From contig JAACJM010000195.1 of NCBI GenBank assembly GCA_013368315.1, positions 95,642 through 159,641 of the forward strand: a DNA stretch of 64,000 bases, in the 5' to 3' direction. Shown here piece after piece: positions 1-64,000 of the stretch; position 1 is the stretch's first letter; the number at the start of each line of letters is the position of its first letter. The stretch comes from Tetrapyrgos nigripes (lineage: Eukaryota; Basidiomycota; Agaricomycetes; Agaricales; Campanellaceae). The notes below the pieces were generated by a model. The model made no database searches. It saw nothing but the letters and a program-made list of their open reading frames with translations, and was not told the DNA's origin. A program made the translations under genes and the position numbers.

Positions 1-184
1 GTTGGTAGCAGTAAACAGAATTGTAAAAGTATAATCTCTCACACTTTGTTACTGTAAGACGGCTTGAGGAAAAGGAGAGGAAGACAAGACATTTTTTAGG
101 AGACGTTAGCGTAGATAGAATTTCTGAGGTTATGTCTACATGCATTGGATATGTAAAGTTATAGTAACGTTTTACACTGATATA

Positions 185-883
185 TTAATCAAAAACGTCT
201 TCGTACCAAGGTTGACCAGAACTGTAAACTCTGATTTCATCGACAAGCAGAACAGTCACCTAAGATAATTTTTAGCTCCCAACAGAATATCAATGAATTA
301 TAGTACAACACTCACTGCGTCTTCCTTTAATTCCTCAAGTTCAACTTTGCCAACAACAAAAATCGTTGCGTTTCTAGTGACCGCACGGAAACCGATATTC
401 CATCTCTCATACACTGGTTGAACATGTCTGATGTCTACATCTGGCGGAATGGCAGGAATATTGATACTAGGCTCGACATAAATCTAGAACAAATCAAGCA
501 TACAAATAAGAAGAAAGAACGAAATGCTTACCATTGTATCACGTTGAACTTTGAGTGTGACCAGTGGATGTTCTAAGTTGCTACAGGCTTCCCACATATT
601 GTGATAATTGCTCTACTCAACAATCATAGTTCGTTAATCATTATGTATAAAATTATTAAAGATGAAATTTATACGTACCCTTGTTCTGAAATCTTCGGTG
701 GCAGCGTTGAAAGCTTCGAGCTGGGATGGACTGGGAAATACTACCAAATCTGCAGTATCACCTATAGCCTGTAACCAAAGATATCAACGTAGCCACAGAG
801 AGTAAACACACAGTTTATACCTGACCAGGACCTCGAGAGATCATACGCGCAATGGTACATCGCAGAAAGAATTCTTCAGGCAT
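185..883 (-). CDS. small five-exon protein, unknown function
   Basis: I do not recognise this protein. Five exons can be read on the minus strand: 883-821, 768-679, 612-532, 483-316 and 259-185. Every exon length is a multiple of three, every intron has GT..AG borders, and the spliced product is 158 aa ending at a TAA (187-185). That consistency is the main support for a real gene. The product starts MPEEFFLRCTIARM and is rich in short hydrophobic strands (e.g. ATIFVVGKVELEEL), with no signal peptide or membrane segment. It lies just downstream of the interrupted host gene on the same strand. It could be a separate gene or the distal exons of that gene, since only about 60 bp separate them. 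The start ATG at 883 is the first plausible one. Confidence 0.55.
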
Positions 884-941
884 TGGAGAAGGATGGAAGA
901 AGTACAGTACATGAAACTAATTTATACTGATTATAACAGTT

Positions 942-1760
942 TCAATCATCCAATGTCATTTCCTCGATGCGTCTCCTGACATGCCTCTCCAATACATTAA
1001 CATGACTCCCTTCGGTGGCGCTATCGTAATTCGATTCGGATGAACTCTCGTCATCATCATCCGAATGATCATAGCCTACTTTGCGTTTAGTTCCATTCAA
1101 AACCCCTTTATAAGCACTTAATGATCGTTCCGCCACGTCCTTTTCCTCAATTGCAAACTGGAGGAAAGCATGAGTAAAAATGAAGTGAAAAGATAATTTG
1201 AAACGCGCCTGTCTATGTCTCATATCCAAAAGTGTTAACGATCTCAATATACCAATCAGTTTTGTCTTCTGGCCTCCTGCCTGAGGGATCATAGCGATTG
1301 AAGCCTGGACTTCAACAATATCTCCAGTTCGGAAAGCAACAGGATCGGTGGGCTTCATCCTGGAAATGTATTAGTACTAGAACTGGTATATTCCACATTG
1401 CCAAACGTACCTGCCCTCTGGTCTCGAAGAGCTGGGAACATGCTGGTAAAATTTAACAACATTTTCCTCACAATGGATATAATCCTCGTTTGTTAGTCCA
1501 GCGAGGATTCCGTTCGGATCTTCCTGAGCGTTGAAAGGTAGTGCTTCTGCTTGTAATGCATGTCTGCGTGGAGTAAAATACCTGGAACCGAAATGTCAGC
1601 GATCACTATGCATACATCATGAATGTTTTCTTGCCGATTGCTAAAATTTAGAGCAATGTCACCTTGATAACTGGAGAGAAGACCGTTTCCATCAAGTTTC
1701 CCCTCTGGAACACGCCTTTCACACATATAATATACCAATTTGATTGATTCTGCGGTTGCA
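942..1760 (-). pseudogene. 3' part of a host gene split by a transposon
   Basis: This is the C-terminal half of a protein type that I recognise only as a recurrent Agaricomycete hypothetical family. Recognisable stretches in order are LVYYMCERRVPEG, YFTPRRHALQAEALPF, DPNGILAGLTNEDY, TGDIVEVQASIAM and GILRSLTLLD, then an acidic tail ending at a stop at 942. Introns can be read near 1372-1422 and about 1150-1230. The border between the first two stretches (near 1580-1665) does not splice cleanly in frame, so there may be a frameshift. The 5' half lies beyond 8229. Removing 1761-8229 plus one 7-bp target copy joins ..STFAAT to AESIKLVYY.. in frame. No function is assigned. Disruption is inferred unless the element is spliced out. 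Confidence 0.6.
1754..1760. repeat. left 7-bp target-site duplication GGTTGCA
   Basis: GGTTGCA lies directly outside the left inverted end. The identical heptamer lies directly outside the right end at 8230-8236. Collapsing one copy restores the reading frame of the flanking gene, which supports a true target duplication. Confidence 0.85.
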
Positions 1761-1870
1761 TAGCGTCGGCGGGAAACGCAAGCTTACATCCTGGACTCGC
1801 GTGTCACACGTCCGGTAACCTCGGTCCAGATGTCAATCAAGCCCCTATTCTTGTATGTAGTATGTATCCT
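1761..1870. repeat. left terminal inverted repeat
   Basis: The outermost 20 bases match the inverse of 8210-8229 exactly. Further in, similarity continues with small indels: the words CTGGACTCGCG, CGGTAACCTCGGTCCA and GTAGTATGTATC all have inverse counterparts at the right end. Confidence 0.85.
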
Positions 1871-2108
1871 ATATATCATACCGACTCAACATAGTTAAGC
1901 ATCTCCTACATAGGGAGTAGTTTGTGCAGCCTTCTGAGCTTAAGAGTTCATAGAGATTCCTTGACGCAGGGAGCTTGTGTGTGTGATATTGATATACATT
2001 GCCGCATGGTGAAAGCATGTTGGGTGGTTGATCAGATCTTATGCTGCATGCACGCATGGCAGGAGCATATAAGTAACGACGTTAAAGCTTTAAAAGCGCC
2101 TGTTTGCA

Positions 2109-2543
2109 ATGGCAACACCCACTGTGTGCTACTCAGCTGAAGTACCCGGTGATGTCGGATGTGGGCAGAACTTTCCGCGAAAAATGACTTCCGGTCTCTG
2201 TGACCGATGCACATTGTGGAATATGTTGAAGGACAAGTCTGATGGGTTTGAGACTTTGTCGGTAAGCCTACAGACCACTTTATATCTTGAAAAGTTGTTC
2301 AGTGTTATAACGACGATATAGGGATATAATCAATGCATAGATTGTGGTGCTGTAGAAATGGCAATGCAAAACAGTGACGGATGGCGATGTTCTGAGTGCA
2401 TGGAAGGTGAGTTGGATTATGCATTCATACTCTCAGAAGCTATATATGCTAACAAGTATTCAGAGCTGAGGGCGGCCAAAGTCCTACGCATTGCGAATGA
2501 AGTCAGGAGTGGCGCATGGGAAGCGCGCATGAGACGAAATTAA
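2109..2543 (+). CDS. Cys-rich small protein, free copy of the kinase N-module
   Basis: Two exons (2109-2261 and 2322-2543) joined in phase 0 give 125 aa. The first exon has GCGQNF, then GLCDRC. The second has CIDC followed about 16 residues later by CSEC, so it looks like a pair of small zinc-binding knuckles. The arrangement copies the N-terminus of the alpha-kinase in the same transposon: first-exon length (51 versus 53 codons), the GC..GLCxRC pattern, a phase-0 intron, then CxxC..CxxC. The tail is helical and charged, without kinase motifs. It sits 240 bp inside the left inverted end and converges on the kinase gene. A role as a regulator, decoy or targeting subunit of the kinase is inference only. 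A GT..AG pair inside exon 2 (about 2407-2437) is too short for a likely intron. Confidence 0.65.
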
Positions 2544-2668
2544 ATAAAGAACTGATTATTATAGAAAAATCTCGAACATTGGGACTATAGATATCAATGG
2601 TTGAATACATACGATCAAAAAGGATAGATAAATGCTTATGGTAGGAGAAGATTCGGAAGATATATGTC

Positions 2669-5129
2669 TCAAGCTTCATCTTCATTCTCACTTTCCCCAC
2701 TCTGAGTGGCACAACGCCGACTACGCTTGGTCCGCTGGCTCGTGGTAGGCTTACTGCGATGTTTTTCCTTCTCGATCATCAATTCCTTCATACCAATCTC
2801 AGTGCAGATGCGGTTGTCAGTGTGGTTTTTGATGAACTCTTCGAGTCCTTCGTAGCCATGATCGCCGGGACCGCTGTCACTATGGAACCAGGTCAGAAGA
2901 AAGAAAAATAAATTACGCATTGACGAGTTAGTGATCACTTACCCTTCTCTTGTGTGTGTCATAGCATCAAACAGCACTTGACCATGTTCAGTAGGAGATC
3001 CTTCAAAATTTTAATGAATTCTATAGATCAGAGACACAAACATGGAAATAAGATACCTTGCAAGTCAACGAAGACCATTTTTCCATGACTCCAGAAAAGG
3101 GAAAAGTGTGCGAACGCAGCCATTGTCATGAAAGGGAGTGTGTTGCGTTTTACTTGTGTCATTGTGCCTGAGTACTTCGTGACCTCAGTAGTACGGCGAG
3201 GCTCAATGAGCCAAATTACTCGGAGCGGTTCCAGATCAGCTGATTCTGGTTCATACATTTCTTGCATATAGCGATCAGCAGTGACACCAGACAAAGTAGA
3301 GGGTGTATCCTTTTCGACGATCTCTTCAGCAAGATAAGCATCGGTGAAAGAAAAGTCTAAAAATAAGGTGAGCTATCACTCTGAGAGACGATGAAGAATG
3401 ATACTTACCTTTACAGTAATCAACTCCATCCTGTTCACAGACTTGCTTGAAGATGTCCCAGAAGAATTTACCCCGATGAAGGATGCGAAGTTCTGATTCA
3501 AGCGCCCAGCTATCATAGTGCATATTGTATGGGTTACTCATTCGTTTGAATACCATCTGTTCAGAAACCCTGATGAGGCCCTTTGGAAGTGATAAGCTTC
3601 GTAACCCAAATGAATGAAGTATATCAATACTCACTGGAAAGACAGTCTTTGTCAAGCCTGAGCCAATCGAAGCATCAGACACCACTGCCTCTACTACCTC
3701 ACCTCCGTCCCAATCGACATCAATTTCACCTTCCTCCTGCTCCTGAATCTGAGCAATACGAAGTTTCATAGTGGTGGATGAAGGGAAGCGTGTACAGCTC
3801 TTGATTTTCAAAACTGCACTGCCCTTTTTTCCATAACTCGATACGAGTGGTGCTACATGATAGTTAGCTAAATCCAAATCCCAATGTTGTAAGACTTACC
3901 GTTGCGTTTGGATGGCATTGAACCAGCCTCACTGTCATCAAGACGTCTTTTGGCTCGTGCAGAACCACCCAGAGCTTGAGGAAGCTCCACTCCGAGCCGG
4001 GTCTCCATCTTGATTAGAACATGATATGAGTTTCATAGATAATTGGAAATTTCGATTTTCATACCTTTGGCGCATCTACAATAAGCCAAAGATGTATATG
4101 TTGACCATTTGTTTGACGGGGACTCGGATTTTTCTTGGTTTGATCAGCGAGTGAGACAAGATTCTTCAGAGGAAAGCCGTCCATGGCAAGATGAACGTCA
4201 TAAAGATTGCCAACAGTACCATGCTCGGTGTTTCCAATCAGGGCAACATTCTGAGGCCAACGCAAATTGACTTCATCGCTACATGCAAAGTCGGATATCC
4301 ATGTAATGAGTGAAGAATGTGTGCTAAAGATAGAATGATACGTACTATTGCATACTTCCGGGAGCTGAGTTACGCCATTGTGCATTGAAGCGATCGACAA
4401 AAATCTTTTTGACATCTAATAACAAAATGAGGATATTCACACTGAAGTAGAGAGATCAATCATACCTGAGACTGAGTCATTAGCATCAAAAGTCATGATA
4501 TCATTAGGGAAGGTGACCAGAGGCTTCTCGGGTGTGGCTAAACGTGCGTGAATGAGGATAGTACGGCCACTGCCAGATTGTCCAGCCCGGAAAGCAGACA
4601 TCTCAGAGGCCGGAGACAAGGCTGCTGGAGTGGAGATGGCATTCATCTGGGCTTGTTTCTGTTTTGCTGCTTGCATCGAGGCAGTAAAATTGGTCGACAT
4701 ACTATTTGCGGCAGCATTTGACATTGTACCTGACTGAGATATGGTAGGTGTTGGGATGGGAAGCGGAGTGGGAGCTAGAGATATGCAGTTGAAAGAAAAG
4801 TCTTCAACGTAGAAAAAATCAATCGTACCTGCAAGCTGTTTGCACATTCCACACAGTGGTTCACGTAGATTGCGACCAATCTGGCCACAACCAGTACATT
4901 GTGCTATTTCCTAAAAAAAATCCTATTATGTCAATACTGATCATGGTAATGGGATGATGAGAATATGTACCTTGGCCTCCTGTGCTTTCACCGGGTCATC
5001 GGTAGACTTAGCAATGAGCTCACATCGGACACAAAGCCCAGGTGACTTCTTGTTAGGAAAGAAACCAGAGCAACCATCGCCAGGACTAGAACCTTGACAA
5101 GAGGCGCATGGATTCTCAGAAGCAGACAT
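2669..5129 (-). CDS. alpha-type protein kinase with Cys-rich N-terminus
   Basis: This encodes a Ser/Thr kinase of the atypical alpha-kinase (EEF2K/MHCK) superfamily, in the form common in Agaricomycetes. Ten exons read in frame: 5129-4971, 4910-4829, 4774-4466, 4415-4346, 4278-4065, 4008-3900, 3852-3409, 3356-3057, 3000-2943 and 2879-2669, giving 598 aa. Residues 1-80 hold two Cys modules (CASC..GLCVRC and CTGC..CGMC). Residues about 81-330 are a linker with a Gln/Ala/Ser-rich part. The kinase domain spans about 330-570: VFKRM (probable ATP-binding Lys near 364), WLIEPRR, KYSGTM, FAHFS, VFVDLQG, FDAMTHT and GPGDHGYEG, then the usual HxxNxIC-like end with Asp replacing the Cys (HTDNRIC). The tail is basic then acidic. 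It is divergently transcribed from the transposase, 510 bp away, inside one transposon. A readable 39-nt stretch in exon 7 (about 3610-3650) could be an extra intron. Confidence 0.88.
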
Positions 5130-5639
5130 GAAAGCGATAATGGACGAGATTGGATGGGTAGCAGAAAGCTGATCTTGGAAGGCCTTATATATCGTAAAAT
5201 CACAGGAAAAAAAAAGGAAAAAAAGCAAGGAAAGAAACGGCCGCTGAAGCACCTATGGGACCGCTGTGCGGGCTTGCCAAACTAGTGTTGTCGAATTTGA
5301 GTCTGTAAGCGTAAAATACGAACCTGTAGACTGCCCTGAGTCTGCCGAACCTTGAGCCCAAGCGGTGAATATATTTCTGAATTTTCAACGTCTACGGCCG
5401 TTGAATCTTACGTTGAGCTCAGTCCAACTCGCAAGGGTAGCAGGAGTCAGAGCAAACTGGGAAGTACGTTGAAGGTATTTTGAAGCAATACTGAATGGAG
5501 TTTAAAAGCTCCGATCGAATTTTAAACGGCGACTGTGGCGTTACTGCGGGCACATGGTTTCTGCAAGCTTAAAAGCAAGCCTTCACATTTGTGCTCACCA
5601 GTCTTTCTTCGTCAATCACCAGGGAGAGCTCCATATGCT
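5130..5639. promoter_or_regulatory. shared divergent promoter region, kinase and transposase
   Basis: These 510 bp separate the kinase start (-) from the transposase start (+), so both promoters must lie here unless they overlap the genes. A pyrimidine-rich stretch on the minus strand (about 5200-5230) precedes the kinase. No certain TATA element was identified. An in-frame upstream ATG for the transposase is at 5535. Confidence 0.4.
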
Positions 5640-7277
5640 ATGGCTTCGAATCCAAGTGGAAAAAATCAGCACAATAACGGACCCCGTCAGTATCCATCTA
5701 TAGAGATTGATACCATTCTGATTCTCTCCCTCTTAGGCCCTCCCGATGAACAGCTTCGAAATGAGCTCATGAGTCTTGCAGTACATGAAGGCCTCAAATA
5801 TTCGGAAATACGTGCAGCTTTGGCCAAGAAGTTCAACTACCACATCGGGTATGTATACATAATTTCTCCTTGGAATTACACCTTTCTAATGTTCAATTCA
5901 GAGACCGTACCCTTTCAAACTTGCTCTGGAGACTTGATATCCCGACGACAAGACGTAACGGAAAGAAGCTTTCCGAGGGTCTCAAGACATTCTTGGTTGT
6001 TGACAAACTTGAAGGTGACCCATATCATCGGCGCAGCGCAGTATCCATACAATCCTCCTTACGACAAGAGATGACACCTATCCCTAGGTAAGCCTCGTGC
6101 TCTAGCTCTGATTTTATTTATAGAGAAATCTCATCTTCTCTTGCTATGCGCTAGGGATACTGTTCGACGCATTCAGAAAGAAAATGAAGATCCAGTTTAT
6201 CGACTTCTCCGAGCTCCTTCTGGCCAGAAATTCAAAATACCTCGTCGTCCACTTTTAGTCATAGGCCCTTATCAGCAAATCCATAGCGATGGCCATGAAA
6301 AGCTGTCCGCTTCGGGGCTGGATATGGGCGGAGTTGGCATACCTATATACGGATTTCGGCAACATGTCGGTCACATTCCGATGCTTGTAGTAGTGCCTGA
6401 TGCACGGCAAGCAGACATTATTGGCCATCTCCATTTGGACTTGATTGAGAGTTGTGGCTACAGTACGTTTCTATCTGTTGACTTGATATTTGCCTCAATG
6501 ATTGCTGATAACGATGGTAGATATTCCTGTACAAATTACAGTGGACAAAGGTTCAGAGACTGGAGAGATGTATGCTCAGCAAGTCGCACTCCGGTGAGTA
6601 TGAAATTTGATTCATCGTGTTTGCTTTCATTCTCAAATACTGTCAGCGAGGCTTTCAATCGAGAAGAATTCCAAGATCTTCACGAGTGGCCGGCCTTTGT
6701 CGCTGTTCCCAGTACCCGCAACATTGTGGTGGAAGTAATGTGGTATTGGTTCCGACGCTTTAACGGGAGAGATCTCCGTGAAATTCTGTGTGAAGGGAAG
6801 TCAAACGGATATTTTCATGCACACAAGCAGGATCACATGTAAGTCAAAAATTTCACCTTGCTTCGTCTACGCATGCCTGACTAGAATGATAGTGATTTAT
6901 TTCATTGGCTATTCTCCAAGATTGTCCAGGGCTGCTTGGACGCTTTTTGCATTTACTGGAATGCGCATCGGGTTAGGAAGCAGGTCAATTCATCTTTCCC
7001 ATCTGGCACTACTCCTAACCAGGTGATGCGCTGTCCTGAGCAATATGGATTGAGAGACTGCAGGATACCAGTTCATCCTAAATCTGTCAATGCGTTGCGG
7101 AGCCGGTTGCCTCCGAGAGATGAGCTGTTGCGATGGGCCAGCAATGAATTTGAGGCAAGGGTCAGAAGGGCTTATCAGGAGATTGGGACTCCTGACCTCT
7201 CTGCTGGAATGAAGTCTGCTCTTCAAGGATGGGAGATTTTCAGGCAGTTGTCTGTCAAGTTGGATGCCTCCCAGTAG
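5640..7277 (+). CDS. DDE integrase-like transposase of the TIR element
   Basis: This probably cuts and pastes the surrounding element. Six exons read in frame: 5640-5848, 5902-6087, 6155-6462, 6521-6593, 6647-6838 and 6893-7277, giving 450 aa. After an N-terminal helical part that may bind DNA (RAALAKKFNYHI..RTLSNLLWRL, about 55-85) comes an RNase H-fold integrase core. The candidate triad is D177 in HSDGHEKL, D243 in VDKGSETG and E288 in STRNIVVEVMW. This SDGH / DxGxE / RNxxVE layout is typical of fungal proteins annotated as integrase core domain-like. Nothing is broken. The last intron must end at 6892 (GATAG) to keep frame. An in-frame ATG at 5535 would add 35 residues; I chose 5640 because MASNPSG starts a compact polar N-terminus. 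The superfamily is not assigned. Confidence 0.82.
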
Positions 7278-8097
7278 CTATCCATTGATTCTCGTATTTA
7301 TTTAAGTTGTAAGGATCTTTGAATGAAGAGTCCATGTTTATTATGTATATCATATCTGAGAGATCATATATCCATTCAAGAATCTCCAGAGATTTCGCAA
7401 AATTCGTGGTTAAAGCTTGAACTTGCGAGGTCTCAGATCAGCATAATTACTACATGACCCCTGAATATTGTCTTTTCCTGGGCTGCACAAAAATGTATAT
7501 GTATCTAACCCTGCCGAACATCGTAGACACGGCAGTATCTTCCCTGATCACATCGTCAAGTGACAATAGATAATACTTATAGATACACAATGTGATAGAA
7601 TTGAGGGCCATTGCGCGTACTTACCATAGGCAGACGCGTTTTGGACGCTTGTCATGAATTGTTGATAGAACGAGCGATATCGGTGTCGTATAGAGCGCGC
7701 AGATAAGTTGCCGCCTTCACGGTGTGTGATCCACAAAGATTCCAAGCGTTGAAATGATCTCCCCCGGTGCTGATGGTACTTATCGTCAAGGGAGTCATCA
7801 CGCCAAGTCGTTTGTGGCTGTACTCGTATATCCGTTTTTGGAACCTCCGGCTTTCCGAGCGCGTTCTACTCTCCATCCACAGTCCTGCCACTTTCTTTAT
7901 ATGCATCCAAATCATCGAAATTCTTAGCCCAGCCAGTATCCCTTTCCATCCCGGATATTTCTCGAAAATTTAATATAATTATTAATTATAATATCCCAAT
8001 TTATTTAATAATTTTCTGAGGTTAGTAATCGCCGGTACGTACAACATCTGAGTTTACAACATACTGCATGAGTATCCTCCTCGTACGAGACAGCTCT
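7278..8097. other. transposon interior without a confident gene
   Basis: This is the stretch between the transposase stop and the right inverted repeat. The minus strand has codon-like pieces (7550-7970) that switch frame and hit stops, so a decayed third gene is possible. No domain is recognised. AT-rich runs lie at 7970-8015. Confidence 0.35.
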
Positions 8098-8229
8098 GTA
8101 TGTTAGATACATACTACATAAGTACATGAATAGGGGCATGATTCCTATCATGGACCGAGTTGGGGCCGAAGTTACCGGATTTGATGGGCGCGAGTCCAGG
8201 ATCCAAGCTTGCGTTTCCCGCCGACGCTA
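8098..8229. repeat. right terminal inverted repeat
   Basis: This is the inverse of 1761-1870 with indels. The outer 20 bases are exact, and shared internal words include CGCGAGTCCAGGAT, GTTACCGGA, GGACCGAG and ATACATACTACATA. The heptamer GGTTGCA follows at 8230-8236. Confidence 0.85.
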
Positions 8230-8760
8230 GGTTGCAGCAAATGTTGAACTTCCAAGACCAGTGATTTGGATTTCTTGACGCAAAAAACTCGCCACCTTAC
8301 GTCTTTGATTATCGCTGCAATCACATTTAGATATCAGAGAATATGTATATGATAAGCCAAACTTCTCACTTACGGCAAGGAAAGAACGGGAGGTATACGT
8401 TTGTCTGAAAGTATACCCTGCATTGTGAAAACAATCTCCTTGAAGGATCCGTTGGTTTGCCTGCTCAATCGGGGAAGTGAAGGAACACCATATGTAGGAA
8501 CGGACAAAGCGCTCGTCCAATTCGGTGTCTACAAACGCAAGAGGTAAGATGTAGATATCACAGGTTCATATTATCCAAATAGTCATGCTCACCTCAGTCA
8601 ATCCAACCGGATTCAACCCACCATTACGAGCTTTCTCACGATGACAGGTCCACTGCTCGAGGTCTTTCTCTGGATAACACGTTAAATACATTCTCAAGCG
8701 TAACAACATTAGCACTCACTCGCAGCTTCCACTGGGTAATATTCGTTCATCCTTACCAAG
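8230..8760 (-). pseudogene. 5' part of the transposon-split host gene
   Basis: Exons can be read on the minus strand: about 8755-8720 (..LPSGSCE), about 8672-8594 (KDLEQWTCHREKARNGG..), about 8530-8384 (TPNWTSALSVPTYG..GILSDKRIPPVLSLP) and about 8317-8230 (DNQRRKVASFLRQE..STFAAT). Splice borders are GT..AG and the pieces join in frame. The last exon continues directly into 1753 and below if the transposon and one GGTTGCA are removed. I recognise no domain. The true start is upstream and was not found. The gene looks intact apart from the insertion, which suggests a recent event. Confidence 0.6.
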
Positions 8761-9308
8761 TAGAAATGAATGATAGTGAGGATGTTTGAAGAATATACTC
8801 AGGATACTTGAACTTAAATAGTAAAGTTGCAATATACCAAATCACAGTGAAACATCAATTCGAAACCAGTTGGAATCCCTACATGTAAGATCAATAGAAT
8901 ATAGCTCAGCGAACCTGTGAATGAGATCATTGACAATGAGTTACATGCATACCATCCTTTGTCAAGTTTTACCCAAATTCAAGTCTGTCATCTCTAAGCG
9001 GATGGAGCATATTATCGTTCCTGATAGACCTTCTCTGCCAGTTTATTTCAGTTGTGATCCACACATAAGATCGACCACCTCCGCAGCCAGATCATGTCAA
9101 ATAAAGGCACATCCTCTTACATCCGCGATCTCTTACTCGCTCCCAATGTTTGCATCTTTCACTTGCAAACTTACTGTCTTATTCGCAGCCTGTTAATCAA
9201 CAGTTCCATAATATGTTCTGTATCACTCAAACAAGATCCATTTCGCTCAGTGATAATCTAGACCAATGATCTAATGAACTAATTTCTCCGCATACAGATT
9301 ATGTCAAT
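8761..9308. other. no confident gene
   Basis: Probable promoter and first exon region of the interrupted minus-strand gene, plus spacer. An open stretch on the plus strand (8921-9196) lacks any recognisable motif. Confidence 0.3.
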
Positions 9309-9315
9309 CGTTATC
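9309..9315. repeat. left 7-bp target-site duplication CGTTATC
   Basis: CGTTATC directly precedes the left inverted end CCCAGTGAAAAG. The same heptamer follows the right inverted end at 10671-10677. Confidence 0.8.
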
Positions 9316-10670
9316 CCCAGTGAAAAGTCGGTTTCCCTAGAGCGAACCAGAGCGAATGTGCACCCGCAAATGATTGGGGAAAAAAGAGTCAGAAAGAGTC
9401 CGAGCGAACTAGGCTATACATATGCTAGGTATTGCACTAGATAACTACTAGATAACTGCTAAAGTATGGCTAATTCTCCTTACTTTGTTGTCAAAGCAAC
9501 TAGTTCCTATGAAGTTAGGCTAAGTTAGCCAGGTAACTTCACTCTACTTGTCCAACTTATCATTATGTATCCTACATACTGCGTAGTACAATGTTATCTA
9601 CACTGTACAAAGGCATAGCTTCGTTTTGTCAACAACTTCAGCAGGTCCCGAGCATCTTAGAAACACTCGACATCATTCAAGGACTTCACGCCTTTCTCTT
9701 CCTTCTACCATCACCATTTCCAGTTGACTTCTTCTCTTTCACGTTCGACGCGCAATCCGCCTGGCCAACGCCGTTACCTTCAAAGCCTTACGCGTCTCTG
9801 ATGTGAACGAGGGATGGAATTGGTTGTACAAGTGGGTTTTGTTGTCCGGTGAGTCCTCCGTTGGTCGCGCTACCATCTTTCTTTAACCCGCCTTTTCCAT
9901 CAGGTGTGTGCTAGTGGGTATTTGTATTCTGGGTACGTCTCAGACACATTCCTGTACGCTGCCCGCTAACTCCCTGGCCAACGTTGTTGTGATCTGCAAA
10001 GGCGTTTTCTCATCGTTCAGTGAGTCTTCCGTGTCGCGTTATCTTCTTTCTCTAACCCGCCTTTTGCATTAGGCGAATTTGTATGGATATCTGGGCTCCC
10101 GGTGCGTCTTGGATGCGCCACCACGTCGTTGCAGTACTGATGGACTTCTTGTGCAGCTATTTTCCACTTCGCAATTGTCCACATCGGTACGTTCTCTTCT
10201 GGAAATTCTGCATGATGCCTTTCCTGACACAGAACCTATGTACACAGACTTTTTCAGGCATTTTTGGAGAGGACATCAGTGTAGAAGGGATTATGGCAAT
10301 GGATGCAGGAGAGTGCATTTTATTACAGTGTATTTCTACTATGTATGTATGCCATGTACTGTACCAAATCGTACCGTAGCAAATCACAATGAACATTTCC
10401 TTCACAATTTATCAGAACCAGAGTGAGCCAGAGAGAACCAGAGCGAGCGCACCAATTAGTGTGCACCCTATTCAAACCAAACGGACGAGAGCGAATGAGA
10501 GCAAATATACTCAAAATCTTCCAAAAAATACTCGCTCAGACTCAGTTTGACTCAATGCAGATAATGAGCGGTGCACAATTTTGTAACGAGAGCGAACACA
10601 GGCGAGTCAGACTGAGTGTCTTTTGGACATTCGCTGGGGTTCGCTCTGGGCCCATTGACTTTTCACTGGG
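9316..10670. mobile_element. non-autonomous TIR element, 1.36 kb
   Basis: The left end CCCAGTGAAAAGTC is the exact inverse of the right end GACTTTTCACTGGG. After a short diverged stretch the inverted match resumes (AGAGCGAACC..AGCGAATGT). The flanks are 7-bp direct repeats CGTTATC. Subterminal copies of GAGCGAAY/GAGCGAR crowd both ends (9345-9415 and 10425-10650), as expected for transposase binding sites. No transposase can be read inside, so movement would depend on an enzyme from elsewhere. The interior has short intron-like duplicated segments. The end sequence differs from the kinase-bearing element, but the duplication length is the same. Confidence 0.8.
9848..10074 (+). repeat. internal direct repeat of an intron-like segment
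   Basis: The segment 9848-9904 (GTGAGTCCTCCG..AACCCGCCTTTTCCATCAGG) recurs at 10019-10074 with about 85% similarity by eye. Both start GTGAGTC and end in CAGG/TAGG, so each looks like a spliceosomal intron within a duplicated exon-intron unit of about 171 bp. Confidence 0.5.
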
Positions 10671-10677
10671 CGTTATC

Positions 10678-11180
10678 TTGGAAATTAAGTATATGATACA
10701 TGTGATTCGATGATACTATGCCCCTGTCTCAAAGTCTAGGTTCCGCATACATTTTGAATTTGGATGAAACTTCTGATTACTATGCTATTTGGGACTCATG
10801 TACAATTTGTAGAACATGATTCATGCGTCCGCATACTCCTACCTCCGTAATAGCTTCCTGTCCCAATTTTTCATATTGCGAGTTTCATGTAAAGTTTGAC
10901 ATGATCCGACTTAACTTGTATCTTTTGGTGTTTACTTGAAGCAAGTTTCCAGAAGCAATTTTCCACAGTCTCATACTTCCGAGGTGTCTTATTGATTTGT
11001 CTGATACAGCTTCATTGAAACATCTGAGTTCTCATACTTCTGCGATTTGTTATGTGTTACTCATAACCTTTTACTTCAAGTTTCAAGTAAAGTTTCGTAT
11101 GATCCGCTTAATATCTATATCTATCGAATTTTCTACCGCTCCTGCCCCATCTAGTCAACTCACCTTTCGACTGTTCAAGA
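10678..11180. other. intergenic, no gene seen
   Basis: AT-rich spacer between the small TIR element and the next gene. Two partly similar stretches (about 10870-10920 and 11055-11105, around GAGTTTCATGTAAAGTTTGACATG) suggest an old local duplication. Confidence 0.35.
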
Positions 11181-13896
11181 ATGCCACCAAAAACTTCCAA
11201 GTAGATCATCCTTTCTCTTCATGATGTTATACTCTTCTAATCGTCACACAGAAACCCACCTCAAGCATACATCGACGACGAGGCAGAGGAAGAGCAAAGT
11301 GGGGCTTCAGGGACTGAATCTGAACAGGAACTTAGCGATTATTCTCTAAAGTAACCTTTATTTTCGTCAAGCTCTACTTCAGTATTAACCTGTTTCAGAC
11401 ATAGGAATAAAAACTCGTCAGCGCACAGCCAGTACGTCTCTACAGAATCTTTTACATTCATTTATGCTAACTGATCATTGATAGATCTGAAGAGTCTTCC
11501 TATTCAGAACCTGAGCAAGTGTCCTCTGTTGCTGGTGACGAAGAGTAGGAAGTTATCTCATCTTTCGGGACTTTTTTCTTACGAATACCTTTAGGCCAGT
11601 TGATAAAGAGTATCAGCCGGAGTCAGATAAACTCGTGGTCGACCAGTAACTTTTTTTTTTTTCCGTTGTCTTTCATCTCTAATGGTGATGTTTGTGATAC
11701 AAGGAGACGTTCAAAGAGAACCAAACCAAACGTTAAAGAATCTCTAAGTACTCCAAAAAGCTCAGCTAAGTGAGTATTATAACTTTTTCGCTCCTTACAC
11801 TCCTTTAAATTGACAATACCAGGGTTATGGGAAAGTCGCCATGGAAAGGATATGTCATCGTCACCGATGATGACGATCCACCAGAGCCTTCTTTTGCAGA
11901 GCGCGGCAAAAGGTGAATCTTCTGTGTTTCTGAGCAGTTCGTTGCATTATTAGCTGACTTGTTTCTTGCAGAAAAGGCAAATCTGTTGAGAAAAGGTCAG
12001 ACTTGACGACAGAGATGGAATTTGGACAGATCAATACGTCGAATAAGTGAGTAAATCCAATCTAATGTATCTACGACTCTAATTCAGCTATTTATAGACC
12101 ATCTAAAAAGTCACCAAAGTCGTCAGCAGATTTGCAGGAAGCCGACAAGAACGATACTATGGTGTCCCCCAAACAGTAAATCTCAACTTAATTATTTTCT
12201 TGTTTCGATTCTCATTACTCCATCACCCGTTTAGTGTCAAAAAATCTGCTTCAGCAAAGAAACATGGACGGTACGGGTTTTCCTTTCAATCTTTTCAAAA
12301 CATGATTGGCTGAACTTAACATTATCCTTAGTGATCTTGACGATGAGGAATTTATTGAGACGCCGAAGAAGAAAAAATCTTCGGGAAAGAAACATGGACG
12401 GTATGGCTTTTGCTTCCAATATTCTCAAAACATGATTGGCTGAACTTGACATTATCCTTAGTGATCTTGACGATGAGGAATTTATTGAGACGCCGGAGAA
12501 GAAAAAATCTTCGGGAAAGAAACATGGACGGTATGGCTTTTGCTTTCAATATTCTCAAAACATGATTGGCTGAGCTTAACATTATTATTAGTGATCTTGA
12601 CGACGAGGAACTTATTGAGGCGCCAAAGAAGAAAAATCAACGGTGAGTTCGTATACCGTTCCTGTCTTGTTTTTGGTATACATATAATTGTTGTGACAGG
12701 TTTGCCACGTCTTCGACCGAGAGCAAAGGGAAAGGAAAAGCTGACCCAACCCGAGATGGAAATTCAAGCGAGCCAGCTGAGCCAATCTCCGGTTGGAGCT
12801 TGCGGAAAAAATATCAAGATCCATTTCTCCATTCAAAATACGACATGTATTCCAACCGTCCGAATTTGCCGTAAGAAATGGCGATGCTAACGTTCTTTAC
12901 TAGTTACGCTGTTTTTCGGTCGTATAACGGAGCCTCCGATGATCTCAAAGTTGTGAAATTTTCTAACATGCAAGCTGAGGCCCCGAAGTCTTTCACCAAA
13001 GAAATTCAAAAGTGAGTGCTTCGGATTTTAAATTCATAGTAAAAAGTAACATGAAAGTAACACAATCACAGGTTAACGGCAACAGCTCTTCTTTTTGAAT
13101 GATATCGACAAATTGTAAACCCTGCCAGAGTTGACCCGAGTGTTCTCAAATCCGAAGGATTAGGTCCTGGCAAAGTTGGAGCAAAACTGGTCATCTCCCC
13201 TTCGCAGCCAGGAGCAGCTACAACTGCTGCAGTGTTACTCACCACAGGCGTTGTCATATCTTCCCATGTCTTAAAGCCGGAGAAGGTTTCTACAAGCAAG
13301 AAAATTGAGCTGCTGATGTTTGATCAGGAACATCAATCAACTTCTAGTTTGATTTGTTATTTGTTTTCCAGAGCTGGGTTCGTACATAATGGCTATCGAA
13401 ATGGGATAGTCAGTATTTCGACGATGCCGGAACGCTTCAGGATGTCAGATAGTAAGCATCAACAAATACATATTACTTGGTATTAACAATCAGATTAGAC
13501 TCTAGCGCTGGAGCATCTGAAGGAGACTGGGGAGTGTCGCAACAGTCAATGTCCAACCCTCAACTATCAGTCACTAATCATTATTCCAGAGCAACTGACT
13601 ATAGTAAGCAGCTTGAAACCTTTATCTTCGATAATACAGAAATTTACTTTTTACTAGTTCCCGTATTTGATGGTCGTCCAGGAAGACCTAATCATGCTAA
13701 AGGATTCCGATTCACGAAGAAGGATTGGGATACAATTTCCACCCGACCTTTATACACGAAGGAGATACCGGCTGATAGCATATGTTCAGTGGGATACACA
13801 ACTGGCTATTATGTCGGTTCAGGTCAAGATACGCTTGCTTTCAACCTCAAGTTTATCATACTGTTGACTGATCCGATTAAACGAACCAAGAAATAG
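11181..13896 (+). CDS. many-exon Lys/Asp/Ser-rich protein, likely broken
   Basis: I do not recognise the family. From the ATG at 11181 about 14 small exons can be spliced through consistent GT..AG introns, most in the same phase. They start MPPKTSKNPPQAYIDDE and run through an acidic/basic low-complexity region with three repeats of DLDDEEFIETPKKKK. A more ordered part follows (WSLRKKYQDPF, YAVFRSYNG, LTATALLFE). A TGA at 13100-13102 interrupts it, but coding-like sequence continues in the same frame (YRQIVNPARVDPSVL) to about 13486. It then runs through an intron to VPVFDGRPGRP..GFRFTKKDWD and the stop at 13894-13896. One base (TGG to TGA) would explain the stop, so this is either a pseudogene or an allele with a premature end. 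The N-terminal half could bind nucleic acid or chromatin by charge; that is inference. Confidence 0.5.
12250..12650 (+). repeat. tandem duplication of an exon-intron unit, 130 bp
   Basis: The unit start GTGATCTTGACGA recurs at 12331, 12461 and 12591, a period of exactly 130 bp. Each unit contains one intron with its acceptor (..CCTTAG) and one exon coding DLDDEEFIETPKKKKSSGKKHGR-like sequence, so protein repeats and introns were copied together. Confidence 0.85.
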
Positions 13897-13987
13897 TCGG
13901 TTTTGAATAGGCATGGTCAACAAGAAGTTATAACTGAGTCTGTACTTTTACTCTAACCTTATTATCTTTTGTCTGTTGATCTTTTGC

Positions 13988-14120
13988 TGTATGTACGATA
14001 TATATTCAAGAAGTCCAATGAAAATAATGTGTACTATATAACATTTTCTTTCGATCTTTCAGTGTATGTACGATATGTATTCAAGAAGTCTAATAATAAT
14101 AATGTGTACTATAGAAAGTG
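13988..14120 (+). repeat. two-copy tandem repeat, period 75
   Basis: TGTATGTACGATATRTATTC at 13988 recurs at 14063, followed in both by AAGAAGTC and AATGTGTACTATA. Confidence 0.7.
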
Positions 14121-15181
14121 AGTGTTACTCTTTCAGAGGCGCAGTCATCCCTATTGTAGTCTATCGAAATAGCTCTATACCCGAAACCCGATTTCCCAAA
14201 AGCTCACAGTCACCCTCTGCACTGTCTTCATTCCAACGCCTACCCTCTTTACCACTTCGGGCATAGGAACTGAAACTAATTCAGGCACTGCAAGTGGGTG
14301 AACGACGACGCTTGCACGGAATGGTCAGTAGAAGTTAGTGTGCAGGTTTGGTGCAGGTGTTTCTCTCTGGTGAACTATTAGTGGACTTGTGAAGAAAAAC
14401 TTTCCAGTACTCACATACCCTCTCAATTTCCAACCCACAGCTTATATCCCCAGATCCAGAGCAGCGTTCAGTATGAGGTTCCTTTTCCCTTGTTAGAACT
14501 AGACCAGTGTCCGCCACAGCCGCAGCAACACAAACCCTAACCCCAACAACATCAATCCATCATCATTCGCGACAACGACAACGACTTCCTCCCCTTCATC
14601 TTTATACCCCCACCGCAGCAGCATACACGAAGATGTTCTGCAAAAACAAGTCATTGGACGCTTCAAGACACTAGAACAATGGGGGGACCGTATACCAACT
14701 ACATTTTTGTCAGCGGCTCTGGGTAAATACATCTGAGAGGGGCATCGCGCGGCGGCTTTTTCCCTTTCTTTCATCCAACGGCTGTAGCCTCAGAGCCTGT
14801 TATTGGGACTGCTTGAGGAACGAGCTTACGTCCATCACTACATTTGGATTGCTGAGAGTTCAGTATTTCTGTTTGGTGGTTTTATGCTGAGTCCATCGTA
14901 CTAGTGTGGCTTTCTCAAATTGCGTCCGTGGCTATGATCCGAGTCACGACTCACTCTCGCGGCTTTTTTGCCGATTTCGTGTTTCATCAAGTGTAGGGGT
15001 TGCCGTGAGGCTCGCGGCTCATTTCGTCTCTCCTTTCATACCATCATGTACCCTCTTAACAGTGTTTTGTGCTACATTGCTTGCACTACTCTTGACTGCT
15101 CTTGGCTATGGCAACCTCTTTCGTAGTTCTGTTGACTATGATCGTTACTCTGGCTCGAATCTTTCTGCTATACAATTTCTA
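14121..15181. other. region upstream of and leading into the Helitron frame
   Basis: No separate gene is seen. The large Helitron frame is open from 14906 but has no ATG until 15209. The open part includes a hydrophobic run (LLTVFCATLLALLLTALG). The Helitron 5' terminus (expected TC, without target duplication) must lie here or further left, but I could not place it. Confidence 0.35.
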
Positions 15182-15454
15182 TATAACGGCTCAACGCCGT
15201 TTGGCCCAATGCCATCTAAATATAGCGGCTCAATGCCGTTTGGCCCAATGCCATCTAAAGATAGCAGCTCAACGCCGTTTGACCCAGTGCCATTCAAAGA
15301 TAACAGCTCAACGCTGTATGACCCTGCGTCATTCCAATACAACGGCTCAATGCCGTACGGCCTAATGCCATACCAGTATTACGACTCAACATTGTATGGC
15401 TCAACGTCACTCGATTATAATAGTTCAAAGCTATCCCACCCATTCAACTTACAG
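15182..15454 (+). repeat. seven tandem 39-bp repeats at the Helitron N-terminus
   Basis: Seven units of 13 codons of the type YNGSTPFGPMPSK, YSGSMPFGPMPSK, DSSSTPFDPVPFK decay rightwards. Repeats stay in frame and change by substitution only. The first in-frame ATG codons of the gene lie inside this array. Confidence 0.85.
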
Positions 15455-18400
15455 AATGACTGTAGCTTGATTTCGTCTCGCAAAGCTAATGTCTTAATCT
15501 CTTCCTATGTTTATCATTCCACCTTTAGAGTGAGAATGCACTTCATAGCATCTGGTGATCTGGTATTCTTTTTTAGATTTGTTGTCAATCAACCTTTGCG
15601 ACATACTATTATTGATCAAGTACTTGGCCATGTAAAGCATTTTATGATCTTTGTTCAGCGTTCATATACTGCCTATGGGCTTGTTGATGATACTTTTTAT
15701 TCGATTACTCCTGATAATAGTGTGTTGGCATGTTTCCGACAGAGTGTTGCAGCGACATCTCGATTGACGCACTTGTTTCTATTAAGATCACTATTTTATC
15801 GGCATGACTTTTTGGCTAGACTCAAATCAATCAGCGCTTGTACAACATCTTGTCTGCTCGGACAATATTGGGAAGATTTGACCTTCAATTTCATTGGTTA
15901 CCGTTTACTTTCAAATTCTACTAACCTTTGCTCACCTTGGCAATTTCAAGCTTCATGTAACATTGATATGTGTTTACAATCACGCGCTATACTGTGTAAA
16001 TATGCCATTATATCTCTAGCTAATATTGCTCACTATCATTCTCTCCTTCACTTACTTGATTTTCTGGTACATTTACGTCCTGAATTAACAGTTAGTCAAA
16101 GTGAAAGTGAAAAATCTTACCATCATTCTCTCCTGGGTGGTGGCAAAGGGGCAGCACCTACATGTTTATTTTCAGATCTGGAAAGATATTTACTTTTTCC
16201 TTGCAGTATAAATAATCCAGGTTCTACAATGTATCGATTTCACAGTTTTTCTGAATCTGTCTCAAGTTCAGCAGCCAATCCTTTACTATTATATGCATTT
16301 GTACCACCAACTAAATTGTGTCAGTCTCTGACTTTTAGATCATTACGACAGTTAGCTAGATTTCATAATGTTCAATTTTCAAACACTGTGAAGTCTCAAG
16401 TTCAAGGCTTATTAAGTGATCATGTATGTGACTCAGAATGCACAAGCCCTGTTGCCATATTTGAACCTATTGACCCTGTTCAAGTCAAACCTCTTGCTTC
16501 ATTTCCTCCTTTGCCTCCTTCAGAAAATCTAATGAAAAAAATTATACATGACTGGTGTGCTGATTTTTCTAGATCAGCAGTGGAAGAAGGTGGATGTGCA
16601 GTATGTGGTCAGCTTAAGCTGATGTCTACGCTGCTGCCAATTAAGCAAGTAAAAAAGCTACTCAATGTCCTTAGAGTTACTGGTGTCACCCGGAAAGAGC
16701 GACAAACCAGTTCTGATGAGATAACTGGTGTATCTGGGGCTGTTATAGATGACTCATGTTCCAGAGTGTGTACTGATTGTAGAGTCTCTCTAAGAGATGG
16801 AAAAATTCTGAGAATTTCCTTGGCAAATGGATTCTGGCTTGGAAATATTCCACCTCAGTTACAGTGCTTAAATTTTGTTGAGAAATTACTTGTTCAAAAG
16901 GTACGGACCAATTGTTGTTTTGTACGTGTGTCTTCAGGTATGAGAAAGATGATTTCTCATGTCATAGCCTTTGACTCACCAGTTATGAAAGTTTATGATG
17001 TTCTGCCTCCACCACCAGAAGATCTTGACGAAGTTTTGGCAATAATGTTTACTGGACCTTGCAAACCTACAGAAAAAGACTATAAACGAACTCCAATGCT
17101 TGTTAGACGTAAACAAGTGTTTGAAGCTTTAACTTGGCTTCGATTGAACCATCCTGCATATGAAGATGTAAAAATCTCGATGGACAATCTCAATAAGTAT
17201 CCTGAGGATACACCACCAGTCACTGTAGCGTTTAAAGAGATGCAGTCAGAAGGTAACAGAATACCTGAAGCTACAAGTATTCATGACAATGAATTAGAAA
17301 CTGGAACTGAGCTAGGCAGCGTTCCATTTGTAGTGCATGGGATCACAGGTGAACAGCTGCAGAATACTTCTGTGGAGCTCCAGAAAGCTAAGGCTTTAGC
17401 TTATTTAAAATCACAAGGTAAGTTTCTTGCTGTTGGACATAGTGAGAAAAGCTCTACTATGTTCAACAATCCCCTGTTGTATCCCTCCATTTTCCCCTGG
17501 CTTTTCCCTTATGGCATGGGTAGTATTGGCATGACCACACTTAAATCATTTTCTGAAAAAAGTCACAAAAAATACTTTATGAACTATCATGATCAGAGAT
17601 TCCAGAGTGATCCATTGTTTAGCTTTGTAGCTTTTAGCCATGAACAAGTCAAAAAGACTACAAGTAATGGCTTTGCACTCACACAAAAAGAAAGCTTCTC
17701 TGCAATTGCAGATCGTATTTTAAACTTGAATCCACATGTATTGAACACTTTGATAGACAAACTGAGCAAAGGTGGAATAGTACGGCCTGAGACAGAAGAA
17801 GAGAAATTGTGCTATGAGGTTATTCAAGATCTGGACCACGTAGGTGGTACAGTTAAAGGATCTATGTCCAGTAAAAAATTCTTGCGAACTGAGCTCTGGT
17901 CTCTAATCTCATACCTTGGGGCACCATCTTGGTATATTACTTTTGCACCATCTGACCTAACTCATCCTTTGTGTTTGTATTATGCTATCTCTGATGAGAC
18001 TTTTGACCTGAATCTTAATCTTCCTAATGATGAAAGAACTAGGAAAATTATTAATAATCCTGTTGCTGGTGCCAAGTTCTTTGATTTTATGGTTCAGATG
18101 TTTATCAAGCATATATTAGGAGTTGACACTGACCATGATGGTGTTTTTGGAAAAACTTCGGGCTATTTTGGCACCATTGAACAGCAAGGAAGATTGACTC
18201 TCCATCTTCATATGCTTCTCTGGATTGCAAACAGCCTGTCTCCACAACAGATAAGAGATGCTATATTAAAAAATGAAAATGATTTCCAAAGAAGAATAGT
18301 TGAGTACTTAGGATCTGTTCATTGTGGAGATTTCATGACTGGCACTCAGGAAGAAGTTGAACAAAATCTTCAAACTGCCTCAGGAAATGAAGATTATGTT

Positions 18401-21400
18401 AATCCCTTGTACTCTTTGCCTCAGTGTCCTCCAATAGAGTGTTTATGTACCAGCACTGAAAACTGTGAGCCATGTCAGGCCTGGACTGCCAAATATCAGC
18501 AAGAAGTGGACGATATTCTAAGCCGAACTCATATACACAAATGCAAATCTACCTTAACCAAGCAAGGAACAAGAAAGGTAGGCAAAGATTACCTAGGTTG
18601 TCTTGACAATAAATTTGGCACTTGCAAAGCCAGGTTTCCACGAGAAACATTTCCAACAACGCAGGTTGATACTGAGACTGGTGCCCTGAGAATGAAAAAG
18701 ACAGAAGCTTGGATTAACACCTATAACCAAACAGTCACATATCTACTCAGATGTAACTCAGATGTCTCTTCATTGCTATCAGGCACAGCAATCAAGGCTG
18801 TTGTCTTATATGTGACTGAGTATATTACAAAATGGAATCTGAACACTCATGTGATTTTTGAAGTTATTCGTACAATTCTACAAAGGAATGCTGAGATGCT
18901 GACTGGTACTTTACCTCGCCATGAAAAGGCAAGAAAAATTATTACACAAATTGTCAACTTATTGACAGTCAAGATGGAGCTAGGGGCACCAATGATTGCT
19001 TTGTATCTTCTAGATAAACCAGATCATTACACAAGTCATGAGTTCAAATCATTTTACTGGAAAGACTTTGTCAGTGAAGCTCGTAGATTTTGGCAGGAAC
19101 CAGATCAGCTGCAGGTTGAAAATAAAAATCATGAAAAAGTAGTTGTGATCCAACATAATGGTAAGTTAGTAGGCTTTTCCTCAGTTTTTGATTATATATA
19201 CCGTCCAGAAGCTTTAAGCGAGATGACATTATATGAATGGGTATGCCAATGTGAACGTGTCAAACTGGCAGCAAATAAAAGAGATGTCAATGACCCTGAT
19301 GATGAGATCTCAGAACGCTATGATAGTAGTAGTGAAGACTCATCTTTCTCTGATGAAGAAGATACATATAGACCTCAAAATACATTGAAAAAAAGTTTGG
19401 CAAATAAACCTTTGACAAAGAACGTGCTGCCAAAGAAAGGACATCCTTTTGTGCATGAACATCCCTTAGCTAGCACCCATTACTTGCGCATTCATGATAA
19501 GAGAAATATTGTACCTAATTTCATAGGACCTTCACTACCGAGAAGGAATAAGGGTGACAGGGAATACTACTGTTCAGTCATGTTGACATTTTTCAAACCG
19601 TGGAGAACTGGAAAAGATCTCAAGGAGAAAAAGGAGACTTGGGATAGTGCATTCCTTGACTATCAATTTTCTGCTCAACAAAAATTCTTGATGGATAATT
19701 TTGAACTTCGATTTGAATGTTTAGATTCGAGAGATGACTACCATACACAGAGAAAGGCACAGAGTCTAGGAATTGATCCTTCAAAGCTTGAGCCTGACTT
19801 TGATGATGGAATTCATTTTGATCCATTTAAATGTTCAGATGACAGTCTAGGTGTTCGGGAACGACGCAGGCAGTTAGACATGCAAGAGATGACAGATTTA
19901 CTGGCCAATACGGGATGGACAAATGCAAAGTGTGATTTGAAAAGCCATATACCAGCTTCTTTTGATTATCCTTCAATGAGTCCAGCTGCATGGAGGTTGG
20001 AAATTGCAAAAATGAAGTCAAATGTGATAACAAATAAACTGAAGGAAAACAAAGACCAGCAATACAACTTTCCTAATAAATATCCTGACCAGGTAGAAGT
20101 CCTTGATCAACATATGCTTGAAGAGAAACTTCGAAGCAATCAGACTCAAAAACTTATAGATGATTTATGTCTTGAATTTAGTTTGAATCTAGAGCAAGAA
20201 CGGGCGTTTCGTATTGTTGCAAACCATGCAGTTAGTTCTATTTCAGACCAGTTAAAGATGTATATAGGTGGCATGGCAGGTACTGGTAAAAGTCAAGTGC
20301 TGAAAACTCTGAGAGAATTTTTCAAGAGAAGGCTTCAGAGCCAACGCATGATAGTAGTTGCACCAACTGGCACAGCAGCTGCTTTGCTTCAAGGTTCCAC
20401 TTATCACTCTGTGTTTGGTATTAATTCATCAGAGGAAGGCGAGTTTTGGAAGATGTCTGCATCACAGATTTGTTCCAGACTTAGTGGAGTAGATTATGTA
20501 TTTTTAGATGAAGTTTCAATGCTTTCTTGTAAAGACATGTATAAAATCAGTGCTAAAATTGCTTCTGCCTTGAATCGCCCTCTGCTTCCATTTGGTGGCA
20601 TGAACATGATATTTGCTGGTGATTTTGCTCAATTGCCTCCAGCTATGGGTGGTGAAAATGTATCACTGTATAGCCATACCATAGGAACCAGTTCATCAGA
20701 CCAACATGCTAGTATTGGGAAATATTTATGGCATCAAATCAACACTGTAGTGCTCCTGAGAAAAAACTGTCGGCAGACCGGAAGTTCTATCAGAGATGTA
20801 AAATTTCGTCAAGCTTTAGAAAATATGAGATATAAACAGTGCACTGCAGAGGATATTACTTTGTTGCGGTCTTTGATCTCAGATCCTTCCAATGAATCTC
20901 GTTCTATTGATAACCCTCGTTTCTGGAACACTTCAATTATTTTGACTTACAATAAACATAAAGACGTAGCTAATGAACTAGGAACTAAACGGTTTGCAGC
21001 AGAGACTGGTCAAATGCTTGCACACTTTTTCTCTGAAGATGAGGAAGTTGTTTTTGATGAACTTCCCTCAAAAACTCATGATCGAAAACGTAAACGGAGA
21101 AAGGCTACAAAGCACAAAATCAATGATGAAGTACAGCAGCAGCTCTGGAAACAGTCACCTTCTACCAACAATATGCAGATTCCTGCAACTCTATCTTTAT
21201 GCAAAGGACTACCTGTAATGATCCGCTTCAATGGCGCAACTGAGCTCTGTATAACCAAGGGTCAAGAAGGCACTGTTCATGGCTGGCAAGCTGGTAAAGG
21301 AAGGCATGGTCAACTAGTTCTCAAAGTGCTATATGTTAAATTGGAAAAGCCCTCAACAGATGTCCAGTTCAAAGACCTTCCTCTCAATGTTGTTCCTATT

Positions 21401-22849
21401 ACCCCAAATACAAGGCGTATTAACTGTAAACTACCTGATGACCGAATCATTCAGATCTCCCGGACTCAGGTAGAAGTTCTGCCTAACTTTGCAATGACTG
21501 ATTTTGCCTCCCAAGGAAAAACACGAGACCCTAACGTAGTAGATATATATAACAGTCGTGATTTCCGAGCCATTTATACTGCGTTATCAAGAAGTTCCAG
21601 TGCAGATGGCACCATAATTCTACAAGGTTTTAATGTTAATCATATTACTGGTGGTGTGAAGGATAAAGGTGGATATCGTCAGGAACTGAGGGAGTTGGAA
21701 ATTCTAAATGATATCACTAAGTTGCGCGAAAATCGCAAATTACCACCTTCAATTATTGGAGACCTCAGAGGATCATTGATACAACAATATAGGTCACACT
21801 TTGGTAAGAGCCATACACCTGATGAGCTTCATGAGAGTCTAGTATGGGACACAAATGAGAAGTTTGAATCCACATTACACAAGGATATTTCATGGAAAAT
21901 CCTAGAAAAAGAAAATACACCACCAGTGAAGAAGAAGACCTTAGGAAACTTTGTTCCTATTGAGAACCCTAGTCTACATTCAAGTCCTACTCCTTCAGAA
22001 GAAACTATTCATCCAACATCACATAACTCTGACAGACTTATTGTAACTTGTGATTATCCAACTTTGAAATGGTCTGCAAACAGTTGTGCATATGACTCTG
22101 CTCTCATGCTTCTTTATGATTTGTTCAGAACAGAAAGAGCAGCTTTTCTTGCTGAAAGTGATAATTTCTCCTCAATTTTAATGAATGAGCTTTCAGCCAC
22201 GTTCCAGTCAAACTCATCAAACTACGCTGATATCAGAGATCAAATACGAAGAGAGCTTTCTATTCTTGATCCTGATGCTTTTCCTGCTGGGGCCTATGCA
22301 GACACAAGTGATGTCTTGCATGAGTTGATGCGTTCAGTCAGTCCCACCACTAAGAGAACAGTTGTCTGCTATAACAGCCACTTCTCACTTCGAGAGAGGA
22401 CACAACACAATCTTCTGTTGACTCGGTCAACTGGTAGTTATCAGTCAACTCAAGATTGTGTGTCTCATTTTGTGGAACCTTGGGCTGATCAATGTCCCTC
22501 TTGCCACTCAGACATGCTTCGAAAATACACATTCCAAAGATTCCCCAAATTTTTCCTAATGTCAATACCTTACGAGTGCGATATGGAGATTCAGAATATC
22601 ATACATGTGCCTCAAGGAGCTGAGTCAAGACAGTATCACATAAATGGAATTATTTATTTTGGAAATGATCACTTTATCACTAGAATGTTTGATGGTGCCA
22701 ATGAATGGGTCTACGACGGCATTGGAACTGGTATACCGACAAAATTATCTCCAGATTTCCAAGCTCACAGCAACGCTCTAGAATTCTTTGCGCATAAGAA
22801 GGCTGTAGTGGTCCTTTATGTCTGTAGTGAAAATGAGAATATAGTTTAA
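15209..22849 (+). CDS. Helitron Rep/helicase with C-terminal protease-like domain
   Basis: This multi-domain rolling-circle transposase is read as one exon. The frame is open from 14906 (GTG); the first ATG is 15209, leaving about 2,546 aa. Numbering from 14906: a Cys pair CAVCGQ and CTDC at about 563-625 leads into an LANGFWLGNIPPQL segment as in DUF6570 of fungal Helitrons. The Helitron-like Rep domain has GRLTLHLHMLLWI near 1095 (the HUH motif) and YVTEYITKW near 1302 as candidate catalytic Tyr region. A PIF1-type helicase follows: Walker A GGMAGTGKS near 1787, APTGTAA, Walker B FLDEVSM, GDFAQLPP, and a late ASQGKT..YTALSR motif near 2200. From about 2385 is a domain with NSCAYDSAL, then GNDHF and WVYDG, a Cys-His-Asp layout as in ubiquitin-hydrolase-type proteases. 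No break is visible. Confidence 0.85.
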   Translation: MPSKYSGSMPFGPMPSKDSSSTPFDPVPFKDNSSTLYDPASFQYNGSMPYGLMPYQYYDSTLYGSTSLDYNSSKLSHPFNLQNDCSLISSRKANVLISSYVYHSTFRVRMHFIASGDLVFFFRFVVNQPLRHTIIDQVLGHVKHFMIFVQRSYTAYGLVDDTFYSITPDNSVLACFRQSVAATSRLTHLFLLRSLFYRHDFLARLKSISACTTSCLLGQYWEDLTFNFIGYRLLSNSTNLCSPWQFQASCNIDMCLQSRAILCKYAIISLANIAHYHSLLHLLDFLVHLRPELTVSQSESEKSYHHSLLGGGKGAAPTCLFSDLERYLLFPCSINNPGSTMYRFHSFSESVSSSAANPLLLYAFVPPTKLCQSLTFRSLRQLARFHNVQFSNTVKSQVQGLLSDHVCDSECTSPVAIFEPIDPVQVKPLASFPPLPPSENLMKKIIHDWCADFSRSAVEEGGCAVCGQLKLMSTLLPIKQVKKLLNVLRVTGVTRKERQTSSDEITGVSGAVIDDSCSRVCTDCRVSLRDGKILRISLANGFWLGNIPPQLQCLNFVEKLLVQKVRTNCCFVRVSSGMRKMISHVIAFDSPVMKVYDVLPPPPEDLDEVLAIMFTGPCKPTEKDYKRTPMLVRRKQVFEALTWLRLNHPAYEDVKISMDNLNKYPEDTPPVTVAFKEMQSEGNRIPEATSIHDNELETGTELGSVPFVVHGITGEQLQNTSVELQKAKALAYLKSQGKFLAVGHSEKSSTMFNNPLLYPSIFPWLFPYGMGSIGMTTLKSFSEKSHKKYFMNYHDQRFQSDPLFSFVAFSHEQVKKTTSNGFALTQKESFSAIADRILNLNPHVLNTLIDKLSKGGIVRPETEEEKLCYEVIQDLDHVGGTVKGSMSSKKFLRTELWSLISYLGAPSWYITFAPSDLTHPLCLYYAISDETFDLNLNLPNDERTRKIINNPVAGAKFFDFMVQMFIKHILGVDTDHDGVFGKTSGYFGTIEQQGRLTLHLHMLLWIANSLSPQQIRDAILKNENDFQRRIVEYLGSVHCGDFMTGTQEEVEQNLQTASGNEDYVNPLYSLPQCPPIECLCTSTENCEPCQAWTAKYQQEVDDILSRTHIHKCKSTLTKQGTRKVGKDYLGCLDNKFGTCKARFPRETFPTTQVDTETGALRMKKTEAWINTYNQTVTYLLRCNSDVSSLLSGTAIKAVVLYVTEYITKWNLNTHVIFEVIRTILQRNAEMLTGTLPRHEKARKIITQIVNLLTVKMELGAPMIALYLLDKPDHYTSHEFKSFYWKDFVSEARRFWQEPDQLQVENKNHEKVVVIQHNGKLVGFSSVFDYIYRPEALSEMTLYEWVCQCERVKLAANKRDVNDPDDEISERYDSSSEDSSFSDEEDTYRPQNTLKKSLANKPLTKNVLPKKGHPFVHEHPLASTHYLRIHDKRNIVPNFIGPSLPRRNKGDREYYCSVMLTFFKPWRTGKDLKEKKETWDSAFLDYQFSAQQKFLMDNFELRFECLDSRDDYHTQRKAQSLGIDPSKLEPDFDDGIHFDPFKCSDDSLGVRERRRQLDMQEMTDLLANTGWTNAKCDLKSHIPASFDYPSMSPAAWRLEIAKMKSNVITNKLKENKDQQYNFPNKYPDQVEVLDQHMLEEKLRSNQTQKLIDDLCLEFSLNLEQERAFRIVANHAVSSISDQLKMYIGGMAGTGKSQVLKTLREFFKRRLQSQRMIVVAPTGTAAALLQGSTYHSVFGINSSEEGEFWKMSASQICSRLSGVDYVFLDEVSMLSCKDMYKISAKIASALNRPLLPFGGMNMIFAGDFAQLPPAMGGENVSLYSHTIGTSSSDQHASIGKYLWHQINTVVLLRKNCRQTGSSIRDVKFRQALENMRYKQCTAEDITLLRSLISDPSNESRSIDNPRFWNTSIILTYNKHKDVANELGTKRFAAETGQMLAHFFSEDEEVVFDELPSKTHDRKRKRRKATKHKINDEVQQQLWKQSPSTNNMQIPATLSLCKGLPVMIRFNGATELCITKGQEGTVHGWQAGKGRHGQLVLKVLYVKLEKPSTDVQFKDLPLNVVPITPNTRRINCKLPDDRIIQISRTQVEVLPNFAMTDFASQGKTRDPNVVDIYNSRDFRAIYTALSRSSSADGTIILQGFNVNHITGGVKDKGGYRQELRELEILNDITKLRENRKLPPSIIGDLRGSLIQQYRSHFGKSHTPDELHESLVWDTNEKFESTLHKDISWKILEKENTPPVKKKTLGNFVPIENPSLHSSPTPSEETIHPTSHNSDRLIVTCDYPTLKWSANSCAYDSALMLLYDLFRTERAAFLAESDNFSSILMNELSATFQSNSSNYADIRDQIRRELSILDPDAFPAGAYADTSDVLHELMRSVSPTTKRTVVCYNSHFSLRERTQHNLLLTRSTGSYQSTQDCVSHFVEPWADQCPSCHSDMLRKYTFQRFPKFFLMSIPYECDMEIQNIIHVPQGAESRQYHINGIIYFGNDHFITRMFDGANEWVYDGIGTGIPTKLSPDFQAHSNALEFFAHKKAVVVLYVCSENENIV

Positions 22850-22861
22850 TTTTTATTGAAT

Positions 22862-22935
22862 AATTAACCGAGGCTGAACCCTGCGGCCTCGTACTCGCCA
22901 TGCGGAGCGTTGGCCCACACCCCTTTCATTGAACC
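22862..22935 (+). repeat. hairpin repeat behind the Helitron gene
   Basis: GCGGCCTCGTACTCGCCATGCGGAGCGTTGGCC-type sequence starts 25 bp after the Helitron stop. Its core GCCATGCGGAGCGTTGGC folds as an imperfect hairpin. Relatives of the whole stretch (GGCCTCRTA..GCCACGCGAAGCGATGGC) occur at 57998-58030, 58441-58474, 62899-62940 and 63208-63245. Confidence 0.6.
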
Positions 22936-24721
22936 AATGAAATATACTCTTCGCTCATTCCAAGTAGCACCGCCAAACCCAGGAGTAGTTGAACCATTTG
23001 TCCACAACCATCAGACCGTTTAATATCAGTGACTCTCGACAACACAACAACGTCAAACGCGTAGAATTTTTTCCTTCCGAGCCCAACCTGCGCTTTCTTT
23101 ATCATAAGAGCCTGAGATTTTTGAACAGCGACAGCTTACGAGTCGTAAAGGTATTTGTAACCGGCTGCATGGTTGGCCCTTCAAGTCAAAAACATGCTTA
23201 TACACAGCAATGGGAACGATAGATACGCCTTCAGGAAAGCCCTCATGGGGTATGGATCGCCGAGCGTAGGTCCTGCCACGCGTAAGTACGTCGGGATCTC
23301 GACGAGGACAGCAACCTGAGCAAGGGGAAGATCTGATCAGGCACAACCATTGGCTTCCAGACGACGTGACATGTCGACGACAGTCTCAATAGTGCCATTC
23401 ACAAGACCTGTAGAAAACAAAAAGTGAGCCATAGAAAACGTGAATGCAGAAAGCTTTCGGGTCACCATAACTTTTGTGCCTTTCACCAGAACAAGTTCCA
23501 GTTCAAGACTACTTACAGTCTTCTGGAGACGCTTTGTGAGCACCTCGGTCATCATTCTTGAAGACCATCCGAACACAGCGTTGATCTAAAGTTGATAGGG
23601 GTTGGAAAAAAGACTTTAGGGCCTGACGAGAGGACTGACAAACTGCCAAGATAACTCGTCGCAAAGATCGTGGTGAGCTGAGAAATGTTGGCATACATAA
23701 TCGAACGACTCAGGTCGTGGTGAAAATACAGACAGCATGATTAAGCATCAGAAAAGTCTTGTTGTTGTTGAGAGAGGTTAGACTTGTAACGTGTTTGAAA
23801 CAGATCATTTCTCTCAGCTGTTGACTGAAAGACGTAAACTTCGTGAAATTGAATGTTTCCAGCAGTGCAAGTAACGTTAATCTTTGGTTAATCTTCCCGG
23901 TTTCATCACGACAATCAGCTTCTGTCACTTCATGACCGGTTGTTTTCTTGGAGGGTGGATTGGAACCTGAAAAGTTGAAGGACGTGTTTTTCACTCACCA
24001 GTCGCCTGTGCAGGATTAAGCCCTGGCACACCATGGACAGTCCGCTGTTCGCGACACAGTGGCACATCACAGCTTGTCGTGAGCTTGGGTACAAGCTGTG
24101 AGTTGGCATTTCTTTCTGGAGACGAACGGGAAGATAATGCTTATATCGTTTAACCTTTCCACAATTTCGGGACTTCTTCTGATACCTATGGGCGGCGGCT
24201 ACTAGGATCGTTTCCGACATCGTTCTCCGAGACAAAGTTGCTCTTGGACTTGAAATTACGGCAACATGGACATTGTCTGGGCAGTTTTCGACATACGCGG
24301 CATTTGTCGTGTTCCGAGTCGCCCTCGCGGAAGAAACTTAGGCCTGTGACAGTCCCTTCTGTATATCGAAGAGTTGATCTAAAGCGGAGCTTTTCTCACT
24401 GGGTCGAGGAAGTTGGAATCCATGTCAAACAGCTGCCGGCCGGTAGTTCATCGTGGTTACCTCGTTCCCTAGCATTATTATTCGGTGGGCATCCAAAACA
24501 GAGCGCTAACATGACTCTGCATGGTTATATTGAGCACCGATGCACTCAGCAACAGGCTGGAGTGAGGAGGCCTTACATATGAAACTATTGGCACAGGAGG
24601 AGGACCAGATACCAGATGATAGAGAGTTTGAAGGCTCTGGTGATGAGTACGGCAGGTAATTACAATTTTTTATCCTAAGGCCTTAAGTACCTTTAAGTAT
24701 GTACTTAACTTAAGCCCTCAC
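22936..24721. other. decayed sequence, no confident gene
   Basis: Short open stretches occur on both strands. The minus strand between 23340 and 23700 has a coding-like run (YANISQLTTIFATSYLGSL..) that cannot be extended in either direction. I see no domain. An old fragmented gene is possible. Confidence 0.35.
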
Positions 24722-24775
24722 TTAAGCCTTTAAGCCATAACCTCCAAAGGTACCCTTAATTAAGCCCTTACGGCG
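24670..24775. repeat. cluster of CTTAAG/TTTAAG palindromic words
   Basis: About ten copies of TTAAG or CTTAA lie within 105 bp (CTTAAGTACCTTTAAG, GTACTTAACTTAAG, CTTAAGCCTTTAAGCC, TTAATTAAG) in both orientations. It may be a small foldback element or low-complexity remnant. Confidence 0.5.
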
Positions 24776-25072
24776 AACACTGTCTAAGCATTCTGTACAA
24801 TAGATGCGGTGAGTCTGGCCTTGAATGGTGTTGTTATTTTTGGGAAGCGAACGCTGACAGGAGTGACAGCGAGCGCGTTCGCGAAGGGTGAGTATTACGG
24901 CTGGCATTTTCACAATGTAGACGAAGCCGTGGTTGCAGGTCAAGAAGTAAAATGAAGACGCGTCCTCCAACTCCTTCAGGAAAGAGATGTACAGCTTCGG
25001 ACAGTCAAAGTCAACTACTTTTCCCGACCCTTTTCCTTGGTCTCCAGAGTACACGGAATCAAAAGATCTCAT
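24722..25072 (-). CDS. possible zinc-binding protein fragment, unrecognised
   Basis: An open frame of about 116 codons on the minus strand contains CHSCQR, then about 20 residues later YCTECLDSVRRKG, a CxxC..CxxC layout like a zinc ribbon or a transposon-linked DNA-binding knuckle. No family is recognised. Nothing upstream extends it convincingly, so it may be one exon or a remnant. The stop lies within the CTTAAG-rich patch. Confidence 0.35.
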   Translation of the reverse strand: MRSFDSVYSGDQGKGSGKVVDFDCPKLYISFLKELEDASSFYFLTCNHGFVYIVKMPAVILTLRERARCHSCQRSLPKNNNTIQGQTHRIYCTECLDSVRRKGLIKGTFGGYGLKA

Positions 25073-25358
25073 GGAAAGGATGTTCCAGTAATATTTTGAA
25101 GTAAATCTATTGAGCCATTCCCAAGCTACATGCCATTTTAGGTAGTGTGAACCCCTAAAATTTGGCCAAACATGAAAAAAGTTTCTAAAATCCCAGAAAA
25201 ATGCAGAATCGACTCCTTTTGTTAAACCGGTTATGATTCTGTAAAAAGATTGAAAATACTATGAGCAGATGTTCCGGAAAGAAATCGGTAATAGTGCCAC
25301 CGCACCACCTACATGATACATTGATCAAGCTAGCGATATCTTTCTTTCTCCCCCGAAC

Positions 25359-25771
25359 ATGTCTGGAGGTCGTCCTCGAAAAGGGGCTCGAGGTGGCCGT
25401 AATATATCAGGACTTTGAAACCAAAGAGCATCGAATACTGTGCCCAAACCTGTACCCTCAAGCAGTGCAGCAGACAGTCACCCTCAGCCCGGAAGTTCTC
25501 GTATAAATGTTCTCTTCAGTACAAGGATCGATTGGGCTGCAGAAGATGCCATTGATTCAGAGAATGAGTCGGATATTGACGAAGAGGCAGAGTTAGTTTG
25601 AATAGGAAATGGTTGGATGGGTGCCCCACTGATACTATCTGTCACTCTATCAACCGCTCATTTCGCTTTATGAGCGCGTATCACAAAGGGCTGATGGGAA
25701 AAGTGGCAGAATGGGTGGTCAGGAAGCAGAAGCAAAGTGCAATGATGCACCTGGAGTCAACTCTAGATTGA
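25359..25771 (+). pseudogene. remnant of a transposon-encoded protein N-terminus
   Basis: From the ATG at 25359 one frame reads MSGGRPRKGARGGRNISGL, a TGA, then NQRASNTVPKPVPSSSAADS and an acidic WAAEDAIDSENESDIDEEAE, then another TGA. Further on (about 25650-25771) a related piece reads RFMSAYHKGLMGKVAEWVVRKQK. A basic start, an acidic linker and an MxxYxxGLxGxxAxWxxRK helix resemble the N-termini of Agaricomycete DDE transposases as I remember them. Several stops make it non-functional. Identification is tentative. Confidence 0.4.
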
Positions 25772-26909
25772 TAGATCTGTCCTTACATACAAGATTTTCC
25801 ATCCAAAACCCCAAAAGGGGTACACTTCGTTTCTGAAAAGGTCCAAAAATTTGGTCAAACGGAATTTCTCGTGGGAAAAATCTGGAAAAATCGTTTTTCG
25901 ACGTCTTTTGATGCGCTGAGTATGATTCTGATATTATTTGGGGGCTAAAAACTCAGGTTCGGCTCAGATAAAATGGGAGGATTTCGACTGTCCGAAGCTG
26001 TAGTAGTCCGGTATGGAGGAGTCGGAGGTTGGAGTGCCGCTGCTGAGCCAGGGTCGAATTCGGAGACATCGGAAAGGGTGCCTCTAGGATGACGTATGTT
26101 GCAAGAGAGATTTGGCAAACGAGACCACTGGCACTGAAGATAGCACCAAATAAGCATGAATAACTGTCAAAGAGAAGACTCGAAGGCATACTCGTCATTT
26201 TGAGATCTTCTTGTAAACCATCGACAGTTGGACGGAATGAAACATCGGTGAGAACCGTATATGGGCACTTTGAGGCGCAAGACGGAAAAGCAAAATAATT
26301 AGACGTAGTTCCATGCGAGTCCTTGACCTGAAAAGCACCGAGGGTTGAGAAGGATACCCGTACCAGACGTTCCACCATCCCGGATCCTCCCGTATCCTTG
26401 CCAGCCTCTCAAAGCCTACAATCCCGTCATACTAGCTCTTGACTACGCACTTCTGTACCGAATGCAGATCTCTAATCCATTCTCGCACTGTAGCTTTTTG
26501 CGACAGAAACCGTGTCCTCTTGAGACTTGCCAGCTCCTCATACGACCAAACCATCCCCAAGCCAAAAGATTTGTCCGAGATCCAGTTCCGTACTTTGATG
26601 ATAGCATTTCTTGCAGGAGCCGGAAGAGGAGGAGAGGAAAATCAAGGAAGCGAAGAGTAAAGACGTCGACAATGAAGAGATGAAAGCCGGGTAATGGGAT
26701 TTCCGGAACCCGAGGCGTTACTTTTTGAAGTCCCTCCAAATTTTGCGCTCTCATCGTATTCAAAGGCTGCTGGAAGCTGCTCAACGTCATGTATATCAAT
26801 GGAATTTCTAGGATTTCTGGTGAGGCTACTTTTGCGATCCTAATCTACAACAAGTACTATCGAGGGGTACCATACTCTCTAACGGCACTCGAAGTCATAG
26901 AACACCTCA
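25772..26909. other. no confident gene
   Basis: Several overlapping open stretches on both strands (notably + 26439-26660, with SLIHSRTVAFCDRN..LSEIQFRTLMIAFLAG) look partly coding, but no start, splice pattern or domain can be supported. This is the 3' flank of the hydrolase gene. Confidence 0.3.
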
Positions 26910-28247
26910 TCACGCATCCGACCCCAAACCCTCAATCCACTGGAGCAGATCACTATTGATCTCATCTGGGAAAGCCATCTGAACCCAATGTCCAGAATTA
27001 TACTCGCGGATAGTCACCGTGCTATTGCTCGACACAAGAGCTCCAGCCACAAAGATTGGGGCAACTGAAATGTAATCTCGCAAGGCAGCACCAAAGAAAA
27101 CTGGACGATGAATGAGTGCGTTTTCTGGCGAAATACCTACGAAAAAGTTTTCCATCATTTTCATTAGAACCCACTTAGGAATGGGTGAAAATTTCATACC
27201 TTGATCGTCCTCCCCTTCGAGGGTACCACGCACAATCTTGTACCAATTGAGAGGAGCGGCTAAGCCCCCTTGGCGGATGGCTTCAATCTGAATGGCTCGT
27301 TCCTAGAAGTGACCGTTACTTCTAGCAAGTAGAGTGATTACATTGAAAAATCTCTGGACTCACCTCAGGTGTCACATAGTCTACTGGCGCAATCCTAGTG
27401 TCGTTAGTAATAAACGCCTCTAATGCTCCTAATGGAGACCAGTCTGTAATCGTCCTGGTGGTGTCATTTGGGTATAGTATGTCCCAAAGGGAATCCAAAT
27501 GGTTCAGGATGGTTTGGTCTGCACCTTCAGAGGAGAAGAAATCCCAGTATCCAAGGTTCTTATAGCCGAGTACTGCTTCACTCTAAACAACGTTTCAATG
27601 CAACATATTAAGAAACTGGAGGTCACTGGGAGTGGCATTATTGCTTACCAGGTTGAGTCTCTCTTCGTAGGGCGTTGCGAAGAAAGTGGGAGGCACATAT
27701 CCCACAGCCAGAAATCCGTACGAAAGGAATCGCTCCGGGAAATAGTGCGCGAGACGACTGGCAGTCTTTGAGCCCCTGTCGACACAAGAGCAACCCAACA
27801 ATCATCAATTATGAGCTCAAACAATGCTTTTGGCAAGACAACTTACCAATCATGGGCAACCACAACTGCCTGGTCAATGCTCTCAGAGTCCAAAATATCA
27901 ACGATGTCTCTTGTAACGAGACTGGAAACATAAAGCTGAGGGTCCAAAGGCTTCGAGGTGCCGCCGTAGCCTAACAAATCCGGGACGAGGAGACCGTATC
28001 CTTTTTCTTGGAAAAAGGCTACCTGGTGACGCCAGTCATACGAAGTGGAAGGGAAGCCATGGAGAAACAGAAGAGTGGGTTTTCCAGTATCAGCAGGGAC
28101 TGCATAGTAATGGTAATTTAGGCCTCTAGAGACATTGAGGTCCTTGAACAGAGAGGAGTTGAACGGCGCAGGGGCGTCGACTTGAGAGAGCGAGGATGCA
28201 CCCGCTGTCAAGGCGAGGAGTAAAGAGGATAAGACCTGGAAGAGCAT
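26910..28247 (-). CDS. secreted epoxide hydrolase-type alpha/beta hydrolase
   Basis: This probably hydrolyses epoxides or related small esters outside the cell or in the secretory route. Five exons (28247-27847, 27775-27649, 27582-27364, 27302-27200, 27136-26910) splice in frame to 358 aa. A signal peptide is likely at residues 1-19 (MLFQVLSSLLLALTAGASS). Fold landmarks in order: FLHGFPSTSYDWRHQ (oxyanion HGFP), VPDLLGYGGTS, nucleophile Asp in VVVAHDWGS near 134, a lid region with YGFLAVGY, and catalytic His in NSGHWVQ near 334. Asp as nucleophile in HDWG is characteristic of epoxide hydrolases and haloalkane dehalogenases rather than lipases. The length is normal. It stands alone between decayed repeats and is the only clearly intact metabolic gene here. 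Substrate is unknown. Confidence 0.88.
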
Positions 28248-31049
28248 ACTCCAGGATGTAGGTGTCGTATGATGATTTTGAGACTCACCTTTTATACTAC
28301 GCTAGGTCTGGACTATACGACGACCACAATTCGATTACAATCAATTGCTGAGGCTTTTGCTCTGTCATCCACAACAAAGCCTCGTATTATCAAGCAGCGA
28401 AGTGGAAAACCCCACAATTCAATGTCTAGCGCGCCATTCCGGTCATACATGAGCTGATGCTTGGCACCAAGAGCCGCTATATCATCCATAACGAAGATTG
28501 GTATTATAATCAGCACAATTAGTGAACGAGCCCAACGATTTCGGATCAATTCCCTAAAAGACTTAGCGCATCCTCCACGTCGTACGTGGTCTGATAGTGA
28601 TATGCTTTTAGAGTCAGTCAGGCCAATGGAGGTCTATGTTTTTTCAATCCTCAAACACGAAAAAATGCCTAACGGATGGCAAACCTGGCTTCTCGAGGAG
28701 CGGCATCGAAAGGCAAATGCAGACGACGGTTGACAAAGGCTTGATATGCCGTCAAGCGTATGCTGGGCCTATAGTAAAAAAAGGTAGACCTGGGCCAAGA
28801 CAAGCAAAGGGCTTCGTAATATGTTTGTATCACGATTGGGAGTGATTGGCACAGCTATCGTTATTTAAGTCGTGAACCTCGGTCCTCAGTAATTTGCGGG
28901 TAATAGGATCCAATACAAGATGGCTTGGAATCTAGAACATAGAGGTCGGTCAGACTATGCTTGTCCATGCAAGAGCGAGCTCAAGGACACACAGTAATAC
29001 ATATCCTTCCGGCACCCTTCTCCAAAATCCCAGGTTCTTCTTGAAGGGTCCTCCATCTAACGGCAATTTGACGTCGAGACCTCCGGAAGACCGCTGCGGT
29101 CCAATATTGAATGCGCAGACTACTTCCCAAGTATACATCCACGTACAACAAGCATGTTGGAGGATAGGAAGGTCGGATGTAGAGTTGAACAGAGTTGGTG
29201 GGACGAAAGTGCAAGGAGAAAGAAGCGTGAGATATGTACGGCGCAGGCTTCCATTCACGGGCGGCGACGCGATCCAAGAAAGAAAGAGAAGCTGTCATCG
29301 GGTGAAGTAGAAAGGAACCATCTATAAGCGTCTGTCATTGAGCAACGATGGTCCGCCTAGGCTTGCGCGATGGAGAAGTGAAGGCTCTCAAGAAGGTTGC
29401 CAACAAGTCTCACCGGGCTCGACGTGACAGGACGTTTGGCATGACGGTGCGACGATGAACGAAAACACGAAGTGGAGATATGGAGACGATGAGTTGAAAA
29501 GCGCTGGATGGTATTGCAAAGCAATTCGGTTCGAGGAGCAGGTTTCCATGGCCATCGCGCGAGCATTAGGGATCTAGATGTAAAAGATACGGCCCTGATA
29601 CTATTATCAACAGCGACGTCAAATACGCACCGGTACCACCATGCTTGCATTAGCATGAGTCTACTATTAGCTTCAGCAGGTCTCGGCATCTCACTTTGGG
29701 TTCTTGAATAGGATGGCATGAGGACCAGCCTAGAGTTGCGACATAAATCCTCATAAACCTGGGGCAAATTATCACTGACAGAACATGCCAAGCCCAATGC
29801 AACTCTGTTGTTGACGATCGGTAAATCCACTGAGCCAACGCCTAACGAGCACTGGCAGGTAAAGTCGCCTGTAGAAAGTTGTCGAGTAATAGACGAGGCG
29901 AGATGACAGAGAGTTTGGCACGGCGTAGTGCCATGAGACTGGCGTCCAACCTGGATTTTTTGCGATGCAAAACAGCGAGGGATCTACCTGATAAAAGTAA
30001 GATCGTGATATACAGCAAGAATCAGCTCAGTGACGAACCCGTCAAACGTATTCTTCTTGCTCACTTCGTCTCCCTGGGTCCCATTACCTCGCGCAGCCGA
30101 AAGCATGCTTTGAGACGAAGCATTCTCTCCCCCGCTTCAATATCTCCTTACTATACCAACAGACTAATCCAGGAGACAGCACCTTGTCTTTAGCACCAGT
30201 CCAGTCCTTCTGCGCACTTGAGTCCATAGGTAGCCAACGAGATGCGAGAGAAGAAAGCAGAAAGCTCTTCATTCCTGCTGGGGATGTCTAGCATGCCGAT
30301 ATAAGAAGGCGGGAGTCTAGATGACGAAAGTTACGACCGTGATAATATAGACAAGCAAACCAAAGGACGCACCATGATATGTATCATATCCGACTTCCCC
30401 TTCAAGAAATGCCAACCAGTACTTTGAAGTCGACTTCTGGCATCCAGCCAAACCTTTCCATGTATGTCACTCCAAATCCGTCCACTTCAGACACGGACAT
30501 CCATGCCAGATGCGACTAGGTGGGAGATGCCCTCGTCATGACCGGGTGCTTCGCACAAACCACCAAACCAGTCCTTCCCAAGTCGGATCCTTTTCCCTAC
30601 TATTAGAATCTCGCTGAAAACTGAGTATTTCCCTCAGCTCAGACACAAAACACAGCTGCTGTGGGAAATGACAAGGTTTCGCAATCCAGAGTTGTTAGAT
30701 GTTCGTGGACAGGATGTAAATGATGCTGGGTGAACCAACTCGGAACAGATGGTCAAGCCAACCTGGATCTCTGCGTCGGCAAGAAGACTTGTAAAGCGAA
30801 CCAGCGCAAAGCCCAATGTGGCCTGCCTCAAAGCAAAAACCCAACATTTCCATAACAAACTGGCTCACGCAAAGACCGGCAACAAATCCCTCGACGGTCT
30901 CAGCACCCACACCCATTGTCCCAGTACCTTCCACCTTGCAGACCGACACTGTATAGCTTCCATCTCCTCCTAAGCCACTCCGAGAGACCTCTACCGCTCC
31001 AATAACACATCTTTCCGTCTCCGCTGATGCTAAAAACCTCCTGGAACGA
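28248..31049. other. 2.8 kb without a supported gene
   Basis: This region includes the promoter of the hydrolase gene (28248-28350). Beyond it are many short, mutually overlapping open stretches on both strands without splice logic or domains. I see no RNA gene or clear repeat. It may be decayed transposon sequence. Confidence 0.3.
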
Positions 31050-32205
31050 TTGCGAAAACATATGGACCAGATTCCAGACACCTCTCCTTGTGCGGTCAAG
31101 TCCCATCCCTTCGCCAACTTTGCATGGGATCCAGCGAGCTTGATACAACCAGAGATGGAGCCCGAGAGAGACTGGCAGGACATTTTGAATCCGATGGTGC
31201 ACGACGCCTTTGGTTACGGCGCTACTGCTGCAGATGGGTTGAAAACCGACTGGGCAATACGAGGAGATTGGGGTCTTGATGGCTTGTATCGAGTCTTGGC
31301 CTACGTTATACAAAAGCGAGGGTTGCAGGCATGGTGTATTGAGATGAAGGTTGAGTCGTTACTAGAGGTCATCGACACTGAGTGAGTCTGTCTTGTTGAA
31401 ATATGAAACTAATCACTCACCTCGGGCCATTCCCTCACGTAGATTTCCCCTCACACTCAACACAACCATTAGTCCTATCTAGTTCCATTTCCCCAAGTCC
31501 GATACATGAGATGCTTCTTGCTCCAGATGTCATAGATGTCAACATGTCCTATGATGAGGAAGAGTTAGGCTGGGGAGATGCTGGGCGCAACGAGACCATA
31601 GTTACGACCAATGCTCTCGCTTGTCCAGGCTACGAGCTCACGTTTCCCTCCAATCAGACACCTCATGAATCCTATCCTTTTGCCATACACGCTCTTCATA
31701 CGCTGCCCTGGGATTACCGATCTGAACATGAATGTTTTTTCCTTCGGTCAATGACGTGCGAGGGCTGGGCAGATGAAGAAAAAGCCTGTAGGCAATGTAG
31801 GGGAACGAGGTGCTTCAAGCAATAGTTGAACATATACGTACCGGGATCCACGAAAACACTCCACCTCATTACCATCCCTTCAGCACTCTCATACCCATTA
31901 CAAGACGCAAAACTGAGGAGATACGGGTGCTGAAGCTGACCAAACTCAACACGAGTCGATAGTTGGTTGGAAAAGCAGCCATCATCGACGACCATAAGCA
32001 GATGATGGTCTCCATTGCGAGTGGGAGGGTGCAACGTTATTCGGCTCTTCTGGCGGTAGGACTGCGGAATGGTGCAAGCATACGCACTATGCTTGAGAGA
32101 TTCGAGCTGGTTGCAAATGGACCGAAGGAGTATGGAGAGGGAGAGATCAAGAAGGCAATTGCTGTGTTGCGTTTTGGAATTCCTCCATCGTTCTCAGGCG
32201 TGTAG
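31050..32205 (+). pseudogene. broken copy of a transposon-linked Agaricomycete protein family
   Basis: Pieces in order are a possible first exon (31050-31385, ..WDPASLIQPEMEPERDWQDIL..) and a second (about 31500-31825) with CPGYELTFPS, SYPFAIHALHTLPWDY, CFFLRSMTCEG and CRQC. A third piece reads GIHENTPPHYH.. and a fourth DDHKQMMVSIASGRVQR..ILQ/MLERFELVANG. I recall this order (PFxLH..LPW..LRSxxCxG..CxxC..GIHENTPYxYH..SIASGxVxR) from multicopy Agaricomycete proteins tied to transposons. It is broken twice: a one-base shift near 31802, after CRQCRG, and an in-frame TAG at about 31954. No function is known to me. Confidence 0.5.
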
Positions 32206-32345
32206 CGTTGGCGGGAAGCCCACGGCAGGATCTTTGCTTCTCCGTCACCGCGTTTATTGTATCCAAATTGTATCTTCAGGCTAATTCATCAGTAATGCTA
32301 GTATTTTTCTTGTCCTTGAAGCCCTCCACGCGGTCGGACAAAGCC

Positions 32346-32958
32346 CTAGAGCTTGATGGGCATTCCTCCTCCCATACCCATACCTCCAGGCATACCTCCC
32401 ATACTTCCAGCCATCCCACCCATACCCATACCAGCTCCCATATACGATGTCCCCATACCCATACCACCACCCATACCACCCATTCCCACCACCCATACCA
32501 CCCATTCCCATCCCAGGTGCCATTCCAGGTGTAGACCAGGGGGACGACATAGGCGCTTGAAAAGACGTCATTCCAGGGTATCCACCTCCCATCCCACCAC
32601 CCATCCCACCTCCACCTCCAGCAGGCAACGAAGTACTACCCGCAAACGGCATAGGCACGAAATTGAGGTATCCTCCCATAAACTCTACATTGACATTAGA
32701 CGGTAAAGGTGTCCCCCCTCCTCCAGGCGTAACGCCAGGAGGAGCATGACTCCTGGTCTTGGGGGGTATAAAACCAGGTTGAGCTGGCATGGAACTAGAT
32801 GGTGCCCACTGATCGGATGGATGATAGCCTTGGGGGGGTAGAGAGGATCCGGGACCGACCCAAGGCGAAGCGTGCGTGGAATGAGAGCGAGAGTGAGAGC
32901 GGCCATCGGAGGGAGCTGGAGTCATTAGTGGGGGGATAAATAGCGGGGTGTCTGCCAT
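32346..32958 (-). CDS. Gly/Met/Pro-rich protein next to the HET gene, frameshifted
   Basis: It begins MADTPLFIPPLMTPAPSD, followed by Ser/His- and Pro-rich sequence and then a Gly-Met array (GGGMGGGMGGGYPGM). Near 32484-32495 (GGTGGTGGGAATGGG on the coding strand) the frame slips by one base. In the expected frame the array continues as GGMGGMGGGMGMGTSYMGAGMGMGGMAGSMGG and ends MPIKL-stop at 32346. In the original frame it degenerates to GNGWYGWWYGYG and runs to 32281. The slip is either a real mutation or a sequence error in a repetitive tract. A 5' fragment of the same gene exists in the second duplication copy. It resembles the glycine-rich tails of fungal low-complexity proteins; function unknown. 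Confidence 0.5.
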
Positions 32959-33046
32959 TTTTGGGGGGAGGGGGGAACGATGAGGAAAGAGAGAGCATCA
33001 ACGCGTGGGGAATGCGTCATCAGAATGAATATATATTGCCAGAAAT

Positions 33047-35089
33047 TTATCTATCCTTCCAGTACATGCGCAATGAGTAATCCCCCAGCTGCAGATTTTT
33101 AGTCCTCTTAATCTCAGCAGTCACAGACCGGGCCTCCGCAAACCCTTCGCCCTTCAATCGCTTCCCGGCCCTTGGCCCAGAGTCAAGATAGGATTTCCAA
33201 ACGTATTCAGAAGTGTCGTTAGAGTAAGAGTATTGTACAACAATATCAGTCCAAACCGAAGATCCTTGGAGCCCAAATGCGACGTGAACTATACATGACC
33301 CGAAGAATGAAATATCCCACTGTCGGTATGTAAGTAGGCGGAACGTAGGATGACTGCATTCCTTCGGATCATCGGGATGTGGTCGGAAGACGGTAGCATA
33401 GGCCATATCTTGAGTAATCCTACCAAAGGGATCAGGTGGAAAGATCCCTTGGAACTCGAGATGAAGATCGTAGCCTTCACTGCTCAACATGGAATGAACT
33501 ATTACGCCCAAATCAGGGAGTCGCAATGGACCAGTCCAGAGGCGAATTTCTGGGTCATCTTTTGCAAGATAACCAACGTCTATCTTCTCCGAAAAATCTC
33601 CTCTCCTCTCAGACGTAATCATTAGGTAGTTTCCGCTGTCCAGTTGCCCTAGAAGTGTATCCCCTGGAATGGAACCTTCGATCCAACTGTCACCAATTGA
33701 CAGGGAAGGCCGGCCATTTATACGGACGATGCGGAAAGAATCTCCAGTTTGCCGAGACTTGTACCCAACAGCGTCATGTGGATATTCGTCCACAAACAGA
33801 GATACTGTATGTTCATCGATCCTAGAGTTCACGTATGAACCAATGGCTTTTTCCTGATGAAAGTCCCAAGCTGATCGAAGAAGTTCAATTTCGTACTGCG
33901 ATATCGACCCAGATGTATTCGAGGCTCGGACCCTGCGCCCCGTGACGAGACGCTCTGTGACGGTGAGCTCCCGAACGTCATCCATTGGCGGTGGTGAGCT
34001 CGTCAAGAATATTTCGTCTGGATGACACCGTACGTATTGATGTCCACTCGTCTTTCGGAGATAAACGGTCAAGTGGCTACCGCCTCTCGTGGACTGGCAG
34101 AGTAGGTGTGCAAGGAAGATGGGTTCGCCAAAGTGCTCGGAACTGGAAGGGATGGGATTGAAAGGAAGATGGATATGCAGGCCGTTGTTATTGAAGGAAT
34201 AGGATGATTGGTTGCCAATGAGTTCCACATTTGAAGCCTGCACGTCGCCTGACATCCTAAATTCATAGGGTGATCGAGCTAGCAAACCCCTTGTCTCGGT
34301 GTTCCTGGCCGGGCGATCGAACTCCCACGGCTTCAGCTCCTTCGTGGGCGGTACCGCAACCCAAGCAAAGATGCTGCGATCATCGGAAATCCTGATAATC
34401 TCCTGCTGTAGCCGCATGAACGCTTTGACCCCACCCTCCCCATAGATCGGCGACATACTGACACCAAAAACCCCCAACAAACAATATGCTTGGTCCTCCG
34501 GCCTCGTAGTCTCTCGAAACGCTGCCCATGACATCCTCTGAGCAACACTATATTCGTCAACAATCCGTCCCTCGAATACATCTACTGGGATGCCAGTAAC
34601 CGCCGACACTACACCCCGCAAGCCCCATCTGGTCCCAATCCTTTCCCAGCCCTCATCCAAAAATACAACATATTCAGGAGCGAGCAACTCCTGAAGCGTC
34701 CAACCCCTCTTGAACCATCTACTGTCTCTGAAGTTGGATTTTTCACTTCCAGGATGATACTCTCCAGAGACGTCAGATAGGTAGACGTAACACATTGCTG
34801 CGTCCTCGTAATACTGGTACATTGAGTTGAGTGCTTCGGAGAGCTCGGCGCTGCTTTCCTTGTTGATACAACATGAATCGATCCAGATCCAATCGAAACA
34901 ATAGCGACGAGCACGGGCACAAGCGTTCTCGACTTTACGCCAGCCGGTTTTGGATCGGGCGATGTCGAGGTTCTGGATATCCTGAAAAGTAACCTCGTCC
35001 TGCTCCCAAGTGTGCGAGAGGATCACATAGCGTGGAATATCGTCGAAGAACTGCTTGACTGTGAAGTCTTTCGTATGTAAGAGACGCAT
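33047..35089 (-). CDS. HET-domain protein, copy 1 (heterokaryon incompatibility type)
   Basis: Single-exon gene of 680 aa. Residues about 1-250 form a HET domain: MRLLHTKDFTVKQF, YVILSHTWEQDEVTFQDI, FDWIWIDSCCINK, YYEDAAMCYVYLSD, SRWFKRGWTLQELLAPE, then RPEDQAYCLLGVFGVSMSPIYGEG. In filamentous fungi this domain is linked to cell death after fusion of incompatible hyphae; here that is inference from family. The C-terminal 400 residues have no known effector such as NACHT or WD repeats and look beta-rich. A start at 35089 fits the conserved MRLLHT N-terminus of the family. A near-identical paralogue lies 8.5 kb away in the same orientation. Upstream sequence to 35240 is also conserved between copies, so regulation is probably shared. 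Confidence 0.85.
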   Translation of the reverse strand: MRLLHTKDFTVKQFFDDIPRYVILSHTWEQDEVTFQDIQNLDIARSKTGWRKVENACARARRYCFDWIWIDSCCINKESSAELSEALNSMYQYYEDAAMCYVYLSDVSGEYHPGSEKSNFRDSRWFKRGWTLQELLAPEYVVFLDEGWERIGTRWGLRGVVSAVTGIPVDVFEGRIVDEYSVAQRMSWAAFRETTRPEDQAYCLLGVFGVSMSPIYGEGGVKAFMRLQQEIIRISDDRSIFAWVAVPPTKELKPWEFDRPARNTETRGLLARSPYEFRMSGDVQASNVELIGNQSSYSFNNNGLHIHLPFNPIPSSSEHFGEPIFLAHLLCQSTRGGSHLTVYLRKTSGHQYVRCHPDEIFLTSSPPPMDDVRELTVTERLVTGRRVRASNTSGSISQYEIELLRSAWDFHQEKAIGSYVNSRIDEHTVSLFVDEYPHDAVGYKSRQTGDSFRIVRINGRPSLSIGDSWIEGSIPGDTLLGQLDSGNYLMITSERRGDFSEKIDVGYLAKDDPEIRLWTGPLRLPDLGVIVHSMLSSEGYDLHLEFQGIFPPDPFGRITQDMAYATVFRPHPDDPKECSHPTFRLLTYRQWDISFFGSCIVHVAFGLQGSSVWTDIVVQYSYSNDTSEYVWKSYLDSGPRAGKRLKGEGFAEARSVTAEIKRTKNLQLGDYSLRMYWKDR

Positions 35090-36254
35090 AACGGAGGAAG
35101 GATCGAGAGCCGACCTGAAAAACGAAGGGTTAAAAGAAATCTTGAGGAAAGAGTATCTCGTACGAGTACTTACTGAAGTGAGGGTTCAGGACAATCTGTT
35201 GAGAAAGCTCAGCTGAACCACAGCTTAGGCCTTTATACACTGTTCATAGGCGCTGCACGATCACCAGAGCTGTCCGCATAACTACAGCTGAGTTTAGAAC
35301 GCACTGTCAATATAATTCATGAGCGCCGTGGCATTGATTACACGGTTCTAACAGCTTTTCATCATGATGATCAGTCACTACACTTCGGCCAAAAATACAA
35401 TCCTGTATTTACCCTCAGCCAGCTACAGTAACCTTCACCAATTCGGATGAGGTATGTCTTTCAGCGTCAGCCATGCCGGTACATGCACCCCGGCTTATAA
35501 AAACCCCCACTCCTGATCATAATCCACGACTGTAGCGGCATACTCCTCCACGCTACCATTTCCATCCTATCTCTTCTTTACTTAACCCCCTTAAGGCTTA
35601 TACCCACTTACGACCTCAAGATTTCTTTCAACACCACTTCCCGAACAACGAAATTCCAGTACCCTCAATCAGTTTGGCCTGATGAAAGCTGTAGAGACGT
35701 ACTCATGGTGTTAACAGGCTGTAAATGTAAATTTGCCAAGACAAGCTGGATACAGCCCCTCGACGTATAGGGGAGGTCATGAGGTGTTTATTTGAGGGAT
35801 TTTAGCTAATTAAGGAGTATAAATACGGTAGTTACATAGGCTGTATCTTTACTTGTTTACCTCTGGTACCAATACGAGGTCAAACATTTGTTTCTCTGGC
35901 TTTTCGCGCCCCAGCGTATTTCAACACATGGCTGAGACAAGTCCATGCGGAAGGTGGGAGGATGCACGTTTTGTTTTTGACTCGGTGAATGTATCGTTGA
36001 GACTCATTGCTGAGGCAAGGCTGCGGCATGCGGAAGGAGAGAGGATGAATGTTTTGAGGGTCCCCTATTCTCGTAGAGAGAGACGAACTGGGAGGTGTCT
36101 GTCTGGGGCGAAGGACTGCCGGCCTTGTAATAGGGGTATAGGCTCAATGCCGACATAGAAAGGATGGTGGATAGGTATACACAAAGTGTCAAAAACCACT
36201 CGGAAGGATTGTTATGATCCTTAGAAGTAACGAACATTCATTTGAGACACCCAG
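35090..36254. promoter_or_regulatory. upstream region of HET copy 1
   Basis: No gene is seen. Similarity to copy 2 (43591-44640) is high close to the gene and around 35530-35660 and 36050-36250. A degenerate tandem unit (GCTGAGRCAAG..CATGCGGAAGG) occurs twice, at 35931 and 36009. Two GT..AG pairs near 35105-35175 might be a 5' UTR intron. Confidence 0.4.
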
Positions 36255-38420
36255 ATGACCCAGACGAATAGCGCCCAGCAATCTTTCATAGATCTTGCTT
36301 CAATTGTTTCTGAGGCAGATGATGATAGGGACATACTCAAGAGGATTGGAGACGCTGGAGGGATAATCTTGGACATGGAAATTCAGATTCATATTCTAAA
36401 CGCTATTCCTATGTCCTACAAGACATATATAGGACAAATGAATGATCCCGTCAAACTATCGTTCAACGGAAATTGAGTTCTATCCACCCTTGAAGAAATC
36501 GTCGACTTGCTTCGAGCCCGCTACCTATTCCTTCACCTCGAGCTTCCACCATGGACTTTTACAAACGCAGAGTCCAAGAAATCCCAATCTCCTTCCAAAT
36601 CCGTTGATCCTGCCAAAGATCCACATAATGTGGCGTTGGAAGCGTCGTCGTCGACTTCACCTAGCGGTAAAGAAACCCGTCTCGATGAAAACGCAGTGTT
36701 ACAGCTGCAAAGGCTATGGTCATTTGTTGAGGGATTGTCCATCTCCTAGAGATGAAAGTGGTTGTGGTGGTGGTAATGGGAAGACTCGAAGGGGAGAAAA
36801 AATGGTAATGGTTCGAATTCTGGAAACGCGTCCGACATTCAGAATACTCCGTCGCCTGCAAGTACCACAAACTCCGCAGCAGCCGTTACTCCTTCTACCC
36901 CTAAACCATCTACTACTACGACTCCTTCCCAATCTACTCAACTTCGAATCAACTCCAACTCCAAGTCTACTGGCCAAGCCGGCATGGTAGAGGACATCGA
37001 CTATGTCTATATGGCCGAATCTACTCAAGCCTCAGACAATGACTGGTCCAACGACGAAGACGACGAAATACTCGTACGCCTATCCCCTCTATTCCTAAAT
37101 GGTCGTCTCCCTAGCGAGGAGAAGATCTCATCATCTGTCGACTCGGTTGACATGGAGAAAGAGTTACTCACCTCTGAGGAATTGGAGAACGTTGAATGCG
37201 TCATTAACGGACTCGGTAATGATGTTGATGATGTCAAGCTTCGTTTGGTTTGGCAAACTAATAGAGAGCGGAGAAATTTGGGTACGAGGTGTCAGATGAT
37301 GGTGATGATGATAGCGTCGAGGAGAATGAGAGTGATGAGGAGGATTCCGAAGAGTGGTTTGAGCCGCAGGGAACTACAATTGACGGCAAAGACATATACA
37401 TTTATATCAGCGGATGGTGTAATTGTTGATGAACTGACCGAACCAGTGGTCATATCCAGCAATTTCGATATTCCCGCAGCAAGCGTATTCACTGTGACTC
37501 ATCGTTCAACGTTCAGCTCCAAGACAAGCCATAATCCTCGATAGCAGGTGTACATACCATATGACACCGGATATCTCCCTATTCGACTCCTCTCCAAGGC
37601 CATACCGTCCCAAATCGTTCCGATCAGCCAATCGTGGCACCTTTAGTGCAAAATCTAAAGGAGAATCAACGATACGCACCGATGAACGTTCTATTCCCGT
37701 CAAAAACGTCCTCTACGTTCCCGAATTGGCCAACACACTCGTCTCCATTGAAGAACTCGATGACGCCAGTTACACTGTGATATTTGGTGGGGGCCAGTTT
37801 ACATTCATACAGATGTCAATTCGAAGCTTGAAGGGCGTGTACGTGTTGGTTTCTGGGAGGATCCAGTCCAAAGCAAGGGGCACAGGGTCTATTGGAAGGA
37901 TACTCGGTCAGTAACTGCGGAACGCACCTTGGTATTCGCGGTCGAGGACTTTTTCGAGGACTTTGGGTTTGAAGGGGAGAGAAAAGAAGCTTACTGAGCC
38001 AGGTACCGATCTTAACTCCGAGGAACCCGAGACGATGATGAAATCGTAGACTCCGGTCCGTTACCCGAAGAAATTCTGACTCTACAACCCTCTCGATATG
38101 TTCAAGACCTTCTCAAAGGCGCTGGTACCACCACTGGCACCGGAAGAACTCGAGGGAGTAGCTATGGAAGCGGTGATGGCGGATACCGAGATGTTGGAAC
38201 TGAAGAACTTGGCAGAGGCGAAGCGGTCGAAGGATTGGTTGAAATGGGAAAAGGCGATTCAAGAAGAGATGGACGTTCTCATGTAGCTCGGTACAAAGCT
38301 AGATTGGGTTCACTCAGCAACAACGAAACGTACGCACCTGTCGCACTTTCTTCTATTCGCACGTCACTTGCTCTAGGTGCTCGCTGGTTGACGTCAAGGG
38401 TGCATATCTCAATGTGAGCC
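36255..38420 (+). pseudogene. decayed Ty1/copia gag-pol remnant
   Basis: Plus-strand fragments in copia order, in several frames: a gag-like start (MTQTNSAQQSFIDLAS.. to AIPMSYKTYIGQM), a CCHC zinc knuckle CYSCKGYGHLLRDC at about 36690-36735, a protease/pre-integrase piece (YHMTPDISLFDSS; KNVLYVPELANTLVSIEELD, 37550-37790), a pre-RT linker (LTLQPSRYVQDLLKG, about 38080) and RT pieces (WEKAIQEEMDVL; ARYKARLG..ETYAPVALSSIRT; DVKGAYLN). The integrase core is missing between about 37915 and 37990. Many frameshifts and stops, and no LTRs seen. It is present only in copy 1 of the duplication, so it either inserted afterwards or was lost from copy 2. Confidence 0.75.
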
Positions 38421-38639
38421 CTGTCCGAACTTTGTCGCGTTCCTCCGCCAAAACACATTTCTTCTCTTATCCGTCGTGCTTTTAACATATCTTCTCCCCA
38501 CTCCGAGTATTGGACATGTATTGAGGAGTGTCATGGAAGGACTCAACCGGATGACGGTGACCAAAGACGGTGTGGAAGTGGAGAGGGACGAGTCGAAGGT
38601 TTGGGGGGAGAAGTTGCTTTGTGTCTTTGGTGGGTCCTT

Positions 38640-38922
38640 TGCAGATGAGACGAGACGAAGCTAACGCCCCCCACAGAGCTACTAACACGAAGAGACCGTT
38701 TACGCTTACTCCAACGACCCCTCTCCCCACTCTCAAAATCCAACGTGAAATACCCCCCCTCGCCCTTCGAGAATCCTACACTACTCGATGCCACCTGGGT
38801 CGACGACTTCTACTGCGACGGCGGCAAGTGCGGATACGACAATGGCGGGGTTGAATGAGTCTGTGTCAGCGTTGCCGCTTACTCCAAGTCCAATTGTGAG
38901 TGCATACAAGGGGAGGGAATGA
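38640..38922 (+). pseudogene. deleted copy of an unrecognised coding exon
   Basis: This matches the exon at 47575-47835 but lacks about 45 bases around CCCCAACAAAGAACAAGG and reads in a different frame. The tail MPPGSTTSTATAASADTT..LTPSPIVSAYKG remains open to a TGA near 38921. I do not recognise the protein. Confidence 0.4.
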
Positions 38923-39655
38923 TGCAACAGGTAGATGTGAGTGTTGTTCTTTTTCATCGTTTTTCGTTACCCTACCCATCTTTTCCTGTCCTCACCTACT
39001 CCTGAAATATGTCCTTTTGGTTTAATTTGCGCTGTAGTTTCTGTTCTTTTTTCGCATGTCTGTCCCCTTCTCTTTTCTTTCATTGCGTTTAAGCAAAGTA
39101 ACGGACTACTGACGTTCTCTTCCTTCTTCCCCTTCCTCTCCTTCTCATATTCCCATCCCCACTACTGACCTCGCCGCATCCGACGTAGACAATGTCAACT
39201 GTGAACTACGTTGTCGATTCCAACCCCCACCACCATCTTTCTCTTCTCTCCTCCCCGCCAAACCAAATCATCCTCCCCCCTCCATCCATACTCGCAAACC
39301 TGTTTGGTTCTTGAATTCGGTTTGGGTTTTGTTTCTCGTCTCGGTCTCTTACACAAGCCCCCTCGACGCCGTCTTCCTATCCAGCATTCGAGTTGGTGTC
39401 CCGCCTGAGGACGGGAGGAATGGTAATGGGAGGGAGAAGGGGGGTTGCTATGGTAGGCCTGATAGCACATTACATTATTACAATCACGAACACGAACTCT
39501 TTTGGATATCTTGTTTGTGTCACTGTGTTGGTTAGTCTCGGTGTGGAGAAGGGGAGCCCCGAACACTCATGGGCACATTGAACCAACCGACTGGGGAATG
39601 AGTCTAGTGACGAAGGTATACTATTGGTTGCAAAATGACATATGTACATATAACT
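38923..39655. other. duplicated non-coding or decayed block
   Basis: Pyrimidine-rich sequence matching 47830-48580. Several alternative open stretches exist but none is conserved in frame between the two copies, which argues against coding. Confidence 0.4.
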
Positions 39656-40302
39656 AATTGATAGAAAACTGGACGAAAAGTACCTGAGCCTCATTCATAG
39701 GTAAGTTTCTCGTACTAAAGTTATTTTCGCAAAAGGTAAATTTGCATGGGCTGCTCAAGCCTTGCGAGTAAAATGATAAAAAGTATATGCAAGAAGAACA
39801 GGGAACAGAAAGAAGGAAGAAGGAAGGGGAAATAGAAACTAGGCGCAGAACACTGGACACTGGACACTGGGGACTGGATAATATTATGGTCACGTCTTCA
39901 TCTTTGTGTGGGGAGAAAAGAATGGAGAAACAGAAACAGAACGAAAACGAAAACGAGAATGAGAATGAGGAGAACAAGGAAGAGCCAACGCCAAACCCAA
40001 CATAAAGAAAGGAGGAAAATAAAGGAAAGAGAGAAGGACCCACCCGCCTTCCAAAGCATCCAAAAGAAAAAGAAAAAGACAGAAAAGGGAAATGACGGGG
40101 AACGAGACGCAAAGTAGAAAAGAAACAGACCCGTTAGCACTTCCCTTGTAGTTGAGAGTAGCGTGTAGTAGATGGCGGGTAGGTATTCTCAATCACGAAG
40201 AAGGATAAACAACGTGGGGAGAAGAAATAGCCATCGCTGGGATGGCATTGGTATGTATTGTATGTGTTGAAGATAACATATATATTTTGGAAGGAAAGAC
40301 GC
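39656..40302. other. unique low-complexity spacer between duplicates
   Basis: Purine-rich, with a GAAAACGAGAATGAGAA-type simple repeat at 39925-39975 and A-rich runs to 40090. No gene is supported. Confidence 0.4.
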
Positions 40303-40890
40303 CTAGTTAACATTGTACCCCCCGAGACTCCTCCTTCCAACGATTTCACCGATATAGAGTAACACAACGTCAACACGACGACTCGGATGTAATAATAGTA
40401 TTAAAACAAACCTTAAAAATCCCATATACCTCCATTGCATACACGCCAATTCTAGCAATGTCCCCGCTCCTGACAGCTCCAAACCAAAAGTCCTATTGAT
40501 GGCTCTAGCCCACATGGTCTCATACACAGAATGAACGGTTGCTACAAGGGAGGGGATAGGTTTTCGGTAGATGTATTTGCAGATCCCCCAGAAGACGGAG
40601 AGGTTGTACGTGATAGGTTGGGGGTAGGCTGGAACAAATGAGATGGGTTAGACGCGTTGTTATGAAGGGAGGTAAAGGGAAGACATGAAAGAAAAGAGAG
40701 TCAGAAAGACACGAAGGGAGACACATACAGCAAAGCATGGACCCAACCCTCTTCAAGAGGCCCAGCAACCTTTTTAGCACCCTCTAAAACCCTTCCAGCA
40801 GTTTGTTGGGCACTAGCCAACATTTCTTGTTCCTTTTTTTGAGCGGCTTTGACTTGGGCGTTGGACGCGCACTTCTACGAGGAACTCTGA
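40303..40890 (-). pseudogene. ATP20: ATP synthase subunit g, degenerate copy
   Basis: The minus strand carries the body of mitochondrial F1Fo-ATP synthase subunit g, a membrane subunit of the dimer interface. Pieces in order are AQKKEQEMLASAQQTAG, KKVAGPLEEGWVHALL, YPQPITYNLSVFWGI, YETMWARAINRT, then FGAVRSGDIARIGVYAMEVYGIFK and finally IGEIVGRRSLGGYNVN-stop (40303). The GIFKIGEIVGRR signature is characteristic. It is broken: the exon 1/exon 2 join is out of frame, there is a one-base shift near 40480, and the last intron ends CTCTAT instead of CTCTAG before IGEIV. The 5' end is missing and stops close to the left edge of duplication copy 2, so truncation by the rearrangement is likely. A functional copy should exist elsewhere. 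Confidence 0.75.
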
Positions 40891-40984
40891 CACCATCATT
40901 GGTGATACCGACGAGCTTGACGACTGTAGTCAACAAATGCCGATGTCAGTGCCAAGTTCGTTGGACGACCCGACGACAACCCCA

Positions 40985-41475
40985 ACGATGCTACCCATTC
41001 CCAGCCCAGGTGCTATTCCAGGTGTAGACCAGGCGGACAACATAGGTGCTTGAAAAGGCGTCATCCCAGGGTATCCACCTCCCATCGCACCACCACCATT
41101 CCACCACCCATTCCACCTCCTCCAGCAGGCAACGAAGCACTACCTGCAAACGGCGTAGGCGAATTGGGGTATCCTCCATGAATTCTGCATTGACATTAGA
41201 CGGTAAAGGTGTCCCCCCACCTCCAGGTGTAACACCAGGAGGAACATGATCCCTCGCCTCAGGGGGGTACAAAACTGGGTTGAGCTGGCATGGGACTGAA
41301 TGGTGCCGACTGATTGGATGGATCATAGGCTTGAGGGGGTAGAGAGGATCAGGGACCGACCCAAGGCGAAGTGTGCATGGAATGAGAGCGAGAGTGAGAG
41401 CGGCTGTGGGCATGGGAGCCGTTGGAGAGAGCTGGAGTCATTAGTGGGGGGGATAAGTAGCGGGGTGTCTGCCAT
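40985..41475 (-). pseudogene. truncated, frameshifted copy of the Gly/Met-rich gene
   Basis: This matches 32490-32958. It starts MADTPLLIPP, but one extra G (GGGGGGG versus GGGGGG, near 41446) shifts the frame after ten codons. The Gly/Met array is cut off at about 40985, which is the duplication edge. It is therefore dead. Confidence 0.7.
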
Positions 41476-41562
41476 TTTTTGGGGGGAGGGGGGAACGACA
41501 ACAAAAGAGAGCGTCAACACGTGGGGAATGCGTCATCAGAATAAATATATATTGCCAGAAAT

Positions 41563-43590
41563 TTATCTACCCTTCCAGTACATGCGCAATGAGTAATCCC
41601 CCAGCTGCAGATTTTGAGTCCTCTTAATCTCAGCAGTCACAAGCTCATAGTCCGTAAACTTGGTCTCCGCAAACCCTTCGCCCTTCAATCGCTTCCCGGC
41701 CCTTGGCCCAGAGTCGAGATAGGATTTCCAAACATATTCAGAAGTTTCGTGAGAGGAAGACTCTTGGACAATAATATCAGTCCAAACTGAAGATCCTTGG
41801 AGCCCAAATGCGACGTGAAATATATATGAATAATCCCATCGGTATGTAAGTAGGCGGAACGTAGGATGACTGCATTCCTTCGGATCATCGGGATGTGGTC
41901 GGAAGACGGTAGCATAGGCCATATCTTGAGTAATCCTACCAAAGGGATCAGGTGGAAAGATCCCTTGGAGCTCGAGATGCTCGTAGCCGCCTATGCTCAA
42001 CATGGGATGAGCTATTACACCCAAATCAGGGAGTCGCAATGGACCAGTCCAGAGGCGAATTTCTGGGTCATCTTTTGCAAGATAACCAACGCCTATCTTC
42101 TCCTGCGAATGTCCTCTCTTCTCAGATGTAATCATTATGTAGTTTCCACTTTTCAGTTTCCCTAGAAGAGTATCCCCTGGAATGGAACCTTCGATCGAAC
42201 TGTAATCAGTTGACAGGGAAGGCCGGCCATTTTTACGGGCGATGCGGAAAGAATCTCCAGTTTTCCGAGACAGGTAATAAGCACCGGCACCTGTATATTC
42301 GCCCAAAAATAGAAATACTGTATGTTCATCGATGCTAGAGATGCTGCTTGAACGTTCTTGATAAAAGAAATCCCAAGCTGATCGAAGAAGTTCGATTTCG
42401 TACTGCGATGTCCACCTGGATGTATTCGAGGCTCGGACCCTGCGCCCTGTGACGAGATGCTCTGTGACAGTGAGCTCCCGAACGTCATCCATTGGCGGCA
42501 GCGAGCTCGTCAAGAATATTTCGTCTGGATAACACCGTACGTATTGATGTTCACTCGTCTTTCGGAGATAAACGGTCAAGTGGCTACCGCCTCTCTTGGA
42601 CTGGCAGAGTAGATGTGCAAGGAAGATGGGTTCGCCAAAGTGCTCGGAACTGGAAGGGATGGGATTGAAAGGAAGATGGATATGTAGGCCATTGTTATTG
42701 AAAGAATAGGATGATTGGTTGCCGATGAGTTCCACATTTGAAGCCTGCACGTCGCCTGACATCCTAAATTCATAGGGTGATCGAGCTAGCAAACCCCTTG
42801 TCTCGGTGTTCCTGGCCGGGCGATCGAACTCCCACGGCTTCAGCGTGGGCGGTACCGCAACCCAAGCAAAGATGCTCCGATCATCGGAAATCCTGATAAT
42901 CTCCTGCTGTAGCCGCATGAACGCTTTGACCCCACCCTCCCCATAGATCGGCGACATACTGACACCAAAAACCCCCAACAAACAATATGCTTGGTCCTCC
43001 GGCCTCGTAGTCTCTCGAAACGCTGCCCATGACATCCTCTGAGCGACACTGTATTCGTCGATAATCCGTCCCTCGAACACATCTACTGGGATGCCAGTAA
43101 CCGCCGACACTACACCCCGCAAGCCCCATCTGGTCCCAATCTTTTCCCAGCCCTTATCCAAAAATATGACATATTCAGGAGCGAGCAACTCTTGAAGCGT
43201 CCAACCCCTCCTGAACCATCTACTATCTCTGAAGTTGGAATTTTCATGTCCAGGATGATACTCTCCAGAGACGTCAGATAGGTAGACGTAACACATTGCT
43301 GCGTCCTCGTAATACTGGTACATTGAGTTGAGCGCTTCGGAGAGCTCGGCACTGCTTTCCTTGTTGATACAACATGAGTCGATCCAGATCCAATCGAAAC
43401 GATAGCGACGAGCACGGGCACAAGCGTTCTCGACTTTACACCAGCCAGCTTTGGATCGGGCGACGTCGAGGTTCTGGATATCCTGAAAAGTAACCTCGTC
43501 CTGCTCCCAAGTGTGCGAGAGGATCACATAGCGTGGAATATCGGTGAAGAACTGCTTGACTGTGAAGTCTTTCGTATGTAAGAGACGCAT
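41563..43590 (-). CDS. HET-domain protein, copy 2
   Basis: Single-exon gene of 675 aa, paralogue of 33047-35089. The HET domain (YVILSHTWEQDEVTF, WIWIDSCCINK, RGWTLQELLAPE, DQAYCLLGVFGVS) is almost unchanged. Differences concentrate in the C-terminal half: loss of KE in PPTLKPW, a rewritten stretch around DFFYQERSSSISS and EYTGAGAYYLSRK, and an insertion KFTDYELVTAE near the end. All indels keep frame, so both copies appear to be under selection or the duplication is young. The variable C-terminus would fit recognition specificity, as in other incompatibility genes; that is inference. Confidence 0.85.
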   Translation of the reverse strand: MRLLHTKDFTVKQFFTDIPRYVILSHTWEQDEVTFQDIQNLDVARSKAGWCKVENACARARRYRFDWIWIDSCCINKESSAELSEALNSMYQYYEDAAMCYVYLSDVSGEYHPGHENSNFRDSRWFRRGWTLQELLAPEYVIFLDKGWEKIGTRWGLRGVVSAVTGIPVDVFEGRIIDEYSVAQRMSWAAFRETTRPEDQAYCLLGVFGVSMSPIYGEGGVKAFMRLQQEIIRISDDRSIFAWVAVPPTLKPWEFDRPARNTETRGLLARSPYEFRMSGDVQASNVELIGNQSSYSFNNNGLHIHLPFNPIPSSSEHFGEPIFLAHLLCQSKRGGSHLTVYLRKTSEHQYVRCYPDEIFLTSSLPPMDDVRELTVTEHLVTGRRVRASNTSRWTSQYEIELLRSAWDFFYQERSSSISSIDEHTVFLFLGEYTGAGAYYLSRKTGDSFRIARKNGRPSLSTDYSSIEGSIPGDTLLGKLKSGNYIMITSEKRGHSQEKIGVGYLAKDDPEIRLWTGPLRLPDLGVIAHPMLSIGGYEHLELQGIFPPDPFGRITQDMAYATVFRPHPDDPKECSHPTFRLLTYRWDYSYIFHVAFGLQGSSVWTDIIVQESSSHETSEYVWKSYLDSGPRAGKRLKGEGFAETKFTDYELVTAEIKRTQNLQLGDYSLRMYWKGR

Positions 43591-44191
43591 AACGGAGGAA
43601 GTATCGAGAGTCGACCTGAAAAACGAAGGGTTAAAAGAAATCCTGAGGAAAGAGTGTCGAGTACTTACTGAAGTGAGGGTTCAGGACAATCTGTTGAGAA
43701 AGTTCAACCATGGCTCAAACCTTTATACACTGTTCATAGACGCTGCACAATCACCAGAGCTGTCTGCATAACTACAGCTGAGTTTAGAACGAAATGTCAA
43801 TATGATTCATGAGCACATCGATTACACGCCTTCAGAACGGTTCTAGCTGGTTTTTCATGATCAGTCACTACACGTTCTTCGTCAAAAATACAGTCCTGCA
43901 TTTGCCCTCGGCCAGCTACAGTAGCTCGGGTGAGGTATGTCTTCCAGCGTCACCCATGCTGGTACATCATCACCCCGGAGCTTCATTGAAATCCTCACTC
44001 CTCCCAATCATAATCCATGACCGTAGATGCTCTTCCACGCCACCATTTCCACCCTATCTCTTCTTTACTTAATCCCCTTAAGGCTCATACCCACTTACGA
44101 CCTCAAGATTTCTTTCAACACCACTTCCCGAACAATGAAATTCTAGTACCCTCGATCAGTCTGGCCCGATGACAGCTGTAACGTGCTCATG

Positions 44192-44440
44192 GCTGAGGCA
44201 ATGCGAGTCCATGCGGAAGGTGGGAGGATGCACGTTTTGAAGGTATGTTTTTGACTCTGTGAATGTGTCGTTGAGACTCATTGCTGAGGCAAGACTAGAG
44301 CATGCGGAAGGAGGGAGAATGCATGTTTTGAGAGTATGCATTTGACCTAGTGACGGTGTCGTTGAGACTCGTTGCTGAGGCAAGGCTAGAGCATGCGGAA
44401 GGAGGGAGAATGCATGTTTTGAGGGTCCCCCTATTCTCGT
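44192..44440 (+). repeat. three-copy 91-bp tandem repeat upstream of HET copy 2
   Basis: GCTGAGGCAA..CATGCGGAAGG..GCATGTTTTGA units start at 44192, 44283 and 44374, an exact 91-bp period. Copy 1 of the duplication has only two units (35931, 36009), so the array length differs between the paralogous loci. Confidence 0.8.
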
Positions 44441-44689
44441 AGAGAGAGACGAACTGGGAGGTGTCTGTCTGGGGCAAAGGACTGCCGGCCTTGTAATAGG
44501 GGTATAAGTTCAATGCCGGCACTGAAAGAGACGTTGAGGATGATGGATAGGTATACACAAAGCGTCAAAAACCACTTGGAAGGATTGTTATAATCCTTAG
44601 AAGTAACGAACATTCATTTGAGACACCCAGATGACCCAGACGAGTAGCGCCCAGCGTTCTTTCATAGATCTTGCTTCAATTGTGTCACA

Positions 44690-47245
44690 CTGAGGCTTGA
44701 AATTTCTGAAAACTTGAAAGTTTACCGGTATCACTTGAGGATTACGTCCAGCAGCAGAATTATGAGCAAGCAAAGATGTTGAGTGGCATATGCCGAGTGG
44801 GCTGAGGCAGCCAGAAGAAGGGAACGACAAAGGCAAAGCTGCTAGAAGGGCAGCTGCTCACTGGCAAAGGCGATAACTTCCGAAGTAGCGGGCTATGCCG
44901 CGTGCATGGCAGGCATGTGATCGCAAAATTTGGAACTCGCCACGACATTGCCTGGCTTTCTCGACGTGGCCCAAAGCCATTCAATATTTGATCAGCTTGT
45001 ACACACGTCTGGTCACTTTCCTCGGTGTACTACCTTCACTTTGACGCCGACGTGAGTTGTCTCATACTTTTTATTTGACACTAACTAACGATTTGTTCTT
45101 TTTTTCGCGTTTTATGTCTTCTTTTTGTTCTACATATCTAGACACTGAAGCAACCTCCCTACTATCCATACCCACCTCAAGACTTGCGAACATTGACCGT
45201 AAACTCTCCGAATCGCTCTTTTGCTTGCCAACCCCATCTACGCACAATGGATCCAACACATTCATTGAATACATCCAATGACCTAGACACTCTGACCCCT
45301 CACCCGTTCGCTCTCGTACTGTCGGTACCAGCGCATACAATGTCGAAGTTGATTGAAGTCCCACAAGAGTCTGGACGGTTCCAAAACTGGTTTGGAGAGA
45401 GCAAAAAGCCGCAGAAAGGGCAGCAGCAGACGACGAGAATGACTCAAAATGCTTTTCCTCTTCTCTAAGACGCACACTTTCTTACGTGCCCACCACTTCT
45501 TCCATCCAACTCTCGACCCTCTGCCCTTCTCCACCTTCACCAAAGAAATCACGCTCGCGAAAAGGGTTTTCTCCGAATTGCAGCCCAAGCTAAACCAACC
45601 CAACGACTCGGAGCACCTGTTGACGAGGGGAATGATCAAAGGACAGGTTTGGGTGGGTGGGTGTAAAGGAGATGATCGGGACTGGGGACGATAATGTTAA
45701 GATATTTTCGTTGGTTTTTGGACATAGAGGTGATGGTGAAGAAGGACATGATAATGAGGGAGAACGTAGTGGTGATAGTGGTAGTGGGTATGAGAGATGA
45801 TACTTCAGGTACATTTCCGTTCATCTTTTTCTGCGTTTTAGTGTCGGTTTTGTTCTTTCGAGTTTGCCCCTTTGTTCCTTTTTTCCTCGATATCATTTAA
45901 CGATACCTGCGACAACAAATACATAATAATCACTTCTTTTCTCCCTTTTCATTCAGATGCGTCGCCCAACCTACACCATCCCACATATGCATACTCCCTA
46001 CGTCCCCCTACGTCCCCGCACAACGCTCCCTACTCAATTCATTTGCCTACACTCAGGTCAACGGATGTCTTCACTCGTTTCCCATGTTGCCCGCTCTAGC
46101 AATGACAAAACCTCCCCCCTCGCCCTGGAGAATTGGAGAGTTGATCAGGGTACCGTTGCTGGGGATAGGCATTTCTTCCGCTCCTACTTCAGCATCTGGA
46201 CGTTTCGAGATACGGGTCAGGTTCAGGCAACGACAAGGCAACAATCAAGTGTCTTCACCTTCGCCTTCGGACAATGTGCATGGCATCGATGTGCAAATCT
46301 TTACTTGAAGGCTTCAGGCTCCGACACAGGGCAATCTTTACGCTCTTCTATGTATCTCTGGATTCACCATTCCTCATAATCGTCGTCGTCGTCATCGTCA
46401 AAATCCCGACGTTCTGCCTATCATGCTCGTCACACTTGTCACACCAGTCACCCATACAAAATCCGAACGCCCAAATGACCTCAACATTGTAGCATGCCAA
46501 CACATTGTGCATTCCTCACCAAACTCACGGTGGCGATTGACGGATACTACTTGTACCCTGGATGGAGCCGGATGGCCTCGAAGCTGCTGGTTCTGGAAAT
46601 ATTTCGATGGTCCGGTTTTTGGATGACAAAACCTACGATGGCAGCTAGCGCACTCGGTCCATCTGCGTTCGCTTTGAGGCTTTCGGTGAAGCATCCTACA
46701 TTATATATCTTGCTTTTGGTGAGTCTGGTTATCCTCATTGTGGAAATATCTTCCTGCTGATTATATTGTCAATAGTCGTTAATCTCAAAGACTCCGTCAT
46801 GGCGCTTTGTTTCCCTAGCGACTATTTAGGAACAGGCTTGGGCAGAACGGGCTGTGGCATGGGAATGATTTGAAGGATGCTGGGTAGTCTCTGGGACTGG
46901 CAGTCTGGGAACTGGTAGAGTATTGTTGTGATTATCTTCATCGTTTTCCTTGGTTTTTTGGACACTCGTGCAAGGGAATCGTAAGACAGACGTGGTTGTG
47001 AGCAAAATTGTAATTGAAATGAAATGCGTAGACTATATGGAAGGCACGCCTGACTTTGCGAGCTTGAGTGTCCAAACGACGTTGCCTTGGAAGAAAGCTG
47101 AAAGATGATGTGTCCCGCCAACATCGTTTTGGGAGTCATTGATACTAGGCTAACAAAGACACGACTTTGGGTATGGATAGCGGTGATCCAGGGGAGTCTG
47201 TTGATGGGTGGTGATGACCCTTTCCCATCACACACCGTGACACCG
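44690..47245. other. copy-2-specific segment, no supported gene
   Basis: Replaces the copia remnant of copy 1. Several plus-strand stretches look partly coding (about 45400-45600 with LSYVPTTSSIQLSTLCPSP; 46080-46330 with IGELIRVPLLGIGIS and QRQGNNQVSSPSPSDN), but frames break repeatedly. No family is recognised. Possibly a dead gene with introns. Confidence 0.35.
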
Positions 47246-47574
47246 AACCGTTCCTCCGCCAAAACACGTTTGTTCTCTTATCCGTCGTACTTTTAACGTA
47301 TATTCTCCCCATTCCAAGTATTGGAAATACAGTGATGAGTATCATGGATGGACTCAACCGGATGATGGTGACCAAAGACGGTGTGGAAGTGGAGAGGGAC
47401 GACTGGAAGATTTGGGGGTAGAAGTTGCTTTGTGTCTTTGGTGGGTCCTTTGCAGACGAGACGAGACGAAGCTAATGCCCTCCACCATCCCGTCGTACAA
47501 TACCCCCGAGCGCTTCTCCCCCCAACTCCACCACTGCCGGCATCGCCTTCACCATGTCTAACACGAAGAGACCG

Positions 47575-47835
47575 TTTACACTTACTCCAACGACAACCCC
47601 AACAAAGAACAAGGTCTTTTCATACTCTCCCAGATCCCACAACCCCCTCTCCTCACTCTCAAAATCCAACGTGAAATACCCACCCTCGCCGCTTTCTACC
47701 ACTACTCAATGTCACCTGGGTCGACGACTTCTACTGCGACGGCGGCGAGTGCGGATACGACGACGGCGTTGCCGCCTACTCCAAGTCCGATTATGAGTGC
47801 GTACAAGAGGAGGAGAGGGGGTGATGTAACAGGTG
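47575..47835 (+). CDS. unrecognised coding exon, duplication copy 2
   Basis: One frame reads EETVYTYSNDNPNKEQGLFILSQ, then PQPPLLTLKIQREIPTLAAF and a Ser/Thr/Ala-rich tail, and stays open to about 47840. The length and composition look coding, and a GT donor (GTGAGTATT) follows at about 47839. A stop lies upstream (TAA at about 47555), so an intron or truncation precedes it. The copy 1 counterpart is deleted and frame-shifted. I do not recognise the protein. Confidence 0.35.
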
Positions 47836-48888
47836 GACGTGAGTATTGTTCTTTTTCGTCGTTTTTTGTTTTTCTGTGGTGTTTTTCGTTACCCCACCCA
47901 ACTTTTCCGTCTTCACCTACTGCTGAAACCTATCAATAATCTGCTATCCCCATCTTCTCTTTCTTCCTCTCTATGTCTTTGATTGCATTTAAGCAAAGCA
48001 ACGGACTACTGACGTTCTCTTCCTTCTTCCTTCCTCTCCTTCTTGTATTCCCATCCCCACTACCGGCCTCGCCGCGTCCAACGTATACAATGTCAGCTGT
48101 GACTACGTTGTTGATTCCAACCCCCACCACCCTCCCTTCCCATCTTTCTCTTCTCTCCTCCCCGCCAAACCAAATCATCATCCCCCCTCCATCCATACTC
48201 GCAAACATGTTTGGTTCTTGAATTTGGTTTCAGGTCTTGTTTCTGATCTCGGTCTCGGTCTCAGTCTCGTGTGTAGGCCCCCTCGACGCCGTCTTCCTAT
48301 CCAGTATTGGAGTTGGTGTCCTGTCTGAGGACGGGGAGGAATGGTAATGGGAGGGAGAAGGGGGGCTTGCTATGGTAGGCCTGATAGCACATTACATTAT
48401 TACAATCATGAACACGAACACGAACACTTTTTTTGGATATTTTTTTTTGTCACTGTGTTAGTTGGTCTCGGTGTGGAGACGGGGAGCCCCGAACACTCGT
48501 GGGCACGTTGAACCAACCGACTGGGGAATGAGTCTAGTGACGAAGGTATACTATTGGTTGCAAAATGACATATGTACATACAGGGTTCCATGGGTCCTTG
48601 ATACACCGAAATTTAGAAGAGGTCCGGAATTGAAGGAGACTGAGTTTTCGGACGAACAAAGTTGACAAGCACCACGATAAATATCTCTAGATGAGTTTTG
48701 ACTACTACTGCTAAGCATTTGGAAGGGACAATGTGTCCGATGAAGACAATCTATTAAGAAATCCTCTTATCGGCTGAATTTGAGTCCTTGGGACACTTGT
48801 CACATCAGCTGTGATTCCCATTTTAGGGCAGATCCGATTATCTCGCCTATTGCGATCCAAAGGCGGACTGACATCTTGGCCACTACCA

Positions 48889-49330
48889 ATGTCCAAACGT
48901 ACTGGCGGCAGTGTTCCCTCCACCCCTGAACGCAAACGTGTTTGCACCTCATCTCATTCTGCGAGTCCTGAATATCCATTTTATCCAGGTATGTTATAAC
49001 TTATATGCAATTTACGGTTCTCTTCCTTACATTGCCTTTACAGACACTCCTAGTCCAGTCCGTGAAACCCATGGTGATCAGTGCTACAGACACGCCATCA
49101 CCCTCATCGAAGGGGCAGAGCTTCTGCACGATCTTCTATTCAGTGATTACAAAGAACGAATGATGGAAACCGCATGGACAATAAGAGGAGTGGACAGGCA
49201 GCTCTCTAGCATGCGGGATGCTCTCAACTTTGTAGAACTTGTGAGCCGGAAATTGGCTCTTAAAGATGAAGAGGACAAGGATACTGAAGACGAAGAGGAC
49301 GAGGATACTAAGGAACTGACGACTGAATAG
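48889..49330 (+). CDS. small two-exon protein with acidic tail
   Basis: Exons 48889-48988 and 49044-49330 join in frame to 128 aa. The N-terminus is basic and Ser/Pro-rich (MSKRTGGSVPSTPERKRV), the middle is a probable amphipathic helix pair (HAITLIEGAELLHDLL, ETAWTIRGVDRQLSSM), and the C-terminus is Asp/Glu-rich repeats (EDKDTEDEEDEDTKE). I do not recognise the family. It is convergent with the coiled-coil gene at 49372 with only 41 bp between the stops. The start at 48889 is chosen over an in-frame ATG at 48811 because it opens the SxxKR-type basic N-terminus; both are possible. Confidence 0.5.
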
Positions 49331-49371
49331 AGCTAACCATTTGTAGTACTCAATACAAGGTGTTCTATTGA

Positions 49372-49896
49372 TTATTCATCGTCTGAGTGTCCATCACTGT
49401 CATTGACGTCGCCGTTCACATCTGCTCCTTCATTACTATCATCACTATCCTCACTCCCTCCATCATTATTCTGCTGAGCCTGAGATGGTGCCACTTGATT
49501 AGAAGGAGGGCCAGTGGTCCGAGTCCGTGTCTTTGACTTGACGAAGTCAGATTTTTTGGGTTTTGGTGTAGCTCGAAGGAGGCCATCATTCTTCGAGGTG
49601 GGCTTGGTAGGTTTCTTCCAACGTGGCCGTCGCTTTTCATATTTTGCATTGTCTTTTTCCACCATCCACTTCTTCACTTCCTTTTCATAATCTTCCAGCC
49701 TCAAGGCATTCTTCGCAGCTCTCTTTTTTTCCTCTGTGTCCCACTTCTCCATCTCTTCCTTCCAAGCCATTTCTCCCTCCTTCCGTTCCTCTGCTTCCTT
49801 TTCCTCTGCTAACCTTGCATTCTCAGCATCCTCAACGAGGCAGAACATTTCATCATCTGTCAGTGTTGAATTGGTGCATTCAGTTGCAGCCATCAA
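49372..49896 (-). CDS. charged coiled-coil protein cut by a copia LTR
   Basis: A 174-codon frame. LTDDEMFCLVEDAENARLAEEKEAEERKEGE.. is a long charged coiled coil with regular Trp (MAWKEEMEKWDTEE, VKKWMVEKDN), followed by a basic RRPRWKKPTKP patch and an acidic DSDDSNEG tail. I have the impression of a common Agaricomycete repeat-associated protein, without known function. The first ten codons (MMAATECTNS) lie inside the 5' LTR of the neighbouring retrotransposon (from 49864), so the native start was displaced and the real N-terminus is unknown. Right of the element (56917 onward) I could not find a clear continuation. Confidence 0.5.
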   Translation of the reverse strand: MMAATECTNSTLTDDEMFCLVEDAENARLAEEKEAEERKEGEMAWKEEMEKWDTEEKKRAAKNALRLEDYEKEVKKWMVEKDNAKYEKRRPRWKKPTKPTSKNDGLLRATPKPKKSDFVKSKTRTRTTGPPSNQVAPSQAQQNNDGGSEDSDDSNEGADVNGDVNDSDGHSDDE

Positions 49897-50231
49897 CGAT
49901 ATCTATGTAGAACAATAGTAGTAGTTATAAATAGAACAATAAGATTATATAGACAATAAGTGTAGTACGATAATAGTGTACGAAACCAGCATTGTTCTAT
50001 CAAGTACAATAGAATCTTATTGTTACTCTAGTATTAGTTTACATGTATTTGTACCTCCTAAAAGGTATATAAGGACTTGTAGATAGTCCTCCAAATAACA
50101 AGTTTCATACTTAACCCACATCACTCTAACAAGCCTCTAACAAGCCTAACAAGCTAACTCTTATCCCCAGGTAAGTAGCGTAGTTGCCACTGCGTTTAGT
50201 AGTGTACAAGCCGTACCATGCCTGCTTAACA
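49864..50231 (+). repeat. copia element 5' LTR (368 bp)
   Basis: Begins TGTTGAATTGG and ends CCTGCTTAACA, with TGTTRA/TTAACA inverse tips. Compared with the 3' LTR I count about a dozen differences, several being TG or CA where the other copy has CG. Confidence 0.9.
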
Positions 50232-50249
50232 GGTTATGGGCCCCGAAGG
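50232..50249 (+). promoter_or_regulatory. primer-binding site, half-tRNA type
   Basis: GGTTATGGGCCCCGAAGG directly abuts the 5' LTR. Its complement contains GGGCCCATAACC, which fits the anticodon arm (CAU) of an initiator Met tRNA. That suggests priming by an internal tRNA cut as in Drosophila copia, rather than by the tRNA 3' end. Confidence 0.55.
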
Positions 50250-50548
50250 CCCTTGGGAGCGCCTTCAATGGCTGCAAACCATAGACTTCGCATACTACCT
50301 GGATGGCGCCTTCATGGCAGCCTGTGGCGCCCTTTGTGGCAGCCTGCATCGCCTTTAATGGCTTGATGATATGTCCAACAGTGCAGGACTTATGTCCAGC
50401 TGCAGTTGTTGACAATCTAGGGGAGTAGTCACTGTCATGGCGCGTTCATCGCTGCCTCTTTTCACTTTCGCATGGCGCATTTAATGCTGCCTTCTTATTC
50501 TGCATATGGATACATGCTGACAGTTGACTTCCCCAGATATTATCAAAG

Positions 50549-53500
50549 ATGTCCTCCAACATCCTGATGACTACTGTACCCATCTTTGCCGGTGTTGATT
50601 TCAACATCTGGGCTGACATCCTTCTCGCCTGGTTGCAGGCTACTGGACTTAGTTCTGTCCTTAGCTCTGATTGCCCTAATGATGCCGAAGTGAGTACCGT
50701 CTCTCCTCTATCCGCTGAAGATGCAGCAGCTCAAGCTGAGGCTATCACGACGGCTCAAAAGAAACAGGCTGACTGGGATGAGAAGAACGATAAGGCCATG
50801 GGGTCTATCAAACTTCGTCTCTCTCCTCCTGTTCGTCAGAAGACGCTCGGAATGACCACTGCCAAGGCAATTTGGGTCTTTCTCAAGAAGACCTACGGGA
50901 AACCTGGTGTTTCCGCAATCTACATGGATTTCAAAAGTGCTACCTCCATCACCATTCCAAACGACGCTAATCCTAGTGCTGCGATCGAGCTTATTTGCAT
51001 GCACTTCGATAGGGTCAGTGCCGCCGGTATCCCTACTGACGACCCCTCAGGCAATTCCCTTACAAAAATCACCAACTTCCTCATCATCATGTTCATCATC
51101 TCCAAACTACCCCCCAGATATGAGTATCTCATCAATATGTATACTCAATGTTCCATTCAACAAGTCGACAATCAAAATCTTGATGATCTACAAAGCGAGA
51201 TTCTCAATATCTGGGAATCTCGCCAAGGAGCTTTCAAGGGGCCTTCAGGGAAAGCCCAAGCCAACTGTCTTTCAGCTGTCAAGCGAAAGGACGGTAACCC
51301 TAGTTTCCAACAGCAGCAGCAGCAGCGCCCAAGTGGCAGCAGCAGCGGCGCTAACGGAAATAACAAGGGAAAGGGCAAGGGAAAAGCTCATTTCCGTCGA
51401 GGAGGTCGAGCTGGAAAGTTTGAACAGGCCAAGAGACAGGGCCAAGCACATCTTGCTCATGGTGATATGTCTCCCATGATGCACACAGTCACCGTCGTCG
51501 ACACGCCCGCTGCAGTTGATACCCGTAAGCCATTCTTTATAGAAACGGAAAAGCCTTTTGACGCCTTCTTCACAGGTACCAAAAGAGCTATCAACCTTGC
51601 ACGCAATATTGGCGCTAGACCATCTGGTGAGACTGTTGCTACTCTTGAAGATGTTGTCATGTCTCATACCAATCCTTCCTCCTTCACTTCACTTACTCCT
51701 GCTCCTCGTCCCAAACGCACTCTCACGGAACGCATCTATTGGAACAACCTTCAATCATCTTCTGATGGTTGGGGTGATGCTGGTAACTGGAATGGTTGGA
51801 ACGGTGAATATCCCGGAACTCAGACCGGTTCAGATGCCGATATGGCATGTGTTCAGGGAGAAGATGCCAATTCGAACGAGGACACCCTGGTGAACACATC
51901 GGAACTAGGAAGTGTGTTTGGCTCCACAATGATGGAGTCAGGTGCAAGGGTGCCTCAGGACACCAGGACTCCTGTTCCACTTATCGACCTTCTTGCCCAG
52001 GATCCTGCTGCCGATATACTCCAGTGCGCAATGCACCTTGGGGAGAGGTTCCAGAATCCAGAGGATTCCCTACACATCTATGGGGAACCTCTCCGAGCAA
52101 CACTGAACACCGTTGCCCCAATGGGCACTCTTTCACTGGCCCAACACATTGCTGCAGTCTGCAGCGAGATGCCAAGTGGCTCACAGCCTGCACATCCCAA
52201 TGGCATGACCACTCAATCCTTACCGTCCAGCCGTGTTGCAAGCCCAACACCTGGAACGACTTTGACGGGATGGGAATGGCTGACTCCTCATCTCCAAAAT
52301 GAGGATGGAAGGTACGACGAGCTAATCGATTGGCAGCGAGACACAACAATCGGACTAGGAGGGATGGAATTACCCTCCAGGGCTCCAACTCCGAGTTCAA
52401 TGCCAGAACTCCGGAGCATGTCTCCAAGCCTATCCGAAACCAGCGACCTCGAGTACATGTCGACTCCGCCATCCCTCGGAAGGATGAGTCTTCCTACATC
52501 ACCCATAGAGGACACCTCATCGTACGGAATTCCAAGTCCACGACCTTCTACCCCCGTCATGGTTACCGTCAATGCCGCAAATAATTATGGCTGGTCCTTA
52601 GACTCTGAAGTCTCCGGCATGGACAACGGTTATCTCAGGTCAGATCTCAATTCAGATCTTATGAATAAAAGTACTGATGCGCTTTTTCCAGCAGCTCGTA
52701 ATTTGGAAGCAGGTTCTTCATGTATATATTTATTACATACCGCTCCTCTGGGTTTAACAACCCCTTTTATTTATAATGATCTGTACACTAGCCCTGGCGG
52801 CAACAATAAATATTTATGTGCCTGTGGCACTCTGTTCTCACTATGCCAGAAGTGTAAGAAGAAGAGATCTGATACTGTCAAAATCCACTTCAGTGATGGA
52901 TGGTTACTTGATTCTGGAGCATCAGCGCATTTTACGTTCGACATCAATGACTTTGTTGAATTGAGTTATATAAAACCAATTCCAGTGAAAACTGCCAATG
53001 GATTCACGAACATTCGTGCATCCGGAACAGTCCTGATCTCTCAACGTAAAAGAGTTATGAAATTATATCCGGTGTATTACATTCCCGATCTAAATCAACG
53101 ACTCTTATCTGTTGGTCAATTCTTAAATGACAACATGTTTATGCGCGGTAACTCCGATCATATCACCATTTCGAGAAATACAACATTCTTAACTTTCTCA
53201 AAGCGTATACCGGAAGAAACGCTATACTATCTTCCACACAAATCAAAAATTGTTGCTTCTAAAGCCAATCTTTTGGTTTATCTTATCAACTATGAGATTT
53301 TACATCGTCATATAGGGCATCCCTCTCGTGATGTTCTAAAACATGTCCGACAACACACCCTTGGCACTCCTGAATTCATCATTCCTAAGGAACTTCCGTT
53401 GTGCAAAGGCTGTCTTGAAGGCAAAACTCCCAGACAGGCTTACCCTCCTAACGAACGACGTGCTACTCGTCCCTTCCAAATTATCCATACGGATTTACAT

Positions 53501-56447
53501 GAATACCCCACGATATCCTACCACAAGTGCAAGTATATAATCGTCTTCTTTGATGATTACACTTCAGATGCTTGGATACGTTTTCTTAAAGACAAAAAAC
53601 AACCACTGACTGCCACTCGCCAGTTCCTTGCGATGGTAGAAACTCAATATAAGACGAAAGTCGAACAGTGGATGTCTGATATGGGTGGTGAATTCATCAA
53701 AGGCACCTACCGAGAAATGTTACTCGAAAAAGGTGTTAAAATCCTGAACAGTGCACCATACATTCATCAACAGAATGGTCGAGCAGAACGCTTTATACGC
53801 ACTCTAATGGATAAGTCACTGGCAATGATGAAGTTAGCATGTCTACCTGAATCTTGGTGGGAATATGCTGTCCGTCATGGATTGTATGTCTATCGACGTA
53901 CTCCCTTACGACGACACAAATGGATAACTCCATTTGAAATGCTTGAAAAGGAAAAACTGCGTATTGATCATTTACGAGTTTTTGGCTGTGGAGCTTATGT
54001 CTTTAAACCCGAGGAAACTCGAAAGAACAAACTCGCTTCCAAGTCAGAACTCATGACGTATCTTGGTGTAGCACCAGGAGAACGTGGAAATCTTTTCATG
54101 CGTACAAACAATGCAGAATTTACATCCCCGCAAGCCGTGTTTGAGGAAGACTTCTTTCCTCGATGTAAAACTCAATCTCGAAGTTCGAAACAACTTCCTA
54201 TCGAGTCGTCGCAAAACGATGACACTCCTCTACTACAACCAATCCCTGACGATGATGATGAAGATTTTAGTCATCGTCCTCCTCGCATCCCTTCAATAAA
54301 GAGACCTGATCAACTTCGTGATGACGAACCTGAACAGGATCCACCGCCTTCGTCTCCGGATAGTGACTCTGAGCCTAGAAGAACGGTAACACTGCCGCCA
54401 GTGGAGACACCACCTCCTCAGGCACCTCGAAAGCCCAGAGCTCCTAGACAAAGACGGCCACAAACAGAACCAATGCGTCGAAGCGAGCGTACTGGTACTG
54501 TACCCAAACGATACGGAGATAAACACCCTGTAGAAGTTGAACGCGATCTTGAACCTCAAATCGCAGCTGATAAAAGAGCGGAAGCAAAAGCTAAAGCAGA
54601 GAGAGACGCTCGGAGAGAAAACCGACGTCAACAAGCTGCAGAGCAACAGGTTCCCGGACCTAGTTCTGCATCCGGAAGCGCACCCCAGGGGGAGCAGCAA
54701 GCCAAGAGTGATGACTCTGCACGCCCTGAATCAGAAGAAATGGCAGAACCATGCCGTGAAGGGGGAGTATCTATAAATTTCTTGCTTATGCAGGCAATTG
54801 CTCCTGGAGAAATCGATTCCCACTTGCTTATTCAGAAAGTTACTTCGAAGAATGATGGGAATCAACCGAATGTTCGTAACATTCGCGAATGGACATTCAA
54901 AGACATTGCTTGCTTACCTATAGCTGAGCAAGAGGAATGGAAAGTTGCTTGCCGCGAAGAACTAGAGGCTCTTCGCAAGCGCGACACCTATGAATTGGTC
55001 GAAAGACCTAAAGATAGGAAAGTTATCAAAAACCGATGGGTCTTCGACATCAAAACTGATGGTCGTAAAAAGGCAAGACTCGTTGCAAAAGGTTTTTCAC
55101 AGGTCGAAGGCATAGACTTTGATCAAATATATTCGCCTGTTGTTCGATTCGAGACTGTGCGCTTAATCTTCACTTTAGCTGCACTTAAGGGCTGGCACGT
55201 CTCCAGTGTCGATGTCCGATCAGCCTATTTATATGGCTTACTCGATGAAGAAATCTATATGGAACAACCGGAAGCCTTTAAAGTAAAAGGACAAGAGCAT
55301 AAAGTCGTCTGGCTTCTTCGTGCTCTTTACGGACTCAAACAAGCAGGACTTGCATGGTGGAAAAGTCTTGATAAGTCCATGGCGGAACTTGGTTTTAAAC
55401 GAATCATTTCCGACGCCGGAATCTTCATTCACAAACGCTATGACGCCAACAATAATCTTATTGAAAATTCTATCATCATTGCCGTAGTCTATGTGGATGA
55501 CGCTCTATTCTGTGGAGCTAACAAAACCTTAGTCTTACGACTCAAAGGAAACTTTATGAAGAGATGGGAATGTAGGGATCTAGGCGATGCCAAAGAATTC
55601 CTTAGGATGAGAATTACCAGGAAAGGCAGCAAGATCTCTTTAGACCAGTGCGCTTATCTGGATAAAATCCTAGAGACTTATGGAATGCAAAACGCGAAAG
55701 CTTCTGCTACCCCATTACCTGGCAATTATCACCCTCTTCCTCTTCCAGAAGACACTCCTGTCAATTATACTCTTCGTCAAAGTTATCAGGAGATAATCGG
55801 ATCCTTACTCTACTTAATGTTAGGAACACGTCCTGATATCTCCTTTGCTGTCACAAAACTTGCGCAATTTGCTGCAAACCCCTCACAAGAACACTACAAT
55901 AAGGCGAAAGACATTTGCCGTTATCTCGTTGGCACTAGAAAATATGCTCTTGTGTACAACGGTCGAGGGGGAGAAGGCTTATCAGCCTATACAGACTCCG
56001 ATTGGGGATCAGATCCTGGAACTCGCAAATCTCAAACTGGCTTCTTTCTCCAATTAGCCCAAGCACCATTTAGCTGGACGTCTAGACAACCAAAAAACAG
56101 TTGCCCTATCTTTGACTGAAGCTGAATACATGGCGCTTAGTGACTGCAGTCGACAAGTATGTTGGTTCAAGACTCTTCTCAGTGAAATCGAATATCCTCT
56201 TCACGCTATTCCAATTTACGGTGACAATCAGGGATCAATTTTTATTGCATCAAACCCTGTCACAGATAAGCAAACCAAGCACATTGATATTCGATATCAT
56301 TTTGTTCGAGAAAAAGTCATCGACGAGACAGTCAAGTTATTCTTCATTGAAGGAAGCAATAACCCTGCAGATCTACTCACTAAAGCTTTAGATCAAGTAA
56401 AGTTTGAGAAGTTCAGGAAACAATTAGGACTTCAGTTTTATAATTGA
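50549..56447 (+). CDS. copia gag-pol polyprotein with one frameshift
   Basis: The main frame runs 50549-56119 (1,856 codons); the RNase H end continues one frame over to 56447. Order: UBN2/copia gag (residues 1-230); a basic Gly-rich patch (KGKGKAHFRRGGRAGKF) with no CCHC knuckle; a long Ser/Pro-rich insert (330-740); protease LLDSGASAHF near 790; pre-integrase HRHIGHPS..CKGCLEG; integrase Asp in HTDLHEY, Asp in MSDMGGEF and Glu in NGRAERF; reverse transcriptase NRWVFDIK..KARLVAKGFSQ and YVDDALF; RNase H with YTDSDWG and ending LTKALDQ. The frame is lost in SWTSRQPK because CCAAAAAACAG has one A too many; with one fewer A, TVALSLTEAEYMAL follows. This is either a sequence error or a single inactivating change. 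One-ORF layout as in plant and fungal copia. Confidence 0.9.
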
Positions 56448-56547
56448 AGAAAGTCCTATAAAATTGCATCGATCCCTTCATTTCCATGGCTGCTTACAGC
56501 GCCTACCTATGCTTACGCGCACTACCATGCAGCTTAGCAAGGGGGAG

Positions 56548-56916
56548 TGTTGAATTGGCGCATTTAGTCGCAGCCATCAACGACATCTATGTAGAACAAT
56601 AGTAGTAGTTATAAATAGAACAATAAGATTATATAGACAATAAGTGTAGTACGACAATAGTGTACGAAACCAGCATTGTTCTATCAAGTACAATAGAATC
56701 TTATTGTTACTCTAGTATTAGTTTACATGTATTTGTACCTCCTCAAAGGTATATAAGGACTCGTAGATAGTCCTCCAAATAACAAGTTTCATACTTAACC
56801 CACATCGCTCTAACAAGCCTCTAACAAGCCTAACAAGCTATCTCTTATCCCCAGGTAAGTTGCGTAGTTGCCACTGCGTTTAGTAGTGTACAGGACCATA
56901 CCATGCCTGCTTAACA
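56548..56916 (+). repeat. copia element 3' LTR (369 bp)
   Basis: TGTTGAATTGG..CTTAACA, aligned end to end with 49864-50231. It is preceded by the polypurine tract. Confidence 0.9.
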
Positions 56917-57876
56917 ATAACTCACTGAAACTCTGGAAATATAGTAAGGAATGAGCGAATAGACTCGAAATACACCATGGTCAGAAAGAGGAGACAAGTT
57001 TGCCATTAAGTTTGTTCGTTCCTAGACCTATAGTATTCTAGACCATTCTGACCAGTGAGATTAATGCCAAGGGTAAGAGTATGTTGGTTGGACCTGGTGG
57101 GAATGAAGGAAGGGGAGTGTGCTCGAGGTGAGAGAGGGAGTAGTACTAGTACTTACGTGTGTCAATTGCGTCCTCCGAGTCTCTGGCTCCTCAAACGATT
57201 AAGTCTACAGCTACGCGTCTATGCAAACCACTACCATTCCCACTAACATGCTCTCACTTCCCTTCTCATCCGTACCAAACCCGCACTGCAGTTAAGATTG
57301 AGGATTGAGTATATGAGACACAAGGCGTCAGCAAGGTGTAAGATAAGTGAGAATGCGAAGAGGAGTCACCTTCGATGACCAGAATCTACAACCTCACTCT
57401 TCATTCTTTCGAAATGAAAACGACCATTGATATTGCTGCATTTTGTGGCGTTTGTGGCACCGCCTGATCAGTTCGGTTGGGTTTACTCAGGCTCCCTCTC
57501 TGACGCAAGACAATGCATTCCTACTACTGAATATATGTCAAAAACTGGAACTATTCGACAACGCACCCATCTAACATGAACTCACAGCCCAGCTCTCAGG
57601 CAGGATTGCCCTCCAAACTGCCTATCGAGCACTGCAATACGAGGGTACATCCGAAGACTCAGACTTCTTCAACAGACTGTCCAAAGAGCAAAATCCACCG
57701 CGAACAACACGTCCTGAAGCGGTATCCAACTCCCACAGAGATGTTTGCCTCATGTCCTTCAGCCAAATGAGCCTTGAGCCCATTTGGGCAGCGATTGCCG
57801 TGCACTATTACGATGATGATGGGGGGGTATGGGAGAGCAGCGCCGCGGATGCCCAAAACAAACTCGGTAACATTAC
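56917..57876. other. no gene seen
   Basis: Unique sequence right of the copia element. Short open stretches lack motifs or conserved splice signals. Confidence 0.35.
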
Positions 57877-58030
57877 GAGGCCTCTTAAAGGCCGAGTTTT
57901 AACTTTTAACTTAGGTGGAGACCCCGTGACTTTTCGAATTGAGTTGCAAAATTTACCACGGCTTCAATCTCCCACTCCTTTTCATTACTGGGGTAAAAAG
58001 CCATCGCTTCGCGTGGCAAGCTACGAGGCC
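57877..58030 (+). repeat. SINE-like tRNA-derived repeat plus hairpin, copy a
   Basis: Starts GAGGCCTCTTAAAGGCCGAG, passes a tRNA-like segment with a degenerate B box (CGGCTTCAATCTCCCA), and ends with the inverse hairpin word GCCATCGCTTCGCGTGGC followed by GAGGCC. A plus-strand open frame across this region (57752-58231) is an accident of the repeat. Confidence 0.55.
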
Positions 58031-58291
58031 TGTTTAATAAAGCCAAAATTTTACTCCTATATTGACTACGCTGCAGCTGCTGAGAGAAAGAGAGCTAAAA
58101 CAACAAAAGAGGATTTGAAGACAAGAATTACGAGGTTTGTACTCGATGCGAATGCAAGCTTGAGGAGTGGAGGAATAGGGCGGTGGACATTGTCGACGCT
58201 GGCAGTGAAAACGAGAGAGTCGACACGCTGACAGCTGGCATGACGTTTGCATGACGTTGTGGTTGTCGACAGAAAGGCCTCGTGTTGATCT

Positions 58292-58474
58292 GAGGAAGCC
58301 GTGAACAACGTCATGGGTCTTTGATGGGTCTTGACCGTGATTCCAGATGAGCGCCTAATGAGCGCCAACGAACAGGGGTGGGAGTTTGAACCCGTGGAAA
58401 AGATCTGGGAGGTCGCTACGACATAAATTAACTGGGGTAAAGTGCCATCGCTTCGCGTGGCAAGCTACGAGGCC
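58292..58474 (-). repeat. SINE-like repeat, copy b
   Basis: On the minus strand it carries GGGTTCAAACTCCCACCCCT (B-box like) 58370-58400. At its right edge is GCCATCGCTTCGCGTGGC. The segment starting GAGGAAGCCGTGAACAACGTC at 58292 is repeated at 58555. Confidence 0.6.
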
Positions 58475-58554
58475 CTCAGATTGGGGGAGGAAGCAAGGAG
58501 GAAGACAAGGAGCACCCTGATGCTGCCTACGCTGCCTTGGTTATGCATTTGTCC

Positions 58555-58695
58555 GAGGAAGCCGTGAACAACGTCATGATGGTCTCGACCGTGATTCCAC
58601 ATGAGCGCTTGCCGAGCGCCAACAAATAGGGGTGGGAGTTTGAACCCGTGGAAAAGTTTTCGAGGTCGACCTAAGCTAACTCAGCCTAAAGGCCT
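58555..58695 (-). repeat. SINE-like repeat, copy c (best preserved)
   Basis: On the minus strand: GAGGCCTTTAGGCTGAG, then A-box-like TAGCTTAGGTCG, about 20 bases, then B-box-like GGTTCAAACTCC. This is the spacing of a tRNA gene, followed by a non-tRNA body. It is a direct repeat of 58292 with a 263-bp period. Confidence 0.6.
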
Positions 58696-59043
58696 CGTAA
58701 CCGGTATCTACTGCCAACCGAAGTGTCTAGGCTCAGTCTGGACTCCAAGGACTAATGACGTCAACAACCATGATGTCATGCCAGCGTGTCGACTCGCTTT
58801 TACCAGGTATGACGCACATTTAGCTGACTAGATCCTAGGCTGAGAACTATGGACCGAGGTCCATAGCTCTCCAAGGTTCCTCAGTTCGGCTTTGGTTTGT
58901 AACTCGGCTTGGGACGGCCACTTTCCAAATTGAGCATGTACATAATCTGGCGGTCGTATAGTAACGCGTGTCAGGGAACATACAGATCAGTAGCATATCT
59001 TTATTCACAAAAAATATATCTCGTTGTGTATAGTATGTAGGCT

Positions 59044-60076
59044 CTAGCTATATACAACCTTTAGCATCTTTATCCTGTGCAACCTATCTTCCGCCAGCTC
59101 AAAACACCTTCTCGTCTCATCCCAAATTCCTCCTTGCACAAGTTTGATGAGGCCAGGGGCAGTGGTGGATATTCTTGCTGGTACCACACTGTATCGATGT
59201 GTAGCACAGGAAGATGTTGCGTGTTGGCTCAAGAAAAGTCAGCCAAGTTGTAAAGAGGGGAAAGGGAGAAGAACAAACAACGAACAATGAATTAAAATAT
59301 GTACCACACCATGACCATTACGTCTTGCACACATCCATAGTCCAGGTTTTCCAGGTATGAGTCTGATGAGAGGAAGGCCATCAGAGGTGAAAAAGTCAGT
59401 ATGGAAGCCCAAGCGAAAGAAAAAGGAAGCGACTCGAAGAAAGGACCTGGAAGAGAGAAACAAAACTGAGCAGAAATGAAAAGAACACTCACAAACCCTA
59501 TAATCCCCCTCAGTCTCTATTGATGATCCACTCCCCCTAGCAGTCCTGCATCTACAATGTGTTTAGGTCCCTTTAAAGAGTCCCAACAAACCTATTAGGG
59601 CATGTAAATGGGACGACGTTCCTCTGCTCCCCTTCGCTTTGCCTGACTCATTCCTGACCCATTACATCACTGCATCTAGACCAGTCTTAAGGCCACTCGA
59701 TCCATCGTTAACCCTATCTGGTGCTCCTTCACCCATTTCATTAACTCCCCTTGTCCAGGATTACTTCCCCCAAACATGACCATTTTAGCAGGCAAGGGAT
59801 GGCGAGGGCTGATTGAAAAGAGAGCATTGTTTGGTATGAGGGTGCTATAGATGTTCTGAAGGAATTTGGAACCAGCAGGTGGAGGTATGAGTTACAGAGG
59901 TATGAGATGCGGAGTAGAACGCACCATAAAAGTTGATGGCGATGTATGGCCAAGTAGCTGTAAACGAGGTGGTTTTTTCTATGAGAGAAGTTATATACAC
60001 ATGTGGCTGTCCATCGTTGTCCTTCATGGACACAGAAGAGTAGCGGGGATGCCCAAGGGACGCGCTGGCGGCTCAA
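59044..60076 (-). pseudogene. coding-like minus-strand fragments, unrecognised
   Basis: Fragments read as protein in several frames: QPHVYITSLIEKTTSFTA, then NIYSTLIPNNALFSI..KMVMFGGSNPGQGELMKWVKEHQIGL, then FFTSDGLPLIRLIPGKP, then SSCATHRYSVVPARIST. GT..AG borders exist between them, but at least one join (near 59850-59925) puts a stop in frame. The GGxNPGQGELMKWVKEH stretch vaguely recalls the end of a medium-chain oxidoreductase, not enough for a call. Probably a dead or mis-split gene. Confidence 0.3.
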
Positions 60077-60239
60077 CGATGATGACGCGTCGTCGAATCA
60101 CCGTCGAATTACCGTCGAATTACCGTCGAACAGTAGATTCTCACGCGTTTCCTGTGTGCTTAGCGCGCCATCTCGAGCTTTGCTTCGACTCATGTTGTAT
60201 CTACAGGCGTTTTAAACCTCGGAGAAGTTCGGGATAGGT

Positions 60240-61382
60240 CTAAAATATGGATGAGCACTGCATGAATTTTTCTTGTCGCTATTGTTTGAGTGATGTGCAA
60301 TATACTTGCGAGTTAATCCAAAATGGTCATGAAATGGTCAATTGGGGACATTCGTCTTGTATTAGAGGTATGATGTAGTGGTCTTAAAATCACCAAAAAA
60401 TAGAGAAATGTTGTGAGTGACATAGAAAAGAGTAATTATAAAGTATCCAACTATATTATAGCCATCTAAAATCGGCAGAGCCTTAAAAGCACTTTGGGAT
60501 GCAAAAAACTGCAAAAAAGCAATCATCCAAAGACTCGAACGCATACATCGCTTGCTAGATCCCCCTGCATATATTGACACTTTGCACTAAGACCTAAAAC
60601 TGAATCCATATACATGTAAAATTCTTATTTTGGAGCTCTGGGTGTGATCTAAATGGTTCATTCAAGTCAGAAAGTATCATATGACATATACTGAATGATT
60701 GTTGAATTAACATCGAACTACACATGCAGCAACTTGGCGCCATTTCTTGTTGGCCAGAAAGCAATCTCAAATTGATTTGATGTGTAACTCATATGTCTAC
60801 CATTGACTGGTACAGATCATACACGCCCGAGAATTTACAATGATGGTCACTTTTTCAGCCACAATTGCTGCTGATCCAGTGCAAATTGACATTTGATACC
60901 CAAAATCCCTGGCCAATGAATGATGGCACTGTTCCTCGACTTATGAGCATTCTCCATGACCGTGAATTAATCAGTAATTGTACTTAGGTGCACAACAAAT
61001 TGGGGGATTCAAGGCACTGAGCCCATCCAAGCAAAGTAATGCTACATTAAAGGGCTCTATCAACACATTGGGCATTATGTAGGATGCAGCACACCACAGA
61101 TGCACCCATGTGTATCTATTTAGGAGAATAGGCAATGATGGCGCATGGAGCAAAGAAGGGACCATGCCCGACCCGACCCCGATTGCCATGGGAACCAATG
61201 CTCGCGCTGATAAATCCGAGTTAAGACTCTCTCTCCTTGAGGGTACCCTGATATCTTCGCAGCCAAATCCGTTTTCGCTGGGTACGACGATAGCCCCTTG
61301 ATGGGCCCAATAATGTATGGGCAGGTGCCCACTGCCCAAGCAGGGCGGAAATATTCCCAGAGCGTGGTCCCTGCCCACAGCA
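60240..61382. other. AT-rich spacer without gene
   Basis: No splice-consistent coding, RNA gene or repeat structure was found between 60240 and 61000. The part 61110-61380 has overlapping open stretches on both strands without motifs. Confidence 0.35.
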
Positions 61383-61758
61383 CCCTTTTGGCAAACCCAA
61401 CAGCAACCTCAGTTTCACATATGTACCATTACTTACAGATGTACTAATGTAATTTGTTTAATAGTAGGGCAATATATATAGCAGCAATGGCGGCCGCGCA
61501 AGGAGGGTGGAAATAGTCCCACGCACGGATTAGCCCAAGCCCAAGCGCTTTCCAAATAACCAGACAAGCATCCTTTTGGCAGACCCAACAGCAACCTCAG
61601 TTAAGCTCATGTACCAGTACTTACTGATGTACTAATGCAATTTGTGGTATAATACAGTAGTGGGGCAATATATAGCAGCAATGGTGGGCGCAGGGAGGGC
61701 GGGAATGTTCCCACGAACAGAACAGCCTGAGCCCAAGCGTTTTCCGAATAACCCGAGC
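61383..61758 (+). repeat. two-copy tandem repeat, period 188
   Basis: CCTTTTGGCARACCCAACAG starts at 61383 and again at 61571. Both units continue through CAACCTCAGTT, GATGTACTAATG, GGCAATATATA and GCAGCAATGG to a GGGAGGG..TCCCACG end. The units differ by small indels. Confidence 0.8.
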
Positions 61759-62077
61759 TAACCCAGGAATTTCCGAAAAATCCGATGGCAGCCTGGTGCC
61801 GAGCTACGCCTAGGATGGCATTCTCTGAGAGAGAACATGCTGGGTCCATAAGCTACAGCTGAAAAGGGCAGGTCGCTTTGTAAGCCGCTCTAATCACGTG
61901 TGGCCAAGGTTCAACCGTCGCTTTTTATAAAGGAGGTTCTAAGGTTACAACCACGATATTTTATAAATAAAAAAAAACTGTGTCACAGCCTGCCATCTCC
62001 ACTTGCAGCAGCGACAACAACAGCAAGTGGGCTGTTAATGTTGCTATCCGATACTTCAAGCAAGGGCCAAGGGGTGA

Positions 62078-62156
62078 CCGGAATTTGAACCCGTTATATT
62101 GGGTCAAAATTTTTTTTAAGCCGACTGACATGCTGACTAAGCTACTATATATGGAA
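62078..62156 (-). repeat. degenerate tRNA-like sequence
   Basis: On the minus strand TAGCTTAGTCAGCATG (A box) is followed by an A/T-expanded anticodon arm (CTTAAAAAAAATTTTG) and GGGTTCAAATTCC (B box). Stem pairing is poor, so this is a tRNA pseudogene or SINE head, not a working tRNA. Confidence 0.5.
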
Positions 62157-62360
62157 GGTCGGTCGCGCAGGTGTACGCGTCATCCTTTCTCTGCATCACC
62201 AGTGTACAGTATCATCATGTATGAGAGTGTTTTATTCACTCACCTTTCTTCTATAGCACCTATTATTCGCCCCACTTTCCCTTCAAGAAGTGTAAACTCG
62301 ACTCCGTTCTTCGTCAAATACACAAAGACACAGTATAGTACCCTCATGCCTTCAAACATA

Positions 62361-62543
62361 TCAGCAATAGTACATTGCTTTCCAGTCTTCCCTCTTTTTC
62401 CGAGCCTCTTGACAAGCCCGTCGCCCTTGGTGTGTTTTTAGAATTGCTGAAACATCCTTCAACGCTCCAGGGTTAACCGCTGTTCCACATTCTGGGCAAA
62501 CAGGCCAGCCGCTGGTGCTAGCCTTGTAGCTATGTGAGTGCAA
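62361..62543 (-). other. short zinc-finger-like coding fragment
   Basis: About 60 codons with CPECGTAVNPG, then ILKTHQGRRACQ, giving CxxC..HxxxxxC spacing like a degenerate transposon-type zinc finger, and a basic tail EARKKREDW. A GT donor-like sequence flanks it upstream at about 62570. It could be one exon of a lost transposon gene. Confidence 0.3.
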
Positions 62544-62898
62544 TATTTATTGATACCAGTGCTTACTACTCACCTCAGGGGCCATTGCAGCAGCACTCAG
62601 AAGGATAAGCTGGTGTTGGAGCAGGTCGTCGTGAGTCAGTAGGTATTTGATTTTTAGTTGTAATACTGCATGACAAATGTGTATCTACTTTATACTGTAA
62701 CTCTGAGGTCTACAGTGCACAGACTAGTTCCAGAAGCCAGTGAAAGTGTTTTGAGGCAGTTTTGAGTGATTGGGAGTGGTACGGACCCGTGAAACTCTAG
62801 CAGAAAAAGATGATATGTTTTTTTTTTTAAGACCCAGACTGAGACACCGACCGACCAACCCTATGTAACAGGTTCATGGCCCGGTCACCCCTTGCAAG

Positions 62899-63060
62899 GG
62901 GCCTCATAATTTGCCATGCGAAGCAGTGGCCCCTTACCCCCAGTGATTGTTGTGGTTATGAGGCCTCTTAAAGGCTGAGTTAACTTATGTCAACATCGAA
63001 AATTTTACCATGACCTCAAAACTCCCACCCCTTTTTGTTGCCACAGCCGGTCTTTTGCCC
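62899..63060 (+). repeat. hairpin word and SINE-like repeat, copy d
   Basis: GGCCTCATAATTTGCCATGCGAAGC at 62899-62925 is followed by GAGGCCTCTTAAAGGCTGAG at 62960 and a tRNA-like stretch ending CTCAAAACTCCCACCCC. It is the same orientation as copy a. Confidence 0.55.
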
Positions 63061-63207
63061 TTCCCGACAATCGGAATGTCCAGACTCAGAGCCAAGGACT
63101 GTTGATGTCAATAACCACAATGTCATGCTAGTGTGTCAAATCAGTCTGCTTAACACCCTTCTTCTCTCTCACTTTCCTGCATAACCTGAGTTAGACTACG
63201 TGAAAGG

Positions 63208-63250
63208 GCCTCATAATTTGCCACGCGAAGCGATGGCCTTTGCCCCAGTA
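63208..63250 (+). repeat. isolated hairpin word, copy e
   Basis: GGCCTCATAATTTGCC followed by ACGCGAAGCGATGGC, nearly identical to the inverse of 57998-58030. It abuts the 5' end of the membrane-protein exons. Confidence 0.6.
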
Positions 63251-63269
63251 AGTGTTTGACATCAAAGGA

Positions 63270-63820
63270 ATTGAATGCAGTGCTGACCTGGACAATCTTT
63301 GAGGCTGGCATCATCCTCGCATCTGCCACTGCCCTCTCATCAACAGATCCTCCTTGGCCTGATATATTCAACTACACAATTTGGGGACCGTACATGTGCA
63401 TTTTGGGTTCCATAAGCTTGCTTGTGGGTGGCATCATTGTTGGATCTGCCATCTTTCTCTTCCTGGGCCACGTCCAGCCAGAGCATGCACGAGAGGTATG
63501 CTCCTTGAAGCATGTCTCTCCCATTTACTGCGTCCAATCAATTTGAATGAACGTTGAACACGAGGAGCAGGAAATGTACACAGACAGATCTCAGGTGTGG
63601 ATGACCCTCTTAATATGCTCTTTCCCTTCTTCAGCATTGGTATCGGTATGCTCTTGTTAGCTTTTGGTATGCACATTTCTCTCTCCCTGGAAGACTTATG
63701 AAAAAACATGTGATAGGCATCCTCAGTGGGATATGGTGTGCACAAGACACTGCTGTACAAATTTTGTGTGCCCTATTTCTTGTCAACCCCTTTTTGTCAA
63801 GGGGGTGGCTATGTAGGTAG
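63270..63820 (+). CDS. multipass membrane protein, 3' part
   Basis: Three exons on the plus strand join in frame: about 63270-63495, about 63584-63666 and about 63715-63820 (stop TAG 63818-63820). They encode LTWTIFEAGIILASATALSS, WPDIFNYTIWGPYMCIL, then SISLLVGGIIVGSAIFLFLG, FPFFSIGIGMLLLAFG and an amphipathic end (AVQILCALFLVNPFLS), so four hydrophobic segments. I have the impression of a common Agaricomycete transmembrane protein, without known function. The 5' end is missing: the hairpin repeat at 63208-63250 lies directly in front, so the gene is truncated or its first exons lie further left beyond the repeat. Confidence 0.5.
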
Positions 63821-64000
63821 GGTTCCTTGCAGAGCCCTTAAATTTTTTTTTGACCGACCCATCAGACATCAGTAAGTGCCCTGACAATGGTCAATCTGGC
63901 AAGCTGTTGAGGTCAAAAATGTTGATAGATGCTCTAAATAAAGCCCATCGCTGAAAAGCCAGTGGTGGGCTTTCCTAGATTTTCAAAGGACATAAACCAG
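63821..64000. other. right edge, no gene seen
   Basis: 3' flank of the membrane-protein exons, with a poly-T tract at 63843-63851. Nothing else is recognised. Confidence 0.3.

Follow-up and report, generated by a model that had tools for sequence, protein, structure and literature searches.

An IS3EU-like DNA transposon of Tetrapyrgos nigripes carrying genes for a DDE transposase, an alpha-kinase and a zinc-ribbon protein

In this study, a stretch of 64,000 nucleotides from the mushroom Tetrapyrgos nigripes (in the following: the window) was analysed, in which positions 1761-8229 are a 6.47-kb DNA transposon with genes for a DDE transposase, an alpha-kinase and a zinc-ribbon protein. Very probably, it is an IS3EU-like DNA transposon whose three resident genes have been kept together by selection through deep divergence, and which has recently moved. 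The kinase is regarded as a resident gene and not as a chance capture because of the same three-gene layout in four lineages, its presence at eight of nine sites with a strong transposase match, low dN/dS ratios between lineages, and its linkage to the transposase in three further species. A DNA transposon in which selection maintains a protein kinase would be an unusual case of an element controlling itself or its host by phosphorylation. With intact genes in the window copy, an identified empty site, four lineages to compare and the zinc-ribbon protein as a candidate partner, the role of the kinase becomes testable. Also, the high alpha-kinase counts of basidiomycete genomes may in part reflect transposon genes.

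Structure of the element and its target site

The following features were assigned in the window:

1754..1760, no strand: left target duplication GGTTGCA, 7 bp, present as a single copy in the empty site on contig C83
1761..1827, plus strand: left terminal inverted repeat, exact over its outer 25 bp and with weaker similarity on to about 1868
2109..2543, plus strand: zinc-ribbon gene, exons 2109-2261 and 2322-2543, 124 aa
2669..5129, minus strand: alpha-type protein kinase gene, 11 exons (5129-2669), 633 aa
5130..5639, no strand: spacer of 510 bp between the divergently transcribed kinase and transposase genes
5640..7277, plus strand: rve-type DDE transposase gene, 7 exons, 433 aa, D160/D226/E271
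8163..8229, minus strand: right terminal inverted repeat, pairs with the left arm
8230..8236, no strand: right target duplication GGTTGCA, 7 bp

The termini of the element read TAGCG...CGCTA. A preceding sequence-only reading of this DNA had described exact inverted ends, which is correct for the tips (25 bp) and not for the full arms (1761-1827 and 8163-8229), which are 67 nt long and 84% complementary, with weaker similarity further inside. The 7-bp target duplication that it had also reported was confirmed, since GGTTGCA flanks the element on both sides and occurs once in an empty site (C83:35482-35881), which corresponds to the joined element flanks at 400 of 400 bases. Over 1448 and 1086 bp, the flanks are 99.6-99.7% identical to this contig. 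A second copy of the whole unit, 99.6% identical, is located at another genomic site; together with the empty site this indicates recent movement of the whole unit.

The gene order is fixed as zinc-ribbon gene (+), alpha-kinase gene (-) and transposase gene (+). The spacer between the latter two, presumed to be a two-way promoter, measures 450 bp in C170, 447 bp in C41 and 485 bp in C345 (from exon ends). Outside its three genes the window element has no open frame of more than 105 aa, and a Pfam search of eight leftover frames of this copy gave no match above cut-off of any kind and no TET/JBP.

Copies and lineages in the genome

Using the left 140 bp as query, 26 matches were found in the genome, both end types counted. 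The three-gene layout occurs in four diverged lineages: A (C190, C477), B (C91, C170, C41), C (C345) and D, the last comprising a copy with an interrupted kinase gene (C27:402.6-412.9k) and one in which zinc gene and kinase gene are left and the transposase gene is gone (C36). The kinases of lineages B and C are 56-62% identical to that of the window, and those of lineage D less so. The older lineages end in TACCG or TATC. Exact 7-bp duplications were detected at 11 insertions, such as GGTTGCA (window), CATAATC (C477), ATGGATT (C91), ATTAGAT (C143) and ACCGACT (C41); GGCGTTG was found with two element halves on two contigs (C154/C58). Among the 13 two-ended insertions examined, C37 has a duplication with only 6 matching bases, and none is present at C170. 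One recognisable end only is present at C345, and scans around C31, C36, C27, C345, C421, C53, C370 and C170 yielded no second clean end pair with a duplication.

Nine insertion sites have a strong transposase match (E-value of 1e-20 or better). Counting the co-occurrence of both genes, as had been proposed from the sequence, gave a whole or partial kinase at eight of these sites; the ninth, C370, is a transposase fragment with no detectable kinase. Other copies might have lacked the kinase entirely, which would have spoken against a resident gene; instead, the kinase-free copies examined are, apart from the fragment C370, deletion derivatives that have also lost most of the transposase. Six such derivatives keep both ends and have spread. 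Weak transposase matches outside the nine sites (E above 1e-20, or from a further search only) were found at C98, C128, C197, C31 (two) and C23:621311. An alpha-kinase match lies within 1.2 kb of both C31 loci, 12.5 kb from the locus on C197 and about 13 kb from that on C23, and the PF02816 match list holds none near those on C98 and C128.

Transposase, alpha-kinase and zinc-ribbon protein

The spliced DDE transposase was rightly described as intact in the sequence-only reading; the new model has 433 aa and seven exons. Its triad is present as well, numbered D160/D226/E271 and not D177/D243/E288; the shift of 17 in all three numbers would follow from removal of the 51-bp first intron. Pfam rva_4 matches the window transposase below the cut-off (16.5 of 26 bits; E 0.0074) and 30 of 31 transposase homologues at E ≤ 0.1. 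The nearest NCBIfam families are IS481 and IS3, found in 7 and 5 of the 31 homologues as weak matches (best E 3e-4 and 0.008). The predicted structure of homologue P0001 (pLDDT 88.5) has TnsB, IstA and retroviral integrases as top structure matches, the best with E 1.2e-3 and none at ≤ 0.001, and the transposase profile matched no PDB sequence. Judged by eye only, the HHCC motif is absent.

The kinase consists of Cys-pair motifs (residues 8-77), a middle domain, a basic NLS-like linker (298-313) and the alpha-kinase domain (392-589), which is matched by Pfam Alpha_kinase PF02816 with E 3.4e-24 and 86.4 bits (curated cut-off 21.3). It contains FKRM, IEP, FVDLQG, FDAMTHT and GPGDHG, which we take to be the catalytic-region motifs of alpha-kinases. 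An intact alpha-kinase of 598 aa had been proposed; the gene is intact and new splicing sets its size to 633 aa. At the C-terminus, the lineage A kinase carries HTDNRIC, in which His, Asn and the last Cys are kept and Asp stands for the first Cys. HxCNxxC is found in lineage B (HKCNRIC), in homologues P0077-P0079 and in the solved eEF2K (HACNRIC), and is common in PF02816 kinases, although it does not enter the curated cut-off. As the Cys missing here binds zinc in alpha-kinases, catalytic activity of the lineage A copy is not certain. The predicted structure of the kinase (pLDDT 50.2) was set aside.

The zinc-ribbon gene, which had escaped the sequence-only reading, is conserved in other copies of the element. 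The label is derived from Cys pairs, with all Pfam zinc-finger matches below cut-off. Its product is 38% identical to the kinase N-terminus over 50 residues (E 6e-8).

Selection and decay

For dN/dS, the NG86 method was used and only defined values are given. Comparison across copies, also proposed beforehand, gave about 0.1 for the kinase between lineages: 0.10-0.14 for the window against lineages B and C, a comparison that gave 0.17-0.23 for the zinc gene; the transposase gave 0.07 (window against C345). These ratios are only rough because dS is saturated (2.3-2.7 from the window for the kinase); dS is undefined between C345 and lineage B, and in the majority of transposase pairs. Among lineage-B copies, dN/dS of the kinase is 0.64-0.95, with stops and frameshifts, and 0.35 for one transposase pair; these within-B ratios rest on few changes. 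The kinase thus appears to be kept by selection between lineages, with decayed copies drifting towards neutrality. Furthermore, of the C>T/G>A changes, 53 of 67 (C170) and 39 of 52 (C41) are at CpG, to which 242 of 1912 C/G sites belong; judged from this pattern, the copies show methylation-type CpG decay.

Alpha-kinases and other transposases of the genome

The genome has 38 PF02816 matches, 11 of which (nine insertion sites) were assigned to this element family, so that an origin of all alpha-kinases of the genome from this element was rejected. The earlier proposal that the transposon drives the alpha-kinase expansion is borne out in part, by these 11 matches, the other 27 being assigned to places outside the family. 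The PF02816 search misses some kinases, e.g. that of C345; therefore, the fair comparison counts PF02816 matches within 15 kb for both groups: among the matches listed, they lie near 6 of the 11 contig loci that carry this transposase and near 2 of the 71 loci typed for other rva_4 transposases. The 71 loci were typed one per site by judgement from the matches listed, and one of the two adjoins the C434 element. A general link between rva_4 transposases and alpha-kinases was rejected on this count. Another repeat of 5.6 kb with an alpha-kinase match is shared by L039 and L040; none of the panel's transposases was found at L039-L043.

Occurrence in other species

Gene tags or contigs of the same size link transposase and kinase in three other species, namely Stygiomarasmius scandens (VKT23_016363/016362), Marasmius tenuissimus (AAF712_010272/010270) and Marasmius sp. 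AFHP31 (both matches on contigs of equal size, 58,377). The best matches of M. oreades are on different contigs, and for a second transposase match in S. scandens (P0007) and in M. tenuissimus (P0005) there is no kinase match on a contig of the same size. Identities to the window follow the same order for both proteins. The 72 transposase homologues came from many species, and a word-limited search gave seven kinase homologues from only five species, so the pairing is possibly confined to one clade.

Role of the kinase and alternative explanations

We propose that the kinase would work for the element in trans, that its N-terminal zinc ribbons would bring it to its place, and that it would there phosphorylate a nuclear protein. 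The small zinc-ribbon protein may be a separate copy of these ribbons and therefore perhaps a partner or competitor of the kinase. The most likely single class of target, put forward tentatively, would be a host silencing or chromatin factor, which is favoured by the CpG decay of the copies and by the TET/JBP pairing in relatives. Next, and with less confidence, phosphorylation of the transposase may set its activity or timing. A reading confined to the transposition machinery, in which the kinase phosphorylates transposase or zinc-ribbon protein to control activity or cell-cycle timing and has no anti-silencing role, is rather unlikely, yet draws on several observations: the spacer from which both genes are transcribed is conserved and points to joint expression, sequence divergence of the kinase parallels that of the transposase, and the stand-alone zinc protein is akin to the kinase N-terminus, as an adaptor might be. 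Against this, 69 of the 71 typed rva_4 loci are without PF02816 within 15 kb, among the matches listed, so the transposition reaction seems not to need a kinase.

The alpha-kinases outside the family would provide a pool for a single chance capture by the window copy, an explanation rejected as extremely improbable because the old lineages have this gene at the corresponding position and in the same orientation, at 56-62% kinase identity in B and C, and because other species share the linkage and dN/dS is low. Nearly as improbable is a neutral cargo retained only for want of deletion; the spread of the six two-ended derivatives would suit it, whereas a ratio of about 0.1 across lineages, subject to dS saturation, is not neutral. 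A kinase mainly serving the host, as domesticated or beneficial cargo with the element riding along, would agree with the many alpha-kinases of this genome and with the high expansion reported for rusts (PMC4469406). However, it is improbable, as decay after insertion (ratios, stops and frameshifts in lineage B) and low ratios between mobile lineages are the behaviour of a transposon's own gene.

Taking the reading of a resident, transposon-serving kinase further, we tentatively suggest that a fungal IS3EU-like clade has had the alpha-kinase among its core genes since before the split of rusts and mushrooms, that the kinase acts on host silencing or the transpososome with a stand-alone zinc-ribbon partner, and that a good part of the basidiomycete alpha-kinase expansion may be transposon genes misread as host genes.

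Comparison with known systems

The sequence-only reading knew of no transposon class with a resident alpha-kinase. However, the pairing is already described: according to Kojima 2025 (PMC12730594), where two sentences are given to it and the kinase itself is not a subject of study, every TET+ IS3EU family has a TET/JBP gene flanked by transposase and alpha-kinase genes of opposite orientation, and such families are named there only from Pucciniales (rusts) and the truffle Tuber indicum. In the open-licence PMC literature searched, IS3EU and alpha-kinase were found together only in this paper. Like these families, the window element has an alpha-kinase gene opposite to the transposase gene inside one pair of terminal inverted repeats, TA...TA ends, an IS3/IS481-type transposase and several genes. 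Unlike them, it has only the 510-bp spacer in place of TET/JBP, and a zinc-ribbon gene beside the kinase; the rust elements have 6-bp duplications and TAYGG..CCRTA ends, in contrast to 7 bp and TAGCG/TACCG/TATC here (PMC12730594).

The element is IS3EU-like as judged by published features of the superfamily. With IS3EU/GingerRoot it shares the TA..TA termini, which IS3EU always has, the rve-type DDE core without HHCC and the IS3/IS481 affinity, whereas duplications there are usually 6 bp and here 7 bp at 11 insertions (PMC10045372). Styx of Zymoseptoria is likewise a fungal DNA transposon related to IS3EU and containing more than one coding sequence; it has four, two of them only in Zymoseptoria, with no alpha-kinase named in the element in the available text (PMC10853768). 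KDZ (Kyakuja) transposons of mushrooms also carry a modifying enzyme (TET/JBP) as a resident, mostly undisrupted gene, but belong to another transposase group and have a dioxygenase in place of the kinase (PMC12730594).

Structure of the element and its insertion site

The assembly of the agaric Tetrapyrgos nigripes (suborder Marasmiineae) comprises 98.5 Mb in 587 contigs (C plus number), with the window on C190. Introns in the element's genes were spliced by hand, which gave the following features:

1761–8229: element bounded by inverted arms of 67 nt (84% identity, exact over the first 25) and flanked on both sides by the target duplication GGTTGCA
2109–2543, plus strand: zinc-ribbon gene, two exons, 124 aa
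5129–2669, minus strand: alpha-kinase gene, 11 exons, 633 aa
5640–7277, plus strand: transposase gene, 7 exons, 433 aa

The sequence-only reading had described the ends as exact, which holds for the outermost stretch and not for the full arms. Its 7-bp target duplication is borne out by an empty site, C83:35482–35881, which matches the element-free joined flanks at 400 of 400 bases and has a single GGTTGCA. Because the flanks (1448 bp left, 1086 bp right) match C83 at 99.6–99.7% identity, this contig appears to represent the alternative haplotype, and the insertion looks recent. The insertion point lies within a 198-codon open frame of C83, a region with relatives on two further contigs (87% and 78%). 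An exact 7-bp duplication was present at 11 of the 13 two-ended insertions examined; the flanks agree over 6 bases at C37 and over none at C170.

Also, window positions 9316–10670 (1.36 kb, ends CCCAGTGAAAAGTC...GACTTTTCACTGGG) are missing from C83 and carry an apparent 7-bp duplication, CGTTATC, and were therefore read as an apparent second recent insertion, unrelated to the element. A solitary sequence resembling the element tip (3/20 mismatches) was located at 32203–32228, for which no partner end or inner similarity was found within the window.

Encoded proteins

The kinase matches Pfam Alpha_kinase (PF02816) with 86.4 bits (cut-off 21.3). Residues 298–313 and 615–619 are basic, resemble nuclear localisation signals and may serve as such. 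At residue 585 (exon 2669–2879), the window copy, C477 and the homologous record P0073 (lineage A) have Asp where the HxCNxxC motif has one of its Cys residues. This Cys is zinc-binding, so that the kinase of the window copy might be weakened.

The free zinc-ribbon gene was absent from the sequence-only reading. Since the Cys-rich part of its product is similar to the N-terminal region of the kinase (38% over 50 residues, E 6e-8), the element appears to encode this domain twice, free-standing and kinase-fused. The eight leftover open frames had no Pfam match over the cut-off.

The transposase carries the DDE residues D160, D226 and E271. Its match to the Pfam transposase family rva_4 (E 0.0074) is below the cut-off; 30 of 31 homologues match this family with E values not above 0.1 (5e-15 for the best). 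The closest prokaryotic models were IS481 (7/31, best E 3e-4) and IS3 (5/31, best E 0.008). In a structure search with the predicted model of homologue P0001 (pLDDT 88.5), TnsB, IstA and retroviral integrases ranked on top with a best E of 1.2e-3 and low TM-scores, and a DDE fold of the retroviral-integrase type is thus predicted with a weak score.

Copies in the T. nigripes genome

Copies were located by protein searches of the genome and inspection of the retrieved regions. Strong transposase matches (E 1e-20 or better) occurred at nine sites: C190, C477, C154/C58, C91, C41, C170, C345, C27:402.6–412.9k and C370. Here, C477, C434 and C281 were counted as one site due to their common CATAATC duplication, and C154 and C58 are two element halves with GGCGTTG at both outer sides. 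The co-residence of transposase and kinase seen in the window recurs: a whole or partial kinase is present at eight of the nine sites, as is the zinc gene, and the one site lacking the kinase, C370, is a fragment. Gene order and orientation are the same in all copies where readable. They fall into four diverged lineages.

Lineages of element copies
A: C190, C477, C154/C58
B: C91 (duplication ATGGATT), C170, C41 (duplication ACCGACT)
C: C345
D: C27, C36

C477 and the window copy share 99.6% identity along the entire element; in C477, kinase and transposase contain one stop each. Lineages B and C share about 75–78% (transposase) and 56–62% (kinase) identity with the window, lineage D less. The kinase of the C434 and C281 copies (loci L010, L011, L012) is interrupted by an insertion, which in C434 spans ~9.7 kb at element positions 3219–3223; five bases are repeated on both sides, LTR-element-like as judged from coordinates alone.

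Zinc gene and kinase occur without transposase at C143 (duplication ATTAGAT; same flank, reversed, at C27:445k), C421 and C36, and the kinase alone was seen at C53. Kinase-less derivatives retaining ~25 transposase residues were found at C119, C122, C49, C37 and C154:12.9k (1.7–2.8 kb) and at C35, whose 8.9 kb are apparently due to an insertion. As C35, C31, C522, C519 and C419 (L023, L035–L038) have an identical right end and flank, AACAGAGACACA, the C35-type derivative lies in a repeated or duplicated region.

Selection and decay

Codon alignments (NG86) gave low kinase dN/dS from the window to lineages B and C, 0.102–0.144 (C345 0.112, C170 0.120, C41 0.144, C91 0.102), at dS of 2.3–2.7; C345 versus lineage B was undefined. 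The transposase gave 0.068 against C345 and was undefined against lineage B (dS saturated), and the zinc gene gave 0.17–0.23 against both lineages. Between the window and C477, the kinase value was 0.16 from very few changes, and the transposase was unchanged. Among the three lineage B copies, values were higher: 0.64, 0.71 and 0.95 for the kinase (YN00 0.83–1.08), 0.69, 0.91 and 0.35 for the transposase, and 0.48, 0.61 and 2.17 for the zinc gene. Therefore, the three genes look to be held between mobile lineages and to tend to drift after insertion, like a transposon's own genes.

Changes in decayed copies were mainly CpG decay. CpG accounted for 53/67 (C170), 39/52 (C41) and 4/7 (C91) of C>T/G>A changes, with a CpG share of 242/1912 C/G sites; this concentration suggests that the copies are methylated. 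The CpG-biased C>T decay was observed in lineage B copies L014–L017, although work cited by Kojima 2025 (PMC12730594) detected no hypermutation in Agaricomycotina.

Contribution to the alpha-kinase expansion

A PF02816 match lay within 15 kb at 6 of 11 contig loci of the element's transposase and, among the matches listed, at 2 of 71 other rva_4 loci, one adjoining the C434 element. By position, 11 of the 38 genomic PF02816 matches, at nine sites, belong to the element family (C91, C170, C41, C27:445921, C143:15835, C154:182577, C477, C190, C434, C53, C36). The proposal that the transposon drove the expansion of alpha-kinases thus holds in part: the element accounts for these, and the other 27 are assigned outside the family.

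At two further matches on C31 (L033, 99–105 kb; L034, 138.5–145 kb), alpha-kinase exons and very distant rva_4 transposases are arranged tail-to-tail; these loci share no nucleotide similarity, and a search for clean ends found none. A separate repeat of at least 5.6 kb (L039, C58:346000–351617, and L040, C154; 99.6% identical) carries a different alpha-kinase match. It comprises at least two PF02816 matches and probably more, as other matches with equal or almost equal scores suggest additional copies.

Occurrence in other species

In a word-limited search, kinase matches were obtained in four species besides T. nigripes, all four also with transposase matches. Judged from gene tags and contig sizes, both genes are together in three of the four:

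Stygiomarasmius scandens: VKT23_016363 and VKT23_016362
Marasmius tenuissimus: AAF712_010272 and AAF712_010270
Marasmius sp. AFHP31: pair on contigs of equal size (58,377)

In M. oreades, the top matches are on separate contigs. Identities to the window were 66, 52, 51 and 47% (transposase) and 55, 44, 31 and 29% (kinase) with the same species ranking, the compared stretches differing because of two partial kinase records. As evidence against the linkage, the 72 transposase homologues came from many more species, e.g. Dendrothele bispora (transposase 55%), for which no kinase of the element's type turned up in the word-limited search, and S. scandens and M. tenuissimus each have a second transposase match without a kinase match on a same-sized contig.

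Proposed function and comparison with known systems

The analysis shows co-residence, selection, recent movement and methylation-type decay. We propose that kinase and transposase would be co-expressed from their shared spacer, and that the kinase, recruited through zinc ribbons, would phosphorylate a nuclear protein. Tentatively, the leading target candidates are host silencing or chromatin factors, because relatives carry a TET/JBP gene alongside an alpha-kinase and the copies look methylated; the transposase itself comes second as a somewhat less likely target.

The sequence-only reading knew of no transposon class with a resident alpha-kinase. This is contradicted by the TET-carrying IS3EU families described by Kojima 2025 (PMC12730594), all of which have an alpha-kinase in opposite orientation to the transposase, with the TET/JBP gene between them; these families are from rusts, with one further family from Tuber indicum. 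Searches of the open-licence PMC literature turned up no second paper on an alpha-kinase carried by a transposon. According to PMC10045372, TA..TA ends are found in all IS3EU families, and the duplications are typically 6 bp long. The window element has such ends, a transposase of this type and a kinase opposed to it. It differs in its 7-bp duplication and in the absence of a TET gene, and it has a zinc gene. Therefore, we classify it as IS3EU-like rather than as a member of IS3EU.
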